This document shows, piece by piece, positions 1 to 64,000 of a stretch of 64,000 nt of DNA. Origin of the DNA: Devosia sp. YR412 (lineage in GTDB: Bacteria; Pseudomonadota; Alphaproteobacteria; Rhizobiales; Devosiaceae); the NCBI RefSeq assembly GCF_900110945.1, contig NZ_FOFL01000003.1:427501-491500 (forward strand). Direction: 5' to 3'. Made by a program: the position numbers and the translations under genes. Under the pieces are notes generated by a model, which was not told the origin of the DNA, ran no database searches, and worked only from the letters and a program-made list of their open reading frames with translations. Position 1 is the stretch's first letter. The number at the start of each line of letters is the position of its first letter.

Positions 1-2304
<2,304 letters not shown>

Positions 2305-2438
2305 CGTTCTCATTAATCTATGTCCGCATAGTTGTGAGTTTGAGCGGTTATAAAATACACCAGACATTGCCTCTTGCATGGGAAGGCAATGTCCATACAG
2401 AACATAAAAACCAGAATTCACACCGTATGTTTTTCGCT

Positions 2439-2557
2439 GACCTTGTGGTTCTTGCGAGGAGCCCAAGACCCGATCCCATCCCGAACTCGACCGTCAAATT
2501 CCTCTGCGCCAATGGTACTAAGTCTCAAGGCTTGGGAGAGTAGGTCGCTGCAAGGTC
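2439..2557 (+). rRNA. rrf: 5S ribosomal RNA
   Basis: The ends GACCTTG (2439-2445) and CAAGGTC (2551-2557) pair to form helix I. The interior has the conserved CCCGATCCCATCCCGAACTC block. The length of 119 bases is normal. It lies 134 bases after the 23S end, and that spacer contains no tRNA. The downstream terminator ends the rRNA operon here; unlike many alphaproteobacterial rrn operons, no tRNA-fMet follows the 5S gene. Confidence 0.95.
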
Positions 2558-2600
2558 TGCAAAAAACATACGGTTCTCTTTATCGATCGTCGAATTATAC

Positions 2601-2634
2601 AAAAACCCCCAGTCAGAAATGACTGGGGGTTTTT
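2601..2634 (+). terminator. Rho-independent terminator of the rRNA operon
   Basis: A perfect 15-bp stem (2601-2615 with 2620-2634) and a 4-base loop; the 3' arm finishes in a run of five T. The matching A run on the 5' arm makes it potentially bidirectional. It sits about 45 bases after the 5S gene. Confidence 0.9.
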
Positions 2635-2764
2635 GCGTTTAAAGGGGACGTTATCCGTCGTTCGGGTTCGTTCATCTCGGCCCGAGCCGTTGAACTTTTA
2701 GCCCGCCTCAGCGTATCCACATTCGACTGGCACCAATCCGTGCACCCAGCCGAATGGATATCTC

Positions 2765-4915
2765 ATGCGTTCCCTCTTCCTGCTTTTGATCCTGCTGTTC
2801 TCGCCACTGGCCGCCGTGGCCCAGGTGCCCGGATTGTCGGAAGAGCCGGCGGCCAGCAGCGATGCCAGTATCGACGAGCTGGTGCGGATTCTTGAAAATG
2901 ACGCGACCCGCGCGGCGCTGATCGAGCGGCTGCAGCAGACCGCTGTCGAGGCGCCGGTTCCCGCCGCCGCGCCGGCCGATCTGAGCATCGTTCGCCAACT
3001 CGCCGAATACACCCGCGCCGCGGCTGAAGGTGTCTCCCAAACCCTGCGCTCGCTGGGCGCGATCTTTGTCGACCTGCAGCAGGGTCTCAGCGGCACGCTG
3101 GACGCCGACCTCGAGGCTTTCCGTGATGTGGCGCTTGGCGTGTTGATGGTCGCCATTGGCCTGTTCGGCAGTTTCTGGGTCCTGCGGCTGATTGTGCTCT
3201 GGGCGCAGCGCGGCATTGCCAGGCGTGTCGAGGGCCGCGGCTGGATCCACCGCTTCGCCGGAACGCTTGGGGCGCTGCTGTTCGACCTGGGCTCGGTGCT
3301 GCTGGCCTGGGCGATCGGCTATTTCGTCGCCATCGCCTTGGTGGGCGGGCCGACGGGGCGGATGGGCATAAATCAGTCCTTGCTGCTCAACGCCTTCCTT
3401 GTGGTTGAAATGACCAAGATGGTGGCGCGTGTCGTGTTGGCGCCGCGCTATGAGGCTTTGCGGCTGATCCCGGTCGGCGACAGCAATGCGGCCTATTGGT
3501 CGTTCTGGCTGGCCCGGGTCATTTCCCTGATCGGCTACACTTTCCTTTTCGTCTCCCCGCTGCTCGCCGCCAATCTATCGCTGGGCGCCGCTTCGGCGGT
3601 GCAGGTTCTGGTGATGGCCACGGCCGTGACCATCGGCATCATCATCGTGCTGCAGAACAAGGATGATGTGCGCAACTGGCTGTCGGGCATTGCCGCAAGG
3701 CGCGGCCATGACGGCACCGGGCAATTGCTCAGCCTCCTCGGCCAATACTGGCATGTCGTCGCCATCGTCTATCTGGTGACGCTGCTGGTGGTGTGGTTTG
3801 CCAATCCGCAGCAGGCGCTGCCCTTCATGATCGGCGCCACGGTGCAGTCCGTGGTCTCGATCCTCGTCGGCGTGGTAATTGTCGGCTTCATTTCGCGCTT
3901 CATCAATGCCGGGCTCAGTCTGCCGGCCGATATCAAGCAGCGCCTGCCGCTGCTCGAGGCGCGGCTGCGCGCCTTCGTGCCGACGGTGATGCAGGTGGTG
4001 CGCTGGGTGGTAATTGTCGGCGTGGTGCTGGCCATTGCGCAGGCCTGGGCGCTGTTCGACTTCGTCGGCTGGATCGGCAGCGATCACGGCCAGCAGGTGG
4101 CCGGCTCCGTGATCTCGGCCGTGCTGATCGTTGTGGCCTGTATCGTGCTGCATGTCGTGGTGGCGTCCTGGGTCGAGTACCGCCTCAACACCACGGTCGG
4201 CAAGACTCCAACGGCCCGCGAGAAGACCCTGCTCGGCCTGTTCAAGAACGCCTTCACCATCGCCCTGGTGGTGTTCGGCCTGATGCTGGCTTTGGCGCAG
4301 ATCGGGGTGAACATCGCGCCGCTTTTGGCCGGTGCCGGCGTCGTCGGTCTCGCCATCGGTTTTGGAGCCCAGAAGCTGGTGCAGGACATCATCACCGGCA
4401 TTTTCATCCAGTTCGAGAATGTGATGAACGAGGGCGATGTGGTGGAAGCGGCGGGCAAGTCGGGAACGGTCGAGCGGCTGACCATCCGCTCGGTCACCAT
4501 CCGCGACATGGGCGGCACGGTGCATCTGATCCCCTTCTCCTCGGTGGATCTGGTCTCCAACATGGTGCGTGGCTTCTCCTTTTATGTCGCCGAGTTCGAC
4601 GTGGCCTATGACAGCGATATCGAGGTGGTGAAGCAGATCATGCGCGACGCCTTCGAGGTGGTGATGGCCAGCGAGCACAAGGATGTCATCATCGACGATC
4701 TCGACCAGCCGGCGCTGGTCAATTTCATGCCCGGCCAGATGAAGCTGCGGTCGCGCATCAAGACGCTGGCCGGCAAGCAATGGGGGCCGGGGCGCCTCTA
4801 TAGCGAGACGGTCAAGCGCATGCTCTATGAGCGCGGCGTGCAGACGCCGAGCCAGACCGTGACCTATCGCAGCGTCGAGCGCCTGCCACCGCCAGGCGCG
4901 GCGCCCGCCGAATAG
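2765..4915 (+). CDS. MscS-family mechanosensitive ion channel
   Basis: A 716-residue inner-membrane channel that would release solutes on hypo-osmotic shock. Residues 1-20 form a signal peptide with a hydrophobic core. A periplasmic helical region follows, then many hydrophobic segments from about residue 120 onward. The MscS core is near residues 490-640. It has the pore-lining Gly/Ala-rich helix ending in GLAIGFGAQKLVQD (about 525-540), then the beta domain beginning FENVMNEGDVVE. The length is that of the large MscS homologues (YbdG/MscM type) rather than the 286-residue E. coli MscS. It stands alone after the rRNA terminator. The family is certain; the gating stimulus is inferred. Confidence 0.92.
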   Translation: MRSLFLLLILLFSPLAAVAQVPGLSEEPAASSDASIDELVRILENDATRAALIERLQQTAVEAPVPAAAPADLSIVRQLAEYTRAAAEGVSQTLRSLGAIFVDLQQGLSGTLDADLEAFRDVALGVLMVAIGLFGSFWVLRLIVLWAQRGIARRVEGRGWIHRFAGTLGALLFDLGSVLLAWAIGYFVAIALVGGPTGRMGINQSLLLNAFLVVEMTKMVARVVLAPRYEALRLIPVGDSNAAYWSFWLARVISLIGYTFLFVSPLLAANLSLGAASAVQVLVMATAVTIGIIIVLQNKDDVRNWLSGIAARRGHDGTGQLLSLLGQYWHVVAIVYLVTLLVVWFANPQQALPFMIGATVQSVVSILVGVVIVGFISRFINAGLSLPADIKQRLPLLEARLRAFVPTVMQVVRWVVIVGVVLAIAQAWALFDFVGWIGSDHGQQVAGSVISAVLIVVACIVLHVVVASWVEYRLNTTVGKTPTAREKTLLGLFKNAFTIALVVFGLMLALAQIGVNIAPLLAGAGVVGLAIGFGAQKLVQDIITGIFIQFENVMNEGDVVEAAGKSGTVERLTIRSVTIRDMGGTVHLIPFSSVDLVSNMVRGFSFYVAEFDVAYDSDIEVVKQIMRDAFEVVMASEHKDVIIDDLDQPALVNFMPGQMKLRSRIKTLAGKQWGPGRLYSETVKRMLYERGVQTPSQTVTYRSVERLPPPGAAPAE

Positions 4916-4964
4916 GGCTGGCGCATTCGTGATCGGGCAAGGGCTGGGCCAGGGCTCAGCCTTA

Positions 4965-4987
4965 AACCCATCTTAATTTGATGGGTT
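4965..4987 (+). terminator. Possible weak terminator hairpin after the mscS-like gene
   Basis: AACCCATC (4965-4972) pairs perfectly with GATGGGTT (4980-4987) around a 7-base loop, 50 bases after the stop codon. There is no clear T run, so it is only a candidate transcription end or an RNA-stabilising hairpin. Confidence 0.35.
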
Positions 4988-5060
4988 AAAATAGTGATAC
5001 GCGTCCGTTGCGGCACAGGGGACGCAGACTTGTTCTGTCACGCGTATCACGAGGCCCATC

Positions 5061-6266
5061 ATGCTCCACTCGACCGCAATTCTGCGCGGCCTGCCCGCTT
5101 TGGCCCTGTCTGCGGCGCTGAGCCTGAGTTCTATCGCGCCGTCCTTCGCCAATAGCGCCGATTTCGTGCGCAGCATCTGGCCCCTGGCAGAAGCGCGCGG
5201 CGTTAGCCGCTCCGCTTTCGAGCAAGCCTTCGCCGGCTATAGCTTTTCGGCCAAGCTGATGGAGCATACCAAGTCACAGCCCGAATTCACCCGCACGGTC
5301 GAGGACTACATCGAGCGCCGCGTCACCAATGCCCAGGCCAACAAGGGCCGGGCGATGCGCGCCGAGTGGAACCAGACCCTTACCGGCAGCCAGCAGCGCT
5401 GGGGCGTGCAGCCCGAATATGTGCTGGCGATCTGGGGCATGGAGACCAATTACGGTGGCTTCATGGGCGGCGAGCACACCATCCATGCCCTCGCCACGCT
5501 GACCGAGGGTGGCTATCGCCCCGACTTTTTCCGCGACGAGCTGCTCACTGCCTTGCGCATCATTTCCGACGGGCATGTAAGCGCCAATAACATGACGGGC
5601 TCCTGGGCCGGCGCCATGGGCCATACCCAGTTCATGCCCTCGAGCTTCATGCGCTATGCAGTCGATTACAATGGCGACGGCCGCAAGGACATCTGGAACT
5701 CGGTGCAGGACGCACTCGGCTCCACCGCCAATTACCTGCATGAGCACGGCTGGCGACAGGGCGAGACCTGGGGCTATGAGATCCACCTGCCCAAGGGTTT
5801 CGACTATGCCCGTGCCCGTCAGATGGAGCGGGCGCCGCTCAGCCAGTGGCAGGCCATGGGCATCCAGCGCGTTTCTGGCAAGGCCTTTCCACGCCCCAGC
5901 GACATCGGCCGGCTCTATATGCCCGCCGGCGCCTCTGGTCCGACCTTCCTGCTGCTGCCTAACTTCGACGTCATCAAGCGCTATAACAATTCCGACAGCT
6001 ATGCCCTGGCCGTCGGCCATCTGGCCGATCGAATCATCGGTGGCGGCAGCTTTGCCACGCCCTGGCCGGCCAATGACTATGCGCTGAGCAAGGCACAGCG
6101 CGCCGAGTTGCAAACCCTGCTCAACCGCGCCGGCTATGATGTCGGTTCGCCCGATGGTGTGGTGGGGCCGAAAACCCGCGCCGCCGTCATCGCCTGGCAG
6201 CAACGCGCCGGGCTTCCGGCAGATGGACACATTTCCGGGAGACTGCTCGACCGGCTCAAGCGTTAA
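5061..6266 (+). CDS. Lytic murein transglycosylase (MltB/SLT_2 type) with peptidoglycan-binding domain
   Basis: A periplasmic enzyme of 401 residues that cleaves the MurNAc-GlcNAc bond of peptidoglycan. Residues 1-31 are a Sec signal peptide ending near SFA-NS. The SLT_2/MltB catalytic domain covers about 32-320; the likely catalytic acid is E128 in AIWGMETNYG. The motif AMGHTQFMPSSF follows, as in MltB-family enzymes. A peptidoglycan-binding domain of the PG_binding_1 type occupies about 340-401 (LNRAGYDVGSPDGVVGPKTR). There is no lipobox, so it is probably soluble in the periplasm. The gene appears monocistronic. Confidence 0.93.
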   Translation: MLHSTAILRGLPALALSAALSLSSIAPSFANSADFVRSIWPLAEARGVSRSAFEQAFAGYSFSAKLMEHTKSQPEFTRTVEDYIERRVTNAQANKGRAMRAEWNQTLTGSQQRWGVQPEYVLAIWGMETNYGGFMGGEHTIHALATLTEGGYRPDFFRDELLTALRIISDGHVSANNMTGSWAGAMGHTQFMPSSFMRYAVDYNGDGRKDIWNSVQDALGSTANYLHEHGWRQGETWGYEIHLPKGFDYARARQMERAPLSQWQAMGIQRVSGKAFPRPSDIGRLYMPAGASGPTFLLLPNFDVIKRYNNSDSYALAVGHLADRIIGGGSFATPWPANDYALSKAQRAELQTLLNRAGYDVGSPDGVVGPKTRAAVIAWQQRAGLPADGHISGRLLDRLKR

Positions 6267-6309
6267 CCGCTCGTTAACCCTTTGGGGTCACCCTGTACCG
6301 GCTTAAGTA

Positions 6310-6349
6310 GAGGGCAGGCTGTCTCCATTCATTCGAGGCGCCTGCCCTC
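6310..6349. terminator. Hairpin downstream of the transglycosylase gene
   Basis: GAGGGCAGGC (6310-6319) and GCCTGCCCTC (6340-6349) form a perfect 10-bp stem with a 20-base loop, 44 bases after the stop codon. It lacks a T tail, so a terminator role is only likely, not proven. Confidence 0.4.
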
Positions 6350-6437
6350 GCCCATTCTGGGCCATCTATTCAAATCGCCATAAAATACCCCGCATTCGCC
6401 GCTAGTGGCGAGGCCTTACCAGTTCTGTCAGTTGTCC

Positions 6438-7445
6438 ATGTCCAGCCCCATCCTCTCCCGCCGTACCCTGCTTGCCGCTGCCTTCGCCCTTGCGCTGGCG
6501 CCAAAGGCCTATGCCGTTTCGATCATGGATCCGTTCAACCTGCCTGCGGCCATGGATGGCGGCACGGTCAAGGTCGGCAGCGATATTGCCTACGCCGATG
6601 GGCCCCGCCACAAGCTGGACGTCTATGCGCCCGAGGCGCGCGGGGCGCTGGCACCAGTAGTGTTCTTCATCTATGGCGGCGGCTGGAGCCGTGGCGAAAA
6701 GTATGAGTATCAATTCGTCGGCCAGGCCCTGGCGGCCCGCGGCTTCGTGGTGGTGATCGCCGATTACCGGCTCTATCCGGAAGTGGCCTATCCCGACTTC
6801 CTCTATGACAGCGCCAATGCGCTGGCCTGGGTGCAGGACAATATCGCGGCCTATGGTGGCGATCCCAATCGCCTGTTCCTCGCCGGCCATTCCGCCGGCG
6901 CCTATAATGCCACCATGCTGGCGCTCGACCCGAGCTTCCTGCGCGAATATGGCGTGACCGTACCGATCCTGGGCGTCGCGGCGCTGTCGGGGCCGTTCGA
7001 CTTCTATCCCTTCGAATATGGTGAAGTGCGGGACGTGTTCGGCAAGGCGCCGAGCCCGCAGGGCACCCAGCCGATCAACCTGGTCACCAGCGAAACCCCG
7101 CCGATGTATCTGGCGACCGGCACCGGTGATCCGATCGTGCGCATGCAGAATACCGAGCGTTTCGCGCAAAAGCTCAAGGATAGCGGCGTCTGGGTCACCA
7201 CGCGCTATTACGACGGCTTCGGCCATATGGAGCCGGTGCTGGCCATCGGCGCCATGTGGCGCTGGCGCATGCCGGTGCTCGACGACATGGTGGCCTTCTT
7301 CCAGATGTTCGGCGCCTTCCCAAGCGGCGTGCCCTATGTGGCCGTAGCCCCTAACGCGCCGGAAGAACTGCCCGAAGCCATCGCCCCGATGGAGCAGATC
7401 GTTCAGCAGATGAATTCGATGTTCCAGCCGATCGAGGGTAAATAG
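6438..7445 (+). CDS. Secreted alpha/beta hydrolase, BD-FAE-like esterase
   Basis: A 335-residue carboxylesterase-like hydrolase. I chose the ATG at 6438 because it opens a signal peptide with a twin-arginine motif (SRRTLLAAAF) cleaved near AYA; the upstream GTG at 6405 adds only 11 poorly fitting residues. The oxyanion loop is FFIYGGGWSRG, with Tyr in place of the usual first His. The nucleophile is S152 in GHSAG. The acid is likely in GTGDPIVR and the base in GFGHMEP. The substrate is unknown. It is a close paralogue of the cytoplasmic protein at 10420-11214. The gene ends exactly at a palindromic repeat. Confidence 0.85.
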   Translation: MSSPILSRRTLLAAAFALALAPKAYAVSIMDPFNLPAAMDGGTVKVGSDIAYADGPRHKLDVYAPEARGALAPVVFFIYGGGWSRGEKYEYQFVGQALAARGFVVVIADYRLYPEVAYPDFLYDSANALAWVQDNIAAYGGDPNRLFLAGHSAGAYNATMLALDPSFLREYGVTVPILGVAALSGPFDFYPFEYGEVRDVFGKAPSPQGTQPINLVTSETPPMYLATGTGDPIVRMQNTERFAQKLKDSGVWVTTRYYDGFGHMEPVLAIGAMWRWRMPVLDDMVAFFQMFGAFPSGVPYVAVAPNAPEELPEAIAPMEQIVQQMNSMFQPIEGK

Positions 7446-7567
7446 CCCCTCATCCGGCGCTGCGCGCCACCTTCTCCCACAAGGGGAGAAGGGTGATGAC
7501 TGAAAGCTCTCCGCTCCTTCCCCTTCTCCCCTCGTGGGAAAAGGTGCCCGAAGGGCGGATGAGGGGC
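7446..7567. repeat. RIME-like large imperfect palindrome filling a convergent gap
   Basis: The left arm begins CCCCTCATCCGG and contains CACCTTCTCCCAC. The right arm is its inverse, with GTGGGAAAAGGTG and ending CGGATGAGGGG. Further internal pairing is possible (CCTTCTCCCC with GGGGAGAAGG). The sequence resembles the Rhizobium intergenic mosaic elements (RIME/ABC type) common in Hyphomicrobiales. It occupies every base between the stop codons of the hydrolase and the VOC gene, and as RNA it would fold into a long hairpin that could end transcription from both sides. Confidence 0.8.
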
Positions 7568-7981
7568 CTACCGCTTCGCCTCGATCTCCACCGAAGCTGC
7601 ACTCCGCGTGGTTTCGCCGTGGAACACCGCCTCGATATTGTTGCCGTCTGGATCGAGCACAAACGCCCCATAATATCCAGGATGATAGTCCCGTTCGCCG
7701 GGCGCGCCATTGTCCGTCCCGCCGGCCGCCAGCGCCGCCGCATAGAACGCATCCACCATGGCGCGATCTTTCGCCTGAAACGCCAGATGCACATGGCTGA
7801 GGACGCCATCCGCACCGGCAGCATCGACGTAAAGCTCGTCGACCTGGAACCAGGTCTCGCCACTCATCTCGATGCGGATGCCCAGCGCGCCAAGCGCCGC
7901 CTCATAGAGCCGCCGCGTCGCCGCAAAGTCGCGGGCGCGCAGGTGAATATGGTCGATCAGCCGTCCAGCATGCCAGGTCAT
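7568..7981 (-). CDS. VOC (glyoxalase/bleomycin-resistance superfamily) protein
   Basis: A 137-residue single-domain protein of the vicinal oxygen chelate fold. Candidate metal ligands are a His in LIDHIHLRAR, a His in LSHVHLAF and the Glu in PDGNNIEAVFH. I chose the ATG at 7981 because GGAG lies just upstream; a start at 8005 would add eight non-conserved residues. VOC enzymes include lyases, dioxygenases and resistance proteins, and nothing here identifies the substrate. It may be read separately from bfd-bfr, since a strong terminator lies between them. Confidence 0.82.
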   Translation of the reverse strand: MTWHAGRLIDHIHLRARDFAATRRLYEAALGALGIRIEMSGETWFQVDELYVDAAGADGVLSHVHLAFQAKDRAMVDAFYAAALAAGGTDNGAPGERDYHPGYYGAFVLDPDGNNIEAVFHGETTRSAASVEIEAKR

Positions 7982-8002
7982 GGTGCGTCTCCACTCTCTG
8001 GC

Positions 8003-8036
8003 CAAAACAAAACCGCCCGGAACTGGTTCCGGGCGG
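8003..8036 (-). terminator. Rho-independent terminator of the bfd-bfr operon
   Basis: On the minus strand CCGCCCGGAAC pairs with GTTCCGGGCGG (8013-8036) and is followed by TTTTGTTTT. It lies 22 bases after the bfr stop codon. Confidence 0.88.
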
Positions 8037-8058
8037 CTCTATCAATCACAATCGAAAC

Positions 8059-8544
8059 TTACTCGGCTTCGTTGGCCGGGGCCGAATTGAGCTGGCCGTA
8101 CTTTTCGACGCCGATCGTGTCGAGCAGTTCGAGCTGGGTCTCGAGGAAGTCGATATGGCCTTCCTCGTCGGTAAGAAGGGCTTCGAACAGGTTCTTGGAG
8201 ACATAGTCGCCCAGCTGTTCGCAAAGCTCGCGGCTGGCCTTGTAGGCCGCGCGGGCTTCGTATTCGCCGGCCAGATCGGCCTCGAGCACTTCCTTGATGG
8301 TCTGGCCGATTCGCAAAGGCGCAACGCGCTGCAGGTTCGGGTGACCTTCGAGGAAGATAATACGCTCGATCAAACGGTCGGCGTGATGCATTTCTTCGAT
8401 AGATTCGGCGCGTTCCTTGGCAGCCAGCTTCTTGAAACCCCAATCGTCCAGAAGACGGAAATGGACCCAATACTGGTTGACGGCACCGAGTTCGAGAAAG
8501 AGGGCTTCATTAAGCCGCTCGATGACTTGCGCTTCGCCTTTCAC
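8059..8544 (-). CDS. bfr: Bacterioferritin
   Basis: A 161-residue iron-storage subunit that assembles into a 24-mer with ferroxidase sites and haem. With the GTG start at 8544 the residue numbers coincide with well-studied bacterioferritins. The di-iron ligands are E18, E51, H54, E94, E127 and H130, and the haem ligand is M52. That start also has GGAG six bases upstream; starts further 5' would spoil this numbering. The gene overlaps the end of bfd by 35 bases, suggesting translational coupling. It stores iron, with Bfd supplying electrons for release. Confidence 0.95.
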
Positions 8545-8860
8545 GACGTACTCCACTCTGCTGTTTTTTAAGCTTTTCCAACCCAGAGGGGAGCGAAACG
8601 ACGTCGCCGGTCTCCAGGGCTTGCTGCGAGTGGTAGTTTTCGGTGACGCGGACAATAATGTCCACCACATTCGGAACGCATCCGCCGCATTTGGCGCGGC
8701 GATTGAGCTCACTGTAGACCTTGGCGGGAACCACGAGCTGCCAGGGGTCGGCCTTGAGCAGATCGAGAACGATGTTCTCGATTTCCTTGCTGGTGATCAT
8801 ATTGCACTGGCAGACGAGCATGATGGGTACGACAGGTCTAGTGGAGCTTGCTGGCCGCAT
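8510..8860 (-). CDS. bfd: Bacterioferritin-associated ferredoxin
   Basis: A small [2Fe-2S] protein that reduces bacterioferritin haem to mobilise iron. The cluster ligands are in CQC near the N terminus and KCGGC about 40 residues on (C4, C6, C45, C48 when counted from the ATG at 8821). Two starts compete. The ATG at 8860 has GGAG seven bases upstream but adds 13 residues. The ATG at 8821 gives the usual family N terminus (MLVCQC) but has a poor ribosome site. The C-terminal tail of about 40 residues is longer than usual and overlaps bfr. It is the first gene of the bfd-bfr operon and sits behind an iron-box-like sequence. Confidence 0.9.
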
Positions 8861-8877
8861 AAAGCGACTCCATTAGG

Positions 8878-8892
8878 TGAATGTCAATGTCA
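8878..8892 (-). promoter_or_regulatory. Candidate RirA iron-responsive (IRO) box before bfd
   Basis: TGA-N9-TCA, 15 bases, matching the IRO box described for the Rhizobiales iron regulator RirA. It lies 18-32 bases upstream of the bfd ATG at 8860, where bound protein would block a promoter. The motif is short and could occur by chance; no RirA gene is visible in this window. Confidence 0.5.
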
Positions 8893-8935
8893 GATTTGTT
8901 GTCAGGGCTGCGCGCGTTGCTTATGCGGCGGCTCC

Positions 8936-10279
8936 CTATCGCGCCTCCAGCCAATCCTGCAGAAGCCCTGCCGGCATCGGCCGCGCCATGTGGAAGCCCT
9001 GGCCCTCGGCAACACCCAGGTGTCGCAAATGCCCATAGGCATATTCCGTCTCGATACCCTCGGCGCAGACCCGGAATCCCAGGCCATTGGCCATGGCAAT
9101 GATCTGGCGCAGCAGGAAGTCGTCATGGCTGGCATCGACCAGCGGGCGGACGAAGCTCTGGTCGATCTTGAGCACATCGGCCGGAATGCGCGCGAGATAG
9201 CTGAGGTTGGAAAAGCCCGAGCCGAAATCGTCCAGCGCTACCGTGACGCCGGCCTGGCGCAGCCGTGTCAGCTGTTGCACGGTGCGCTGCGAATTGGTCG
9301 CCAGCGTGCCTTCGGTGAATTCGAGTTCGACATGCTCCGGTTCCAGTCCCAGCGCCTCCAGTCGATGCAGCAGCACGTCGTCAAAGCCGGCTTCCGACAG
9401 ATTGACCGGGGAGGCATTGATCGACACCCGCAGGTCATGCCCGGCATCACGGAACATCCGGTTCTGCTGCAGGGCCGTGCTCATCACCCAATCGGTCAGC
9501 GGGGTGATCAGCGCGGTCTGCTCGGCCAGCGGCACGAATTCGGCCGGCGAGATCGGGCCCAACTCGGGGTGGTTCCAGCGCAGCAGTGCTTCCACGGCAT
9601 GGCATTGGCCCGATTGCAGCGCGATGCGCGGTTGGTAATGCAGGGTCAGCTGATCGGCCGCAGCCAGAGCTGCCGGCAGGTCGGCCAGGATGCGGAAGGC
9701 GCGCAGATGGGCCGCATCTGAGCGATGGTCATAGAAGGTAAAGCCGCTATCGATGCGGCGGCTGTCCTGGGCGGCGACCAGTGCCGCGCGCAGCGATTCC
9801 GCGCCACCCTGGCTGACATCGACCGGCAGCAGGCCGACGCCAACCTTGGTCTTGATCGGAATGGCATTGACCTCGAGCGCACCGGCAAAGGCCGCGGCAA
9901 TCACGGTCGCCAAAGCAGGCGCCTGTGCCAGATCGTCCACCGGAATGGCAGTCACGAAGCTCAGCACGCTGACATGGAAGATCTCGGCATCGGCCGGCAG
10001 CAGCGCGGCCAGCATGCCGGCCCCAGCGCGCACGAAATCCTCGGCAAAGGCCATGCCTAGGGCGCGCAGAATCTCATTGTAATGCTTGGCTTCGGCCAGG
10101 GTGACCAACACCAGCATGCTGGGCCGGTCCGGCTGGGCCAAGCTTTCGAAGCGCTCGATGAACTGCAGCCGGTTGGGCAGGCGGGTGACGTGATCGAAAC
10201 GACCGATCTGCGCAAGCACCGACTCGGACGGCGCTGCAGCCGGTGCAATAGTCGTGCCGCGTCGCGCCGAAAGGCTCAC
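8936..10279 (-). CDS. EAL-domain c-di-GMP phosphodiesterase with degenerate GGDEF domain
   Basis: A 447-residue signalling protein. Residues about 30-165 resemble a GGDEF domain (DHVTRLPNRLQFIERF), but the active-site loop reads FHVSVLSFV instead of RxGGDEF, so cyclase activity is unlikely. Residues about 200-440 form an EAL domain with the main catalytic motifs present: EALLRW, the Asn in SINASPVN, the Glu in ELEFTEG, DDFGSG, the Lys in LKIDQSF and the Glu in CAEGIE. The expected role is hydrolysis of c-di-GMP, affecting motility and surface polysaccharide. I see no transmembrane segment or sensor domain. Confidence 0.9.
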   Translation of the reverse strand: MSLSARRGTTIAPAAAPSESVLAQIGRFDHVTRLPNRLQFIERFESLAQPDRPSMLVLVTLAEAKHYNEILRALGMAFAEDFVRAGAGMLAALLPADAEIFHVSVLSFVTAIPVDDLAQAPALATVIAAAFAGALEVNAIPIKTKVGVGLLPVDVSQGGAESLRAALVAAQDSRRIDSGFTFYDHRSDAAHLRAFRILADLPAALAAADQLTLHYQPRIALQSGQCHAVEALLRWNHPELGPISPAEFVPLAEQTALITPLTDWVMSTALQQNRMFRDAGHDLRVSINASPVNLSEAGFDDVLLHRLEALGLEPEHVELEFTEGTLATNSQRTVQQLTRLRQAGVTVALDDFGSGFSNLSYLARIPADVLKIDQSFVRPLVDASHDDFLLRQIIAMANGLGFRVCAEGIETEYAYGHLRHLGVAEGQGFHMARPMPAGLLQDWLEAR

Positions 10280-10419
10280 GCTCGTCGTCTCCCAGAGTTC
10301 CCGCAGGCAACTTCGGCCAGCGGCCCTTAAGGCGGCGTGAATTTTGCAGCAATCACCATGCCTTAGCGAAACATTGTTAGCCTCTGAGCCGTATCTTGGC
10401 TGTCGATAACGGGGCGGTC

Positions 10420-11214
10420 ATGGCTATCTCAATTCTCAGCGTCATCAACGCCCTCAGTCCCAAGGAGTGGGGCTCGCGCAAGATCGCCCGCGATCTACCC
10501 TATGGACCGGCCGCGCGGCAAAAGCTCGATATCTATGCGCCCAGAAACGCCAGTGGCCCCATGCCCGTGGTGTTCTTCATCTATGGCGGTTCGTGGATGG
10601 ATGGCAGCCGCACGCAATATGACTTTGCGGGCAGGGCGCTGGCCGCGCTGGGCTATGTCACGGTTATCGCCGATTATCGCGTGCTGCCCGAGGTCGAATA
10701 TCCCGGCTTTCTCGACGATGGCGCTGCGGCCTTTGCCTGGGTTGCCGCACACATAGCCGACTATGGTGGCGATCCCAGCCGCATCGCTCTGATGGGCCAT
10801 TCGGCCGGCGCCTATAATGCGCTGATGCTGGGCCTCGCGCCGAACCGTATCGACCACGCGCACCTGCGCTGCATGGTCGGTCTTTCCGGCCCGTATGACT
10901 TCTTCCCTTTCGACGGCAGGATCACGCTCCGCACCTTTGCCGCGGTGCGCGAACCGCTAGACACCCAGCCGATCAATCATGTGAGCCGGGATGCGCCGCC
11001 GGTCTTCCTCGGCTCAGGCGACAAGGACACCCTGGTCTATCCGCGCAACAGCGTGGCCTTGGCCAAAAAGCTACGCGAAGCGGGCGTTCCAGTGCAGGAA
11101 GTGCATTACCCCACCCTCGGCCATCCTGGCCCATTGATGGCGCTGGGCGTGCCCGCCCGCCGCATCGCACCGGTGCTGTCCGACGTCACGGCTTTCCTGC
11201 GGCAATATCTCTAG
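10420..11214 (+). CDS. Alpha/beta hydrolase, paralogue of the 6438-7445 esterase
   Basis: A 264-residue BD-FAE/esterase-like hydrolase. The ATG at 10420 is preferred over a TTG at 10396. The block KLDIYAPR through PVVFFIYGGSW to IADYRVLPEVEYPGF closely matches the protein encoded at 6438. The nucleophile is S128 in GHSAGAYNA, the acid is probably in GSGDKDTLV and the base in LGHPGP. It has no signal peptide, so the two paralogues probably act in different compartments. It overlaps the convergent DUF599 gene by four bases at the stop codons. Confidence 0.84.
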   Translation: MAISILSVINALSPKEWGSRKIARDLPYGPAARQKLDIYAPRNASGPMPVVFFIYGGSWMDGSRTQYDFAGRALAALGYVTVIADYRVLPEVEYPGFLDDGAAAFAWVAAHIADYGGDPSRIALMGHSAGAYNALMLGLAPNRIDHAHLRCMVGLSGPYDFFPFDGRITLRTFAAVREPLDTQPINHVSRDAPPVFLGSGDKDTLVYPRNSVALAKKLREAGVPVQEVHYPTLGHPGPLMALGVPARRIAPVLSDVTAFLRQYL

Positions 11215-11945
11215 AGCTTCTTCTCGTTCTGCCGACGTGCGGCAATGATCGCCGCCGAAGCGGCTGTGCGGTGCGACGAGGAGAAGAACTCCCGATGCGC
11301 CAGGATCAGCACGGTGGCGAGGCAGGCCGCGATCGGCAGCCATTCGGAAATAAACCACGCCACATTGGCGACCGAGAAGTAATAGGCGCGAATACCGCTG
11401 TTGAAGTTCTTCGCCCCCAGCGCATTCATCCGCGTGATGGCGTCGATCTCTTCGTCCGTCGTCACCGTGCTATGATCGATGGCGCCGAGCATGATGCAGA
11501 AGTGGTTGAACTGGCGCAGCGACAGCGTGAAGGCAAAGAAGGCCAGCACGAACATGGTCAGCATGACCACCAGATGCAGCTGGACGTCGAGCGTCGTATA
11601 GACGCGCTCCAGCGCCAGCGAGTCGAGTGTCGCCATCAGCGCCGGCACCTGGCCGAAGACGGCAAACACCGCGAGGATGAGCAGCACGGCCGTCGAGGCC
11701 AGGAAGCTGACCGACCCCATGATATTGCCCGACAGGATCGCGTCGAAAGGCGATTCGCGCAGCGTCGCATTGGCCACCCAGCGCCGCCGCTGCATGTTCA
11801 TGATCACCGACAGCGACGGCCGCAGCTTTTCCACCTGCGGCACGATGATATTGTAGGCCACATAGCAGAGCAGCGGGAAGACGGTGGTCAGCAGCGCGAA
11901 GGTCAAAGTGGTCGTCCTGAGGTTAGCTGCGGCTCCCGTCACCAA
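11211..11945 (-). CDS. DUF599-family membrane protein
   Basis: A protein of up to 244 residues with four or five hydrophobic segments. Features such as YNIIVPQVEKLRPSL, the MQRRRWVANATLRESP stretch and FNSGIRAYYFSVANVAWF fit the DUF599 family of unknown function. The apparent start is TTG at 11945 followed at once by GTG; a TTG 39 bases further in is also possible. No partner genes suggest a role. Confidence 0.75.
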   Translation of the reverse strand: MVTGAAANLRTTTLTFALLTTVFPLLCYVAYNIIVPQVEKLRPSLSVIMNMQRRRWVANATLRESPFDAILSGNIMGSVSFLASTAVLLILAVFAVFGQVPALMATLDSLALERVYTTLDVQLHLVVMLTMFVLAFFAFTLSLRQFNHFCIMLGAIDHSTVTTDEEIDAITRMNALGAKNFNSGIRAYYFSVANVAWFISEWLPIAACLATVLILAHREFFSSSHRTAASAAIIAARRQNEKKL

Positions 11946-11995
11946 TATAGCGCATCTGGTGACGGGATGGTTAACCTTGTGTGAATTGGCCTTCG

Positions 11996-13033
11996 TCAGA
12001 TCGGGCGGGGGTATTTCCGGTGAATGGCGTTGATTTCGCTCAGCAATTCGGGCGAAAGCGTCAGGTCCTTGGCCGCGATGGCATTCGCCAACTGGTCGGT
12101 GCTGGTTGCACCCAGAATTACCGAGGTCATGAAGGGCCGCGTCATGGCAAAAGCGATGGCCATTTGCGCCACGTCCAGGTCGTAACGCTTTGCCAGCGCA
12201 AGATATTCCTTGCCGGCTATCTCGGAATGCTCATTGAGCCGCCAGAAGCCCTTCTGGTAATCGCCGCGGCTGCCCTTGGGCATCTGGCCGTCGAAGTACT
12301 TGCCAGTGATCAGCCCGCCGGCCAGCGCCGAATAGGCCAGTAGGCCGACATTTTCATGATGGCTCAGCTCGGCCAGGTCATGGTCGAACTGGCGGCGTAA
12401 AAGGCTATATTCGTTCTGCACGGAAACGAGGCGCGGCAGTCCTTTAGCCTCGGCAATGCGCAGCCACTGGGCAATGCCCCAGGTGGTTTCGTTGGAGACG
12501 CCAGCATGACCAAGCTTGCCCTCCTTGACCAGCGCGCCAAGGGTTTCCAGCATGTCCTCGATGTTCTCAAGCACCTCAGCCGTATTCTGCTTTTCGGGCG
12601 CAAAGTCCCAATAGCCCTCAAAATTATAGCTACCGCGCTGCGCCCAATGGACCTGGTAGAGGTCGATATAGTCGGTCTGCAGCCGCTTTAGGCTCGCCTC
12701 GAAGGCCTCGCGCAGGGTCTTGCCGCTGGTTGCACTGCCATTGCGCATGAAGTCCACCGCGCCGCCCGCCACCTTGGAGGCGAGGATCCACTGGTCGCGC
12801 TTGCCGGTCTTCTTGAACCAGTTGCCTATGATTTCTTCCGTGCGGCCCGAGGTTTGCGGGCTCCGTGGCACGGCATAGATCTCTGCCGTATCCATGAAAT
12901 TGAGGCCCGATTCGAGCGCCAGATCGATCTGTGCATGGCCCTCGGCCTCGGTATTCTGGCTGCCCCAGGTCATGGTGCCGAGGCACAATTCGGTGACGAG
13001 CAGATCGGTACGGCCAAGTGGCTTCAGTTTCAT
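11996..13033 (-). CDS. NADP(H)-dependent aldo-keto reductase (Tas-like)
   Basis: A 345-residue TIM-barrel oxidoreductase. The ATG at 13033 gives the usual family N terminus (MKLKPLGRTDLLV). The aldo-keto reductase tetrad is visible as D48, Y53, K87 and H129, in FMDTAEIY, ASKV and YQVHW. The long GTMTWGSQNTEAEGHAQ region and loops match the E. coli Tas subgroup. The physiological substrate is not known. It is transcribed away from the tRNA-fMet promoter. Confidence 0.9.
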   Translation of the reverse strand: MKLKPLGRTDLLVTELCLGTMTWGSQNTEAEGHAQIDLALESGLNFMDTAEIYAVPRSPQTSGRTEEIIGNWFKKTGKRDQWILASKVAGGAVDFMRNGSATSGKTLREAFEASLKRLQTDYIDLYQVHWAQRGSYNFEGYWDFAPEKQNTAEVLENIEDMLETLGALVKEGKLGHAGVSNETTWGIAQWLRIAEAKGLPRLVSVQNEYSLLRRQFDHDLAELSHHENVGLLAYSALAGGLITGKYFDGQMPKGSRGDYQKGFWRLNEHSEIAGKEYLALAKRYDLDVAQMAIAFAMTRPFMTSVILGATSTDQLANAIAAKDLTLSPELLSEINAIHRKYPRPI

Positions 13034-13155
13034 AACAATTCTCGGCAAGGGGTCAGGAAGGCGGGCGCAGCCTAGCGCAAGCTGGCGAAAATGACAGGCA
13101 TGCTGCCGAATTTTTCCCGCCGTCAAAAAAGCATCACGCAATCGCGGTTTAGGGG

Positions 13156-13184
13156 TTGAGCTATCCGCGATCACCCCCTATATA
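13156..13184 (+). promoter_or_regulatory. Sigma-70-type promoter of tRNA-fMet
   Basis: TTGAGC (13156-13161), a 17-base spacer, then TATATA (13179-13184). Transcription would start near 13191, about 60 bases upstream of the mature tRNA 5' end. Confidence 0.65.
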
Positions 13185-13253
13185 CCCCTCACGTCGCGAC
13201 CAACGGTCACGATCGATGACAACCCACCCGGCATTGTTATCAAACATCCTTGT

Positions 13254-13330
<77 letters not shown>

Positions 13331-13368
13331 AAAAAGCCCAGCAAACTCATAGAGTTCGCTGGGCTTTT
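13331..13368 (+). terminator. Terminator after tRNA-fMet
   Basis: An A-rich run and GCCCAGC pair with GCTGGGC and TTTT, with an inner AACTC/GAGTT extension. It begins immediately after the tRNA CCA and may also serve the convergent ligase gene. Confidence 0.88.
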
Positions 13369-13373
13369 CCTTT

Positions 13374-14570
13374 TCAGGCAAGACCTATTTGTAGCCGCCG
13401 CGCCCGCACCAGGAAATAACCCAGCGCCACAGCATAAAGCGTCGTCTGCGGCAGGATGCCGAACGTGGCGTTGCTGACGCCGAGCGTAAACTGCCCGACA
13501 AACAGGATCAGCGCCCCCAGCACTACGGGCCGGTCCCGCCGGGCATTCGGTTCGATCAGCAGCAGCAAAGGCGCCGACAGCAGCAACAGCCAGGCAATCA
13601 GCCCCAACCCGCCCGCCATGGCCGCGAAATTGGCCCAGTCGGCATGCAGGTTTTCGAGCGTAAACACCTCGCCCTGCTGCGGAAACAGCGTCTGTGCCGT
13701 CACCATGATCTGCCCCAGGCCGACGCCGACGATTGGCGAGGTCTTGAGGATTTCCATTGCCGAAGAATAAAGTGCCGCCCTGATGTCGTCGGTGCCGCCG
13801 GTGAAGCGGAAGATGTTCAATCCGCTCTCCAAAATGCCGGCGACGCGGGTGTTACCGCTGCCCACCAGGATGACGAGGCCAATGGCCGCGACTGCCACGC
13901 TGGTCAGCACGGCAAGGCGGAACAGGGTCTCGCGCCACAGCCAGATCAGCAAAACCACCATGCCCGTTCCGGTCATTGCCACGGCGCCCAGCATCGGTCC
14001 CCGCGAGTCCGAAATGGTTGCTGCGCCCAGCGCAAACACCGGTCCCAGCAAGAAACCATAGCGCCAGGGGGACTTGCTGCCGACCACGCCCACCATGGCG
14101 AGGCAGCCTACCAAGGCAGCAAGCGAGCTGTAGTGAATGGGATTATTGCCCAGCCCTGGCCGGTAGATGCCCAGTCCGTAACGCTCGTAGAGACCGCCAA
14201 TTACGGCGATTGCCGAACCGGCCAAACACAATTTGGCAAACAGCGTCACGCCCGGCACCCACCCAGCAGGGCGGCCTAGCATGCCGAGCGCGATTGCGGA
14301 CAACACGGGTAGGATCAATAGCGGCGCCAGAACGTCCTGTGCGCTCCGATAGACAAAGGGCACCGCTATGGCGACCAGTGTTATGGCGACCATGATTGCC
14401 AACACACTGGGATGGCGAAGCACCTGCCGCTCCGGCAAGCCATATCGAAGAAGCGCCAACAGTGCCGCCAAAAGCGCAATGTAAGCGCCGATGTAGGCCG
14501 GATAGCCCGGCAGCAGGATGATGGCCGAGACGGCGATTAACAAAAGTGTATTTGGCATTCGGAGCTGCAA
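13374..14570 (-). CDS. O-antigen ligase-like (Wzy_C/WaaL) membrane protein
   Basis: A 398-residue protein with about ten to twelve hydrophobic segments and a large periplasmic loop near residues 260-320 (TVTAQTLFPQQ-like region with LENLHADWANF). This layout is typical of O-antigen ligases and Wzy polymerases; the His in ENLHADW fits the conserved loop His of this family. It would join polysaccharide to lipid A core or polymerise repeat units in the inner membrane. TTG at 14570 is preferred as start because AAGGGGA lies six bases upstream; the ATG at 14558 lacks a ribosome site. It is the left edge of the polysaccharide island. Confidence 0.78.
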   Translation of the reverse strand: MQLRMPNTLLLIAVSAIILLPGYPAYIGAYIALLAALLALLRYGLPERQVLRHPSVLAIMVAITLVAIAVPFVYRSAQDVLAPLLILPVLSAIALGMLGRPAGWVPGVTLFAKLCLAGSAIAVIGGLYERYGLGIYRPGLGNNPIHYSSLAALVGCLAMVGVVGSKSPWRYGFLLGPVFALGAATISDSRGPMLGAVAMTGTGMVVLLIWLWRETLFRLAVLTSVAVAAIGLVILVGSGNTRVAGILESGLNIFRFTGGTDDIRAALYSSAMEILKTSPIVGVGLGQIMVTAQTLFPQQGEVFTLENLHADWANFAAMAGGLGLIAWLLLLSAPLLLLIEPNARRDRPVVLGALILFVGQFTLGVSNATFGILPQTTLYAVALGYFLVRARRLQIGLA

Positions 14571-14827
14571 TGATCGTCCCCTTGTTCGAGCTGCCGAGCC
14601 TTAAATAATAATGGCAGGCGTCGCCTCTAAATTCTCGCCGGAAGCGACTACATAGCTTTGGCATCCGTCCGCCCCAAGCCCTCAGCCGAGGGTGCAATGC
14701 GAAGCTTTATTGGACTTTTGCAGCAGAACAGATTTTGCCGGGATTAGGTGGGATTTCGTGGGATCAGGTGACAATTGGCGGCTGGCGGTGGCCATAAGTG
14801 AGCCTGAGCCGACTCTGCAAAACCTTG

Positions 14828-14855
14828 TTGAACCTGCGCACATTTGGACTATGTT
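14828..14855 (+). promoter_or_regulatory. Possible promoter for the mini-ORF and recombinase
   Basis: TTGAAC (14828-14833), a 16-base spacer and TATGTT (14850-14855). The transcript would carry both downstream stem-loops in its leader. Confidence 0.38.
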
Positions 14856-14892
14856 TTTAGCCAAGCCTTCGGGTTGAAGGCTGCCGAGTCCC

Positions 14893-14937
14893 GGCGACCG
14901 AGATCAATATCGGTCGCCACCGCAGGTGGTGCTGCGG
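14893..14937 (+). promoter_or_regulatory. Two tandem stem-loops in the leader of the recombinase transcript
   Basis: Stem one is GGCGACCGA (14893-14901) with TCGGTCGCC (14910-14918), nine perfect pairs and an 8-base loop. Stem two is CCGCAG (14920-14925) with CTGCGG (14932-14937) and a 6-base loop. They lie 43-87 bases upstream of a 30-codon ORF. No T run follows, so they look more like RNA structure or protein-binding inverted repeats than terminators. Confidence 0.6.
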
Positions 14938-14979
14938 CAGCGACCTGGCCAAATCCACTCCTGACTGACAGGACACGAT

Positions 14980-15072
14980 ATGGTTGATCCCCTCTTTAAT
15001 CTGCTTTCAAGCGCCCTTGAAGCTGCTTTGAACGACGCGTTGTTTTTGCCTTTCACTGCCTCCCTGCGCTAG
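14980..15072 (+). CDS. Unrecognised 30-residue small protein or leader peptide
   Basis: An ATG ORF of 30 codons ending TAG. CAGGA lies upstream with suitable spacing, and the recombinase GTG follows 13 bases after the stop. The peptide begins MVDPLFNLLSSALEAAL and continues with a hydrophobic stretch (LFLPFTASLR), so it could form a short amphipathic or membrane-seeking helix. I do not recognise it. It may be a leader peptide, a small effector or a chance ORF; its close spacing to the next gene is the best argument that it is translated. Confidence 0.45.
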   Translation: MVDPLFNLLSSALEAALNDALFLPFTASLR

Positions 15073-15085
15073 ACAGGAGACACAA

Positions 15086-16045
15086 GTGAAACATCGCACT
15101 TCGATGGCTTTCCGCCATCAGCGTCCGGCCGGCTTTCTTCTAGGCGACAAACCCGCCTTGGTCGATTGGCGCAATGCGCTCGAGCGGCTCGACGGCAGCT
15201 ACTCGCCGCACACGCTGCTGAGCTACCGCTCCGATTTCGCCAGCTTCGAAACCTGGTGCAACGAGCATAGTCTCGCCTTCCTCCCGGCCAATCCGTCGAC
15301 AGTAGCCTCCTTCATCATCGCGTTGACCGAACGCCTCAAGCCATCCAGCCTCAAGCGCAAGCTGGCCGGCATCCGCAAGATTCACCACCTGCTCCGTCTG
15401 CGCGATCCCACCCGTGACGTCGATGTCGATCTCGCTATCCGCAAGGCCCGTCGCCTCAAACCGCAGCGCCCGACCCAGGCCCTCGGCATCACCGCCAACT
15501 TCCGCGACCGCCTGCTGGCCACCTGCACCGACGACCTCACCGGCCTTCGCGATTGTGCCTTTGTGTCCGTCGGTTTTGACACCCTCTGCCGCCGCTGCGA
15601 ACTGGTTGCCCTGCGGGCCGAAGACCTGGCACCCAATCACTTCGGCACGGCCAGCCTGCTCATTCGCAAAGCCAAGAACGACCCGGACGGAGCAGGACGC
15701 ATTGCGCATCTGACGGCAGATGCCCTGTCAGCGCTGCAGAACTGGATTGCTGCGGCCCAGATCAAGCATGGTCCGCTGTTCCGCCCGGTGTATGGGAAGT
15801 TCGCCATAGATCGCCACATGAACCCGATCGCGCTCACGCGTATCCTCAAGAAATTGGCCAGAAGCGCTGGCTGTACACCCGAGGAGGTGTTCAGCATCTC
15901 CGGCCATTCATTGCGCGTCGGCGCGGCTCAGCAGCTGACCATCAATGGCGTACAACTGCTGCCGATCATGCGGGCAGGCGGTTGGCGCTCGACGAACGTC
16001 GTGGCGCGGTATGTTGAGAATGTAGATATAAACGTGTGGGGATGA
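15086..16045 (+). CDS. Tyrosine-type site-specific recombinase
   Basis: A 319-residue DNA strand-exchange enzyme. The GTG start at 15086 has AGGAGA five bases upstream. Residues about 25-115 form a SAM-like core-binding domain; the catalytic domain follows. Catalytic residues visible are R169 in LCRRCEL, a Lys at 195 or 197 in RKAKND, H274 and R277 in SGHSLR, W300 in GGW and Y309 in ARYVENV, so it appears intact. There is no excisionase, phage gene or obvious att repeat nearby. Its place next to chain-length and polymerase genes raises the possibility of a role in local DNA inversion, or it may be a relic of island acquisition. Confidence 0.88.
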   Translation: MKHRTSMAFRHQRPAGFLLGDKPALVDWRNALERLDGSYSPHTLLSYRSDFASFETWCNEHSLAFLPANPSTVASFIIALTERLKPSSLKRKLAGIRKIHHLLRLRDPTRDVDVDLAIRKARRLKPQRPTQALGITANFRDRLLATCTDDLTGLRDCAFVSVGFDTLCRRCELVALRAEDLAPNHFGTASLLIRKAKNDPDGAGRIAHLTADALSALQNWIAAAQIKHGPLFRPVYGKFAIDRHMNPIALTRILKKLARSAGCTPEEVFSISGHSLRVGAAQQLTINGVQLLPIMRAGGWRSTNVVARYVENVDINVWG

Positions 16046-16181
16046 TGCCGTATGGCGGGGAAAAGCGACGCTCAGGTTAAAATCATTCTTAATTGGCCAA
16101 AGATTGTGATTTAGCGTGCCTCGCATGATTTGGGTCCGGCAATCCTGCGATCCATGACGCGAACTATAAGGCAGAGCACGC

Positions 16182-16955
16182 ATGTCGGACACCGAGCGTA
16201 ACTATGACCTTTTAGACATTCTGCGCGTCATCAAGGGCGTTTGGCGGTGGGCATTGCTCGTGCCGGTGCTGGCAGCATGCGTGGTGGGGGCGTGGGCCTA
16301 CTTTGGCAACCAAACGGCAGGCCTCCCGCTTCGCGCGCAGACCGTTCTCAGATTTCCCGCTGCCGCTTTTCAGACTGATGCGGCAGAGCGTCTGACCCGG
16401 TCGATAACGCCTAAGCCGTCTTCCAATGAGGCTGCTATTGTCGTTGCCACCGAGGAACTTCCAAGCCAGTTTGCTCCGACGTACCGGACGGTCAGGCTAA
16501 TAGTCGACACTGCTGCCGATATTGACGGCCAGGCGCTGCTCGAAACAGCCGTGCTGCGGTTTGAGCAGGTGGTCCAGACCTTTGACACACAGAACCAGCT
16601 TGAGACCCTGGAAATTGCAGCGCAGCGAGACCTGCTCACCGGCTATCTGACGGCGCTCGATGACCAGACGTCATCTGACCCGAGCTCCGACGACACCACA
16701 GCGAAGGCCAATTCGGCGGCTTCCCTTGTCTCAGCGCTGACAGATCTCAATGCGCAAATGCAGCAAGTGCGTGAGCGCGGCAGCGGGCCGGTGGTGGTGG
16801 TCAGCCCAATAGAAGGTCAGTCAGTCGGCTCGGGTCTGCGTTGGCTGCGGTTCCCCATTGTTGCAGCGGTCGGCGGGTTGTTGGCAGTGCTGTTTGTCGC
16901 CTTTACCCAGGACGGAATTCGTCTTGCCGCTGCACGTCGACGTCGTCATTCATGA
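16182..16955 (+). CDS. Wzz-like polysaccharide chain-length determinant or copolymerase subunit
   Basis: A 257-residue protein with the topology of chain-length regulators: a short cytoplasmic start (DLLDILRVIKGVWRW), one membrane helix at about 23-41, a periplasmic middle of about 175 residues with helical segments, and a second helix at about 222-241. No kinase domain or Walker motif is present, so it is closer to Wzz than to full Wzc. The sequence is poorly conserved and assigned mainly on topology and context. Its stop overlaps the next start (ATGA), showing coupling to the polymerase-like gene. Confidence 0.6.
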   Translation: MSDTERNYDLLDILRVIKGVWRWALLVPVLAACVVGAWAYFGNQTAGLPLRAQTVLRFPAAAFQTDAAERLTRSITPKPSSNEAAIVVATEELPSQFAPTYRTVRLIVDTAADIDGQALLETAVLRFEQVVQTFDTQNQLETLEIAAQRDLLTGYLTALDDQTSSDPSSDDTTAKANSAASLVSALTDLNAQMQQVRERGSGPVVVVSPIEGQSVGSGLRWLRFPIVAAVGGLLAVLFVAFTQDGIRLAAARRRRHS

Positions 16956-18136
16956 CCGTTTGGTCCGATCATGCGATCGAGCAATCCCAAGACAGCCGGG
17001 CGACAGGTCGCGGGCTCACCCTGGTGGCGGCATTCTGTCTGTCACTGCTGGTCTTTTGCGCGTCCGCGCTTGTCGCCTTCCTGCTGAGGACCGATTGGGC
17101 GCAACTGGCCGGCCTGGGTTTTTCCGGAACCACCGTCCCTGACGCCCTGAGCCTTGAAAAATCGGTCTATGTCGCCTGGTCCAATAGTTGGGACAATATC
17201 CCCAACATCCGCACCTTCCTCGGTACGGTCATCGTGTATTTCCCCATCACGCTGTGGGGGAGTGGCTACGCGGCCTTCGCCAATGTCATCATGTTGGCCG
17301 CTGCCGCCACGCTGTTCTATTCCATCCTGCAGCGTGTTGACCGGGATCGTCAGACCGGCATCTGGTTGGTCGCGATCGCGCTGGTATCGAGCAATTTCTA
17401 CGTCATCGCCTGCATTTTCTACCCGAACAAAGAAATTCCGCTCATCCTGCTGTCGACCCTGGCGTTATGGGGACTGCTATACGGCAAATGGCCTCTGGTC
17501 GTGGTCTCGATAGTCCTTTGCTATTGGTTCCGGGATGGCTATGCGCTGATCATGGCGATGGTGCTTGTCGTGGCGCTGTCGCGGCGCTTCGCCTTCGTCT
17601 CCGGTGGGGTCATCTCAGGCCTTTTTCTGGTCCTGCTGTTTCTGTCATTTCCGATAGCCGATCTTTCTGCGGTCGACGCCTCCCTGCAGCGCAACGTTCA
17701 GATCGGCTCCCTGATCGCCGGCGACAAATTCTCGGCCTTTGGCGATATCGCTGCTTACCTCGCCCGCCTGATCGGAAATGCCTTTAACCTTGGGCTGCGG
17801 CCGCAGATGGCCGATGTGAACGGTGGCATCAACCTTTTGGCCATTGGCTACTGGCAGTTTGGCATTATTCTGCTCGGCGGCCTGTTCTGGAGCGCCCGCA
17901 ATGTGCTGACGGACGACGTGTCTCGAGGCACCACGGCCCTGGTCGCGATCGTCGTGCTGCTTGGAATTTCCTACGGCACCTTCGTGCAGCCGCGCTACAT
18001 GATGCCGCTGATCTTTCCCTTGACCCTAGGCCTGTCGGATAGCCCCCTCGGCCGCTATATTGTGATACCTGCAGCGATACTTTTCCCATTGCTGTTTCTT
18101 GTGGCGGGCGTCCTGCCGCCCTTGGCCGACGCCTAA
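16952..18136 (+). CDS. Polytopic membrane protein, candidate polysaccharide polymerase (Wzy-like)
   Basis: A 394-residue protein with about ten hydrophobic segments and several short loops. The ATG at 16952 overlaps the preceding stop as ATGA; longer upstream versions would run inside the Wzz-like gene. No family signature is obvious, as is common for Wzy polymerases. Coupling to a chain-length regulator and the many glycosyltransferases nearby favour a polymerase role. It converges on the glycosyltransferase gene at 18133, with a four-base overlap. Alternative: an unrelated membrane protein of the island. Confidence 0.55.
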   Translation: MTVWSDHAIEQSQDSRATGRGLTLVAAFCLSLLVFCASALVAFLLRTDWAQLAGLGFSGTTVPDALSLEKSVYVAWSNSWDNIPNIRTFLGTVIVYFPITLWGSGYAAFANVIMLAAAATLFYSILQRVDRDRQTGIWLVAIALVSSNFYVIACIFYPNKEIPLILLSTLALWGLLYGKWPLVVVSIVLCYWFRDGYALIMAMVLVVALSRRFAFVSGGVISGLFLVLLFLSFPIADLSAVDASLQRNVQIGSLIAGDKFSAFGDIAAYLARLIGNAFNLGLRPQMADVNGGINLLAIGYWQFGIILLGGLFWSARNVLTDDVSRGTTALVAIVVLLGISYGTFVQPRYMMPLIFPLTLGLSDSPLGRYIVIPAAILFPLLFLVAGVLPPLADA

Positions 18137-19272
18137 AGTGCAGGATTGCCGTGCGGTTTTGGGGCTAGCTCGATCGCATCGAGAATGCGCGTATTGGCAC
18201 GGTCGATGTCGAACTGTTGCTCGGCCATCTCTCGGCTGCGTTGTCCCATCACGCCGACATGCTCGGGATGTTCGAGAAAGAGACGCATTGCTGCGGCCAG
18301 AGCTGGTGCGTTCTGCACTGGCACCAGGAAGCCGTTGACGCCTTCCACCACTGTTTCCCGACAGCCCGGAACGTCGGTGGTGATCACGGCGCGGCCCATG
18401 GCCATGGCCTCCTGCGTGGCACGGGGGAAACCTTCCCGATAGGAGGGGAGAACGAAGACGCTTGCCTGCGCTATCCAGGGTTTGACATCCGTATGGCCTG
18501 GCCATTCCAATAGGCCTTCGTCTACCCACTGCAGCACTGTCGCCCGACTGACGCTGCTCGGATTGGTGTCGACGTCTCCGACGATGACAAAACGCGCCGC
18601 AGGGAAGTCCGGACGAATCAGTCGGGCGGCAGCAACAAACTCGGCGAGGCCCTTCTCGTAGAGCAGACGGCCAATGAACAGAAAGGTCAGCGGGCCGGAA
18701 GCGGGCGGTACAAAGCCCCATTCTTCGAGATCGACACCGATTGTGCCCACGACGAGCGACCGGCCCGAGGGGACGAGACGGCGCGTCAGAAATGCGGCTT
18801 GGTCATCCCTGTTGAGAAACAGGGTTCGGCCGGCAAGACCGAGGGCGATGCGGTAGAGCGTCGAAACACTCCGCTGCAGCAATCGCTCCTTGACTGTGTC
18901 GCTGTGAATGAAGGCGTGTCCAAGGCCTTCGATCAGGGCGTAGCGGCGTTTGACGCCGGCCAGCCAGGCCGCCAGCGTGCCGAACACTACGGGCTTGACG
19001 GTATAGGACAGGACAAGATCCGGAGCGACGCGTCTCAGGCTGTTGCGGAGCTGCCAAGTCGCGTGCAGGTCCTTCACCGGGTTCATGCCATTGCGGCTGA
19101 GGCGATGATCGAGCGGCGTGGCGCCAAGGGCGACCACCGCAGCGCGGCTTGCCGGTGTATAATCTGGCACAAATGCCACGACCTCGTGGCCGTCTTCGAC
19201 CAGCCTTCGAATAAGCGCCGCGCGAAAGTTCAGCAGCCCGAAAGCCTGATTGCCGATGAGGGCAACTTTCAT
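18133..19272 (-). CDS. Glycosyltransferase family 4
   Basis: A 379-residue GT-B fold transferase that adds a sugar to a lipid-linked glycan on the cytoplasmic face. The ATG at 19272 gives a proper Rossmann start (MKVALIGNQAFGLLNFR). The donor-binding part has LFIGRLLYEKGLAEFV and the EX7E-type motif in REGFPRATQEAMAMG. The N-terminal half (SYTVKPVVFGTLAAWLAGVKRRYALIEG region) resembles PglA/WbpH-type HexNAc transferases. Start and stop overlap its neighbour by four bases, in a four-gene coupled set (22167 down to 18133). Confidence 0.86.
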   Translation of the reverse strand: MKVALIGNQAFGLLNFRAALIRRLVEDGHEVVAFVPDYTPASRAAVVALGATPLDHRLSRNGMNPVKDLHATWQLRNSLRRVAPDLVLSYTVKPVVFGTLAAWLAGVKRRYALIEGLGHAFIHSDTVKERLLQRSVSTLYRIALGLAGRTLFLNRDDQAAFLTRRLVPSGRSLVVGTIGVDLEEWGFVPPASGPLTFLFIGRLLYEKGLAEFVAAARLIRPDFPAARFVIVGDVDTNPSSVSRATVLQWVDEGLLEWPGHTDVKPWIAQASVFVLPSYREGFPRATQEAMAMGRAVITTDVPGCRETVVEGVNGFLVPVQNAPALAAAMRLFLEHPEHVGVMGQRSREMAEQQFDIDRANTRILDAIELAPKPHGNPAL

Positions 19273-20162
19273 CGGCCCGCTTCCGGGCCGGCGGCTTGCG
19301 ACACGCGGCTCAGCCAGTTGTGCCACCAAAGCGACTGCTCCGCGCCAATGCTGCCCGCCACTTCCGATCTGACGCCAGTCGAGGCCGGTAGGAAGATATC
19401 CTTGCTCATTCTCAAAACCGTGGCGCCGATGGCCGCAGCCAGGCTGACAAAATCCCTGCGGCCTCCAAAATAGTGCAGCTGCACCAGTGCCAGCGCTAAC
19501 CTGGTGCGCAGAATTGTTTTGAGCCGGACTTTGTCGCGAAGCCTATAGGCCATCAGCACGCTATCGAGGCAATGATAGGCGCTTTCGGCATGCGCCCGTA
19601 GCAGCAATTCCTGGTCCTCGCAGCGAAAAGGGGCCGGATCGGCATAGTGATGCTTTCGGAACCACGCGGTCCGGCCCATCCAGCTGGGATGCGCCAGATA
19701 AAAGCCCAGCCAGGGCCGGGCGCAAATGCTGGCGTGGGTGGAGTGGAACGGAAACTCGCCCAGCACTCGGTTGTCCTCCGACAAGGCAAGGCATTTGGTC
19801 CCCAGCAGGTCGGTGCCAGGATTGGCTTCGAGGTAGTTCACCTGCTGCTCAAGGCGTTCGGGATGGGCCACGTCATCATGATCCATGCGGGCAAAATAGC
19901 GTCCGCGCGCCATTTCTATCGCCTGGTTGAGCCGGGTCGCCAGACCGCGGTTGGCGCCATCGGCAATGATCCGGATCCGGGTATCGAGATCTGACCCCAG
20001 CCCGGCGATCGCGGCGTCCGTCGAACCGTCGTCGATCAGCAGCAGTTCCCAGTCGGTGAAGGTCTGCGCCAGCAAGGATGCCAGCGCCACCCGCAGGGCC
20101 GCACCGCCATTGAACACCGGCATGGCAATGGTGAGCAGCGGCGGCGGACCCTCGACGCTCAC
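19269..20162 (-). CDS. Glycosyltransferase family 2
   Basis: A 297-residue GT-A transferase. It begins with a GTG that overlaps the stop of the gene before it (GTGA). Motifs are AMPVFNGGAALRVALASLL, IDDGSTD and RMDHDDVAHPERLEQQV, the last holding the metal-binding DxD equivalent. QELLLRAH is the likely base-containing region. The acceptor and donor cannot be read from the sequence. It is translationally coupled on both sides. Confidence 0.86.
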   Translation of the reverse strand: MSVEGPPPLLTIAMPVFNGGAALRVALASLLAQTFTDWELLLIDDGSTDAAIAGLGSDLDTRIRIIADGANRGLATRLNQAIEMARGRYFARMDHDDVAHPERLEQQVNYLEANPGTDLLGTKCLALSEDNRVLGEFPFHSTHASICARPWLGFYLAHPSWMGRTAWFRKHHYADPAPFRCEDQELLLRAHAESAYHCLDSVLMAYRLRDKVRLKTILRTRLALALVQLHYFGGRRDFVSLAAAIGATVLRMSKDIFLPASTGVRSEVAGSIGAEQSLWWHNWLSRVSQAAGPEAGR

Positions 20163-21304
20163 GGCGAGCCTCGGGTCTGCGCCAGGTCATCCCGCAGGAC
20201 GGCGGCAAAATGTGCGCTGTTGCGTTCGTAATCATAGGTCTGCGCCACGGCCAGCAGTCCCGCATTCTGATGGCGCGACCAGGCGCCGTCATCCTCCAGC
20301 AGCCGGTCGATGGCCTTGGCCGCTTCGGGGGCCGAAACGACGGCGTCGCCGCCAGGCATGGAGGCAATGCAGCCAGTCGATCGTGCGACGAACGGCGTCC
20401 CGGTTGCCATGGCGTCCAACAGCACCAGCGGCTGGCACTCCGTGTGAGAGCCCGAGAGGAAAAGCCGAGACCGCGCATATTGCGCCAGCAGGGCTGCTCC
20501 AGCGACACCGCTGTTGAAGCTGACCATCTCCGGCGCCAGCCCTAATTGTAGGGCCTGCGCCCGCAACACCTCGGAGAAGACGGTGTGTTCCTGCCCGAAA
20601 AGCGCCAACGGAATGACATTTTTGGCCCGTGACCGCGCATAGGCCTCCAGCACGTAGTCGAAGCCCTTCGCAGGAGTATAAGAGCCCACCGAGATGATCT
20701 GCTCACGCGCCGCCTGTGGCGTGGCGAGGGCAGCGGCATCGCAGCTGTTGGGAATGACGTGAATGGGAATGCCGACCTTGCGGGCAACCCTAAGGTCATC
20801 GAAGCGGTCGTCCGAGCCGCCTTCGGCCAGGAAGATCATGCCGTCAAGGCTGGCAATTTTCTGGCGCAGCGTCCACCAATAGGGCCGCCACAGCAGGTAG
20901 AAGGCCAGCGACCGCACCGGAATAAACGGCAGCCAGCTGTTGGTGGACAGGCAATGGCTGTAGAGGAATCTACGCGCGTTGAGCTCGCTGGCGAGCTTCA
21001 GCGGAATGTCCGTGCTCCAGGTCTGCCAGGCCTCCATGACGATGCTGTCGTAGTTTTCGGTTCGCAGAAACTGGCTATAGCTCTCGACATCGCCGCGGAT
21101 CGGATTGCGCAGATAGTCCGCCCCGGTGACGGCGAAGCGCTCGACCCGCAGGCCCTCCGTCAACTCTGTCGTCCGGTCGCTGCCGCCAGTTGCCACAACC
21201 ACTTCAAAGCCATGCCTGACCAAACCCAGGGCATGGCGATGCACTGCATTACCCAGACCGCTGTTGAACGGCGGATAAGTCGGTGTGGTGAGCAGCACCT
21301 TCAT
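20159..21304 (-). CDS. Glycosyltransferase family 4
   Basis: A 381-residue GT-B transferase. The ATG at 21304 begins MKVLLTTPTYPPFNSGLGNAVHR, a classic glycogen-synthase-like opening; the longer reading frame upstream lies inside the fucosyltransferase gene. The C-terminal half carries SVGSYTPAKGFDYVLEAY and ECQPLVLLDAMATGTPFVA. It overlaps the fucosyltransferase stop by four bases (ATGA), so the two products probably act in sequence on one glycan. Confidence 0.85.
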   Translation of the reverse strand: MKVLLTTPTYPPFNSGLGNAVHRHALGLVRHGFEVVVATGGSDRTTELTEGLRVERFAVTGADYLRNPIRGDVESYSQFLRTENYDSIVMEAWQTWSTDIPLKLASELNARRFLYSHCLSTNSWLPFIPVRSLAFYLLWRPYWWTLRQKIASLDGMIFLAEGGSDDRFDDLRVARKVGIPIHVIPNSCDAAALATPQAAREQIISVGSYTPAKGFDYVLEAYARSRAKNVIPLALFGQEHTVFSEVLRAQALQLGLAPEMVSFNSGVAGAALLAQYARSRLFLSGSHTECQPLVLLDAMATGTPFVARSTGCIASMPGGDAVVSAPEAAKAIDRLLEDDGAWSRHQNAGLLAVAQTYDYERNSAHFAAVLRDDLAQTRGSP

Positions 21305-22167
21305 AGCCGCGTCCAGTCTGCTGGGATCAGGTCGCGCGTGTCGTGCTGCGCGCTGCGGAACCAGTTGCGCGGCGCAATGACCGTCTTTTCGGCTCGTGGG
21401 TTGAGCCAGGCGCCCCACCAGCTGAACGAGCTGTTGGCGATGATATGGTGATGGCACAGCGCCATCAAATGCATGTCCTGCTCGTCGTGGCCATCGTCCT
21501 TGGGCTCGACAAACACCGCTGACGAAAAGCTTGTCAGATTTGCCCGGGCCCAGTCCGGATCATCGCTGAACACGATATATTCCGGATTGGGCAGGATCCG
21601 GCCAAGTTGCTGTTGTGCCGCGGCGTACCATTGGGGTTCGCAGGTGCCATGATAGGCGTTGGCCGTGGCATTGCTGACATAATCGCCACGACGCACATGC
21701 ACCGAGATCATGGGACGTTCGGCCAGCATGTCGGCAATGGCCTGCCTGTCGGGTGTCAATGCATCCCGGAGCTGGAATTCTCTACGAATGAGGTCGGCAT
21801 GCGCTGCGAAATAGCGCTCGCTTTGCCAATTGCCGGCAAGGTGCATGGACGGCCTGAGGTCGAGGATCGCCGGATCGAACGGGAACCCTTTCTCCACAAT
21901 CCGGTGCTGGCCGGTCAGCCAGCGCGGCAGGCGATGCAGCCGGCGGCCAATGCGGCCAAGCTCGCGCGGCATATCGGCCTCGGTCGCTAGTTCTGCAGTG
22001 ATGCGGAATTGGGAAAGGGCATAACTGCGCAAAGCGTCATGTTTGAGGCCGCGCACGTCCAGTAACAGCGGGGCACCATGCCGTTCGGCCAGGGCGCGGC
22101 CCATGGCATATTGAAACATCTGGTTGCCGAGTCCGCCGGTCAGGGCAGTGATGTAGGCTTTTTGCAC
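21301..22167 (-). CDS. Alpha-1,2-fucosyltransferase (GT11)
   Basis: A 288-residue enzyme that moves L-fucose from GDP-L-fucose to a glycan, normally in alpha-1,2 linkage. All hallmark motifs are present: GGLGNQMFQYAMG at the N terminus, HVRRGDYV in the middle and NSSFSWWGAWL near the C terminus. It starts with GTG at 22167, with AGGA upstream. GDP-L-fucose would be made by Gmd and Fcl at the right end of the same island, so the polysaccharide very likely contains L-fucose. It is followed by coupled GT4 and GT2 genes. Confidence 0.93.
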   Translation of the reverse strand: MQKAYITALTGGLGNQMFQYAMGRALAERHGAPLLLDVRGLKHDALRSYALSQFRITAELATEADMPRELGRIGRRLHRLPRWLTGQHRIVEKGFPFDPAILDLRPSMHLAGNWQSERYFAAHADLIRREFQLRDALTPDRQAIADMLAERPMISVHVRRGDYVSNATANAYHGTCEPQWYAAAQQQLGRILPNPEYIVFSDDPDWARANLTSFSSAVFVEPKDDGHDEQDMHLMALCHHHIIANSSFSWWGAWLNPRAEKTVIAPRNWFRSAQHDTRDLIPADWTRL

Positions 22168-22175
22168 GCCACGTC

Positions 22176-23150
22176 CTATATCTTGGTCCGCAGGACGCGC
22201 CGCGTCTTGCGCAGCACTTCCGCAACAGGGCGGGGTAGGGCCCGCCGGACGCTCTGCACCAGCAGTCGCCGCTGGGCTAATCTATAGCGGCTTGCAAACT
22301 CGGGCGTCCACTGCCTGGGCGCCCCACCAACAGCAATTGCCGCCCGCCGCCATAGTGCCACTGCCTGAAGCGCAATCCGGCCCGAGGCCGGCACGCGTCC
22401 ATGATAAAGCCGCGACAGGTCAAGACAGGTCGGCAGGGGCACGTCCGGCAGCACGTGCTGCAGATTATCGGCCGAGATGGCGATCACATTGTCGAGCATT
22501 TCCTCGGCGCCACTGCGCATCATGCTACCGGGCACTTCGCGATAGACCGTGTGCACTTCCGCAAGGTTGGCGATGTCATGGCTGCGGGCGATGCGCGACC
22601 AGAATTCATAGTCCTCGGGAATGCGCTTGCTCCGCTCCACCCGGTATCCGCCCATCGCCCGCGCCACCTCGGTGCGATACATCACCGAAGAATGCACGAA
22701 GGGATTGTCGAACAAAAGGTCAAGCTTGAGGCTGTTGGATTCGACTGGATGGCGGTGAAAACGGCCGCTCTTGTCATCCCCGACATAAATTTCGGCCCAG
22801 GTGCCGAGCAGGGCGACCTGCGGGTTGGCCTCCATGAAGGCCAGTTGCCGTTCCAGCCGCTCGGGCAGCGCCAGGTCGTCATTGTCGAGCCGAGCAATAA
22901 AGGTGCTGGTCGCCAGCCCGATGCCGCGATTGAGCGTCGCGGCCAGCCCCTGGTTGTCCTGATCGAAGACCCGTAGACGTGGGTCGTTCCCCGCAGCAAG
23001 GATGGCCCCCGAGCCGTCGCGCGATCCATCGTTAATGGCCAAGATTTCGTCGGCGGGGCGAGTTTGATCGAGCGCAGAAGCCAGCGACGCAGAGAGTGTC
23101 TGCTCGGCGTTATAGACGGGGATGAGGATGGTGATTGTGGGAGCGGTCAA
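22176..23150 (-). CDS. Glycosyltransferase family 2
   Basis: A 324-residue GT-A transferase with ILIPVYNAEQTLSASLASAL, INDGSRDGS and ARLDNDDLALPERLERQ near the N terminus and PEDYEFWSRIA as the probable base region. The start is TTG at 23150, the only start codon that keeps the family N terminus. It leads a five-gene minus-strand run down to 18133; only eight bases separate it from the fucosyltransferase. The linkage is unknown. Confidence 0.85.
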   Translation of the reverse strand: MTAPTITILIPVYNAEQTLSASLASALDQTRPADEILAINDGSRDGSGAILAAGNDPRLRVFDQDNQGLAATLNRGIGLATSTFIARLDNDDLALPERLERQLAFMEANPQVALLGTWAEIYVGDDKSGRFHRHPVESNSLKLDLLFDNPFVHSSVMYRTEVARAMGGYRVERSKRIPEDYEFWSRIARSHDIANLAEVHTVYREVPGSMMRSGAEEMLDNVIAISADNLQHVLPDVPLPTCLDLSRLYHGRVPASGRIALQAVALWRRAAIAVGGAPRQWTPEFASRYRLAQRRLLVQSVRRALPRPVAEVLRKTRRVLRTKI

Positions 23151-23285
23151 GGTCTCAACGTGGTGATTTGGTCAGCTGCGTGCCAGTTACAAAAGCTGGC
23201 GAGATGGTGTGCGTGTCAACCCTTGCCATGGCGCAGGGCGCAGAGTAGCAACGCCTGAAGCTAATCCAACAGTCTTGGAACGAAA

Positions 23286-24023
23286 ATGCTGTCACGTCTT
23301 CTTCCACTGTATCGGAACGCAGTTCCGGCATCGATACGCGAACCTCTTTCGCGGGCGCTAAACTGGCCGGAAGGCGGCATGGTGTCTTATTCCGCACATG
23401 GAGAAGACCTTTTTGTGCGCGGTTGGCTTGACGAAATCGGGGTCGAGCGGACCAGCATTCGCTATTTTGATATCGGCGGCAATCATCCCAGCGTATTGAG
23501 CAATACCTTCCTGTTCTACAAAATGGGCGGTTCCGGGGTGGTCGTTGAGCCGACACCGCGTGAAGCCGATTTGCTAGCTGCCGCTCGTCCGCGTGATGTC
23601 CTCGTCCGGGCTGGCGTCGCCTTTGACGAGCAACGAAGCGCCACGCTTTTTCAGTTCGAGCCTTCGGTCTACAACACGTTTGACGCAGCTCAGGCTGAAG
23701 ACAATTTCAAGACGATCACCGAGCTCGGCTACCCCATAGAACGGCGTGCGGCAATTTCTGTCCCCCTTGTGCCTGTGATGGAACTGGCCGAGCAACACTT
23801 CGGCGACGGGCCCTGCCATTTCCTGTCGATCGATGTAGAGGGCGTCGATTCCCTAATCCTCCAATCCATCGATTGGTCACGCTTCCGGCCTTGGTTCATC
23901 TGCTGCGAGCGACCGGATGTTGCCATCAGCGCAAAAATTCTCGAGGCCGGATATTCGTTGCGCTGCCAAGTGCCGCACAATGCGATTTTTGCCCGCGATG
24001 ACGTAATCATTCGCCAGATTTGA
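23286..24023 (+). CDS. FkbM-family SAM-dependent methyltransferase
   Basis: A 245-residue protein with the FkbM/Methyltransf_21 layout: AHGEDLFVRGWL, FDIGGNHPSVLSNTFLFYK (SAM-binding), VVVEPTP, and FLSIDVEGVDSLILQSID as the second conserved block. These enzymes usually O-methylate sugars or related metabolites. In this setting the target is probably a polysaccharide residue. It starts a three-gene plus-strand block set inside an otherwise minus-strand array. Confidence 0.86.
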   Translation: MLSRLLPLYRNAVPASIREPLSRALNWPEGGMVSYSAHGEDLFVRGWLDEIGVERTSIRYFDIGGNHPSVLSNTFLFYKMGGSGVVVEPTPREADLLAAARPRDVLVRAGVAFDEQRSATLFQFEPSVYNTFDAAQAEDNFKTITELGYPIERRAAISVPLVPVMELAEQHFGDGPCHFLSIDVEGVDSLILQSIDWSRFRPWFICCERPDVAISAKILEAGYSLRCQVPHNAIFARDDVIIRQI

Positions 24024-24088
24024 CTGAGTTTTGGCAGCCAAGGTGAATTTTTTTGGCAGGGTAATAAGAATAAGGCTCATCGGCACCT

Positions 24089-25030
24089 ATGATAGATCAC
24101 GCGGCATCTTCATCTGCAGGGGAGCTTCTGGTTTCCATAGGTATTCCTACCTACAATCGGGCTGACTTGCTAGACCGACGACTAGAAAACGTACTTGGGC
24201 AGACCTATCAAAACCTTGAGGTAATAGTATCCGATAATGCCTCGCCGAATCCCGAAGTGGCTCGTGTTGTCCAAAAGTGGTGTTCGAGGGACACGCGTGT
24301 AAAAAGTTTCCGGCAAACGACCAATATAGGGGCGACAGGAAATTTTCTGTTCGTCATGGACCAGGCTGTTGGTGAGTATTTTGCGTGGGCGGCCGACGAT
24401 GATGAGTGGGATAAGGACTACATCGAAATTACCGTGTCGGGTATTGGGGCGGCCCAACTATATATGCCCAGCGCTGCTGTCTGGTATATCAAAAGCGGTG
24501 AACAATCGCCGTTGAATTTGCCAAATTTGAATACGACAGACGGCCATTATCACAATGCTAAGAGATTTTTTGAGAATGCTCAGCCATCGATAATATATGG
24601 TCTGCACAAACTTTCAGAAATTAAAAAGTCAATGCCTAGAACGGCCTTTGATTTATCTGATGTTTTGGTCGTTTATAAAGCTGTTTTGGGAGGCGGTGTG
24701 ATCACCGGCGGGCCGTCGGAGTACCGCGCCGGCTTTCCTGAAGAAACCTATGTTGTAAAGCCATTTGGTCGCCTTGGAAGCACTCACAAGCTATCCTATC
24801 GGGCGGCTCTTGCAGGTTGTCTTTTTGCGACATTCAAAAGTGAAAATTTGTATTTTTATCAACGGGTTATTTTGGCGGCGGCTGTTGTCCGGTTGATTTT
24901 TAGAACTGCTGATCATTTAGCGCGTACTTACCCAGATGTTGCGCGATCACATCATTTGCTATTGAGTAGAGTCATGATGCAACTGGACAGGACTAAGGTC
25001 CAGCTCAGGCGGCTTTATTTTTGGCGATAG
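24089..25030 (+). CDS. Glycosyltransferase family 2, AT-rich and probably recently acquired
   Basis: A 313-residue GT-A transferase. The N-terminal half has IGIPTYNRADLLDRRLENVL, VSDNASPNPEV and the divalent-metal region AWAADDDEWDKDY. The C-terminal part is unlike the neighbours and ends in amphipathic helices. Base composition is clearly richer in A and T than surrounding genes, with codons such as AAA, TTT, ATA and TTG frequent, which suggests separate acquisition. It lies seven bases before the methyltransferase gene. Confidence 0.83.
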   Translation: MIDHAASSSAGELLVSIGIPTYNRADLLDRRLENVLGQTYQNLEVIVSDNASPNPEVARVVQKWCSRDTRVKSFRQTTNIGATGNFLFVMDQAVGEYFAWAADDDEWDKDYIEITVSGIGAAQLYMPSAAVWYIKSGEQSPLNLPNLNTTDGHYHNAKRFFENAQPSIIYGLHKLSEIKKSMPRTAFDLSDVLVVYKAVLGGGVITGGPSEYRAGFPEETYVVKPFGRLGSTHKLSYRAALAGCLFATFKSENLYFYQRVILAAAVVRLIFRTADHLARTYPDVARSHHLLLSRVMMQLDRTKVQLRRLYFWR

Positions 25031-25037
25031 GAAGCAA

Positions 25038-25721
25038 GTGACAAACGAGCAATTCCGATGGCAGTGGGTACGTCAGCGTCTTAGCGAGGTGCCCGCCGGT
25101 CAGTCGTTGCTCGATGTTGGTGCCGGGGAATGCTTTTATAAGCCGGACGCGGCGCACCTGCATTACGTTGCCCAAGATCTGGCAACCTATGACGGCAAGG
25201 GCGATGGAAAGGGGTTGCAGACGCGAGAGTGGGACACGTCTCAGATCGATATCGTTTGCGACTTGCTCGATATCCCCGAAGACACGCAATATGATGTGGT
25301 CTTGTGCTCCGAAGTTCTGGAGCATGTCGCCGACGCTCCGGCGTCGGTTCGAAAAATGTGCCGACTGGTCAAGCCTGGCGGGCAGATCATCATCACAGCG
25401 CCATTCATTAGCATGACCCATTTTGCCCCGCAGCATTTTGCGACCGGCTTCAGTCGCTACTTCTACGAGCACCATCTGGAAGTGGCCGGATTTGACGTCG
25501 TCCGTATGGACGCAAATGGTAACATGTTCGAGCTTGCGGCCCAGGAGTTCGATCGCGGCATGGATCTGATCGGCGTTTACAGTGGCCAGCCAATGAACAC
25601 CTTTTTGCGCAGGCTGGGTGGCCGGCTGACGCGCATGGTCGCCAGCTACGGTGCTCGTTACCCCCAGTCGTCCGAAATCGGTCTGTTTGGCTGGAACGTT
25701 GTGGCCGTTCGTCGCTCGTAA
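25038..25721 (+). CDS. Class I SAM-dependent methyltransferase
   Basis: A 227-residue Methyltransf_11-like enzyme. The GTG at 25038 has AGGAAG six bases upstream. SAM-binding motif I is LLDVGAGECFYKPD; the later VVLCSEVLEHVADAP and LVKPGGQIIITAPF are the usual motif IV/post regions. It is likely to modify a sugar of the polysaccharide or its precursor. It ends the plus-strand block and converges on the GT-C gene. Confidence 0.86.
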   Translation: MTNEQFRWQWVRQRLSEVPAGQSLLDVGAGECFYKPDAAHLHYVAQDLATYDGKGDGKGLQTREWDTSQIDIVCDLLDIPEDTQYDVVLCSEVLEHVADAPASVRKMCRLVKPGGQIIITAPFISMTHFAPQHFATGFSRYFYEHHLEVAGFDVVRMDANGNMFELAAQEFDRGMDLIGVYSGQPMNTFLRRLGGRLTRMVASYGARYPQSSEIGLFGWNVVAVRRS

Positions 25722-25722
25722 G

Positions 25723-25747
25723 CGCAACGATGGATAAAAGCGTTGCG
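25723..25747. terminator. Possible bidirectional hairpin between convergent genes
   Basis: CGCAACG (25723-25729) pairs with CGTTGCG (25741-25747) in the 46-base gap between the methyltransferase and GT-C stop codons. Short stem and no clear T run. Confidence 0.35.
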
Positions 25748-25767
25748 TTATCCGTACCTAGGCGGGA

Positions 25768-27324
25768 CTAACAGTCTAGCGGCGTCCCAGGCCCTGCGCG
25801 GAAGAAACTGGCCGCCTCGGGATTATAGATTACCACCTGTTTTGCATCAATCGACCACAAGGGCACGTCTGGGGACACGCACCACGACTGGCTGACCTTC
25901 TTGCCATCCCAAGTCGTTTTCCAGATGCCGCTTTGTGACGCCGTCGCCCACAGTTGTCCTTTCTCCAGGAACGGTCGCCAGCCAGGCCGGGTGACATATA
26001 ATGCAGCGGTGGTGTCCCAAATCGCGCCGATCGACTCCACCTTGTCCGATCTGTTGGGCAGGGACCATATCAAGGCGGTGTGTTGCTGTGTGTCGAAGGG
26101 GGGCGCTTCCGGTATCCCCGCCAGCAACTGTTGCTGATAGGTCCATGCCTCCGCCCAGCGCATGGTTTGGGTAATGCTTTTTCCGCCGATCCAGATCAGG
26201 CCCGCTATCAGGGCGGAGGCCAGCACTAGCCTCGATAGGCCGCGCGCCTTGTCGAGTGCGACCAAGGCACCAATGCAGACCGCTAATGCAAGCCACACGT
26301 TGAACGCGATATAGGTTCGCGAAAAAATGCCTTTTGCGGTCATCCCATAGCCGGCTGCGTAGAAAAGCGTCATCGTCGTCGCGGCGCCGATTGAAACGGC
26401 AAGCAATGCAATGACAATGGGGCGGTATGCGCTCAGGCGCCAGTACACCGCGGCCAGAATAACTAGGCCCACAATGATCAGGACATGGGCTGTGCTGAGC
26501 GAGGTAAAAAACAGCTCTGCGAGCCATCTTGGCGCGGTGTTGAGGATGTCTACGAATGGCGCGGTGACCTGCTTTCCCGTCCCCCTGCCGTCGGCAGCCA
26601 GAAAAAGGCTCCAGCCGATGACCGACAATTGGGCACCCCCCAGTATTGCTAGAACGCGAAGGGCCGTGAACCAGCGTCGTTCCTTGTTCAGCGCAAAAAC
26701 CAAGATGGCCATCGGGACGAAGCAGAACCAGAATGCTTCGTAGATCAGCGTGGACAGGATCAGGCAGAAGGCAGCGGCAAAAAGCGGTGGCAGGCTGTTA
26801 GAGCCGGTGGCAACCAGATAAACTGACGCCATCATCAGACAGACTGCCCATAGACCTGGAAACATCACCGGCCATGCAGCATAGCCTAGACTGGTGGGCG
26901 TCAGCATCCAGACAAGCGCGGCCAGGCAGGCGGCCCAACGCGCAGAGCCAGGGTTGAAGGCGAGCTTTCGGGCGACCGCCAAGCATCCAAGATAGACGAA
27001 CCCGCTGGTCACCAGCACCAGGATGGCGCCGTAAATATGCCAGGGGACCGGATTTGCTCCAAACAACGTTACCGCGGCATAGCCTAGCCCCACATATAAA
27101 ATACGGCTAAGGCCGCCGCTTACCAATGGCGCGCCATATGGCGAAGTCACGGTGAGCAAAGACCAGTCATCGTGATAAAAGCCCAACACAAGCGGGCGCC
27201 AGGAAATGCAGATTATCCAACCAAGCACTATGGCAAGGAGCGGCGCTTGGTGGGCCATCCATTTTCGGATCGACCTCCCGTCCAAAGATCTAGACAGCGT
27301 TGTTACTCCTGGAGGGGGCGGCAC
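25768..27324 (-). CDS. GT-C-like membrane glycosyltransferase of a Gtr three-component system
   Basis: A polytopic protein of up to 518 residues with about ten hydrophobic segments. The first extracytoplasmic loop has FYHDDWS (D52, D53), the acidic signature seen in GT-C transferases that use polyprenyl-phosphate sugars. It directly follows GtrB and GtrA genes, so it is the expected serotype-specific third component that adds a side-chain sugar to the growing glycan in the periplasm. The start is uncertain: the GTG at 27324 overlaps gtrB by 35 bases, while the ATG at 27258 would avoid most of that. Sequence alone does not identify the sugar. Confidence 0.72.
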   Translation of the reverse strand: MPPPPGVTTLSRSLDGRSIRKWMAHQAPLLAIVLGWIICISWRPLVLGFYHDDWSLLTVTSPYGAPLVSGGLSRILYVGLGYAAVTLFGANPVPWHIYGAILVLVTSGFVYLGCLAVARKLAFNPGSARWAACLAALVWMLTPTSLGYAAWPVMFPGLWAVCLMMASVYLVATGSNSLPPLFAAAFCLILSTLIYEAFWFCFVPMAILVFALNKERRWFTALRVLAILGGAQLSVIGWSLFLAADGRGTGKQVTAPFVDILNTAPRWLAELFFTSLSTAHVLIIVGLVILAAVYWRLSAYRPIVIALLAVSIGAATTMTLFYAAGYGMTAKGIFSRTYIAFNVWLALAVCIGALVALDKARGLSRLVLASALIAGLIWIGGKSITQTMRWAEAWTYQQQLLAGIPEAPPFDTQQHTALIWSLPNRSDKVESIGAIWDTTAALYVTRPGWRPFLEKGQLWATASQSGIWKTTWDGKKVSQSWCVSPDVPLWSIDAKQVVIYNPEAASFFRAGPGTPLDC

Positions 27325-28264
27325 TTATTGACGGGAAGCCAACGCTATCCTTGATCACATATTGTGGTTTGCCATTTAAGTGGACATAGGCGCGTCCGAG
27401 ATATTCTCCAATCGCGCCCAATGCGATCAATTGCACGCCGCCGATGACCAAAATGGCAACCAGAATCGAGGCCCAGCCAGGCGTGCTGGTGCCGGCGCTG
27501 TCGATTAGTCGCGTAATCGTTAGCGCCGCTGCCGCTCCAAGACCGAGGATGGAAAGCGTTACGCCGGCAAAGGATGCTATGCGCAGCGGCAAGATAGAAA
27601 AATTTGTCGCCATCTTGGTCCAGAGAAACAGTGATTCGAAGAGCCCATAATTTCCTCTCCCGGAAAGGCGCTCACGGTGTTCAATTTCAACGTTTTCTGC
27701 TGCTGAAGTTACCGTGAATATTAGCCCGTCCACATAGGGAAATGGGCCATTGTACTTGATTATTTCCGAAACGACTTCTTGCTTGAGCACCTTGAATGAC
27801 GATAACCGCAGTCCGGTGGGTTTGCCGATCAACTTGGCGGCGGTCCAGTCATTGAAACGAGAGCCCCAACGCTTCCACCACGCGTGCTGCTTTTTGACAA
27901 AGGCGGCATAGCTGACGTCGACCTCTGGCCCAAGGACTGCCCGCAGTCTGGCAATGTCCTGAGGCTCGTGCTGCAAATCATCATCCATCAGGACGACTAC
28001 CGCGCCGGTTGCAAAGCGCATCCCCGCCAACAGCGCGCTATGTTGGCCCACATTCTTTCTCAGGTTGATCATATGAAATTTGGGATGGCGATCGGCGATC
28101 CTGAGCATCCCGGCCCAGGATTGGTCGCTACTGCCATCATTGACCATGACCACCTCAAACGACCCGGATGGGATCATGCTCTCCAATGCCGCCGCCAGCC
28201 GCTCGGCTAGTTCAGGCAAAATGTCGGCACTATTGTAGACAGGAATGACCACCGACATTTCCAT
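27290..28264 (-). CDS. gtrB: GtrB-type polyprenyl-phosphate glycosyltransferase
   Basis: A 324-residue enzyme that loads a sugar, often glucose, onto undecaprenyl phosphate on the cytoplasmic face. The GT2 domain covers residues 1-225 with SVVIPVYNSADILPELAERL, MVNDGSSDQSW and LMDDDLQHEP. Two C-terminal membrane helices (about 235-300) are typical of GtrB/DPMS proteins. ATG 28264 is four bases after the gtrA stop. Next downstream is the GT-C gene. Together they match the GtrA-GtrB-GtrX glycan decoration modules. Confidence 0.86.
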   Translation of the reverse strand: MEMSVVIPVYNSADILPELAERLAAALESMIPSGSFEVVMVNDGSSDQSWAGMLRIADRHPKFHMINLRKNVGQHSALLAGMRFATGAVVVLMDDDLQHEPQDIARLRAVLGPEVDVSYAAFVKKQHAWWKRWGSRFNDWTAAKLIGKPTGLRLSSFKVLKQEVVSEIIKYNGPFPYVDGLIFTVTSAAENVEIEHRERLSGRGNYGLFESLFLWTKMATNFSILPLRIASFAGVTLSILGLGAAAALTITRLIDSAGTSTPGWASILVAILVIGGVQLIALGAIGEYLGRAYVHLNGKPQYVIKDSVGFPSISAAPSRSNNAV

Positions 28265-28268
28265 GCAA

Positions 28269-28679
28269 CTAATCACTCCGAAGTTTGGTGAAGACAAATT
28301 GTCTCTGCAGAAAATAGGACACCCCGGCCGACGGAACCGCGGCCAATAGGCCTGCCAGGTATGGATCAATCCCAAGTCTGCCGCTGGCCTCAAGCAGGAG
28401 AACCGTAAAGCCGAGTACCAGCAGATAGGAAACGGCGAAGCGCCAAAAGGGGGCGGCTTGACGTTTAAATACCAAAGTCCCGATGGTCCGGTAGTTGAAC
28501 ATGATGCCCAGCAGCATCGCCGTGGTCGATGCCCCGAAATACCCCAGACCCAGATAGATGCACGCCGAATAGACCGCATAACCAAAGGCTGAGTTGAGGA
28601 TTCCAACGAGTATGAAGCGGACACCTCGGGTGCGGACCTCATCCCTGATCTGGTTCACGATATTGGTCCGGCTAACCAC
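28269..28679 (-). CDS. gtrA: GtrA-family flippase-like membrane protein
   Basis: A 136-residue protein with four hydrophobic helices and the GtrA features FILVGILNSAFGYAVY, LLGIMFNYRTIGTLVF and YFLQRQFVF. GtrA proteins are thought to flip polyprenyl-phosphate sugars across the inner membrane for use by a periplasmic transferase. The start is GTG at 28679, overlapping the preceding GT2 gene by eight bases. Confidence 0.88.
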   Translation of the reverse strand: MVSRTNIVNQIRDEVRTRGVRFILVGILNSAFGYAVYSACIYLGLGYFGASTTAMLLGIMFNYRTIGTLVFKRQAAPFWRFAVSYLLVLGFTVLLLEASGRLGIDPYLAGLLAAVPSAGVSYFLQRQFVFTKLRSD

Positions 28680-29529
28680 GATTCATGACGTCCCGCAGAT
28701 GAATCGCCTTGAAGAACAGCGTCTTCGCCAGCGCCATGCTGGCCGAGCTGAGTGACATTCTGACACTGGCCAATTTATTGAGCGGCATGGCGTGTGATTG
28801 CGCGACAAGCTTCATTTCTCGCAACATATTATTCATCAGCCCGCGAGTGCTGTTGTTCGCATGATATCGGTTCGCAATATATGCCAATGGCAGATGGTAG
28901 GTCTTCCCCACATTTGCCAGGAACCAAGACATTTCGACATCGGCCACATATGGCAAGTGCGTGTCGTATCGATGCGTCGATCTTGATACGGTGCGCACCA
29001 ACAGGGGAATGCCGAATTGGTTTCGCATGGACAGGACGGCCTTGCGTCCAATAACGTCGCCGTCGATTTCGCCGGCTCTGTCGAATCGCCGATACGCAAG
29101 GTGCCGCCCGGCTTGATCAATATACTGCAGGTCGCAATAGACCGCCGATACGTCAGCCTCTCGCTCTGCCACTTCAACGGCGCGCTCCAGCGCATCAGGC
29201 GATGCAAGGAGGTCATCATGGCATAACAGCATATAGTATTTGGTCTCTACGAGATCGAGACAGGCATTGAAATGCGCCAACATGCTCAATGATTCAGCCT
29301 GTCGCACAATTCGGACGCGAGCATCGCTGCGGTATCGTTCCAGAATCTGAGCTGTATCGTCCGACGATTGATTGTCGCTGACAATGACATGCAATCGTTC
29401 CGTCGTCTGTCCTAACGCAGATTGCAAGGCCGCTTCGATATAGTCTGCGCCATTTCGAACTGGAATGAGAATGGTAAAATCACATGATCTGGAAAATTCC
29501 GGTTCAATAATACCTTCAGATAAAGTCAT
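28672..29529 (-). CDS. Glycosyltransferase family 2
   Basis: A 285-residue GT-A transferase with FTILIPVRNGADYIEAALQSAL, VSDNQSSDDTAQILERY and LLCHDDLLASPDALERA. The D-D of CHDD is the probable metal site. Downstream genes encode the Gtr module, with an eight-base overlap to gtrA. Donor and acceptor unknown. Confidence 0.84.
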   Translation of the reverse strand: MTLSEGIIEPEFSRSCDFTILIPVRNGADYIEAALQSALGQTTERLHVIVSDNQSSDDTAQILERYRSDARVRIVRQAESLSMLAHFNACLDLVETKYYMLLCHDDLLASPDALERAVEVAEREADVSAVYCDLQYIDQAGRHLAYRRFDRAGEIDGDVIGRKAVLSMRNQFGIPLLVRTVSRSTHRYDTHLPYVADVEMSWFLANVGKTYHLPLAYIANRYHANNSTRGLMNNMLREMKLVAQSHAMPLNKLASVRMSLSSASMALAKTLFFKAIHLRDVMNRG

Positions 29530-29601
29530 AATATATCAAACGATTCACTTGCCGATCCTAACCAATAGGGGCAGAAAAAACCTGTCCCGGCAAGGGCGCT
29601 G

Positions 29602-30510
29602 TTAGTCCTGTTGGGCAGACAATGTTCGCACAACACCATCTGCCAGACTTGTAGATGGTGTCCATCGGAACATTTTCCGGGCGTTGGAGATGTCCAACAC
29701 CACTTCGGCGGGATCGAATGGCCGGCCTGGCTTGAAGCTCTTGGCAAGCCGATGGCCGGTGGATTTTTCCACGATATCAATCAGTTCAATAAGGCTCGTT
29801 CCGACCCCGGAGCCGCAATTGAAGGTTCCCGTGACGTCGCTCTCTGTCGCGGTCAGCAGCAGTGCGATAACGTCGGAAATATAGATGTAGTCTCTGACAA
29901 TGCTGCCATCGCCCCACAGCGTTGCCGTCTGGCCGGTCCTAGCCAGACGGATAAAGGTGTTGACCGCCCCCAGCTGCCCGATCATGTCCTGGCCGGGTCC
30001 GTACGGATTAGCGAGGCGAATGATCGTCGCTGCGAAGCCGTGATTGGCCTCATACATCCGCAGATATTGCTCGATCGCCGATTTGACGACGCCGTAGGAG
30101 CTTACAGGGTTGAGCGGATGGGCCTCGTCGATGGGCAGATAGTGCGGCTGCCCATAGACGGCGCCGCCGGAGGACAGGAAAAGGATGCGCCGATTGCCGA
30201 TGTGGCGCATCGCCTCCAGCAGTCGCACCGTGCCCATGAGATTGGTTTCGATATCAGCGAGCGGGTCGGCATTGGATGTTGCGGGCGTGACCGAGGTGGC
30301 AAAGTGGCAAATGCGGTCGGCGCGGCCCAATAGGTCGGTGTCGCTGGCCAATGCCTCGATCCCGCCGGATCGGTAGTCCACCGCCGTGCCATGTCCCTTC
30401 GTGATAGTTGGTGCACGGCCTACAATCGTAACGCTATGGCCCTTGTCGACCGCAGCAGCCACAAAATGCCTGCCGATAAAGCCGCTGCCGCCGATGACCA
30501 CCAGATGCAT
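29602..30510 (-). CDS. NAD(P)-dependent sugar epimerase/dehydratase (extended SDR)
   Basis: A 302-residue nucleotide-sugar enzyme. The Rossmann motif GGSGFIGRHF is at residues 7-16. The active site is formed by SSGGAVYG and YGVVK (YxxxK), followed by RLANPYGPGQ as in UDP-glucose 4-epimerase relatives. It could be a 4-epimerase or a 4-ketoreductase; its place just after rmlA suggests it may act on a dTDP-sugar. It is not a clear RmlD: the N terminus and the YGPGQ region fit the GalE/WcaG side better. Confidence 0.8.
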   Translation of the reverse strand: MHLVVIGGSGFIGRHFVAAAVDKGHSVTIVGRAPTITKGHGTAVDYRSGGIEALASDTDLLGRADRICHFATSVTPATSNADPLADIETNLMGTVRLLEAMRHIGNRRILFLSSGGAVYGQPHYLPIDEAHPLNPVSSYGVVKSAIEQYLRMYEANHGFAATIIRLANPYGPGQDMIGQLGAVNTFIRLARTGQTATLWGDGSIVRDYIYISDVIALLLTATESDVTGTFNCGSGVGTSLIELIDIVEKSTGHRLAKSFKPGRPFDPAEVVLDISNARKMFRWTPSTSLADGVVRTLSAQQD

Positions 30511-30543
30511 ATGTCGCTTGCCTCCAAAGGCCGCGCGGTGGCG

Positions 30544-31413
30544 TCAACGACCTGCGGCAATGCTTTTTAGATAGCCGCCATAGGCACTCTTGCCCAGCGC
30601 TTGGGCGGCCGCCTCGAGCTGCGCCAAGTCGATGAAACCCTGCCGGAAGGCAATTTCCTCGGGACAGGCAATCTTGATGCCTTGCCGTTTTTCCAGGATG
30701 CCGACGAACTCGGCAGCTTCCAGCAGACTGTCGGGCGTACCGGTGTCGAGCCAGGTATAGCCCCGTCCCATCAGTTCGACATTGAGCTGACCGCGCTCGA
30801 GGTAGATCCGGTTGACGTCGGTGATCTCCAGCTCGCCACGGGCCGATGGCTGGAGATCGGCCGCAATGTCGACGACCGTACCGTCGTAAAAATATAGTCC
30901 CGTCACGGCCCAGTTCGAGCGCGGCATAGCCGGCTTTTCCTCCAGCGAAATGGCAGCCATCTGGGCATCGAATTCAACCACGCCATAGCGCTCGGGATCG
31001 GCGACGCGGTAGGCGAACACGCTGGCACCATGGCTGCGGCGCGATGCAGCGCCAAGGATGCCGGCCAAGCCATTTCCAAAGAAGATGTTGTCGCCCAGGA
31101 TCAGGCATGACGGCTGGCGATCGACGAAATGCGCGCCGATCGTGTAGGCTTGGGCAAGGCCGGCCGGCTCGGGTTGCACGGCATAGCTGATAGCGATGCC
31201 CCACTGCGAGCCATCGCCGAGCAGGCGCTTGAAGCTGTCACTGTCATGTGGTGTGGTGATGATGAGTATATCGCGGATGCCCGCCAGCATAAGCGTGGTC
31301 AGCGGGTAATAGATCATAGGCTTGTCGTAGATCGGCAGCAACTGCTTGGATACCGCAGCCGTGATCGGATAAAGCCGCGTGCCGCTGCCTCCCGCCAATA
31401 TGATGCCCTTCAC
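30544..31413 (-). CDS. rfbA: Glucose-1-phosphate thymidylyltransferase
   Basis: A 289-residue enzyme joining glucose-1-phosphate and dTTP to dTDP-glucose. The activation motif is [33 protein letters not shown] (residues 6-38), with [10 protein letters not shown] and [20 protein letters not shown] further on. The length is standard. Its ATG overlaps the rfbB stop by four bases. Confidence 0.95.
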
Positions 31414-32492
31414 GGCGCGTCTCCCTTGATCGCGGCATTCACCGTCGTCGTTATCAGTCCCAGCCGCTCACCGTCATGGCGGGCGAGGAGCGGTTTCCAC
31501 CACCATTCATTGTCGAGATACCAGCGGATGGTCTGCTCTATGCCGGAGTCAAACGTGTAGCCGGCGCGCCAGCCCAGCTCGGTTTCCAGCCGCGTTGCGT
31601 CGATGGCGTAGCGTGCGTCATGTCCCGGACGATCCTCGACGAAAGCGATCAGATCGGACCGTGCTGCCGTCGCAGGCCTGATGTCGTCGAGGATGGCGCA
31701 GATGGCACGAACCACATCAATGTTCCGTCGCTCATTGCGACCGCCGACATTATAGGTTTCGCCCGGACGCCCACGCGCCGCGATGATATCCAACGCCCTG
31801 ACGTGATCGTCTACATGCAGCCAGTCGCGGATATTCTCGCCGCGCCCGTAGACCGGCAAGGTCTTGCCGTTCAGGGCGTTGAGAATGGTCAGCGGGATGA
31901 GTTTTTCTGGAAAGTGGTAAGGGCCATAGTTGTTCGAGCAATTTGAGACTACCACCGGCAGCCCATAGGTCCGCTGCCAGGCCTTGGCCAGGTGGTCCGA
32001 GGCCGCCTTGCTGGCCGAATAGGGCGAACTGGGGTCGTAGGGCGTGGTCTCTGCAAACAGGCCCTCAGCGCCGAGCGATCCATAGACTTCATCGGTCGAT
32101 ACATGGAGGAAGCGGAACGCCGCCTGTTGGGCGGGCGGCAGCGTCATCCAATAGGCACGGCTCGCCTCAAGCAGAGTAAATGTGCCGAGCACGTTGGTCT
32201 GGATGAATTCGGCCGCGCCGGTGATCGAACGGTCGACATGGCTCTCGGCGGCCAGATGCATCACCCGGTCAGGACGAAACTCGGTCAATGCCGCGGCCAT
32301 AGCCGCGGCATCGCAGATGTCGGCCTTGAGGAACCGATAATTGGGCCGATCTGCCACGAGTGCCAGCGAAGCCAGATTGCCGGCGTAGGTCAGCTTGTCG
32401 ACAGTCAGGACCTCGTAGCCAAGTTCGAGGACGAGGTAACGCACCAGCGCCGACCCGATGAACCCTGCTCCGCCCGTGACCAAAACCCGCAT
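31410..32492 (-). CDS. rfbB: dTDP-glucose 4,6-dehydratase
   Basis: A 360-residue extended SDR making dTDP-4-keto-6-deoxyglucose. The ATG at 32492 gives [20 protein letters not shown]; a longer frame upstream is non-conserved. [22 protein letters not shown] and YSASKAASD (YxxxK) are diagnostic, and the Asp-Glu pair of STDE is the dehydratase catalytic pair. It is coupled to rfbA. No rmlD follows. Confidence 0.95.
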
Positions 32493-32591
32493 GAATAAGC
32501 GTCCAGACCAAACTTGATTTAAATGCCGCGCGTTGACGGGCAAGCTCCAGTGGCCAGCCCGATCCCGGCCGAGCTGCCCACACTAGCCGAA

Positions 32592-33362
32592 CTACGCCTT
32601 TCGACGCAGGAAGCCGCTTGGCGCCACCGAAATCAGCAACTTGTCGTCGATGGTGGTGTCAATCTCGAACTCCGGATGGGTTTCGAGATATTTCCACACA
32701 GCCGTCTTGGGGTTGTCACCATGGCCCCAAGGGCGGTCCGGATAGGCGTCGGCAGGCAGATCCTCGATGATGGTGTCGAACACCACGCAATAGCTTCCCG
32801 GCGTCACCATTGGCGCATAGGCTTTGAGTTCGCCCAGCACGTGATCGTGGGTATGGTTGGAATCAAGGCTTACCAGAACGCGCTTGGCGGCGCCGACCTT
32901 GGCGCGGACCTGCTCAACAATGGATGCATCTATGGACGACCCCTGGATCATGTCGATGCGATTGGACATGGGATGGGCCTTGATGGCCGCAAGGTTATGG
33001 GCGCGAATATCGATATCCACGCCGACGACGCGGCGTTTCGGCTGTCGTGGATCCAAAAGCTCGCCTGCTTCCACCGCATCGCAATAATCCAGCAGAGCTA
33101 GCATGGACGCACTGAGAATGAGTGAGCCGCCGTGCGCAATGCCGGTTTCCACGATAACATCCGGGCGTGTCGTCCAGATCAATTCCTGCATAGCCACCAT
33201 ATCCTGCGGATACTGGATGATGGGCCGACCAAGTGACGAGAAATTATATGAATACTGTGCCGCAATGGACTGATTGCTGAAGGTCTCAGCGGCGCCTTTC
33301 AAGGCATGGTTCTGGCCAATAGCGGCAACTCGGGCCGCAACTTCGTCCTGAAAATCAGTCAT
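32592..33362 (-). CDS. CmcI-family (cephalosporin hydroxylase-like) SAM-dependent O-methyltransferase
   Basis: A 256-residue protein of the CmcI fold. Diagnostic parts are VIVETGIAHGGSLILSASML (SAM loop), VVGVDIDIRAHN, VSLDSNHTHDHVLGELKAY and WGHGDNPKTAVWKYL. Despite the family name, homologues in glycan clusters are thought to be sugar O-methyltransferases. It overlaps the upstream methyltransferase gene by eight bases. Confidence 0.82.
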   Translation of the reverse strand: MTDFQDEVAARVAAIGQNHALKGAAETFSNQSIAAQYSYNFSSLGRPIIQYPQDMVAMQELIWTTRPDVIVETGIAHGGSLILSASMLALLDYCDAVEAGELLDPRQPKRRVVGVDIDIRAHNLAAIKAHPMSNRIDMIQGSSIDASIVEQVRAKVGAAKRVLVSLDSNHTHDHVLGELKAYAPMVTPGSYCVVFDTIIEDLPADAYPDRPWGHGDNPKTAVWKYLETHPEFEIDTTIDDKLLISVAPSGFLRRKA

Positions 33363-34404
33363 TGTCTATTCCGATGTAGTTGTACCTGTTTCCAGACATC
33401 TCGCGGATCTCCGGCAGATAATTGCTGTTCATGACATAGATAGTTGCGCCGTCGGTCAGTCGACTAAGCCCCTTTTCGGGCGACTGGACTTCTATCCCCG
33501 TTGCAGGCAGGTACTTTCCCTGCTTGGCCTTGTTGATGTCGATAACGGTATCGACCTGCAGGCCGAGCCGTTCCATCATCAAGCAGAATAGAACCCCTTT
33601 TGAGGCGCCGCCCCAGACGGCTAACGAGGCCAAATCGGGAGCCTCGACCTTGGCCCCGAACTCAGCTGGAAATTGAACCCGATCAGTCTCGTCTAGCGTT
33701 GGTCGTCGTACGGAGCCAAGGTCTGCCACTATGCTGAGATACTGACCGCCAAAAGATCGTTTGGCTTCGTAGACCTTGCCAAAAATGCGCAGAAAGTCGG
33801 TTAGGCGGAAATAGTTCACATGCTCGTAGAACACGTCGAACCATGTGCGATTTTCGCAGATCCAGTCCAAGCATGGCACCTCGATGTAAATCTTGCCGCC
33901 ACCGCCGTTGGCATCGCGAAGATCGTGCAGGAAATCGACCGGGTTTTGAATGTGCTCAAGCACATGGCGCAGGATCAGCCCTTCGCCGGAAATTCCAAGA
34001 TCGGCATTGAAATAGCTGCGGATGATGCGGGGGTTGCTGCCCTCGTAGGTCGGGTCGTATCCTCGGATATCGGCGCCTCGCGACGCGAGCAGTTCCAGAA
34101 AAAGCCCTTTGCCACAGCCAACCTCGACAAGGCCCTCGCGCCCCATTGTCGTTTCGACCAGCTCAGCAATCGACTGAAGATGACGTTGAAAAAGTGGGCT
34201 ATTACCCTGCTCATTCTGATACTCGGCATCATAAACCATCAGCGCAGGATCAAATGCCTGATTGTATATAAGCCCGGAGGTCAAATCCTCTACCAGCACC
34301 ACGTCACCCCTCGGGCAGTTGCGGGCCTCTTCCCGAGAAGGATACATCCGGTTTTGAAAGATCGGCAATCCTTCAACACGGTACAATTCTCTAGCGTCGC
34401 TCAT
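33355..34404 (-). CDS. SAM-dependent methyltransferase with C-terminal Rossmann-like domain
   Basis: A 349-residue protein. Residues about 85-200 contain the SAM domain (LVEVGCGKGLFLELLASRG, LILRHVLEHIQNPVDFLHDL, KIYIEVPCLDW). The C-terminal part with LASLAVWGGASKGVLFCLMMERLG resembles the Methyltransf_14 domain of the C-methyltransferase encoded next door, but the N-terminal Zn ribbon is missing. The substrate is probably a nucleotide-sugar or glycan unit. Both ends overlap neighbours. Confidence 0.78.
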   Translation of the reverse strand: MSDARELYRVEGLPIFQNRMYPSREEARNCPRGDVVLVEDLTSGLIYNQAFDPALMVYDAEYQNEQGNSPLFQRHLQSIAELVETTMGREGLVEVGCGKGLFLELLASRGADIRGYDPTYEGSNPRIIRSYFNADLGISGEGLILRHVLEHIQNPVDFLHDLRDANGGGGKIYIEVPCLDWICENRTWFDVFYEHVNYFRLTDFLRIFGKVYEAKRSFGGQYLSIVADLGSVRRPTLDETDRVQFPAEFGAKVEAPDLASLAVWGGASKGVLFCLMMERLGLQVDTVIDINKAKQGKYLPATGIEVQSPEKGLSRLTDGATIYVMNSNYLPEIREMSGNRYNYIGIDND

Positions 34405-35243
34405 GAATGACCTGTTGTGCGATGGAGTTTTTCGGCATTACCCCAAAAGGCAAAGGGTTCATAGTCGGGATATGGATAGTGCCCAAGATTGGGTACGATC
34501 TGTGATCCTGCTGCCGCGATCCAGCTCTCCACCAAAGCTCTGACTGATATGCCTTTGCCAGAGCAAATATTGATCGGCCCCAAACCCTTATGGCTCAGCG
34601 AAATGGTGGCGAGCAGTTCTGTGGCTCGCTCGATAGGCAAGAAGTCCCGCAACTGATCGCCTTGGGACATGTTGAAGCGGGTCTCGCCGCGTTCGATTGC
34701 AGCGTGGAGGCTTGACCAAAGCGATGTGGGCGCTTGACCCTGCCCATAAAGGTAAAACAAACGACACCAGCTCAATTCGAACGGAAGCTGCGTCTGCAAC
34801 AATTCAAGTTGACGATGCAGAATGTGTTTGGCCAGTGCATAGGCATTGGTCGGCTCTGGTGTATCGAGCTCCGACAGTTCACCCGATTTCATGCCATATT
34901 CGAGGCAGGTGCCGGTGATGACCAGTCTCGATGCCCCATCCACGATGAGCTGCTTGAGGAAGTCGTATTGAAGCGGAAGCTCGTGCTCGAAATGGTGCAA
35001 TGACTTGTAGTTGGGCAATCCGCCCCATCCGAGATGCACCACGACGTTTGGCCGCCCCAGACGATCGAAGGCTCCTGCGGCGTCGGATATATCAAGTGCG
35101 ACTTTTTCGATGCCTTCGAGGTGATCGAGTCGTGCCACATCGCGGGCAGTAGCCACGACCTCGGTACCTTGCGCAACAAGCGAAGGGACCAGATGACGAC
35201 CAATAAAACCGCTGGCGCCTATAACCGCGACGCGCCCTATCAC
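34401..35243 (-). CDS. NAD(P)-dependent sugar epimerase/reductase
   Basis: A 280-residue extended SDR starting with GTG that overlaps the rfbC-like stop. It has VAVIGASGFIGRHLVPSL at the N terminus, VITGTCLEYG and AYALAKHILHRQLE (YxxxK). It lies within the CDP-glucose block and is the likeliest 4-ketoreductase finishing the branched deoxysugar. An epimerase role cannot be excluded. Confidence 0.78.
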   Translation of the reverse strand: MIGRVAVIGASGFIGRHLVPSLVAQGTEVVATARDVARLDHLEGIEKVALDISDAAGAFDRLGRPNVVVHLGWGGLPNYKSLHHFEHELPLQYDFLKQLIVDGASRLVITGTCLEYGMKSGELSELDTPEPTNAYALAKHILHRQLELLQTQLPFELSWCRLFYLYGQGQAPTSLWSSLHAAIERGETRFNMSQGDQLRDFLPIERATELLATISLSHKGLGPINICSGKGISVRALVESWIAAAGSQIVPNLGHYPYPDYEPFAFWGNAEKLHRTTGHS

Positions 35244-35791
35244 GAGCTCGCGACCAAGTTCGGATGTGTCGTGTCGGCGGATGATATGCGTCTACGGTCT
35301 GTTGAATCCACCTCCAACGGCCAGTCCACCCCGATTGCCGGATCATCCCAGCGAATCCCGCGACCAAAGCCAGGGGCGTAGGGCACCGTCATGGCATAAA
35401 GCACTTCGGAACTGTCCTCCAGCGTCTGGAAGCCATGGGCGAAACCCTTAGGGATGTAAAGCTGGCGGTGATTGCTTGCACTCAGCTCCACGCCGAACCA
35501 TTTGCCAAAGCTGGGCGAGCCCTGCCGCAGGTCCACTATAGCGTCGAATATCGCGCCGCGCGTGACGCGCACCAGCTTGTCTTCCTCATGCGGCTGGGCT
35601 TGGAAATGCAGGCCCCGCAAGGTGCCCTTGAGCGCATTGAAAGACACCGATTGCTGCACGAAGTGACCGTCCAGGCTATGCCGTGCAAAGTCTTCGGCGC
35701 AGGCCGTGCGCGCAAAGAAGCCACGCGCGTCGGCATGCGGCTCGATGTCGAGCACGAAAGCACCGGCAAGAGGCGTCTCGGTGAACTTCAC
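35240..35791 (-). CDS. rfbC: RmlC-like dTDP/CDP-4-keto-6-deoxyhexose 3,5-epimerase
   Basis: A 183-residue cupin of the RmlC family. Key parts are DARGFFARTACAEDF, KGTLRGLHFQ with the catalytic His, YIPKGFAHGFQTLED and YAPGFGRGIRWDDPAIGVDWP. It sits inside the CDP-sugar genes rather than beside rfbA/rfbB, so its true substrate could be CDP-4-keto-6-deoxyglucose. Starts with GTG (GTGA overlap with the C-methyltransferase gene). Confidence 0.88.
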   Translation of the reverse strand: MKFTETPLAGAFVLDIEPHADARGFFARTACAEDFARHSLDGHFVQQSVSFNALKGTLRGLHFQAQPHEEDKLVRVTRGAIFDAIVDLRQGSPSFGKWFGVELSASNHRQLYIPKGFAHGFQTLEDSSEVLYAMTVPYAPGFGRGIRWDDPAIGVDWPLEVDSTDRRRISSADTTHPNLVASS

Positions 35792-37023
35792 GGGATGATG
35801 TCCAGCGTTGGGATGGGCACCACGAACTGCCCGCCCCAGACGTGGATGCCAGACATCTGCTCGATGATCTCGTCGCGGATGTTCCAGGGCAGGATCAGTA
35901 GATAGTCGGGTCGGCGTGTTGCTATCTCTTCGGGCGCCAATACGGGAATGCGGGAGCCGGGGAGCAAGCGACCTTGCTTGGTCGGGTTTTTGTCGACGAC
36001 GAAATCCACCATGTCGGCGCGCACGCCGCAGTAGTTGAGCAGGGTGTTGCCCTTGGCGGCAGCGCCATAGCCGGCAACGGTCTTGCCGGCGGCGCGCGCC
36101 TCGATGAGGAATTGCAGCAAGGCCCGCTTGGTCTGTACCACCTCTGCGGCGAAGGCATCGTAGCGTTCGGCATTGTCGAGGCCTTCGGCCTTTTCGCGCG
36201 CCAGCATTTCACCCACCGCCGGCGTTGCCGCATGGCCCGACGCCGTGTGGCAGACGAAGACCCGCAGGCTGCCGCCATGGGTCGGAAGGGTTTCGACATC
36301 AAACACGCGCAGGCCCGCGCGGGCAAAAATCGGCTCCAGAGCGGTCAGCGAGAGATAGGTGTAGTGCTCGTGATAAATCGTATCGAACTGGTTCTGTGTC
36401 AGCAGGTTCAACAGATGCGGAAACTCCAGGGTAACGACACCCTCGGGCTTGAGCACCAGCGGCATGCCGCCGACGAAGTCGTTGATATCCGGAACGTGCG
36501 CTAGCACATTGTTGCCCAGCAGCAGATCGACGCTCCAGCCATCGGCCGCAAGCGCCGCGGCGCTGTCACGGCCAAAGAACATTTCCCGTGTTTCGACGCC
36601 CTTGAGGCGCGCCGCGGCGGCCGTATTGGCGGTGGGCTCGATACCGAGCGCGGGAATCCCGGCCCTGGCGAAGAATTGCAGCAGGTAGCCGTCATTGCTG
36701 GCCAGTTCCATCACCCGGCTCTGCGGGCCGAGCGACAGCCGCGCCGTCATGGCCTCGACATAGCGCCGGGCATGCTCGACCCAGCCGGATGAGAATGACG
36801 AGAAGTAGACGTAGTCCTCATGGAAATGCGCGCTGGAATCAGGGCTCGATTCGAGCTGCACCAGCCAGCACGCTTCGCAGACGCAGGTCTTGAGCGGATA
36901 GAACATCTCGCCCTTGCTGGCATCCTCTGGCTTGATGAAGGCATTGGAGATGGGAGACAGGCCAAGATCGCAGACCACGCGGCTGAGTGGCGCCCCGCAG
37001 GCCATGCATGTCGCTGTATTCAT
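35788..37023 (-). CDS. Sugar C-methyltransferase (TylCIII/NovU type)
   Basis: A 411-residue three-domain enzyme. The N-terminal Zn-binding domain (Methyltransf_13) has CMACGAPL near residue 5-12 and CVCEAC near 50. The central SAM domain begins VMELASNDGYLLQFFARAG and has the long EFPHLLNLL and DTIYHEHYTYLS motifs, where the Tyr/His/Glu set is catalytic in TcaB9-like enzymes. The C-terminal Methyltransf_14 domain has VAGYGAAAKGNTLLNYCG. Such enzymes attach a methyl group to a carbon of a keto-sugar, giving a branched deoxysugar. ATGA overlap with rfbG. Confidence 0.9.
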   Translation of the reverse strand: MNTATCMACGAPLSRVVCDLGLSPISNAFIKPEDASKGEMFYPLKTCVCEACWLVQLESSPDSSAHFHEDYVYFSSFSSGWVEHARRYVEAMTARLSLGPQSRVMELASNDGYLLQFFARAGIPALGIEPTANTAAAARLKGVETREMFFGRDSAAALAADGWSVDLLLGNNVLAHVPDINDFVGGMPLVLKPEGVVTLEFPHLLNLLTQNQFDTIYHEHYTYLSLTALEPIFARAGLRVFDVETLPTHGGSLRVFVCHTASGHAATPAVGEMLAREKAEGLDNAERYDAFAAEVVQTKRALLQFLIEARAAGKTVAGYGAAAKGNTLLNYCGVRADMVDFVVDKNPTKQGRLLPGSRIPVLAPEEIATRRPDYLLILPWNIRDEIIEQMSGIHVWGGQFVVPIPTLDIIP

Positions 37024-38126
37024 TGGAGGTACTCGTCGATCTGTGTGGCCATCAGGGATGCGGCAGCCGAACTATCCTGCGCCACCGCACGATACCAGCC
37101 AGCGGTCTGCTGCAGCGCCTTGTCCAGCGTCCAGCGCGATTGCCAGTGGAGGTCACGCCGGGCGCGGCTGGAGTCGAGGTAGAGGAAAGCGGCTTCATGC
37201 GGTGCGTTTGCTTGGCCCTCTACCTGCCATTGCAATTCGGGCCAATGTTGAGCGAGCCGGGTCAGCAATTCGCCGACGCTGACATTGTCAGCCGTATCAG
37301 GACCAAAATTGAAGGCGGTGGCGGCGTGGCGATCGCCGGCTAGCAGGGCATTGCCCAGCGTCAGATAGCCGGACAGGCAATCCAGCACATGCTGCCAGGG
37401 GCGAGTGGCGGCCGGGTTGCGCACTGTCAGGATATTTTGGCTGGCGGCTGCCCGCGCAGCATCGGCAACCAGGCGGTCCTCGCTCCAGTCTCCGCCGCCA
37501 ATGACATTGCCGGCGCGCGCCGTCGCCACCAGCACACCTGCACCGTCGAAAAAGCTCTTACGGTAACTTTGTGCGACCAGCTCGGTTGCTGCCTTGCTGG
37601 CGCTATAGGGGTCATGTCCGCCAAGGGCGTCTGTCTCGCGGTAGCCCCACTCCCAGCCGCGGTTGTCATAGCATTTGTCGGTGGTGACGACGACAATGCC
37701 GGCGATGCCCGGCACAGAGCGCGCCGCTTCCAGCAGGTTGACGGTGCCCATGACATTTGTCGACCAGGTCTCGATCGGGTCGGCATAGCTCTGCCGGACC
37801 AATGCCTGCGCCGCCATATGGATCACGAGGTTCGGGCGCGCCTGCGCCATGGCTGTGTGGAGGGCTGCTGCATCGCGAATATCGGCTATGGTTTCGCTGG
37901 CCAGCATGCCGCCAATATCGGCGAGTACGGCCAAGTTAGGTAACGACGACGCCCTTAGGGCATAGCCATGCACCTCGGCGCCGAGCTGCCGCAGCAAGGC
38001 CACCATCCAGCTGCCCTTGAAGCCGGAATGTCCAGTCAGGAACACCCGGCGACCAGCCAGATTGCCCAGGGTTGAGCGCAGCGAAGTCAAGCCCAAGCCT
38101 TCCAGGGTGCCTTGCCGCTCTGCCAC
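37020..38126 (-). CDS. rfbG: CDP-glucose 4,6-dehydratase
   Basis: A 368-residue extended SDR. The GTG start at 38126 has GGAGG five bases upstream, although it lies 40 bases inside rfbF. Motifs are [49 protein letters not shown] (with Thr-Asp-Lys as in CDP dehydratases) and YSASKAATE (YxxxK). [17 protein letters not shown] and [14 protein letters not shown] are characteristic of RfbG. It makes CDP-4-keto-6-deoxyglucose for the following enzymes. Confidence 0.94.
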
Positions 38127-38860
38127 AGTTCCTCCAGCATCACCTTTTCGCGCAACGTATCCATCGGCTGCCAGAAGCCGGAGTGTCGGTAAGCCTCAAA
38201 CTGGCCTTTCTGCGCCAGCGCCTGCAGCGGCGCACCTTCCCAGGAAGAGCCGTCACCATCTATTTCGTCGATAACTTTGGGCGAAAGCACGAAATAGCCG
38301 CCATTGATCCAGCCACCGTCACCCTGCGGCTTTTCGATAAAGCCGCGAATGCTGGTGCCGTCCATGTCGAGGGCGCCATAGCGTCCCGGCGGCTGCACGG
38401 CGGTAACGGTGGCCAGCTTGCCATGCGATCGATGGAACGCAACCTGCTCGGTAATATTGATATTGGCCAGCCCGTCACCATAGGTGAAGCAGAAAGCTTT
38501 CTCATCCTTGACGTAGTCGCGTACCCGCCTCAAGCGGCCGCCTGTCATGGTGTTCTCGCCGGTATCGACCAGCGTGACCCGCCATGGCTCCGCATAACGC
38601 TGATGGACCAGCATCTCGTTGTTCTGCATGTCGAAGGTAACGTCGGACATGTGCAGGAAGTAGTTGGCGAAATATTCCTTGATCACGTAGCCCTTGTAGC
38701 CACAGCAGATCACGAAATCATTGATCCCGTGTGATCCGAAGATCTTCATGATGTGCCAGAGTATCGGGCGACCGCCAATCTCCACCATTGGCTTTGGTTT
38801 TACGCTGGTCTCCTCCGAGATCCGCGTCCCCAGCCCGCCTGCCAATATAACCGCTTTCAA
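38087..38860 (-). CDS. rfbF: Glucose-1-phosphate cytidylyltransferase
   Basis: A 257-residue enzyme making CDP-glucose. The TTG at 38860 is chosen because GAGG is five bases upstream, it gives the family N terminus [18 protein letters not shown] and the standard RfbF length. A second TTG at 38890 would add ten residues with no ribosome site. Other motifs are [29 protein letters not shown] and [12 protein letters not shown]. It opens the long coupled block that runs to at least 32592. Confidence 0.94.
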
Positions 38861-38948
38861 AGTTACCTCGATATTGATCCGGCTCGACAATGTCGCGCAG
38901 CGTATTGCTATTAGATGACCCGGTGAGGCAACTCAAGCCAAGCGGCCG

Positions 38949-40736
38949 TCAGGCGATCAGTTCTTCATAACGGCCCACACGTTTTACGCGACCGCCTTCG
39001 ATTTCGACCAGTGCATCGCAGTTTTTGAGCGTCGTCAGACGATGTGCGACCATGATGATGGTCACATGCGAGCCGATTGCCTCGATCGCATCGATCAGGG
39101 CGCTTTCAGTCTGGTTATCCAGGGCGCTGGTCGCTTCGTCGAGAATGATCAGGTCGGCTTGTTTGTAAAGCGCGCGCGCCACGCCGATGCGCTGCCGCTG
39201 GCCGCCCGAAATGCGCAGTCCGCGCTCGCCAACAAAGGTATCATAGCCATTGGGCCAGCTCTCGATCGTCTCGGCGATCTGGGCCGATTTCGCCGCCGCG
39301 CGCAGTCGGTCCATGTCGATCTCGTCGCGCTTTGAACCAAAGGCGATGTTTTCGGCAATCGTGCTGTCGGACAGATAGATCGCCTGCGGCACGTGCGCGA
39401 CGTGACTGCGCCAGGCTCTCTGGTGCTGTTCGGTGATGGTGAGGCCATCGACCTGAATGCTGCCACCGCTGGGTTCGAGCAGGCCCATGATGATGTCGAG
39501 CGTCGTGCTCTTGCCTCCGCCAGTTGGCCCATAAAAGCCATAGCGGCTGCCTTTGGGAATTGTCAGTGTCATATCATGCAGCACTGGCGTACTGGCAGTG
39601 GGGTATTGAAAGCTCACGCCCGACAGTCGGATGTCACGTTCAAACGGCACGGCGGCAATGGATTGCTCTGGCGCATCCGGCTGGTCGAGCAGCTCGATAA
39701 CGCCCCAGAGCGAGGCCTCGCTCCCCCTGATGGTGGCAATGGCAGCATAGCTTTGCTGCAGCATTGGCAGCAGGCGCTGGGCCCCCAACGCCAACACACC
39801 AAGGGTAGGAATTGCGGAGCCCATGCCACCGTCGGCGCGGGTCAGAAAGAATGCAAGGGTGGCAATCAAGATCATGCCAAGCGTTTCCACGATAAAGCGT
39901 GGAGAGCCGGCGATGATGGCATTTCGGCTCATCGCCGCCTTGAAGGGCAGGTCGGCGCTGCGGAAAATCTGAGCATAGGTTTCCTGGGTTCCGTCGATGA
40001 GAACATCTCGAATACCCCCCAGCCCCTCCTGCAGTGCTCGAATTGCTCGCGCGGACTCTCGGGCAATGGTCTCCCCGTTTTGCTGCAAGCTTTGTCGCAC
40101 CGCTATGGTGATCGTGATGTATATCAGGGCGAAGGTGATGCCAGTGATCGCGGCGACTGTGGGATCAGTTACGATCAGCGTGACTAGGATGCTCAGGCCC
40201 ACTACGGTGGACGTCATCAAGGTTAGAATTTGCGCCACCACATTGCCGGCGACGGCCATGGTCTTGTTCATCACACCATCAATGATGGTGCTCGAATTAC
40301 GCTGCAGTTGCACCGAATAGGGCTGAAGTAAGCTTTTTCGGTAGGCCCGCTCGCTCAATTCGGTGGCCAGTCCGAACGAGTAGGAGTTATTGGCAACCAA
40401 CACGATCCAGCGAATTACGCCGGCAGCAAGCGCAGCTCCAATGAAGGCAAGAAGAGCGGCAAAGGCAAGCGAAGACGGATCTAACAGGCCCAGTGCTGAG
40501 GCTACAGGCTGAAGGAGCGCATTGTCCATCGCTTGCTGTGGCGACGCCAGAAGTAGCAATAGCGGAAACAGCATTGCCAAGCTCGTCACCTCAGCTATCG
40601 ACGCCAGCAACGATATGGCAACAAGACCATAGAACTGGCGTCTGCGGCGCTTGGTCATGCGCTGCCAAAGCGCGGCGACAGCGTTCATAGCGCCAGTGCG
40701 TGCCGCCAACTTCCGATCTGGGGCATTTACATTCAT
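38949..40736 (-). CDS. ABC exporter, PglK-like lipid-linked oligosaccharide flippase
   Basis: A 595-residue half-transporter that probably works as a homodimer. Six membrane helices fill residues about 35-330. The ATPase follows with Walker A GPTGGGKST, signature ISGGQRQR, Walker B LIILDEATSALD and the H-loop VAHRLT. Similarity in layout to PglK/WlaB, plus the absence of a Wzx gene, suggests it flips the undecaprenyl-linked repeat unit to the periplasm. It could instead export another lipid. Confidence 0.85.
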   Translation of the reverse strand: MNVNAPDRKLAARTGAMNAVAALWQRMTKRRRRQFYGLVAISLLASIAEVTSLAMLFPLLLLLASPQQAMDNALLQPVASALGLLDPSSLAFAALLAFIGAALAAGVIRWIVLVANNSYSFGLATELSERAYRKSLLQPYSVQLQRNSSTIIDGVMNKTMAVAGNVVAQILTLMTSTVVGLSILVTLIVTDPTVAAITGITFALIYITITIAVRQSLQQNGETIARESARAIRALQEGLGGIRDVLIDGTQETYAQIFRSADLPFKAAMSRNAIIAGSPRFIVETLGMILIATLAFFLTRADGGMGSAIPTLGVLALGAQRLLPMLQQSYAAIATIRGSEASLWGVIELLDQPDAPEQSIAAVPFERDIRLSGVSFQYPTASTPVLHDMTLTIPKGSRYGFYGPTGGGKSTTLDIIMGLLEPSGGSIQVDGLTITEQHQRAWRSHVAHVPQAIYLSDSTIAENIAFGSKRDEIDMDRLRAAAKSAQIAETIESWPNGYDTFVGERGLRISGGQRQRIGVARALYKQADLIILDEATSALDNQTESALIDAIEAIGSHVTIIMVAHRLTTLKNCDALVEIEGGRVKRVGRYEELIA

Positions 40737-40838
40737 GCAAAATGTCTCAACTGCGGACCGAGGGTTTCGCCATGGTGGCTTCCTCTCCCCTGACCGGGTC
40801 TAACCTTCGAGGGCCGATAGCGTCCAGAAGAAACCGGT

Positions 40839-42719
40839 TCAAGCGCTGATCTTGGTTTCTTCGACCGCAATCACCTTGAACAGGCAATCACGGGCCTTCG
40901 CTTCGTCCTGTGCCTCAACCCACGCCATCAGTTCGGCATAGGGGCGTGTGATTGAGATGGTGTTTTCCTTTGGCGATCGACGAATCTTGGGGTGATCGGT
41001 CGTTTCCACCGAGGCGTCATCGTAGAACAGTTCCTCAAACATCTTCTCGCCAGGCCGCTTACCCGTCACAACGATGTCGATATCGCCGTCTGGATGGTCG
41101 GCACTACGCACGGTCAAGCCGGCGAGCTGGATCATGTTCTCCGCTAGGTCACGGATCAGTACCGGACTGCCCATATCGAGCAGGAAAATGTCCCCGCCGT
41201 GAGACAGGGCGCCGGCCTGCACGATCAGTTCCGAGGCTTCGTGGATCGACATGAAGTATCGGGTCATTGTCGGGTCCGTCAGCGTCACCGGCCCGCCCTT
41301 GGCGATCTGCTCCTTGAACAAAGGCACGACCGATCCGTTGGATCCCAGAACATTGCCGAAGCGCACCGCGGTAAGGCGCTGACCGGTTCCGGCGGATGCA
41401 GCCTCCAGCGCTTTCTGCGCCACGATCAGTTCGGCCCAGCGTTTGGTCGCGCCCATCACATTGGTCGGACGAACGGCCTTGTCGGACGAAATCAACACAA
41501 ACGTCGAGACGCCATGAGCATAGGCAGCATCGACGACGATTCGCGTTCCCATAACGTTATTTCGAATACCTTCCAGGGCATTCGCCTCGATCAGTGGCAC
41601 GTGCTTGTGCGCAGCAGCATGGAACACCACGTCGGGGGCGTGCTGTCCCATGCAAATATCGACGCGCTGGCGATCGACTATCGAACCCAGCACCGGAATG
41701 ACGTTTGTGGCGTCTTTTCCACTCAGCTCGCGTTCAATCTTGTAGAGCGCAAATTCGTTTGCCTCGAACAAAATCAAGCTTTTCGGCGCAAGCTTGACGA
41801 TCAACCGGCAGAGCTCCGAGCCAATTGAGCCGCCCGCACCCGTAACCATGATGGCCTTGCCTTCGATCATCGATCGCAGCAATTCCGGAACAGGCGGCAC
41901 CGATGACCGCCCGAGCAGTTCGTCGATGTCGATTTCGCGTATCTGGCTCACTAGATAGCGACCATCCACCAGATCGGTAACGGGCGGCACGGTTCTGATC
42001 TTCACGCCATGTCCGCCGATTGCAGTGACGATTTCCCGCCGCCGGGCTGCGGTCAGGGTGGGGATCGATAGGATAACTTCCTCGACGCCATACTGTTCTG
42101 CCAGCATGGGCACGGCCGAAGGCGGGAAGACGCGGATGCTCGCGACGTCGCGGCCATGCAGTGTGCGACTGTCGTCTAGAAAGGCAACGATGCGGTGGGT
42201 CCCCTGCCGGCGCAGGGCATTGGCAAGCTGCGCGCCCGCTTCGCCTGCTCCATAGATGGCAATGGGCTTGTTCTGCTGTCGGTTGCCGCTATTGGGCCAC
42301 AACAACTTCTTGGCGATAAAACGACTTCCGCCGATCGCGATCGTGGCGAGGGCCCAGTACAGGATGGGAACAGATCTCGGGACGACAAATTTCAGCGAAA
42401 TCTGCGAGAGGAAGATCACCAGGACCCAACACAAAGTCGCCAGGGTTGTAGCCTGAATCGTCGTCCAGAGTGCCCGCTCCGGCAGATAGCGAATGACGGC
42501 GCGATAGAGCCCCAGCCGAACAAAAATAGGAATGGCGACAAGCGGCGCAGACAGGATCAGCAAGAAGTCGAAAAGGTTTGTCGGCGGCGTCCATTGTCCA
42601 TAACGCAATGCAAAACTGGCCCAAAGCGTTGCCGCAAGCGCGCAGGCGTCGAAGGATAGTATTACGACACGCTTCCAGAATCGCGGGAGCCCCGTGATCG
42701 CCGATATTATTCTCAACAT
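40839..42719 (-). CDS. CapD/FlaA1/WbpM-type membrane-anchored nucleotide-sugar 4,6-dehydratase
   Basis: A 626-residue protein. Four N-terminal membrane helices lie in about 15-135, then a CoA-binding-like Rossmann domain (IAIYGAGEAGAQLANALRRQG) and finally the catalytic SDR from about 285 (VTGAGGSIGSELCRLIVKL). HAAAHKHVPLIE, SSDKAVRPTNVMGATKR and RFGNVLGSNGSVVPLF are family hallmarks. Enzymes of this type convert UDP-GlcNAc to 4-keto-6-deoxy forms, for example on the way to QuiNAc or FucNAc. It may supply the first sugar for the WecA-like transferase encoded divergently. Confidence 0.92.
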   Translation of the reverse strand: MLRIISAITGLPRFWKRVVILSFDACALAATLWASFALRYGQWTPPTNLFDFLLILSAPLVAIPIFVRLGLYRAVIRYLPERALWTTIQATTLATLCWVLVIFLSQISLKFVVPRSVPILYWALATIAIGGSRFIAKKLLWPNSGNRQQNKPIAIYGAGEAGAQLANALRRQGTHRIVAFLDDSRTLHGRDVASIRVFPPSAVPMLAEQYGVEEVILSIPTLTAARRREIVTAIGGHGVKIRTVPPVTDLVDGRYLVSQIREIDIDELLGRSSVPPVPELLRSMIEGKAIMVTGAGGSIGSELCRLIVKLAPKSLILFEANEFALYKIERELSGKDATNVIPVLGSIVDRQRVDICMGQHAPDVVFHAAAHKHVPLIEANALEGIRNNVMGTRIVVDAAYAHGVSTFVLISSDKAVRPTNVMGATKRWAELIVAQKALEAASAGTGQRLTAVRFGNVLGSNGSVVPLFKEQIAKGGPVTLTDPTMTRYFMSIHEASELIVQAGALSHGGDIFLLDMGSPVLIRDLAENMIQLAGLTVRSADHPDGDIDIVVTGKRPGEKMFEELFYDDASVETTDHPKIRRSPKENTISITRPYAELMAWVEAQDEAKARDCLFKVIAVEETKISA

Positions 42720-42951
42720 ACCGGAGAATACTCTGATGATTGCTGCTGTCGCCTGACGGCGACGCCGTTCAAAAAAGCTAAAATGGTCGTCTCTTTGGTT
42801 GGGTTTGAGACGCCCAGGGGTTGGTAGACAGACTTACGCTGCACAGCGCAACTTGAAAACACTGGATTGACCGGAAGCCTGTGGAGCGTGGCGTCATGCT
42901 TGACGCCTGTGGCGCGGCGGTGACACAAGCGGCTCACAGTTGGAGAGGGGC

Positions 42952-43953
42952 ATGAGCATGATCGTTGCTTTGATGGTTGCCTTTGCCTTCATGATCAGTT
43001 TGACCGGGACACATCTGCTCATTCGCCTCGCTCCGCGACTGCGCCTGGTTCAGGTTCCAAATGGACGTTCCTCCCACATCAAACCAACGCCCTCCGGTGG
43101 CGGGCTGGCAATTGCCATAGCGGTCGTTGCCTGTGGCATAATTCTTATGGTTCTAATGCCGCTGTACTGGCTCTGGTTGCTGTTAGGCGCCGCCATCGCA
43201 GCACTTGGCTTTTCCGACGATGCCTTCGACCTCAGCGCCGCGTTGCGCTTCATCGTGCAGATCGCGATCATCGCTATCGCTATTTGGGTATCGGACGTGC
43301 CGGGGGTGCCGCTGCCGCTTGGCTTTCAACTGGCCGGACCGGCGCTCGGCGTGGTCCTGGTGGTGGCCGGCGTCTGGTGGATCAATCTTTTCAACTTTAT
43401 GGATGGGATCGATGGCCTGGCCGGCAGTCAGGCCCTGCTGATCCTTGCCGGCGCCATGGGGCTGTGGCTCTGGTCTGACAGCCGGGCGTTGTCCGAACCA
43501 ATGTGGATCCTTGCGGCCGTTACCCTCGCGGCCACTGCGGGCTTTCTCTTGCTCAACTGGCCACCGGCGCGCATTTTCATGGGCGACGCCGGGTCTAATT
43601 TTCTGTCGTTCATCATGCTTGCCGTGATGCTGACCATGATCGAGAGCGGCGTGATCAGCTATGCCGGCGCGTTGGCACTGGCATCAGTCTTCATCAGCGA
43701 CGCTACCGTTACGGTCGTGCGGCGCATCCTGCAGGGAGAACGGCCGTGGTCGGCTCATCGCAGCCATGCCTATCAAAAGCTGTCTCGTCGTCTCGGCCAC
43801 AGATCGGTGACTATCGCTTACGCTGTGACTACCTTACTCTGGGCTATGCCATTGGCGTTTTCCGCCATCCAGTGGCCAAATCTGGAATGGCTGTTTGTTG
43901 CAGTAGCCTTTCTGCCGCTGCTGATCTTTGTAACAGCCGTCGGTGTGGACTAA
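42952..43953 (+). CDS. WecA/WbpL-type undecaprenyl-phosphate sugar-1-phosphate transferase
   Basis: A 333-residue enzyme of the GT4 MraY/WecA superfamily with about ten membrane helices. The ATG at 42952 has GGAGAGGGG upstream; the TTG at 42940 would overlap this site. Conserved cytoplasmic motifs are GFSDDAFDL (Mg-binding Asp pair), NLFNFMDGIDGLAG, FMGDAGSNFLSF and SAHRSHAYQ. It should start glycan assembly by moving a HexNAc-1-phosphate to undecaprenyl phosphate. It faces away from the CapD-type gene. Confidence 0.9.
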   Translation: MSMIVALMVAFAFMISLTGTHLLIRLAPRLRLVQVPNGRSSHIKPTPSGGGLAIAIAVVACGIILMVLMPLYWLWLLLGAAIAALGFSDDAFDLSAALRFIVQIAIIAIAIWVSDVPGVPLPLGFQLAGPALGVVLVVAGVWWINLFNFMDGIDGLAGSQALLILAGAMGLWLWSDSRALSEPMWILAAVTLAATAGFLLLNWPPARIFMGDAGSNFLSFIMLAVMLTMIESGVISYAGALALASVFISDATVTVVRRILQGERPWSAHRSHAYQKLSRRLGHRSVTIAYAVTTLLWAMPLAFSAIQWPNLEWLFVAVAFLPLLIFVTAVGVD

Positions 43954-44106
43954 ACTTATATCCATAGCGGCCGCTGCCCGACATGATTTGGTTCGACATA
44001 ACTCGATCAATAGTGCCAATGTATTAGATAATTAATTCAATATAGTCTGTTGTCGAGGGCGTTGCAGGACTAAGACATACACGATGTATCGAAGTGAGGC
44101 GTCAAT

Positions 44107-45198
44107 TTGAGTAGTGAATCAAATAATTCGCGACCGCGTGACGTCTTTTTGGACTGTGCGAAGGGTCTTGCGATCCTGCTCGTAATCATGGGGCACAATA
44201 TTCAGGCTGGGGTGACTGACTTTGATGCTAATTTGGCATTTAGGTTGATATACTCTTTCCACATGCCATTTTTCTTCTTTATTTCTGGAATGGTGACCGC
44301 GCCTTGGTTTATCAAATTTACGCTTTCAGGATCGACCTTGGACTTCCAGAGAGGCGTACTTCAGGATGTTTTTGCAAAAGCACGGCGATTGGTGCTGCCC
44401 TACTTTGTGTGGGCTTTGGTTGCCTACATTTTCTTGGGCTATAGTCGAGATGGTACGTTTGTAGATCGCTTAACCGTCCTGGTAAAGCGCCCTGACGAGG
44501 GACTTTGGTTTCTAATCGCACTGTTTGAGATCACGATCTTTCTCTATCTGGTCGGCTTGCTCGTGCGCTTTAGTACGACGGTTGCACATCGCTGCGGATT
44601 TGCTGGCGGGGGCACGCAGTTGGCGATGATGATTGGCTGTGGGATATTAGGTTATCTTGCATTGAAAATGGTACCACTCGAAGCTGCGGGACTAGCGAAG
44701 GTCCATTTTCCAAATTTCTACGCTGGGCTGATCTTCGCCCACCTTACCAAGGGCAGAATGCCAGCGTCTGTTCCGCTTGTTGCGGCGCTAATTTTTATGG
44801 CCTTGGCGCCGGCGTGGCATAGACTCGGACCCCCTGACTTTTTAATTGGCGTCCCACTGTCGGCGCACTTCACCAGGGCGTTTGGCATCATAGTCGCATT
44901 GAGCGGAAGTCTTGCCATGCTAGGTATTGCGCGCTTCGCGACAAATAATCTGCCTCGTCTCCCGCTGTCAGCACTTACGCTAATAGGCCGGCATTCCCTT
45001 GATATATACGCCCTCCATTTTTACTTCTTGGTGGTTTGGCCGCCTGTGCTGGGGCCGCTGGTTTCGTCGTTGCTAGTGTCGACTGCGCTTCGAGTGAGCC
45101 GTTGGACCGCGTTGATTTTCTTTGGTGAAAAGCTTTCGGCCAAAACATGGATCGAGAGGTCTCAACCCGGTCGCGCGCCAAGGGCTACAGCTCTCTAG
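44107..45198 (+). CDS. Acyltransferase family 3 membrane protein (fucose 4-O-acetylase-like)
   Basis: A 363-residue integral membrane protein with about ten helices. The TTG start has GAGG six bases upstream. RDVFLDCAKGLAILLVIMGH with the His at the helix end, and SFHMPFFFFISGM, are the hallmarks of OafA/WcaF-like O-acyltransferases, which add acetyl groups to extracellular glycans. The gene is richer in A and T than neighbours, suggesting separate acquisition. Confidence 0.85.
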   Translation: MSSESNNSRPRDVFLDCAKGLAILLVIMGHNIQAGVTDFDANLAFRLIYSFHMPFFFFISGMVTAPWFIKFTLSGSTLDFQRGVLQDVFAKARRLVLPYFVWALVAYIFLGYSRDGTFVDRLTVLVKRPDEGLWFLIALFEITIFLYLVGLLVRFSTTVAHRCGFAGGGTQLAMMIGCGILGYLALKMVPLEAAGLAKVHFPNFYAGLIFAHLTKGRMPASVPLVAALIFMALAPAWHRLGPPDFLIGVPLSAHFTRAFGIIVALSGSLAMLGIARFATNNLPRLPLSALTLIGRHSLDIYALHFYFLVVWPPVLGPLVSSLLVSTALRVSRWTALIFFGEKLSAKTWIERSQPGRAPRATAL

Positions 45199-45518
45199 CT
45201 GGCATTCAGATCGACTAACCAGTGGCCGCCGACTGCGGGCGTTTGGCAATTCATTCGCGTATCGCAGCTGCCGAGCCGGCTCAGCACGCCAACACACTGC
45301 CAACCCGTCGCCTTGCAACTTTCGCTTCTGTCCGGCCCGGTCTGTAGTGTCGCTGAGGTCTGGTGAGGCAACCGCCGCCAGCAAGAGACGTAAATTTTTG
45401 TAGCTCAGCGGATCGGTCCTGAGTTCGATGGAACGTTCGATCTTGGGTGTCGGGTTTTCCTTTGACCGGTTTAACTGTAACAAGAGCGCTCGTTCAGTAT
45501 GATTTTCTCAGGATGATG
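45199..45518. other. Intergenic region before gmd
   Basis: About 320 bases with no convincing gene. The sequence just before gmd carries CAGGA and an ATGATGATG start cluster. A TATGAT (45498) lies too close to the start codon to be a usual -10 unless the message is nearly leaderless. I see no clear repeat. Confidence 0.5.
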
Positions 45519-46640
45519 ATGACAAAAAAGGCGCTGATTACAGGGATCACCGGACAGGATGGTTCGTACCTGACCGAGCTTCTGCTGGAAAAGGGCTATG
45601 AAGTGCACGGCATCAAGCGCCGGGCTTCGCTGTTCAATACCCAGCGTATCGACCACCTGTATCAGGACCAGCATGTCGGCAATGCGCAGATGAAGCTGCA
45701 TTACGGCGATCTGTCAGATACCTCGAATCTGACCCGCCTGATCCGCGATATCGAGCCGGACGAGGTCTACAACCTCGGCGCCCAGTCGCATGTGGCTGTG
45801 TCCTTCGAGGCCCCTGAATACACCGCTGACGTTGACGGCACCGGTGCTCTACGACTACTCGAAGCCATCCGTTTCCTTGGTCTTGAGAAGAAAACGCGCT
45901 TCTATCAGGCATCCACCTCCGAGCTTTACGGCCTGGTGCAAGAAACGCCCCAGAAGGAAACCACGCCTTTCCATCCCCGGTCGCCCTATGCCGTCGCAAA
46001 ACTTTATGCCTATTGGATCACGGTGAACTATCGCGAAGCCTATGGGATGTATGCCTGTAACGGTATCCTGTTCAACCATGAGAGCCCGCGCCGCGGCGAA
46101 ACCTTCGTGACGCGCAAGATCACCCGCGGGCTGTCCAACATCGCCCTGGGTCTCGAATCCTGCCTTTACATGGGCAATATCGACTCCCTGCGCGACTGGG
46201 GCCACGCAAAGGACTATGTCCGTATGCAGTGGATGATGCTGCAGCAGGAGGTCGCCGACGATTTCGTCATCGCGACTGGTGTGCAGTATTCCGTGCGCGA
46301 GTTCATCTCCTGGTCGGCCGCAGAGCTTGGCGTCACCATTGAGTTTTCGGGTTCGGGCGTGGATGAGGTTGGCACGGTCGCGAGGATTGAGGGCGATCTC
46401 GCGCCCAACATCAAGGTCGGCGATATCATCGTCCGCATCGACCCGAAATACTTCCGTCCTGCCGAAGTGGAAACCCTGCTCGGCGATCCGAGCAAGGCCA
46501 AGCAAAAGCTCGGCTGGGTGCCCGAAATCACCGCGCAGGAAATGTGCAAGGAAATGGTCGCCGCCGACCACAAGGCGGCCCGCCGCTTTGCCCTGCTCAA
46601 GTCGCATGGCTTAGACCTTCCCGTCAGCTTCGAAGGCTGA
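45519..46640 (+). CDS. gmd: GDP-mannose 4,6-dehydratase
   Basis: A 373-residue SDR that makes GDP-4-keto-6-deoxymannose, the first step to GDP-L-fucose. The N terminus is [46 protein letters not shown] (YxxxK) and [16 protein letters not shown] are family signatures. Three consecutive ATG codons lie at 45513, 45516 and 45519; the third is chosen for its distance from CAGGA, and the others differ only by Met residues. It is followed by fcl after 51 bases. Confidence 0.96.
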
Positions 46641-46691
46641 CGGGTAGCTCGCCACAAGCCCTATCCGGTTCCGCGAGTTCGAGACGACAGC

Positions 46692-47627
46692 ATGACTTAT
46701 GACCTGAATGGAAAGCGCGTCTGGGTTGCCGGCCATCGTGGCATGGTCGGCGGCGCCGTGGTGCGGCGCCTGGCTGGCGAGGGCTGTGAAGTCATCACCG
46801 CTGGCCGTGATGTCGTGGACCTGATGCGCCAGGCGGAGGTGGAAGCCTTTCTCGGCGATGCCAAGCCGGACGCGATCGTCATGGCGGCGGCCAAGGTCGG
46901 CGGTATCCTGGCCAATGACACGCGCCCAGCGGAATTCCTCTACGACAACCTGATGATCGAGGCGAACATCGTCGGGGCGGCTCATGCCAATGACGTCGAG
47001 AAATTCCTCTTTCTCGGCTCGTCCTGCATCTACCCTAAGTATGCCGACCAGCCGATTACTGAGGACAGCCTCCTCACCGGATCCCTCGAACCGACGAACG
47101 AGTGGTACGCCATCGCCAAGATCGCCGGCATCAAGCTGGCCCAAGCCTACCGCAAGCAGTATGGCCGCGACTACATCAGCGCCATGCCGACCAATCTCTA
47201 TGGCCCAGGCGACAACTTCGACCTGACCTCAAGCCATGTCATGCCAGCGATCATTCGCAAGGCGCATGAGGCCAAGGTGAGTGGCGCTTCATCGATCACG
47301 GTCTGGGGCACCGGCACACCGCGCCGCGAGTTCCTGCATGCCGATGACTGCGCCGATGCGCTAGTGTTCCTGCTCAAGAATTACTCCGGCCACGAGCATG
47401 TCAATGTCGGTTCCGGCGAAGATGTAACCATTCTCGAACTGACCCAGATCGTCTGCGACGTCGTCGGCTTTACCGGCGAGATCGTGCACGATCTGTCCAA
47501 GCCGGACGGCACACCACGCAAGTTGATGAGCGCAGATAAGCTGCGCGGCATGGGTTGGAAGCCGAGGGTCGCCCTTGAAGAGGGCATCACCGAAACGTAT
47601 CAGTGGTTCCTTGAACATCACCGATAG
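46692..47627 (+). CDS. fcl: GDP-L-fucose synthase
   Basis: A 311-residue bifunctional 3,5-epimerase and 4-reductase that converts GDP-4-keto-6-deoxymannose to GDP-L-fucose with NADPH. GHRGMVGGAVVRRL, GSSCIYPKYADQPI and YAIAKIAGIKL (YxxxK) are diagnostic. With Gmd it would feed the GT11 fucosyltransferase at 21301. It is the last gene on the right edge of the polysaccharide island. Confidence 0.96.
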   Translation: MTYDLNGKRVWVAGHRGMVGGAVVRRLAGEGCEVITAGRDVVDLMRQAEVEAFLGDAKPDAIVMAAAKVGGILANDTRPAEFLYDNLMIEANIVGAAHANDVEKFLFLGSSCIYPKYADQPITEDSLLTGSLEPTNEWYAIAKIAGIKLAQAYRKQYGRDYISAMPTNLYGPGDNFDLTSSHVMPAIIRKAHEAKVSGASSITVWGTGTPRREFLHADDCADALVFLLKNYSGHEHVNVGSGEDVTILELTQIVCDVVGFTGEIVHDLSKPDGTPRKLMSADKLRGMGWKPRVALEEGITETYQWFLEHHR

Positions 47628-47741
47628 CCACTGCGGGCAAGCCATACCAAGGCTGCGACTGGGTTTCTAGGCAAGTCGATATCGGAGCCTGGCGACTTTA
47701 TTCGCCCAAACGCTCAATAACGCCAGTTCCCACCCTCCCTC

Positions 47742-49136
47742 TCAACACGCCACCACATTCACCGCCAACCCTGCCAGGCTCGTCTCCTTATACCTCTCGC
47801 TCATATCCAATCCCGTCTGCCGCATCGTTTCGATACAGGCATCCAGCGGCACCGCATGGCTTCCGTCGCCTTTGAGCGCCAATGATGCCGCCGTGACGGC
47901 CTTCACCGCCCCAAACGCATTGCGTTCGATGCAAGGGATCTGGACCAGGCCCGCGACTGGGTCGCAGGTCATACCGAGGTGGTGTTCCAGGGCGATTTCG
48001 GCAGCGTTTTCGACCTGCTCGGGGGTGCCGCCCATGATGGCGCAAAGGCCGGCGGCGGCCATGGCCGAAGCGGAGCCGACTTCGCCCTGGCAGCCGACTT
48101 CGGCGCCCGAGATCGAGGCATTGTGCTTGATGATGCCGCCGATCGCTGCGGCGGTGAGCAGATAGTCGCGGATTGCCTGGGGGCCGGCGGCAGCGTTGAA
48201 CTTGAGATAGAAGCGTATCACGGCGGGGATCACTCCGGCGGCGCCATTGGTCGGCGCGGTGACGACGCGGCCGCCGCCGGCGTTCTCCTCGTTGACCGCC
48301 ATGGCGTAAAGGCTCAGCCAGTCATTGGCCATCAGCGGGGTCAATTCGTTGCGCTGCCATTGCGCGTCGAGCTGATGGAAGATGTTGCGGGCGCGGCGCC
48401 TGACGTTGAGCCCGCCCGGCATCACCCCGTCCTGGGCCACGCCGCGCTCGATGCAGGCGTCCATCACGCCCCAGATTTCGTCGATACCGCGATCCAGCGC
48501 CACGCGGCTGCGCGTTGCCTCCTCATTGGCCCGCTTCATGCCGGCGATGGAGAGGCCCGAGCGGGCGGCCATGGCCAGCATGTCTTTGGCATGGGCAAAG
48601 GGATAGGGCACGTCGGCCTGAGCGGGTGAAGCATGCTTGAGCGCTTTGAGCTCTTCGGCGCTGACCACAAAGCCGCCGCCGATGGAATAATAGGCGCGAC
48701 GCAGCAGCAGCTGGCCATCGGTGTCGTAAGCGGCAAATTGCAGCCCATTGGGATGGCCGGGCAGGGCGTTGCGCTTGTCGAACACCAGGTCGACCGCCGG
48801 CCGGAAGCGATAGGCGCCATGGCCGGGCGGCTGCACCAGCCCATTGGCTTCCACCGCAACAATGATGAGATCCATGGCATCCGGATCGACCGTCTTGGGA
48901 TCCTGCCCGCAGAGCCCCAGGATCACCGCCCTGCCGCTGCCATGGCCGAGGCCGGTGTAGGCCAAAGAACCGTGGAGGGTTGCCGTCAGCGCCGCCGGCC
49001 TGGCATTCTTGGCACGCGGCCAGTCGCCGGTTTGCAGCTCGTCGAGGAAGCGTTTCGCGGCACTCATCGGGCCCATGGTGTGGGAGCTCGAGGGACCGAT
49101 GCCGATCTTGAACACGTCGAAAATCGAAAGGAACAT
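47742..49136 (-). CDS. sdaA: L-serine ammonia-lyase, iron-sulfur type
   Basis: A 464-residue single-chain serine deaminase converting L-serine to pyruvate and ammonia. The ATG at 49136 gives the family start [24 protein letters not shown]. The [4Fe-4S] Cys ligands are expected in [13 protein letters not shown] and [19 protein letters not shown]. Fusion of the beta (N-terminal) and alpha domains is as in E. coli SdaA. It converges on fcl with a plain gap. Confidence 0.94.
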
Positions 49137-49284
49137 GCGGCATTGATGCATGAATGCTGCGTAACGGCAACCGACACGGCTGGCGCATTGTTCCGCAAAC
49201 GGCAACAGTGCGTGGCGGTGCCGGATGGTTGCCCGCCGTTTCGGCGGGGTCGATATATCGGTCAACAGACTGCGGGAGACCAGA

Positions 49285-49887
49285 ATGGCCGACTATCACT
49301 ATCGCGAAGCCGAGGGCGCCGATGTAACGGCGCCACTGTTTTTCGTGTTCCACGGCACGGGTGGCGACGAGAACCAGTTCTTCGAGCTGGCCGGCCAGCT
49401 GTTGCCCGGTGCCCGGATCATTGCGCCGCGCGGCGATGTCAGCGAAGGCGGAGCGCTGCGCTATTTTCGCCGCACGGCCGAGGGCGTCTATGACATGGAC
49501 GACCTGCGCCTGCGCACCGCGCAGATGGTGGATTTCGTCACCGCCCTCAAGGCGGAAAGCCAGCCGTCCAAGGTGATTGGCCTCGGCTATTCCAACGGCG
49601 CCAATATCCTGGCCGCCGTACAGTTTGCGGCGCCTGACCTGTTCGACGCCACGGTGCTGATGCACCCGCTGATCCCCTTCACGCCACCGCTGGTCGATCT
49701 CTCGGGCACGGCAGTGCTGATCACCGCCGGCCAGCGCGATCCGATCGCGCCCGCCGCCGCAACGCAGGCGCTGGCCGATTATTTCGCCGGCAATGGCGCC
49801 GCATCGAAGCTGGTTTGGCATGCTGGCGGACATGAGCTGCGTCCGGAAGAGCTGGGTGAAACGCAGGCTTTCCTCGCCGCGCTGTAA
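49285..49887 (+). CDS. Carboxylesterase/phospholipase-like alpha/beta hydrolase
   Basis: A 200-residue cytoplasmic hydrolase. The ATG at 49285 has GGGAG six to seven bases upstream. FVFHGTGGDENQFF is the oxyanion loop, GLGYSNGANI holds the nucleophilic Ser, AGQRDPIAP the acid and WHAGGHELRPEE the base. It resembles the carboxylesterase 2/YpfH group. The substrate is unknown. Confidence 0.84.
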   Translation: MADYHYREAEGADVTAPLFFVFHGTGGDENQFFELAGQLLPGARIIAPRGDVSEGGALRYFRRTAEGVYDMDDLRLRTAQMVDFVTALKAESQPSKVIGLGYSNGANILAAVQFAAPDLFDATVLMHPLIPFTPPLVDLSGTAVLITAGQRDPIAPAAATQALADYFAGNGAASKLVWHAGGHELRPEELGETQAFLAAL

Positions 49888-49976
49888 AAGCTGTCGTGAT
49901 CGCAGGGTAAGCCGGGAGCGGTTGACGCCGTGGCACCCGCCTGCCAGCCTTGGGTCAATACCACAAGGGTTGATCC

Positions 49977-51017
49977 ATGCTGCTCCGACTTGCCGGTCCC
50001 GTCGTGCTCCTGGCGCTTGGCGCGCTGCCAACCAGCGCTGCCAGCTTTGACTGCGCCAAGGCGGTAACGCCTTTCGAGCAGGCAATCTGCGCGGTTCCGG
50101 ATCTGTCGCTGGCCGACGAGCGCCTGGCCAAGAGCTTTGCCACCTCTACCGGCGGACTGAGCAAGCAAGGCGCGGCCTTGATGCGTGCCGGCCAGCGCGA
50201 CTGGCTCGATTTTGCCCAGCGGGCCTGCACGGACGACGCCGAACTGCTGGCATCGGGCAGCTATGATGAGGCCGGCGGTGAGTGCCTCGTCAGCCTGTTC
50301 AACACCCGCAGCACGGCGCTCGAGCAAAGCCGCATGCTGGGTGGCCATCGGTTCATCACCCAAGGCGCCTATAGCGCCCAGCCTGATCCCAATGAGGTCG
50401 ACAATCCCGAATCCTACTGGAAGCTGGCCACCCATGAGCTGAACTATCCGCTGCTCGACAGCGACGATCCGCTGGCCGAGAGTTTCAATGGCTATATCGC
50501 CAGGCGGGTAGAGGCCTTCACCGGTGGTGCTGCTGATGCCGAGGCGGGCGGTGACGATGACAGCAGTGCCGATACCAGCGTTGATGTGACGCTCAAGGAA
50601 GTGGCTGGCGCCAATCGCATCACCCTGACAGCCACGACCTATTGGTATGGCCACGGCGCCGCGCATGGCAATTATACCATCAACTACCTGCATTACTATG
50701 TGCCGGAAGAGCGCGAAGTGATCGCCGACGACATCTTTTCCGGAGACGGTTGGGCCGATACGCTGGTCGATGCCGCCTGGGACCAGTTGCAGGCGCAGCA
50801 CAAGGAGTGGCTGATTGTCGAAGCGCCCGGCGATATCACCGAGATGGTAGTCGATCCGACCCGTTGGGACCTCAATGACGATTATGGTCTCGTCATCCAG
50901 TTCCAGCCCTATGATGTTGCAGCTTATGCCTATGGGGCGCCGACCATTACTATCCCGTGGGACAGGCTCGACGCCATCAAGGCAGAGACCCAGGAGAGCG
51001 TGCGCTTCGGCTTCTGA
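49977..51017 (+). CDS. Secreted protein with LprI-like N-terminal and DUF3298-like C-terminal domain
   Basis: A 346-residue exported protein. Residues 1-22 are a signal peptide. The Cys-bearing LprI/DUF1311 part covers about 24-105 (FDCAKAVTPFEQAICAVPDLSLADERLA). The C-terminal half, with YWYGHGAAHGNYTINYLHYYV and ADDIFSGDGW, fits DUF3298. LprI proteins inhibit lysozyme; whether this one does is unknown. The stop overlaps the next start (TGATG). Confidence 0.76.
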   Translation: MLLRLAGPVVLLALGALPTSAASFDCAKAVTPFEQAICAVPDLSLADERLAKSFATSTGGLSKQGAALMRAGQRDWLDFAQRACTDDAELLASGSYDEAGGECLVSLFNTRSTALEQSRMLGGHRFITQGAYSAQPDPNEVDNPESYWKLATHELNYPLLDSDDPLAESFNGYIARRVEAFTGGAADAEAGGDDDSSADTSVDVTLKEVAGANRITLTATTYWYGHGAAHGNYTINYLHYYVPEEREVIADDIFSGDGWADTLVDAAWDQLQAQHKEWLIVEAPGDITEMVVDPTRWDLNDDYGLVIQFQPYDVAAYAYGAPTITIPWDRLDAIKAETQESVRFGF

Positions 51018-51223
51018 TGCAGTTCAAGGTCACCTCATCGCGCTATCGACCCGACAAGCGACGGCTGGAGTTCACCGCCTCAGGCAACCGCAATGGTTGC
51101 GTCTTTACCGTGGTGACTGAGGTGACCTGCCTCAAGGAGCCCAAGACGCCGGAAAATGTGCACCTGGTGGCGCTGGCAAGGCTAACCGAGCTTTTCCGCC
51201 AGCGCAGTGCGTCGGGTCGCTAG
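51017..51223 (+). CDS. Conserved-looking small hypothetical protein
   Basis: A 68-residue basic protein (MQFKVTSSRYRPDKRRLEF...) coupled to the upstream secreted-protein gene through a one-base TGATG overlap. It has no signal peptide or membrane helix. The upstream-extended frame lies inside the previous gene and is rejected. I do not recognise it; strand-rich regions such as GCVFTVVTEVTC suggest a small beta fold. Confidence 0.6.
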   Translation: MQFKVTSSRYRPDKRRLEFTASGNRNGCVFTVVTEVTCLKEPKTPENVHLVALARLTELFRQRSASGR

Positions 51224-51516
51224 GCCCGCAGGTCGGCCCATTCGGGATGGCGGCGGAACTGCGCCACCACATAGGAGCAAACGGGGGTGATCTTGAAGCC
51301 CTGTTCGCGCGCGTCGGCTACAGCCTTGTTGACCAGCTTGGCGGCAATGCCGCGGCCTTCATATTCGGGCGGCACGCCGGTGTGGTCTATGGTGATCGTG
51401 CCATCGCCGGCCTTGCGGAAGGTCATTTCGGCCTCGAAGCCCGGTGCCAGGTGGATGACATAGCGGCCGCGGGTCGGGCCGTCTTCGCGCTGGGCGATCA
51501 GTTCGGCTTCACTCAT
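51220..51516 (-). CDS. GNAT-fold N-acetyltransferase (YjdJ-like)
   Basis: A 98-residue minimal GNAT domain. The acetyl-CoA loop is PPEYEGRGIAAKLVNKAVADAREQG, followed by KITPVCSYVVAQFRRHPEW, typical of the YjdJ/GCN5-related short proteins. The role is unclear. It overlaps the end of the convergent small gene by four bases. Confidence 0.85.
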   Translation of the reverse strand: MSEAELIAQREDGPTRGRYVIHLAPGFEAEMTFRKAGDGTITIDHTGVPPEYEGRGIAAKLVNKAVADAREQGFKITPVCSYVVAQFRRHPEWADLRA

Positions 51517-51526
51517 GACGAAATCC

Positions 51527-52228
51527 TCAATGCGTTGAGTCTTCGGTGGCCCAGCGGGCCTGGATCGAGCGACCGAAACCGCCCAGCCAGGGTGCGAAGA
51601 ACAGCAGGATGCGGCGGTAGTAGTGCAGAGCCAGAAACAGCGCCGTGAGGATCAAGGTTCCCACGACGATGACCAGTTCGAGCGACAGGCCCATGGATTT
51701 CAGCCAGCCGGTCAGCAGCATGCCGGGCAGGATATGCGCCGCCGCCCAGACGAAGGCCGAGGTCACGTTGATGATGGTGAAGTGGCTGTAGCGCATGCCC
51801 ATGATGCCGGCGACGCCGGGGATCACGGCCTTCACGCCTGGAATGAAACGGCCGATGAACACGGCCTTGCCGCCATGCTTGGCGAAAAATGTTTCGCCGC
51901 GGGCGATCAGGTCGCGATGATTGCGGAACGGCCAGATTTCCTTGATCGAATCCTTGAGGAAGTGGCCGATCGTATAGGAGATGGCGTCGCCGATAATGGC
52001 GCCGATCACCGCGGCAAAATACACTTCCCAGAAGGGCAGGCGGCCTTCGGCGATGATGCCGCCGGCCATCAGCAGCACCGGGGTCGATGGCACGAAGAGC
52101 CCGAGGATGAACACCGCCTCGCCGATCGCCACGGCAAAGATGAACCAGAAGGTCAGCCAGAAATTGCCGGAAATCGCATCGAGAAAGGCCTCGAGATAGG
52201 CTGAGACGGTATGGAAGATGTCGAACAT
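51527..52228 (-). CDS. DedA-family membrane protein
   Basis: A 233-residue inner-membrane protein with about five hydrophobic stretches. The ATG at 52228 gives the usual short N terminus; upstream codons are not conserved. Hallmarks are ENxxPxxP-like GLFVPSTPVLLMAGG, the GAIIGDAISYTIG motif and FFAKHGGKAVFIGRFIPGVKAVIPGVAGIMGM. DedA proteins act in membrane lipid (undecaprenyl phosphate) recycling and homeostasis. Confidence 0.92.
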   Translation of the reverse strand: MFDIFHTVSAYLEAFLDAISGNFWLTFWFIFAVAIGEAVFILGLFVPSTPVLLMAGGIIAEGRLPFWEVYFAAVIGAIIGDAISYTIGHFLKDSIKEIWPFRNHRDLIARGETFFAKHGGKAVFIGRFIPGVKAVIPGVAGIMGMRYSHFTIINVTSAFVWAAAHILPGMLLTGWLKSMGLSLELVIVVGTLILTALFLALHYYRRILLFFAPWLGGFGRSIQARWATEDSTH

Positions 52229-52334
52229 ACGGGATGTTTCTTTCAGCGCCGATACGCGATTATGGCGCATGCAGACATTGACTTTATGACTGTCCCGCGG
52301 TTGACGCTCAAGCACTATCGCGAAGGAGTGTTTA

Positions 52335-52730
52335 ATGAGCCAATTGCTGCATCACATGATCGCTTCGGGGCCGCGCCCGGTGGCGCCGTTTTCCCATGCA
52401 GTCGAGGCCGATGGCTGGGTTTTCGTGACCGGCCAGATGCCGACCGATCCGGCCGCTCCCGACGCGCCGCTGCCCGAGGGCGTCGAGGCGCAGACCCGTC
52501 GCGTGGTGGAAAACCTGAAGGTTGTCCTCGGGGGCATCGGGCTCGGGCTCGAACATGTCACCATGGCGCGCATCTATCTCACTCAGTTCGAGCGGGACTA
52601 TGCTGCGCTCAACGCCCTGTGGCCCACATTCTTTGAAGCAGGCAAGCTTCCGGCGCGGACCACAGTAGGCGTGACTGCCCTGGCAGTGGGCGCACTGGTG
52701 GAAATCGATCTGGTGGCGCGGCGGCCGTAA
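52335..52730 (+). CDS. RidA-family enamine/imine deaminase
   Basis: A 131-residue trimeric YjgF/YER057c/UK114 protein. GPRPVAPFSHAVEADGWVFVTGQMP, VVENLKVVLGGIGLGLEHV and PARTTVGVTALAVGALVEIDLVA are characteristic, with the active-site Arg in PART. It would deaminate reactive imines made by PLP enzymes. GAAGGAG is just upstream of the ATG. Confidence 0.92.
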   Translation: MSQLLHHMIASGPRPVAPFSHAVEADGWVFVTGQMPTDPAAPDAPLPEGVEAQTRRVVENLKVVLGGIGLGLEHVTMARIYLTQFERDYAALNALWPTFFEAGKLPARTTVGVTALAVGALVEIDLVARRP

Positions 52731-52740
52731 ACCATCGGCT

Positions 52741-52824
52741 GTCACCCTCGGGCTTGACCCGAGGGCGTTTCATTTTCTGAACCTGACACAAGTATATTCC
52801 CCTCGGGTGAGGCCCGAGGGTGAC
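52741..52824. repeat. Pair of inverted REP-type hairpins (BIME-like)
   Basis: Left unit 52741-52765 and right unit 52800-52824 each contain CCCTCGGG-N5-CCCGAGGG (8-bp stems) with GTCA/TGAC on the outside. They are inverted copies of each other, with few differences, separated by 34 bases. They lie between convergent ridA and FAH genes, so a bidirectional terminator is likely. No REP-associated transposase is visible. Confidence 0.8.
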
Positions 52825-52844
52825 GTTTTGTTGCTGGTTGCGCC

Positions 52845-53696
52845 TTACGCGCTATACGCCTTCACAGTCTGCTGCTGTTCGCCCAGTCCCTCGATGCCGA
52901 GGCGCATCACATTGCCGGGCTTGAGCCACACCGGTTCCGGCTTGATGCCCATGCCGACGCCTGGCGGGGTGCCGGTGGAGATGATGTCGCCGGGCTGCAG
53001 GCTCATGAACTGGCTGACATAGCTGACCACATGGGCCACGCCGAAGATCATCGTCTTGGTCGAGCCGTTCTGATAGCGATGGCCATCGACCTCTAGCCAG
53101 AGGCCGAGCTGCTGCGGATCGGCGACCTCGTCGCGCGTCACCAGCCAGGGGCCGATCGGCCCGAAGGTGTCGCTGCCCTTGCCCTTGTCCCAGGTGCCAC
53201 CGCGCTCGGTCTGGAAATGGCGCTCCGAGACGTCATTGATCACGCAATAGCCGGCGACATGATCCATGGCGTCGGCCTCGTCGACGTAGCGCGCCTCCTT
53301 GCCGATCACCACGCCGAGCTCGACTTCCCAATCCGGCTTGATGGCATTCTTGGGAATGATCACATCGTCATTGGGGCCGATGATGGCGCTGGTGGCCTTC
53401 ATGAAGATGATCGGCTCGGCCGGGATAGCGGCGCCAGTTTCGGCGGCGTGGTCGGCATAGTTGAGGCCTATGCAGATGAATTTGCCGACCTGGCCGACGC
53501 AGGGGCCGATGCGGTCATTGGCATCGAGCTTGGGCAGCACGCCGATATCCACGGCACGGATCTTTGCCAGGCCTTCCGGCGTCAGCGTCTCGCCGCCGAT
53601 GTCGCCGACAATGCCGCTCAGGTCACGGATCGAGCCGTCTTCGGCCAGGATGGCGGGCTTTTCCGCGCCCTTGGCGCCCACGCGCAACAGTTTCAT
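52845..53696 (-). CDS. FAH-family hydrolase, probable 2,4-diketo-3-deoxy-sugar-acid hydrolase
   Basis: A 283-residue fumarylacetoacetate hydrolase-family enzyme. Motifs are ICIGLNYADHAAETGAAIP, PIIFMKATSAIIGPND, PDWEVELGVVIGK (metal-ligand acids) and STGTPPGVGMG. Members of this clade split 2,4-diketo-3-deoxy-L-fuconate (or -rhamnonate) to pyruvate and L-lactate. The fucU gene 38 bases upstream and the lactate dehydrogenase in the same putative regulon favour that role. Annotation as ureidoglycolate lyase would be a common mislabel. Confidence 0.85.
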   Translation of the reverse strand: MKLLRVGAKGAEKPAILAEDGSIRDLSGIVGDIGGETLTPEGLAKIRAVDIGVLPKLDANDRIGPCVGQVGKFICIGLNYADHAAETGAAIPAEPIIFMKATSAIIGPNDDVIIPKNAIKPDWEVELGVVIGKEARYVDEADAMDHVAGYCVINDVSERHFQTERGGTWDKGKGSDTFGPIGPWLVTRDEVADPQQLGLWLEVDGHRYQNGSTKTMIFGVAHVVSYVSQFMSLQPGDIISTGTPPGVGMGIKPEPVWLKPGNVMRLGIEGLGEQQQTVKAYSA

Positions 53697-53734
53697 TGAT
53701 CGATTCTCCCTAAATTCAATATCGCGGCGACAGC

Positions 53735-54166
53735 TCAGTTGGGGCGGATGACGCCCTTTTTCAGCAGCACATTGCCATAGAGCCGGCGCTCGCCGGTCTG
53801 GACAATCGCATAGCCCTTGGAGACGCGCTCGTAGAAGGCAAAGCGCTCCATCGAGCTCAGGCCCATCTTGGATTCGTGGCGCTGGATGATCGTATCCATC
53901 TCGTCCATCACCGGCTCGCGCTGGCCGGCATTGCCGACCACCTGCATGCAGATCGCCGCTTCCTCGACAAAATCGTCGAGCGGCATCAGCGTCAGCACGG
54001 CGTCGAGCACGTCGGTCACGCTGATGCCATCGAGCCGCACCAGCGCCGGTCCGGCCGCGTCGGCTGGGTAATTGGCATCGACCAGCGCGATCTCGTCGCC
54101 ATGGCCCATGGCGCGCAAAATGCCGAGCAGGTCGGGGCCGAGAATCGGCGGAATATTCTTGAGCAT
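53735..54166 (-). CDS. fucU: RbsD/FucU-family sugar mutarotase (L-fucose mutarotase)
   Basis: A 143-residue protein with LGPDLLGILRAMGHGDEIALVDANYPA near the N terminus, where the His is catalytic, and YAIVQTGERRLYGNVLLKKGV at the C terminus. It interconverts alpha and beta anomers, most likely of L-fucose. GAGGA precedes the ATG. It is cotranscribed with gntR upstream and the FAH gene downstream. Confidence 0.9.
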   Translation of the reverse strand: MLKNIPPILGPDLLGILRAMGHGDEIALVDANYPADAAGPALVRLDGISVTDVLDAVLTLMPLDDFVEEAAICMQVVGNAGQREPVMDEMDTIIQRHESKMGLSSMERFAFYERVSKGYAIVQTGERRLYGNVLLKKGVIRPN

Positions 54167-54186
54167 TGGGTCCTCCTCAGACCAAT

Positions 54187-54936
54187 CTAACCGAAGGGAA
54201 AACTGTCGCTGTCGCTGCCCAGCGTCTCGCCATCGGCAAAGACCTCCGGGTGTTCGCGGGCGAAGGCGAAGAGCTCGACCATCACCGCATCGATATGAGC
54301 GCGCATGGCTTTCGACGCCTGCGCTGCATCTGCCGCGAGAATGCCGTCAAAGATCGCCTGGTGCTCGGCAATGGTCAAAGCCAGCCGGCGCGGGGTGATG
54401 ATCAGCCGTCGCGCCCGGTCGAGATTGGCGCGGGCCGAATCGATAATGGTCTTGATCCGGGAAAAGCCGAGCGAGCGATAGATGATGTCATGAAACGCGA
54501 TGTCGATATGATGGAAGGCCTCGGCATCGTCGCCTTCGGCCGCAGCGCGCTGCGCGGCCATATTGGCATGCAGCGCCTCGATCAGGCTCTGATCGTGGCT
54601 GCCGATCAGGACGCGCAGTGCTTCCGATTCGAGCCCCTTGCGGATCAGCATATATTCGCGGACGTCGGCAATGCGCACCAGCGAGACCGTGGAACCGCGC
54701 TGCGGCGCGATATCCACCAGGCCCTCGATCTGCAGCCGGGCCAGCGCTTCGCTGACCGGAAAGCGCGAGACGCCCAGTTCGGCGCAGATTTCCGTCTTGT
54801 CGATCATGCTGCCGGGCGGCAGTGCCAGCGTCACGATGGCCGTACGGATCGAATCGGTGACGTCAGCCGTCACGCTGCCGCGGGTCAGCGTCGCGGGTCT
54901 GGTCAAAAATCCGTAGGAACTTGTATGGTTGTTCAT
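54187..54936 (-). CDS. GntR-family (FadR/FCD) transcriptional regulator
   Basis: A 249-residue DNA-binding regulator. The N-terminal winged helix at about 25-90 has ICAELGVSRFPVSEALARLQIEGLVD. An all-helical FCD domain at about 95-235 carries metal/ligand His residues (IDIAFHDIIYRS, LTIAEHQAIFDGI, MRAHIDAVM). A palindrome lies two bases upstream of its start codon, so self-repression is likely, with a sugar acid or related metabolite as inducer. It leads the gntR-fucU-FAH operon. Confidence 0.9.
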   Translation of the reverse strand: MNNHTSSYGFLTRPATLTRGSVTADVTDSIRTAIVTLALPPGSMIDKTEICAELGVSRFPVSEALARLQIEGLVDIAPQRGSTVSLVRIADVREYMLIRKGLESEALRVLIGSHDQSLIEALHANMAAQRAAAEGDDAEAFHHIDIAFHDIIYRSLGFSRIKTIIDSARANLDRARRLIITPRRLALTIAEHQAIFDGILAADAAQASKAMRAHIDAVMVELFAFAREHPEVFADGETLGSDSDSFPFG

Positions 54937-54937
54937 G

Positions 54938-54949
54938 CTAACATGTTAG
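54938..54949. promoter_or_regulatory. Candidate GntR operator in the gntR/uxaA divergent region
   Basis: CTAACATGTTAG, a perfect 12-bp palindrome, ending one base upstream of the gntR ATG region (2 bases from the start codon at 54936). The same 12 bases occur at 59024-59035 before the lactate dehydrogenase gene. Confidence 0.72.
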
Positions 54950-55049
54950 TTAGAAGCAAGGTGCCTTACAAGGACCGCTACGACCGCACTCTGGCGGCAA
55001 AGCAGGTTGGCGTAAAGCGAAGTTGAGACCTCCTGCGAAAGTGCCTGCT

Positions 55050-56600
55050 ATGTCCGAGACCATGACCCGCCCCCGGCCCACCACGCTGGTGCTCAATTCA
55101 TCCGACAATATTGGTGTGGCCCTGGCCAATCTCGATGTCGGCACGGTGACGCCGCAGGGCATAACCATCATCCGCCGCGTGCCGCGCGGGCACAAGTTTG
55201 CCACCAGCGCCATCGCCCCTGGCGCCGCGGTCATCAAGTTCGGCCAGATCATCGGCTTTGCCAAGGTGGCCATTCCCGTTGGCGACTGGATCCATGAGCA
55301 CAATTGCGGCATGGGCGCTGGCGACGGCACGCTGGAGCATGACTATGCCTTTGCCGAGGGCGCCATCGCGCCGCAGATGATCCCGCCCGGCCAGCGCGCG
55401 ACCTTCGAGGGCTTTCGCCGCGCCAATGGCAAGGTCGGCACCCGCAATTATGTCGGCATCCTGACCTCGGTAAACTGCTCGGCCACCGTTGCCAAATTCA
55501 TGGCCGAGGCGATCAATCGCTCCGGCATTCTCGACGACTATCCCAATATCGACGGCGTCATTCCCTTCGTGCATGGCACCGGCTGCGCCATGGATATGCA
55601 GGGCGAGGGCTACCAGATTTTCCGCCGCACCCAATGGGGCTATACCGCTAATCCCAATCTCGGCGCGGCGCTTCTGGTCGGTCTCGGCTGCGAGGCCTTC
55701 CAGATCGACAAGATGAAGGAAAGCTACCAGCTCAGCGAAACCGACACTTTCCAGACCATGACGATCCAGGAGATCGGCGGCACCAAAAAGATGATCGACT
55801 GGGGTGTCGAGCGCATCAAGGAAATGCTGCCGATTGCCGACCGGGCGCGGCGCGAGACGGTGGAAGCCTCCGAACTGACCCTGGCGCTGCAATGCGGTGG
55901 CTCCGACGGTTATTCCGGCATTACCGCTAATCCTGCCCTGGGTGTCGCGGTCGATATTCTGGTCAAGCATGGCGGCACGGCCATTCTCAGCGAGACGCCG
56001 GAAGTCTATGGCGCCGAACACCTGCTGACCCGCCGCGCCGTGTCGCGCGAAGTCGGCGAAAAACTGATCGAGCGCATCCACTGGTGGGAGGATTATACCT
56101 CCCGCAATGGCGGCGAGATGAACAACAACCCGTCCCCCGGCAACAAGCTGGGCGGGCTGACGACGATTCTCGAAAAATCGCTCGGCGCGACGGCCAAGGG
56201 CGGCACCACGCCGCTCACCGCCGTCTATGAATATGCCGAGCAAGTCACCGAAAAAGGCTTTGTCTTCATGGATACGCCCGGCTTCGATCCGGTCTCGGCC
56301 ACGGGGCAGGTGGCCGGCGGCGCCAATGTCCTCGCCTTTACCACCGGGCGCGGCTCAGCCTATGGCTGCAAGCCGGTGCCGTCGATGAAGCTGGCCACCA
56401 ATTCGGAAATGTATGCCCGCATGACGGACGACATGGACATCAATTGCGGCGATATCGTCGAGGGCGTTTCCATCGAGGACAAGGGCCAGCAGATCTTCGA
56501 CATGCTGCTCGATATTGCCTCGGGCAAGCGAACCAAATCCGAGGAACTGGGGTATGGCGACAATGAGTTTGTCCCCTGGCAGGTCGGAGCGGTGATGTGA
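55050..56600 (+). CDS. UxaA-family sugar-acid dehydratase
   Basis: A 516-residue enzyme of the altronate/galactarate dehydratase family. The ATG at 55050 replaces a poor TTG further 5'. The SAF domain occupies about 20-110 with HEHNCGMGAGDG (metal-binding His). The large C-terminal domain has GTRNYVGILTSVNCSATV, FVHGTGCAM and ALQCGGSDGYSGITANPALG. In this context it may dehydrate L-fuconate or a related acid to the 2-keto-3-deoxy form, replacing the enolase-type FucD. Altronate itself is the main alternative. Confidence 0.88.
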   Translation: MSETMTRPRPTTLVLNSSDNIGVALANLDVGTVTPQGITIIRRVPRGHKFATSAIAPGAAVIKFGQIIGFAKVAIPVGDWIHEHNCGMGAGDGTLEHDYAFAEGAIAPQMIPPGQRATFEGFRRANGKVGTRNYVGILTSVNCSATVAKFMAEAINRSGILDDYPNIDGVIPFVHGTGCAMDMQGEGYQIFRRTQWGYTANPNLGAALLVGLGCEAFQIDKMKESYQLSETDTFQTMTIQEIGGTKKMIDWGVERIKEMLPIADRARRETVEASELTLALQCGGSDGYSGITANPALGVAVDILVKHGGTAILSETPEVYGAEHLLTRRAVSREVGEKLIERIHWWEDYTSRNGGEMNNNPSPGNKLGGLTTILEKSLGATAKGGTTPLTAVYEYAEQVTEKGFVFMDTPGFDPVSATGQVAGGANVLAFTTGRGSAYGCKPVPSMKLATNSEMYARMTDDMDINCGDIVEGVSIEDKGQQIFDMLLDIASGKRTKSEELGYGDNEFVPWQVGAVM

Positions 56601-56929
56601 GCACCCAGCAGTCCACGGTCGACTATATCCTCGAACAGAGCGCCGGCGCCGGCACGATGACGGCCAAGAAAATGTTCGGCGAATATGGCCTCTATTGTGA
56701 CGGCAAGGTTATGGCTTTCATGGCCGACGACAAGCTGTTCATCAAACCCACCGAAGCCGGCCGCGCCTATCTCGGCGAAGTGACAGAGGCCGAAGCATAT
56801 CCGGGTTCGAAACTGTATTTCCTGATCGACGGTGAGCACTGGGACGACGCCGACTGGCTGGCTGGCCTGGTCAAGGCCACGGCCGATGACCTGCCCGCGC
56901 CCAAGCCGAAAAAGTCGAAGGCAAAATAG
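56597..56929 (+). CDS. TfoX/Sxy N-terminal domain protein
   Basis: A 110-residue protein. GTMTAKKMFGEYGLYCDGKVMAFMADDKLFIK is the typical TfoX N-terminal domain signature; there is no TfoX C-terminal domain. A Lys-rich tail (KPKKSKAK) could bind nucleic acid. Family members in Alphaproteobacteria have no firm function. The GTG start overlaps the uxaA stop (GTGA). Confidence 0.85.
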   Translation: MSTQQSTVDYILEQSAGAGTMTAKKMFGEYGLYCDGKVMAFMADDKLFIKPTEAGRAYLGEVTEAEAYPGSKLYFLIDGEHWDDADWLAGLVKATADDLPAPKPKKSKAK

Positions 56930-56930
56930 C

Positions 56931-57563
56931 TCAGGCCAGCAGCCGATAGACCGTGCCGACCCGCTCCGTGGTGGTCCGCGCATCCCCCACATCGCCGACC
57001 GCATAGCTCGCCACTGCGCTCAGCCGATTTATCGGCAGATCCCGCCGCCCAGGATCGCCGATCAACACGTCCATTCCAGCCGTCACGCAACGCTGCAGAA
57101 ACGGCAACATGCGCTGCGCCACCTCGGCCAGATAGAACACATCGCCGCCCAGGATCATGTCGAGGCCGGTCGGCGCATCCCCCGCGATATCCACCGCCAC
57201 CAGTGGCAGAGCCACCCCATTTGCCGCAGCATTGAGCGCTATCGCCGCCTGCCCATTGGCATCGATCTCCGCCGCGCTGGCCATGGCGCCCGCCTGCGCT
57301 GCGACAATCCCCACAAGGCCGGACCCAGCCCCCAGATCAAGCACGCGCTTGCCGGCAACCAGCTGCGGTTGCGCCCGAATATGCTGCGCCAGAGCCAGCC
57401 CGCCGGCCCATTGATAGGCCCAATACGGCGCCGCATCATCCGGGGTCACCAGCCGCGACAGCCGGCTGCCGGGATGGGCCGTGTAGAGCACCACGCCCGG
57501 CAGCGACGGCACCGGCTCGAGCTTCAGATTGTCCCCGATGAATGCCGTCGCATCCCGGCTCAA
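56931..57563 (-). CDS. METTL20/ETFB-lysine-methyltransferase-like SAM enzyme
   Basis: A 210-residue seven-beta-strand methyltransferase. The opening PYWAYQWAGGLALA and SAM motif VLDLGAGSGLVGIVAAQAGA, followed by DMILGGDVFY, match the family of ETF-beta lysine methyltransferases. It could trimethylate electron-transfer flavoprotein. The start is TTG at 57563, overlapping the upstream lactonase stop. Confidence 0.82.
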   Translation of the reverse strand: MSRDATAFIGDNLKLEPVPSLPGVVLYTAHPGSRLSRLVTPDDAAPYWAYQWAGGLALAQHIRAQPQLVAGKRVLDLGAGSGLVGIVAAQAGAMASAAEIDANGQAAIALNAAANGVALPLVAVDIAGDAPTGLDMILGGDVFYLAEVAQRMLPFLQRCVTAGMDVLIGDPGRRDLPINRLSAVASYAVGDVGDARTTTERVGTVYRLLA

Positions 57564-58474
57564 GGACGCTGCAATCCGACGGCCTTCACGTCCACGCTCA
57601 TCAGATACTCGCTGCAGGTGATGAACAGCCGGCTGCGATCTGGCCCGCCAAATGTGACATTGGAGGTCTTGGCCCCGGTCTTGACGCGGCCGAGCAAAGT
57701 GCCTTTGGGATCATAGACATTTACGCCCAGCCCGGCGCTGCTCCACACATTGCCGGCGCTATCGAGTCGGAAGCCGTCCGACAGGCCGGAGTCCACATCG
57801 ACAAACACGGAAGGATTCGTCAGCCGCGATCCGCTGACGTCGAATTTTCGAATCTGCGCCGGCCAGTTCGGATCATGGCTCTGTCCGGTATCGGACACAT
57901 AGAGGATCGACTCATCGGCCGAAAAGGCCAGCCCATTGGGCTTGGCGAATTCATCGGCCACGACGCTCAGCGAACCATCTGCCGGATCGAAGCGATAGAC
58001 ATAGCAGCCGTCCTGCTCCTGGTCGGCCTTATAGCCTTCATAGTCGCTGAGGATGCCGTAGGGCGGATCGGTGAACCAGATGCTGCCATCGGATTTCACC
58101 ACCACATCATTGGGAGAATTGAGCCTCTTGCCCCGATGGCGATCGACCAGCGTGGTCACCGTGCCGTCCCATTCGGTGCGCAACACGGCGCGCGCGCCAT
58201 GCGAGCAGGACACCAGCCGCCCCTGGCGATCGCGCGCATTGCCATTGACGAAATTGGACGGCGTGCGGAACGGCGTGACGCCCAATCCGGGCACATATTG
58301 CAGCATGCGATTGTTGGGAATGTCGCTCCACACCAGCACATTGGTGTCGCCGAACCACACCGGCCCCTCGGCCCACAGGCACTGATCATACAGCACCTCG
58401 AGCCGCGCCTCCGCGCTGATCAGCGCATTGAATCTCTTGTCGATAATCTCGATCGCGTCGCCGCCACCAGCCAT
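57560..58474 (-). CDS. SMP-30/gluconolactonase-family sugar lactonase
   Basis: A 304-residue beta-propeller enzyme. AEGPVWFGDTNVLVWSDIPNNRML, NSPNDVVVKSDGSIWFTDPPYG and KPNGLAFSADESILYVSDTG carry the Ca/metal ligands Glu, Asn, Asn and Asp of the SMP-30 family. It opens sugar lactones such as fuconolactone or gluconolactone. GGGAGGA precedes the ATG. It may supply the acid used by the UxaA-family enzyme, but no matching operator is seen before it. Confidence 0.88.
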   Translation of the reverse strand: MAGGGDAIEIIDKRFNALISAEARLEVLYDQCLWAEGPVWFGDTNVLVWSDIPNNRMLQYVPGLGVTPFRTPSNFVNGNARDRQGRLVSCSHGARAVLRTEWDGTVTTLVDRHRGKRLNSPNDVVVKSDGSIWFTDPPYGILSDYEGYKADQEQDGCYVYRFDPADGSLSVVADEFAKPNGLAFSADESILYVSDTGQSHDPNWPAQIRKFDVSGSRLTNPSVFVDVDSGLSDGFRLDSAGNVWSSAGLGVNVYDPKGTLLGRVKTGAKTSNVTFGGPDRSRLFITCSEYLMSVDVKAVGLQRP

Positions 58475-58550
58475 GCCGTTCCTCCCGGTCTTGCTGGCAT
58501 TTGAGGGGAAGGGCCGGGCGGTGGCAAGCTTCGAACCGGCCCGCAGGGCA

Positions 58551-58609
58551 AAATCGCTCCTGTGGAGCGATTTTAGGCGAGAAGGCCATGAGGGCTATGC
58601 TCGAATGGC
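58551..58609 (+). repeat. Hairpin-plus-tail repeat, copy A
   Basis: A perfect 10-bp stem AAATCGCTCC/GGAGCGATTT with a 3-base loop (58551-58573), then a tail containing GAAGGCCATGAGGGC and TGCTCGAATGGC. The tail agrees with copy B at all but three of about 33 positions. The outer half of the stem differs from B with compensating changes on both arms. Confidence 0.75.
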
Positions 58610-58920
58610 TCGTGTCGACTGCAACATCACGACAAAATCTATCCCCTTTATCCCCGCCCCCTCAACCTGCGCGCATACTCTCCTCATCCACCCCGCATCG
58701 GCGGCCTGCAGGCGACAGTGGCGGGAGTGGGCCGGGCACGGGACAATGACAGTCGCCGTGGGTTCACGCCCGGGCCTGTCGGTATGCAAGGATGTACCGG
58801 CCGCCTGACGCGGTTCATAAAACCGGACGTCCCGAGGCGGCGATCGTCTCACTATTCAAATCTCAAGAGGCGAAAGCCGTCTCGGGATCCGCCTCTTCGC
58901 AGCTGGTCTGCGGAGCAGAT

Positions 58921-58979
58921 GAAAGGCTCCGGTGGAGCCTTTCAAAGCAAGAAGGCCATGAGAGCTGTGCTCGAATGGC
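58921..58979 (+). repeat. Hairpin-plus-tail repeat, copy B
   Basis: A perfect 10-bp stem GAAAGGCTCC/GGAGCCTTTC with a 3-base loop (58921-58943), then a tail with GAAGGCCATGAGAGC and TGCTCGAATGGC. Same order and spacing as copy A, 370 bases away, in direct orientation. Confidence 0.75.
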
Positions 58980-59022
58980 AGACACCCGCATCCAGGCGGC
59001 GCTTTCGCACGTCGCATTGACG

Positions 59023-59036
59023 ACTAACATGTTAGT
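59023..59036. promoter_or_regulatory. Candidate GntR operator before the L-lactate dehydrogenase gene
   Basis: ACTAACATGTTAGT, a perfect 14-bp palindrome that contains the 12-bp core found next to gntR. It lies 35 bases upstream of the start codon, well placed for repression. Confidence 0.72.
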
Positions 59037-59070
59037 TGCTAGGGCAGGAGAAATTCTCGGAGTTCCAGGC

Positions 59071-60252
59071 ATGGCCGCGCTCGACAAGATCCTCACCGTC
59101 GATGAAATGAAGACCAAGGCGCGCCGCTCGGTGCCGAAAATGTTCTTCGAATATGCCGACAGCGGCTCCTATACCGAGGGCACCTATCGCGACAACGAGA
59201 GCGATTTCAACAAGATCAAGCTTAAGCAGAAGGTCGCGGTCAACCTTGAGGGCCGCAATCTCAAGACCGAGATGCTGGGCAAGCAGATCACCATGCCGGT
59301 GGCCATCGCCCCGGCGGCGACCGGCGGCATGCAGGTGGCCGATGGCGAGATCAAGGCGGCCAAGGCGGCCGAAAAATACGGCATTCCCTTCGCGCTTTCG
59401 ACCATGGCCGTCTGTTCCATCGAAGACATTGCCGAAAACACCACGGCGCCCTTCTGGTTCCAGCTCTATGTCATGCGCGACCGCGATTTCATCAATCGCC
59501 TGATCGATCGCGCCAAGGCGGCGAAATGTTCGGCGCTGGTGTTGACCATGGACCTGCAGATCCTCGGCCAGCGCCACAAGGACATCCACAACGGCCTCTC
59601 CACCCCGCCCAAGTTCAATGCCTATTCCATCTGGCAGATGATGCAGCACCCGCTGTGGTGCGCCCGCATGCTGGGCACCAAGCGCCACACTTTCCGCAAT
59701 ATCGTCGGCCATGTCTCGGGCGACCATGACCTGGCCTCGCTGTCACAATGGACGGCCAGCCAGTTCGACCCGACCCTCAACTGGGCCGACGTCAAATGGA
59801 TCAAGGAGCGCTTCGGTGGTCCGGTGATCGTCAAGGGCGTGCTCGATCCCGATGATGCGCAGGCCGCGGTGGACAATGGCGCCGATGCGATCGTCGTGTC
59901 CAACCATGGTGGTCGCCAGCTCGATGGCGCGCCCTCGACCATTCGCGTGCTGCCCGAAATCGTCGACCGCGTCGGCAACAAGACCGAGGTCTATCTCGAT
60001 TCTGGCATCCGCTCCGGCCAGGACGTCATCAAGGCGCTTGCCTATGGCGCCAAGGGTACCTTCATCGGTCGGCCGATGCTCTATGGCCTGGGCGCCGGTG
60101 GCGAGGCCGGCGTCACCCGCGTGCTCGATATCATCCGCAAGGAACTCGACACCACTATGGCGCTATGCGGCGAACGCGACATCCTCAATGTCGGCCTGCA
60201 CAATATCTATTCCAACGACATCCCGCCGCGGAACGCGCCGCTGCTGAAATAG
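59071..60252 (+). CDS. lldD: FMN-dependent L-lactate dehydrogenase (alpha-hydroxy acid oxidase family)
   Basis: A 393-residue TIM-barrel flavoenzyme oxidising L-lactate or a related 2-hydroxy acid to the keto acid. I chose the ATG at 59071 because the family N terminus starts there and GGAG lies eight bases upstream; longer frames run through the operator and repeats. Catalytic H279 and R282 are in SNHGGRQLDG, K255 in VKGV. GTFIGRPMLYGLGAGGEAGV binds FMN phosphate. It fits as the last step after the FAH enzyme, which would release L-lactate. Confidence 0.93.
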   Translation: MAALDKILTVDEMKTKARRSVPKMFFEYADSGSYTEGTYRDNESDFNKIKLKQKVAVNLEGRNLKTEMLGKQITMPVAIAPAATGGMQVADGEIKAAKAAEKYGIPFALSTMAVCSIEDIAENTTAPFWFQLYVMRDRDFINRLIDRAKAAKCSALVLTMDLQILGQRHKDIHNGLSTPPKFNAYSIWQMMQHPLWCARMLGTKRHTFRNIVGHVSGDHDLASLSQWTASQFDPTLNWADVKWIKERFGGPVIVKGVLDPDDAQAAVDNGADAIVVSNHGGRQLDGAPSTIRVLPEIVDRVGNKTEVYLDSGIRSGQDVIKALAYGAKGTFIGRPMLYGLGAGGEAGVTRVLDIIRKELDTTMALCGERDILNVGLHNIYSNDIPPRNAPLLK

Positions 60253-60255
60253 GAT

Positions 60256-61059
60256 TTATCCCCTGTACGGCCGGCCGGTGCTAACATCGCCCTCGGTCAG
60301 CTGGGAATAGACAGCCCCCGCGACCGCCTTCATCTGCGCCTCGGGCAGGGTGCCGACCACGGTGCAGGTGATGCGCGCATTGGCCCAATAGAAAGCTTCG
60401 GCGCCGTCCTGGGAGGTGAATTCATAGGCCGCGGCGCGATCGGGCAGGGCGGCGGTGACATAGATGGTGACGCGCTGCTTGTCGGGGTTTTCATACATCA
60501 ATTGCGCGGCACGCCCGCCGGCATCGGGCGCACCGGGCAGCAGGCGCCCGCCGACCAGGGTAAAGCCTTCGGCGTCGAGATTGGGCATGCCCAGTCTGGT
60601 ATCGAGCCGGTTGGACAGCCAATTGCTCAAATGCTCGCTGTCATCGCTGCCGACCTCCACCGCATGGCGGTTTTCGGCGACATAGACGGCATGGGCATTG
60701 ACCGCATCGGCGATCAGCGTGGCGCTGGCAGGCCTGGCTTCGAACAGCGGCCGGGCAAACCAGCCGGCGCCGAGGCCCAGCCCGACGAGCACCACGGCCG
60801 CCGCAGCCAAGCCCCAGCCGCGATTGCGACGGTGGGCAAGTTCGGCAGCCAGACGGCGCGGCCTGAGGCGTGCCGGCACCGGTTCGCCGCCCGCTGGCGC
60901 AAACAGGATCCGGATGGCATCGCTCTGCCGCTGGATCAACGCCACTTCGGCGGCGGCCTCCGGATTGGCAGCCAGATGCGCGTCCATGGCGGCGTGCTCG
61001 CTCTCGGGCAGGTGGCCGTCGGCATAGGCCATCAACATGTCGCGGGTGATCTGCGTCAT
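60256..61059 (-). CDS. Anti-sigma factor, membrane-anchored
   Basis: A 267-residue protein whose N-terminal 60 residues have the helical anti-sigma pattern (LMAYADGHLPESEHAAMDAHLAANPEAAAEV). The HxxxCxxC zinc motif is missing, so this is not a redox Zn anti-sigma. One membrane helix lies near 82-101, and the rest is periplasmic. Its start overlaps the sigma-factor stop by four bases (ATGA). It should hold the sigma factor inactive until an envelope signal. Confidence 0.86.
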   Translation of the reverse strand: MTQITRDMLMAYADGHLPESEHAAMDAHLAANPEAAAEVALIQRQSDAIRILFAPAGGEPVPARLRPRRLAAELAHRRNRGWGLAAAAVVLVGLGLGAGWFARPLFEARPASATLIADAVNAHAVYVAENRHAVEVGSDDSEHLSNWLSNRLDTRLGMPNLDAEGFTLVGGRLLPGAPDAGGRAAQLMYENPDKQRVTIYVTAALPDRAAAYEFTSQDGAEAFYWANARITCTVVGTLPEAQMKAVAGAVYSQLTEGDVSTGRPYRG

Positions 61060-61562
61060 TTGACGGTCCTCAGATGCGGTTCGGCCGGTATGCCGGTGGC
61101 AATACGCAGGGCAGCGCGGGCCCGGCCCAGCCGGCTCATCAGCGTGCCAATCGGTACGCCCGTTATCCCCGCTGCCTCGGCATAGGGTATACCTTCAAGT
61201 GTCACGAGCAGCAGGGCTTCCTTTTGTTCACTAGGGAGGGTTTCAATGGCGCGGGCCAGTTCCGCCAGGGCAATATGGCCCGGCTGGGCGGCCGGGGTGG
61301 AAAATTCGGGCAGGGAATCGATATCGACCTGTTCGCCCCGCCGCCGCGACGAGCGCAGGGCGTTGCGATGCAGGTTGAGCAGGATGGCGAAGAGCCAGGC
61401 GCGGACCGGACCGGTAGGCCGGAACAATCCGCGCTTGGCGATGGCGCGTTCGAGGCAGTCCTGCACCAGATCATCGGCCAGATCGACATTGCGCGTCAGC
61501 GCCCGGGCATAACGCCGGAGAGCTGGTACGCAAGCTTCGACCTGATCGAGGAATTGGTCCAC
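61056..61562 (-). CDS. ECF-family RNA polymerase sigma factor
   Basis: A 168-residue group IV sigma factor. Region 2 at about 10-75 has DLADDLVQDCLERAIAKRGLFRPTGPVRAWLFAILLNL; region 4 at about 105-155 has LPSEQKEALLLVTLEGIPYAEAAGITGVPIGTLMSRLGRARAAL. The start is GTG at 61562. It is cotranscribed with a small secreted protein gene upstream (14 bases away) and the anti-sigma gene downstream. Confidence 0.93.
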   Translation of the reverse strand: MDQFLDQVEACVPALRRYARALTRNVDLADDLVQDCLERAIAKRGLFRPTGPVRAWLFAILLNLHRNALRSSRRRGEQVDIDSLPEFSTPAAQPGHIALAELARAIETLPSEQKEALLLVTLEGIPYAEAAGITGVPIGTLMSRLGRARAALRIATGIPAEPHLRTVK

Positions 61563-61576
61563 GGGGTGCCTGAAGG

Positions 61577-61975
61577 TCAGTCTACCGCAAGATGCCAGAC
61601 ACCGCCGACGCCGTCACCCTTGATGTCACCGGCGGCGACGTCTTCGTACCAGTAATACAGCGGCCAGCCTTCATGTGCCCACATCTTGGTGCCGTCGTCG
61701 CGGGTCACGACGGTGAATTCGCCGTCATCCTTGGCGTCGGCAGCGGCCATCAGCGGCGGCCATTTGACGGCGCAGTCGCCATTGCAGACGCTCTTGCCGT
61801 CGCCCTTGGTGTCCTTGTCGAAGGTGTAGAGCGTCATGCCATTGGCATCGGTGAACACCTGCTGACCGCCGATATCGACGGTCTTGATGGTGCCGCCGAG
61901 GTAGTCCTCGGCGAAAGCGGGAGCGGCCAGAAATGCCAGTGCGGCGGCACCGGCGAGAAGCGAACGAAACTGCAT
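61577..61975 (-). CDS. Secreted protein with Yx(FWY)xxD motif (COG4315-like)
   Basis: A 132-residue exported protein. Residues 1-22 are a signal peptide ending AFA. The YTFDKD motif in GMTLYTFDKDTKGDGKS and the Cys pair in VCNGDCAVKWPPL are family marks; a second repeat with GWPLYYWYED follows. Function unknown; it may be part of the envelope response run by the adjacent sigma factor. Confidence 0.86.
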   Translation of the reverse strand: MQFRSLLAGAAALAFLAAPAFAEDYLGGTIKTVDIGGQQVFTDANGMTLYTFDKDTKGDGKSVCNGDCAVKWPPLMAAADAKDDGEFTVVTRDDGTKMWAHEGWPLYYWYEDVAAGDIKGDGVGGVWHLAVD

Positions 61976-62154
61976 GGGTCTTCCTCCTGTTGCGGGTCGA
62001 CGACGCGGCCCTCAGCAGATCAACACTCCCAATTGCAAAATAATCCCCGCCTGCTCAAACAAAGCTAGACTGGGAACAGGCGCATTCCTTGATTTGCAAA
62101 AATCCGATGACGTGCCATGAAGTAAGCAGATGCAAACGACGGGGAGGGTCGGAG

Positions 62155-62760
62155 GTGTCGATTGCCTTGCGCATAACGCGCGTGATTGACGAGATCAGCC
62201 GGAGGATTGGTCTCGTGGCCGTCTGGCTGGTGCTGTTCTCGGCGCTGGTCAGCGCTTTCAACGCCCTGTTCCGCTATTCCGTCGCCGCGATGATTTCGCT
62301 GGAGCGCTCTATCGGCGGCGGCGTGTTCGGCGGCATGGTCTATATCTATACCCACTATTCCAACGTGCTCTCCGAGTCCGTCTGGTACATGTTCGGCGGC
62401 ATGGTCATGCTGGGCGGCGCATGGACGCTCAAGATGAACGAGCATGTGCGCGTCGATCTCATCTATGGCGCGGTCAGCGAGCGCACCCGCACCTGGATCG
62501 ACTTGCTCGGCGGGCTATTCTTCCTTTTGCCGCTCTGCATCCTGCTGATCTATTTTACCTGGCCCTGGTTCATGCAGGCCTGGACGCAAAACATCTATTC
62601 CAATGCAGCCGGTGGCCTGCCGCGCTGGCCGGTACGGCTGATGCTGCCGGTCGGCTTTGCCGTGCTGGGCCTCCAGGCCATTGCCGAGATCATCAAATGC
62701 ATCCTGGCGCTAACCACGACTTATGTCCGCGAATTTGCCTATGAGAAACCGGCGCAATGA
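62155..62760 (+). CDS. TRAP transporter small permease (DctQ type)
   Basis: A 201-residue protein with four membrane helices. The GTG at 62155 is preferred because GGGGAGGG lies about seven bases upstream; an ATG frame from 62089 is poor. FNALFRYSVAAM, MFGGMVMLGGAWTLKMNEHVRVDLIYG and PVRLMLPVGFAVLGLQAIAEIIK are DctQ-type. It would pair with the large permease and a periplasmic DctP protein, which is not seen here. Stop overlaps the next start (ATGA). Confidence 0.88.
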   Translation: MSIALRITRVIDEISRRIGLVAVWLVLFSALVSAFNALFRYSVAAMISLERSIGGGVFGGMVYIYTHYSNVLSESVWYMFGGMVMLGGAWTLKMNEHVRVDLIYGAVSERTRTWIDLLGGLFFLLPLCILLIYFTWPWFMQAWTQNIYSNAAGGLPRWPVRLMLPVGFAVLGLQAIAEIIKCILALTTTYVREFAYEKPAQ

Positions 62761-64000
62761 TTGATCTTATTCGCGACAACATGGCGCCGATCCTGTTTGG
62801 CGGCCTGGTGCTGTTCCTGCTCATCGGCTACCCGGCGGCCTTTTCACTGGCTGCAGTGGGTCTGTTCGGTGGCCTTGCTGCCATTGAGCTCGGGCTGATC
62901 GCGCCGCAATTCCTCGGCAATCTGACCTACCAACTTTATGGCGTGCTCAGTAACGAGCTGCTGCTGGCCATTCCCTTCTTCACCCTGATGGGCGTGATCC
63001 TTGAAAAGAGTGGCTTGGCCGAAGATCTCTTGGAAGGCTTCGGGCAATTGTTCGGCGGGGTGCGCGGTGGCCTCTCCTATGCGGTGATCATCGTCGGCGC
63101 CATTCTGGGCGCCATCACCGGCACGGTCGCCGCCTCGGTCATCGCCATGGGGCTGATCTCGCTGCCGGTTATGATGCGCTATGGCTATAATGTCCGCCAT
63201 GCCACTGGCGTCATCGCTGCCTCGGGCACCATCACCCAGCTGATCCCGCCCTCGCTGGTGCTGATCGTATTGGCTGACCAGCTGCAGCGCTCGCCCGGCG
63301 AAATGTATATCGGCGCCACCGGCGCCTCGATCGTCCAGGTCCTCTTGTTCATGGGCTGGGTGTTCATCCTCTCGATCATCCGCCCGCAGGATGTGCCGGC
63401 ACTGCCGCCCGAGGCGCGCACGCTCAAGGGCTGGCCACTGTGGAAGACCATCATCCGCGGCACCGTCCCGTCGCTGGCGCTGATCTTCATCGTGCTCGGT
63501 ACGATTCTTTTGGGCCTCGTTACGCCAACCGAAGCCGGCGCCATGGGCGTGGTCGGGGCACTGCTGCTGGCCTGGATGAATGGGCGGCTGAGCTGGGCCG
63601 TCACCTGGGGCGGCATGGTTTCCACCATGCGCCTCACCGCCATGGTGGTGTTCATCCTGCTTGGGGCCCGCGTCTTTACCCTGGTGTTCCAGGGCGTTGG
63701 CGGTGGTCACTGGATCGAGGAACTGCTGTCCAATCTGCCGGGCGGGGTGGTCGGCTTCCTGATCTTCGTCAACATCTTCGTTTTCGTGCTGGCCTTCTTC
63801 CTCGATTTCTTCGAGATCGCCTTCATCGTCATCCCGCTTTTGGCGCCGGTGGCCGAAAGCATGGGCATTAACCTCGTGTGGTTCGGCGTGATGATCTGCG
63901 CCAATATGCAGACCAGCTTCATGCATCCGCCTTTCGGCTTCGCGCTGTTCTACTTGCGGGGCATTGTGCCGCGCGACAAGGTCAAGACCACCGACATCTA
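62757..64000 (+). CDS. TRAP transporter large permease (DctM type), partial
   Basis: A frame of at least 414 residues that stays open to the window edge, so the 3' end is missing. It starts with the ATG of the ATGA overlap with dctQ. Many hydrophobic segments, and the motifs NELLLAIPFFTLMGVILEKSGLAEDLL, GAILGAITGTVAASVIAMGLISLPVMMRYGY and ASGTITQLIPPSLVLIVLADQL, place it in DctM. The solute is unknown; import of a sugar acid or lactate would fit the neighbouring catabolic genes but is not shown. Confidence 0.92.
   Translation, partial: MIDLIRDNMAPILFGGLVLFLLIGYPAAFSLAAVGLFGGLAAIELGLIAPQFLGNLTYQLYGVLSNELLLAIPFFTLMGVILEKSGLAEDLLEGFGQLFGGVRGGLSYAVIIVGAILGAITGTVAASVIAMGLISLPVMMRYGYNVRHATGVIAASGTITQLIPPSLVLIVLADQLQRSPGEMYIGATGASIVQVLLFMGWVFILSIIRPQDVPALPPEARTLKGWPLWKTIIRGTVPSLALIFIVLGTILLGLVTPTEAGAMGVVGALLLAWMNGRLSWAVTWGGMVSTMRLTAMVVFILLGARVFTLVFQGVGGGHWIEELLSNLPGGVVGFLIFVNIFVFVLAFFLDFFEIAFIVIPLLAPVAESMGINLVWFGVMICANMQTSFMHPPFGFALFYLRGIVPRDKVKTTDI

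Follow-up and report, generated by a model that had tools for sequence, protein, structure and literature searches.

The window analysed, a 64-kb stretch of the Devosia sp. YR412 genome, carries gntR, fucU and an FAH-family hydrolase gene (FAH) on one strand, with uxaA divergent from gntR and lldD lying beyond. This layout agrees with the first-pass annotation, except that the four other genes it counted before lldD are reached only by including uxaA; three genes, TfoX-like, methyltransferase and SMP-30-like, separate uxaA from lldD. The features discussed below are collected in Table 1.

Table 1. Genes, candidate promoter elements and predicted operators of the locus, in window positions.
Feature	Position	Strand	Description
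FAH	52845..53696	-	Hydrolase of the FAH family; proposed to split L-2,4-diketo-3-deoxyfuconate into pyruvate + L-lactate
fucU	53735..54166	-	RbsD/FucU-type L-fucose mutarotase candidate; Pfam RbsD_FucU 136.8 bits
gntR	54187..54936	-	Transcription regulator of the GntR/FCD family (249 aa), proposed to repress through the palindrome
Predicted operator 1, CTAACATGTTAG	54938..54949	.	Between gntR and uxaA; ends 1 nt before gntR ATG
Probable gntR -10 hexamer TAACAT	54943..54948	-	Inside operator 1
Probable gntR -35 hexamer TTGTAA	54966..54971	-	17 nt before TAACAT
uxaA	55050..56600	+	Sugar-acid dehydratase of the UxaA/GarD family; proposed substrate L-fuconate and/or D-arabinonate
Probable lldD -35 hexamer TTGACG	59017..59022	+	TTG in 28/29, TTGACG in 25/29 distinct lldD upstream sequences
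Predicted operator 2, ACTAACATGTTAGT	59023..59036	.	Fills the 17-nt -35/-10 spacer of lldD; exact in 28/29 distinct lldD sites
Probable lldD -10 hexamer TAGGGC, weak	59040..59045	+	Assigned by position; TA conserved across the consensus built from 29 distinct sequences
lldD	59071..60252	+	FMN-dependent L-lactate dehydrogenase; Pfam FMN_dh 446.2 bits

The gntR product combines an N-terminal GntR winged helix (Pfam PF00392, 50.7 bits, cut-off 27) with an all-helical C-terminal FCD domain (PF07729, 76.8 bits, cut-off 24.3), the architecture of the FadR/FCD subfamily. Its structural model (pLDDT 87.8) is helical in the C-terminal part and is matched best by GntR/FCD structures, with PDB 7u5q at the top. 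The scores for the curated families UxuR (26 vs 442), PhnR (94.9 vs 271.5), NanR (56.6 vs 260) and CsiR (28.7 vs 218) all fall below their cut-offs. The FucU protein scores 119.4 with the NCBIfam L-fucose mutarotase family, below the cut-off of 141. FAH is closest in the PDB to the L-2,4-diketo-3-deoxyrhamnonate hydrolase 8gsr (332.9 bits, the next match reaching 188.8), and its best NCBIfam family is NF053535 (L-2,4-diketo-3-deoxyrhamnonate/fuconate hydrolase; 432.8, below the equivalog cut-off of 500). The UxaA protein shows Pfam GD_AH_C (346.8 bits) and GD_AH_second (147.2 bits) domains and has GarD (6u7l) as its best PDB match. LldD scores 417.5 with the NCBIfam L-lactate dehydrogenase family PRK11197, above the cut-off of 376, and 369.6 with NF033901, the LldD exception model, below its cut-off of 550. 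No curated equivalog-level cut-off names FAH, FucU, UxaA or GntR.

The 12-letter palindrome CTAACATGTTAG occurs exactly between gntR and uxaA and again at 59024-59035, where it is enclosed by the 14-mer ACTAACATGTTAGT, as first reported. From base composition alone, about 0.0014 exact copies would be expected per 64 kb and 0.08 in the whole genome. The earlier statement of no third copy is correct within the window if at most one mismatch is allowed, but a further copy with two mismatches lies at 25519-25530 and the genome contains four exact and two one-mismatch copies. The two exact and two one-mismatch copies outside the window each lie 10-60 nt upstream of a gene start. At up to two mismatches CTAACATGTTAG matches the genome 19 times per strand vs 32 times for the reversed control; thus, the excess is limited to zero or one mismatch, and for this reason two-mismatch sites were left out of regulon membership. 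With at least six scattered sites in the genome, the regulon is not the local one first envisaged.

Both palindromes lie at probable promoters. In 44 of 44 distinct gntR upstream sequences all 12 bases of operator 1 are identical, and the first three bases of the gntR -35 hexamer are TTG in the same number of distinct sequences (50 loci). Outside the family, TTG is found at a spacing of 16-18 nt in 19 of 25 loci, vs a background of 6.7%. Because the A of the gntR ATG is the seventh base past the -10 hexamer, the mRNA would be leaderless, and the gntR promoter is probably a leaderless one with its -10 box within the palindrome. As the palindrome covers the gntR -10 box and sits in the lldD -35/-10 spacer, repression by occlusion is likely at both genes. 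For the FAD/FeS dehydrogenase, aldo/keto reductase, FGGY kinase and uxaA genes, the upstream consensus gave no convincing -35/-10 pair.

Across the genus the exact palindrome is present in 60 of 61 genomes (234 copies), and the reversed control in 1 of 61. It adjoins gntR in 49 of 49 Devosia loci and, among the loci that include lldD, a site precedes this gene in 20 of 20 (19 exact, one with a single mismatch). In 40 other regions from 18 genomes, 41 of the 42 exact sites lie before gntR/uxaA, lldD, an FAD/FeS dehydrogenase, an FGGY kinase, a Zn-ADH or an SDR gene, and one lies elsewhere. Judged from these sequences, the palindrome is conserved beside gntR and before the same gene set, as the first-pass annotation had anticipated for a true regulon. 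Its proposal of a GntR regulon joining fucU-FAH, uxaA and lldD is supported by the conserved sites, with two amendments: membership is wider, and fucU-FAH has no site of its own in this genome and would therefore be expressed from gntR as one operon. Among relatives, FAH carries an exact site in 27 of 48 Devosia loci, a one-mismatch site in 5 and none in 16.

Outside the family, the palindrome is still found next to gntR orthologs of 32-62% identity. The exact sequence was found in 26 of 284 such genomes, in 16 of them beside a gntR ortholog; the remaining 10 roughly equal what the reversed control gives (9 of 297 genomes). Of 41 ortholog loci, 34 have a site at up to two mismatches (5 of these, with two mismatches, accepted by position only) and 7 have none near gntR; in 29 of the 34, gntR starts exactly 1 nt after the site. 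One relative in the Rhodobacteraceae (L069) has the motif with one mismatch.

The operator polarity, AC-AT-GT, departs from the usual FadR-subfamily consensus NyGTM-N0-1-KACNy, which has known exceptions and so is not strictly defining (PMC4494728). The regulator shares with the FadR (FCD) subfamily, including DgoR, LldR, UxuR and VanR, the winged helix plus FCD domain, a divergent target, a short palindrome and a role in sugar-acid metabolism, but differs in its operator (GT...AC in the subfamily) and in contact residues at Glu-34, Arg-35 and Arg-49 (PMC4494728). In all 86 site-bearing loci, Lys stands at FadR Glu-34, there is no Arg or Lys at Arg-35 and no Arg at Arg-49; judged by these residues, two arginines that canonically contact DNA are missing from the regulator, in which the three positions are Lys-47, Thr-48 and Ser-62. 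BioR (TTATMKATAA) and NanR are likewise GntR/FCD proteins off the family consensus, with a different motif and pathway (PMC4494728).

Taken together, we consider it probable that the divergently encoded GntR/FCD protein uses both palindromes as operators. Most likely it acts as a repressor, and the genes under its control form a scattered regulon for the non-phosphorylating degradation of L-fucose. The marked genes span most steps from L-fucose to pyruvate and L-lactate. By homology, FucU would act first as mutarotase, the aldo/keto reductase as L-fucose dehydrogenase, an amidohydrolase as lactonase, UxaA as fuconate dehydratase and the SDR as 2-keto-3-deoxyfuconate 4-dehydrogenase; the FAH hydrolase would then release pyruvate and L-lactate, and LldD would oxidise L-lactate to pyruvate. 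As the pathway ends in pyruvate and L-lactate, the membership of lldD is explained. Against this reading, FAH carries no site in this genome or in 16 of 48 Devosia loci, 7 of 41 ortholog loci show none near gntR, and the ABC transporter-SDR operon of this genome, with its divergent IclR-lactonase pair, gave no match at up to three mismatches across 17 kb. The SDR (L132 protein) is best matched in the PDB by 8xwk, 8y4j and 8y11 (L-KDF 4-dehydrogenase; about 282 bits), with human BDH2 (2ag5) at 271.5, and the copy in the genome studied here is 78% identical to it. In the proposed mechanism, a GntR dimer would bind the palindrome and block RNA polymerase by covering the lldD spacer and, at its own leaderless promoter, the -10 box. 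Release of the repressor would follow when its FCD domain takes up an acidic pathway intermediate (e.g., L-fuconate or 2-keto-3-deoxyfuconate). The first-pass annotation had suggested looking for induction by L-fucose or L-rhamnose. L-rhamnose was considered because of the closeness of FAH to L-2,4-diketo-3-deoxyrhamnonate hydrolase; given FucU and the L-KDF dehydrogenase-like SDR, the evidence points rather to L-fucose, perhaps with D-arabinose.

L-fucose alone does not account for the roles of the FAD/FeS dehydrogenase, FGGY kinase and Zn-ADH. A dual regulon, in which the same dehydrogenase, dehydratase, SDR and FAH hydrolase serve both sugars and yield pyruvate plus L-lactate from L-fucose and pyruvate plus glycolate from D-arabinose, is possible, though we lean slightly against it. 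The two product 2-hydroxyacids would explain two dehydrogenases in the regulon, LldD and the GlcD/GlcF-like FAD/FeS protein. The latter has the most exact sites in the 40 other regions (15 of 42) and resembles LctD/D-lactate/glycolate dehydrogenases and the glycolate oxidase GlcD (171.5 bits, cut-off 567.9), but is far under every equivalog cut-off. Moreover, LldD-type enzymes may also oxidise glycolate, and the substrates in this reading are themselves deduced. Two further points favour the dual regulon. An AraD1-family gene (NCBIfam GguC 551.9, above the cut-off of 340) adjoins the aldo/keto reductase gene. In Herbaspirillum, an SDR and FAH pair turned D-KDP into glycolate and L-KDF into lactate, and D-arabinonate was favoured over L-fuconate by a dehydratase of the UxaA/GarD family (PMC6336799).

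It is unlikely that the regulator is an LldR-type sensor of lactate or another 2-hydroxyacid that also took over lactate-feeding sugar genes. FCD regulators of lactate exist (PMC4494728), and the regulon has an L-lactate dehydrogenase and a D-2-hydroxyacid-dehydrogenase-like protein. However, the gntR product scores 30.8 with the LldR family (NCBIfam NF007741) vs a cut-off of 311, and LldR sites follow the GT...AC consensus, unlike CTAACATGTTAG (PMC4494728). Further, in other families the palindrome marks gntR/uxaA, aldo/keto reductase and transporter genes; lldD itself did not appear in the stretches fetched there. Still more improbable is that another protein reads the palindrome, such as the IclR regulator at a fucose transporter locus. 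Binding by GntR is predicted here, and one site in a relative (L243) lies beside an IclR gene, but the palindrome stays with gntR orthologs down to 32-35% identity and the six R-type relatives examined, whose recognition helix differs, lack such a site. In the genome studied here, the IclR gene has no palindrome nearby. A chance or repeat element has a negligible probability and is already refuted for the genus, where about 5 copies are expected against the 234 found and flanks vary while site and promoter bases are kept, even though 5 of the 6 exact copies in one genome (G285) lie beside no regulon gene found in this analysis.

The preferred reading, a repressed L-fucose regulon, has precedents in its parts. 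RhaR regulons include lldD/lldEFG and likewise extend a deoxysugar regulon to L-lactate dehydrogenase, but concern L-rhamnose, the aldolase/dehydrogenase RhaEW route and LacI, DeoR or AraC regulators (Rodionova 2013, PMC3870299). For FucR of Halomonas and Rhodobacteraceae bin08, the main text likewise predicts control of oxidative L-fucose genes, together with binding sites; the section on it does not name lldD, and the passages on it give neither protein family nor motif (Leyn 2017, PMC5507952). Non-phosphorylating route 3 (FucM-A-B-C-F-G) has the same activity chain to pyruvate and L-lactate, whereas here the genes are scattered over several contigs and a UxaA-family protein replaces the enolase-type dehydratase; the route 3 passages describe no regulator (PMC11199699, PMC6336799). 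The part of PMC12595884 on Brucella fucose use offers no link to this regulator. A literature search covering open-access main texts found no paper on this regulon or motif.

More broadly, we tentatively propose a GntR/FCD repressor subclass with an altered DNA-reading code (Glu-34 to Lys, Arg-35 and Arg-49 lost) and an inverted operator, AC-AT-GT. This operator would double as the -10 box of the leaderless regulator gene across several families, and through it the repressor may control a dual L-fucose/D-arabinose pathway with scattered genes, in which a separate flavoprotein dehydrogenase serves each of the two 2-hydroxyacids produced. If this is true, operator, -10 box and the edge of a leaderless start codon would coincide at gntR. 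Relatives with and without the site differ at three known DNA-contact positions and thus offer a natural test of GntR operator choice. A single 12-base word would annotate a pathway scattered over contigs C2, C3, C4 and C9, beyond gene-cluster logic, and would give roles to the UxaA protein, the aldo/keto reductase and the FAH protein, all vague in general annotation. The L-lactate dehydrogenase, finally, would be explained as the last step of sugar breakdown.

The 12-base palindrome CTAACATGTTAG, the candidate operator of the GntR/FCD-family regulator, is present as two exact copies in the window, one between the divergent gntR and uxaA genes and one, within a 14-base palindrome, ending 35 bases short of the lldD start. 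These placements, and their coordinates, are those of the first-pass annotation, which had also reported no third copy and proposed a local regulon. Within the window, no further copy with zero or one mismatch was found, but the whole genome (3.83 Mb) carries four exact and two one-mismatch copies against 0.08 exact copies expected from base composition. Thus, the sites at gntR/uxaA and lldD stand, but the proposed regulon is not confined to them, as further sites lie on contigs C2, C3, and C9 of the same genome. All six sites with zero or one mismatch are close upstream of a gene start. With up to two mismatches allowed, the genome shows no excess (19 sites per strand versus 32 for the reversed pattern, our chance-level control), and the two-mismatch match GTAACATGTTCG in the window is probably due to chance.

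Candidate operator sites and adjoining genes in Devosia sp. YR412 (plain coordinates, window; C, contig of the same genome)
Feature	Position	Strand	Context
gntR	54187-54936	minus	start 1 base from first palindrome copy
CTAACATGTTAG, first copy	54938-54949		between gntR and uxaA
uxaA	55050-56600	plus	divergent from gntR
CTAACATGTTAG, second copy	59024-59035		inside 14-base palindrome, 59023-59036
GTAACATGTTCG	25519-25530		two mismatches
Exact site	C2:199411		10 nt before gene for 959-aa protein carrying FAD-oxidase, 4Fe-4S, and CCG domains
Exact site	C9:181663		30 nt before zinc alcohol dehydrogenase (Zn-ADH) gene
GTAACATGTTAG	C2:809618		60 nt before FGGY kinase gene
CTAACATGTCAG	C3:118779		29 nt before aldo/keto reductase gene

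The first-pass annotation had proposed as support that the sites be kept with the same genes in relatives, and this is what was found. Scanning the collection with GntR yielded 78 loci, of which 49 (L020-L068; identity 70-90%) belong to Devosia or resemble it. Among these 49, an exact palindrome adjoins gntR in every locus and a site precedes lldD in all 20 loci that contain it (19 exact, 1 one-mismatch); the FAH-family hydrolase gene (FAH) is preceded by a site in 32 of 48 loci (27 exact, 5 one-mismatch), with 16 lacking one. Nor is the palindrome scattered at random, the outcome named as refuting: 60 of 61 same-genus genomes contain it, in 234 copies, versus one of 61 for the reversed pattern, and the single exception is a 62%-complete genome. 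The variant CTAACATGTCAG is found in 58 of the 61, its reversed control in 3. Forty further regions fetched from 18 same-genus genomes hold 42 exact sites, 15 of which precede the FAD/FeS dehydrogenase gene, 10 lldD, 8 FGGY, 2 Zn-ADH, and 1 a short-chain dehydrogenase (SDR) gene, while 5 lie between gntR and uxaA; one, ahead of an epimerase-like gene (L164), fits no regulon class. The 30 loci retrieved by CTAACATGTCAG place it before aldo/keto reductase (16), the FAD/FeS protein (3), FGGY (3), FAH (2), Zn-ADH (1), and other genes (5). Over five site variants, 220 of 237 sites, from 179 loci of which some share a genome, fall between -40 and +120 nt relative to the start of a listed gene, and 17 lie outside. 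In a Candidatus Devosia symbiotica contig (L045), uxaA is split in two and fucU only ~50% identical; both the palindrome at gntR and the one ahead of FAH are nonetheless intact, as if the genes were decaying ahead of their operators. In several genomes the FGGY kinase gene downstream of the operator is followed by a type II NADH-dehydrogenase-like gene (L018:11131-12432).

In a set of 297 genomes from the order, 35 carry the exact palindrome (7/7 same-genus, 2/6 other members of the family, and 26/284 outside it) and 9 the reversed pattern. When these genomes were searched with a GntR profile, the scores showed a gap, with 41 matches at ≥231 bits taken as orthologs and the next at 216. Sites with at most two mismatches were found at 34 of the 41 ortholog loci (25 exact, 4 one, 5 two) and at none of the other 7. 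Outside the family, the palindrome adjoins the gntR ortholog in 16 of the 26 genomes; the other 10 correspond to the control level. Two outside families have the genes grouped together: one (L225/L226) joins FGGY kinase, aldo/keto reductase, amidohydrolase, gntR, uxaA, SDR, and transporter genes with three exact palindromes, and the other (L237/L238) SDR, uxaA, gntR, aldo/keto reductase, and FucU. One genome of family f22 (G285; L230-L235) has six exact palindromes, of which only the L231 copy is beside gntR/uxaA; the other five, some at contig ends, have none of the regulon genes searched for nearby. Two Rhodobacterales loci (L069, L071; GntR identity 34-38%) carry a one-mismatch site (CTAACATGTTAC and CTAACATGTCAG, respectively) between gntR and uxaA. 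Aldo/keto reductase, FucU, and FAH genes neighbor these distant pairs, and a link to the published FucR (PMC5507952) is possible.

At the DNA-contact positions of FadR, the regulator departs from the FadR pattern. Passages of PMC4494728 (section 5, Table 1) give FadR-subfamily operators as GT...AC, with Arg-35 and Arg-45 of FadR reading the G and Glu-34 pairing with Arg-35, -45, and -49; in CTAACATGTTAG, by contrast, AC stands ahead of GT. In 86 of 86 site-bearing loci, many of them close relatives and some from genomes present twice, so that the counts are not independent and a Fisher value from them gives no fair test, Lys occupies the Glu-34 position and Arg-45 is kept, with Arg/Lys at the Arg-35 position and Arg at the Arg-49 position in none. 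Among 11 site-less relatives parsed (L288 excluded), the canonical residues (Glu, Arg/Lys, and Arg) occur in 6, and the remaining 5 are of the Lys type despite having no site.

The genes behind the sites point to non-phosphorylating L-fucose breakdown. The best PDB match of FAH is L-2,4-diketo-3-deoxyrhamnonate hydrolase, and the site-bearing SDRs of relatives (L132, L242) best match Herbaspirillum huttiense L-2-keto-3-deoxyfuconate 4-dehydrogenase structures; the amidohydrolase gene divergent from these SDRs is a candidate lactonase. The aldo/keto reductase best matches L-galactose dehydrogenase, and passages of PMC6336799 describe a Paraburkholderia member of this superfamily that uses D-arabinose and L-fucose, as well as UxaA/GarD members that include a D-arabinonate dehydratase weakly active on L-fuconate. 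In many Devosia loci (L019:8238-9263; L168-L197) the aldo/keto reductase has an AraD1/GguC-family gene as its neighbor, an arrangement that would fit a D-arabinose branch. Because this route (route 3) ends in pyruvate and L-lactate, as passages of PMC11199699 set out, LldD is its natural last enzyme; RhaR regulons, as covered in part of PMC3870299, likewise include lldD. The SDR of our genome (78% identical to that of L132) follows an ABC transporter, and this operon is transcribed away from an IclR gene and the candidate lactonase gene (L251, C9:187500-204598); the locus probably serves L-fucose uptake. No palindrome was found at this locus; in the relative L243, CTGACATGTTAG lies between the SDR/transporter and IclR/lactonase-candidate sides. 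Control of the L251 locus may have passed to a second regulator.

Read along the gntR strand, the palindrome includes TAACAT, with the ATG beginning 7 nt after it and TTG 17 nt upstream in 44/44 distinct upstream sequences (50 loci). Outside the family, TTG stands at 16-18 nt in 19/25 site-bearing ortholog loci versus 84/1250 at other offsets. The start codon, taken as the first codon in the open frame rather than mapped, is 1 nt past the site in 29/34 ortholog loci. Judged from sequence, this arrangement resembles a leaderless promoter whose -10 box falls within the operator. Upstream of lldD the order is TTGACG (25/29 distinct sequences; TTG in 28/29), 17 nt holding the operator, and then TA..... 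Lying over the probable gntR -10 box and in the lldD spacer, the predicted operator would block RNA polymerase. We propose a sugar-acid inducer because FCD regulators usually bind carboxylic acids, according to passages of PMC4494728. Ahead of the aldo/keto reductase gene, the asymmetric CTAACATGTCAG accounts for 18 of 19 distinct sites, a ratio biased in that this class was mostly retrieved by CTAACATGTCAG itself, and none of the 42 exact sites in the 40 fetched regions stands before this gene. We would guess that a weaker operator here may permit a basal level of the first enzyme, through which the inducer would be made.
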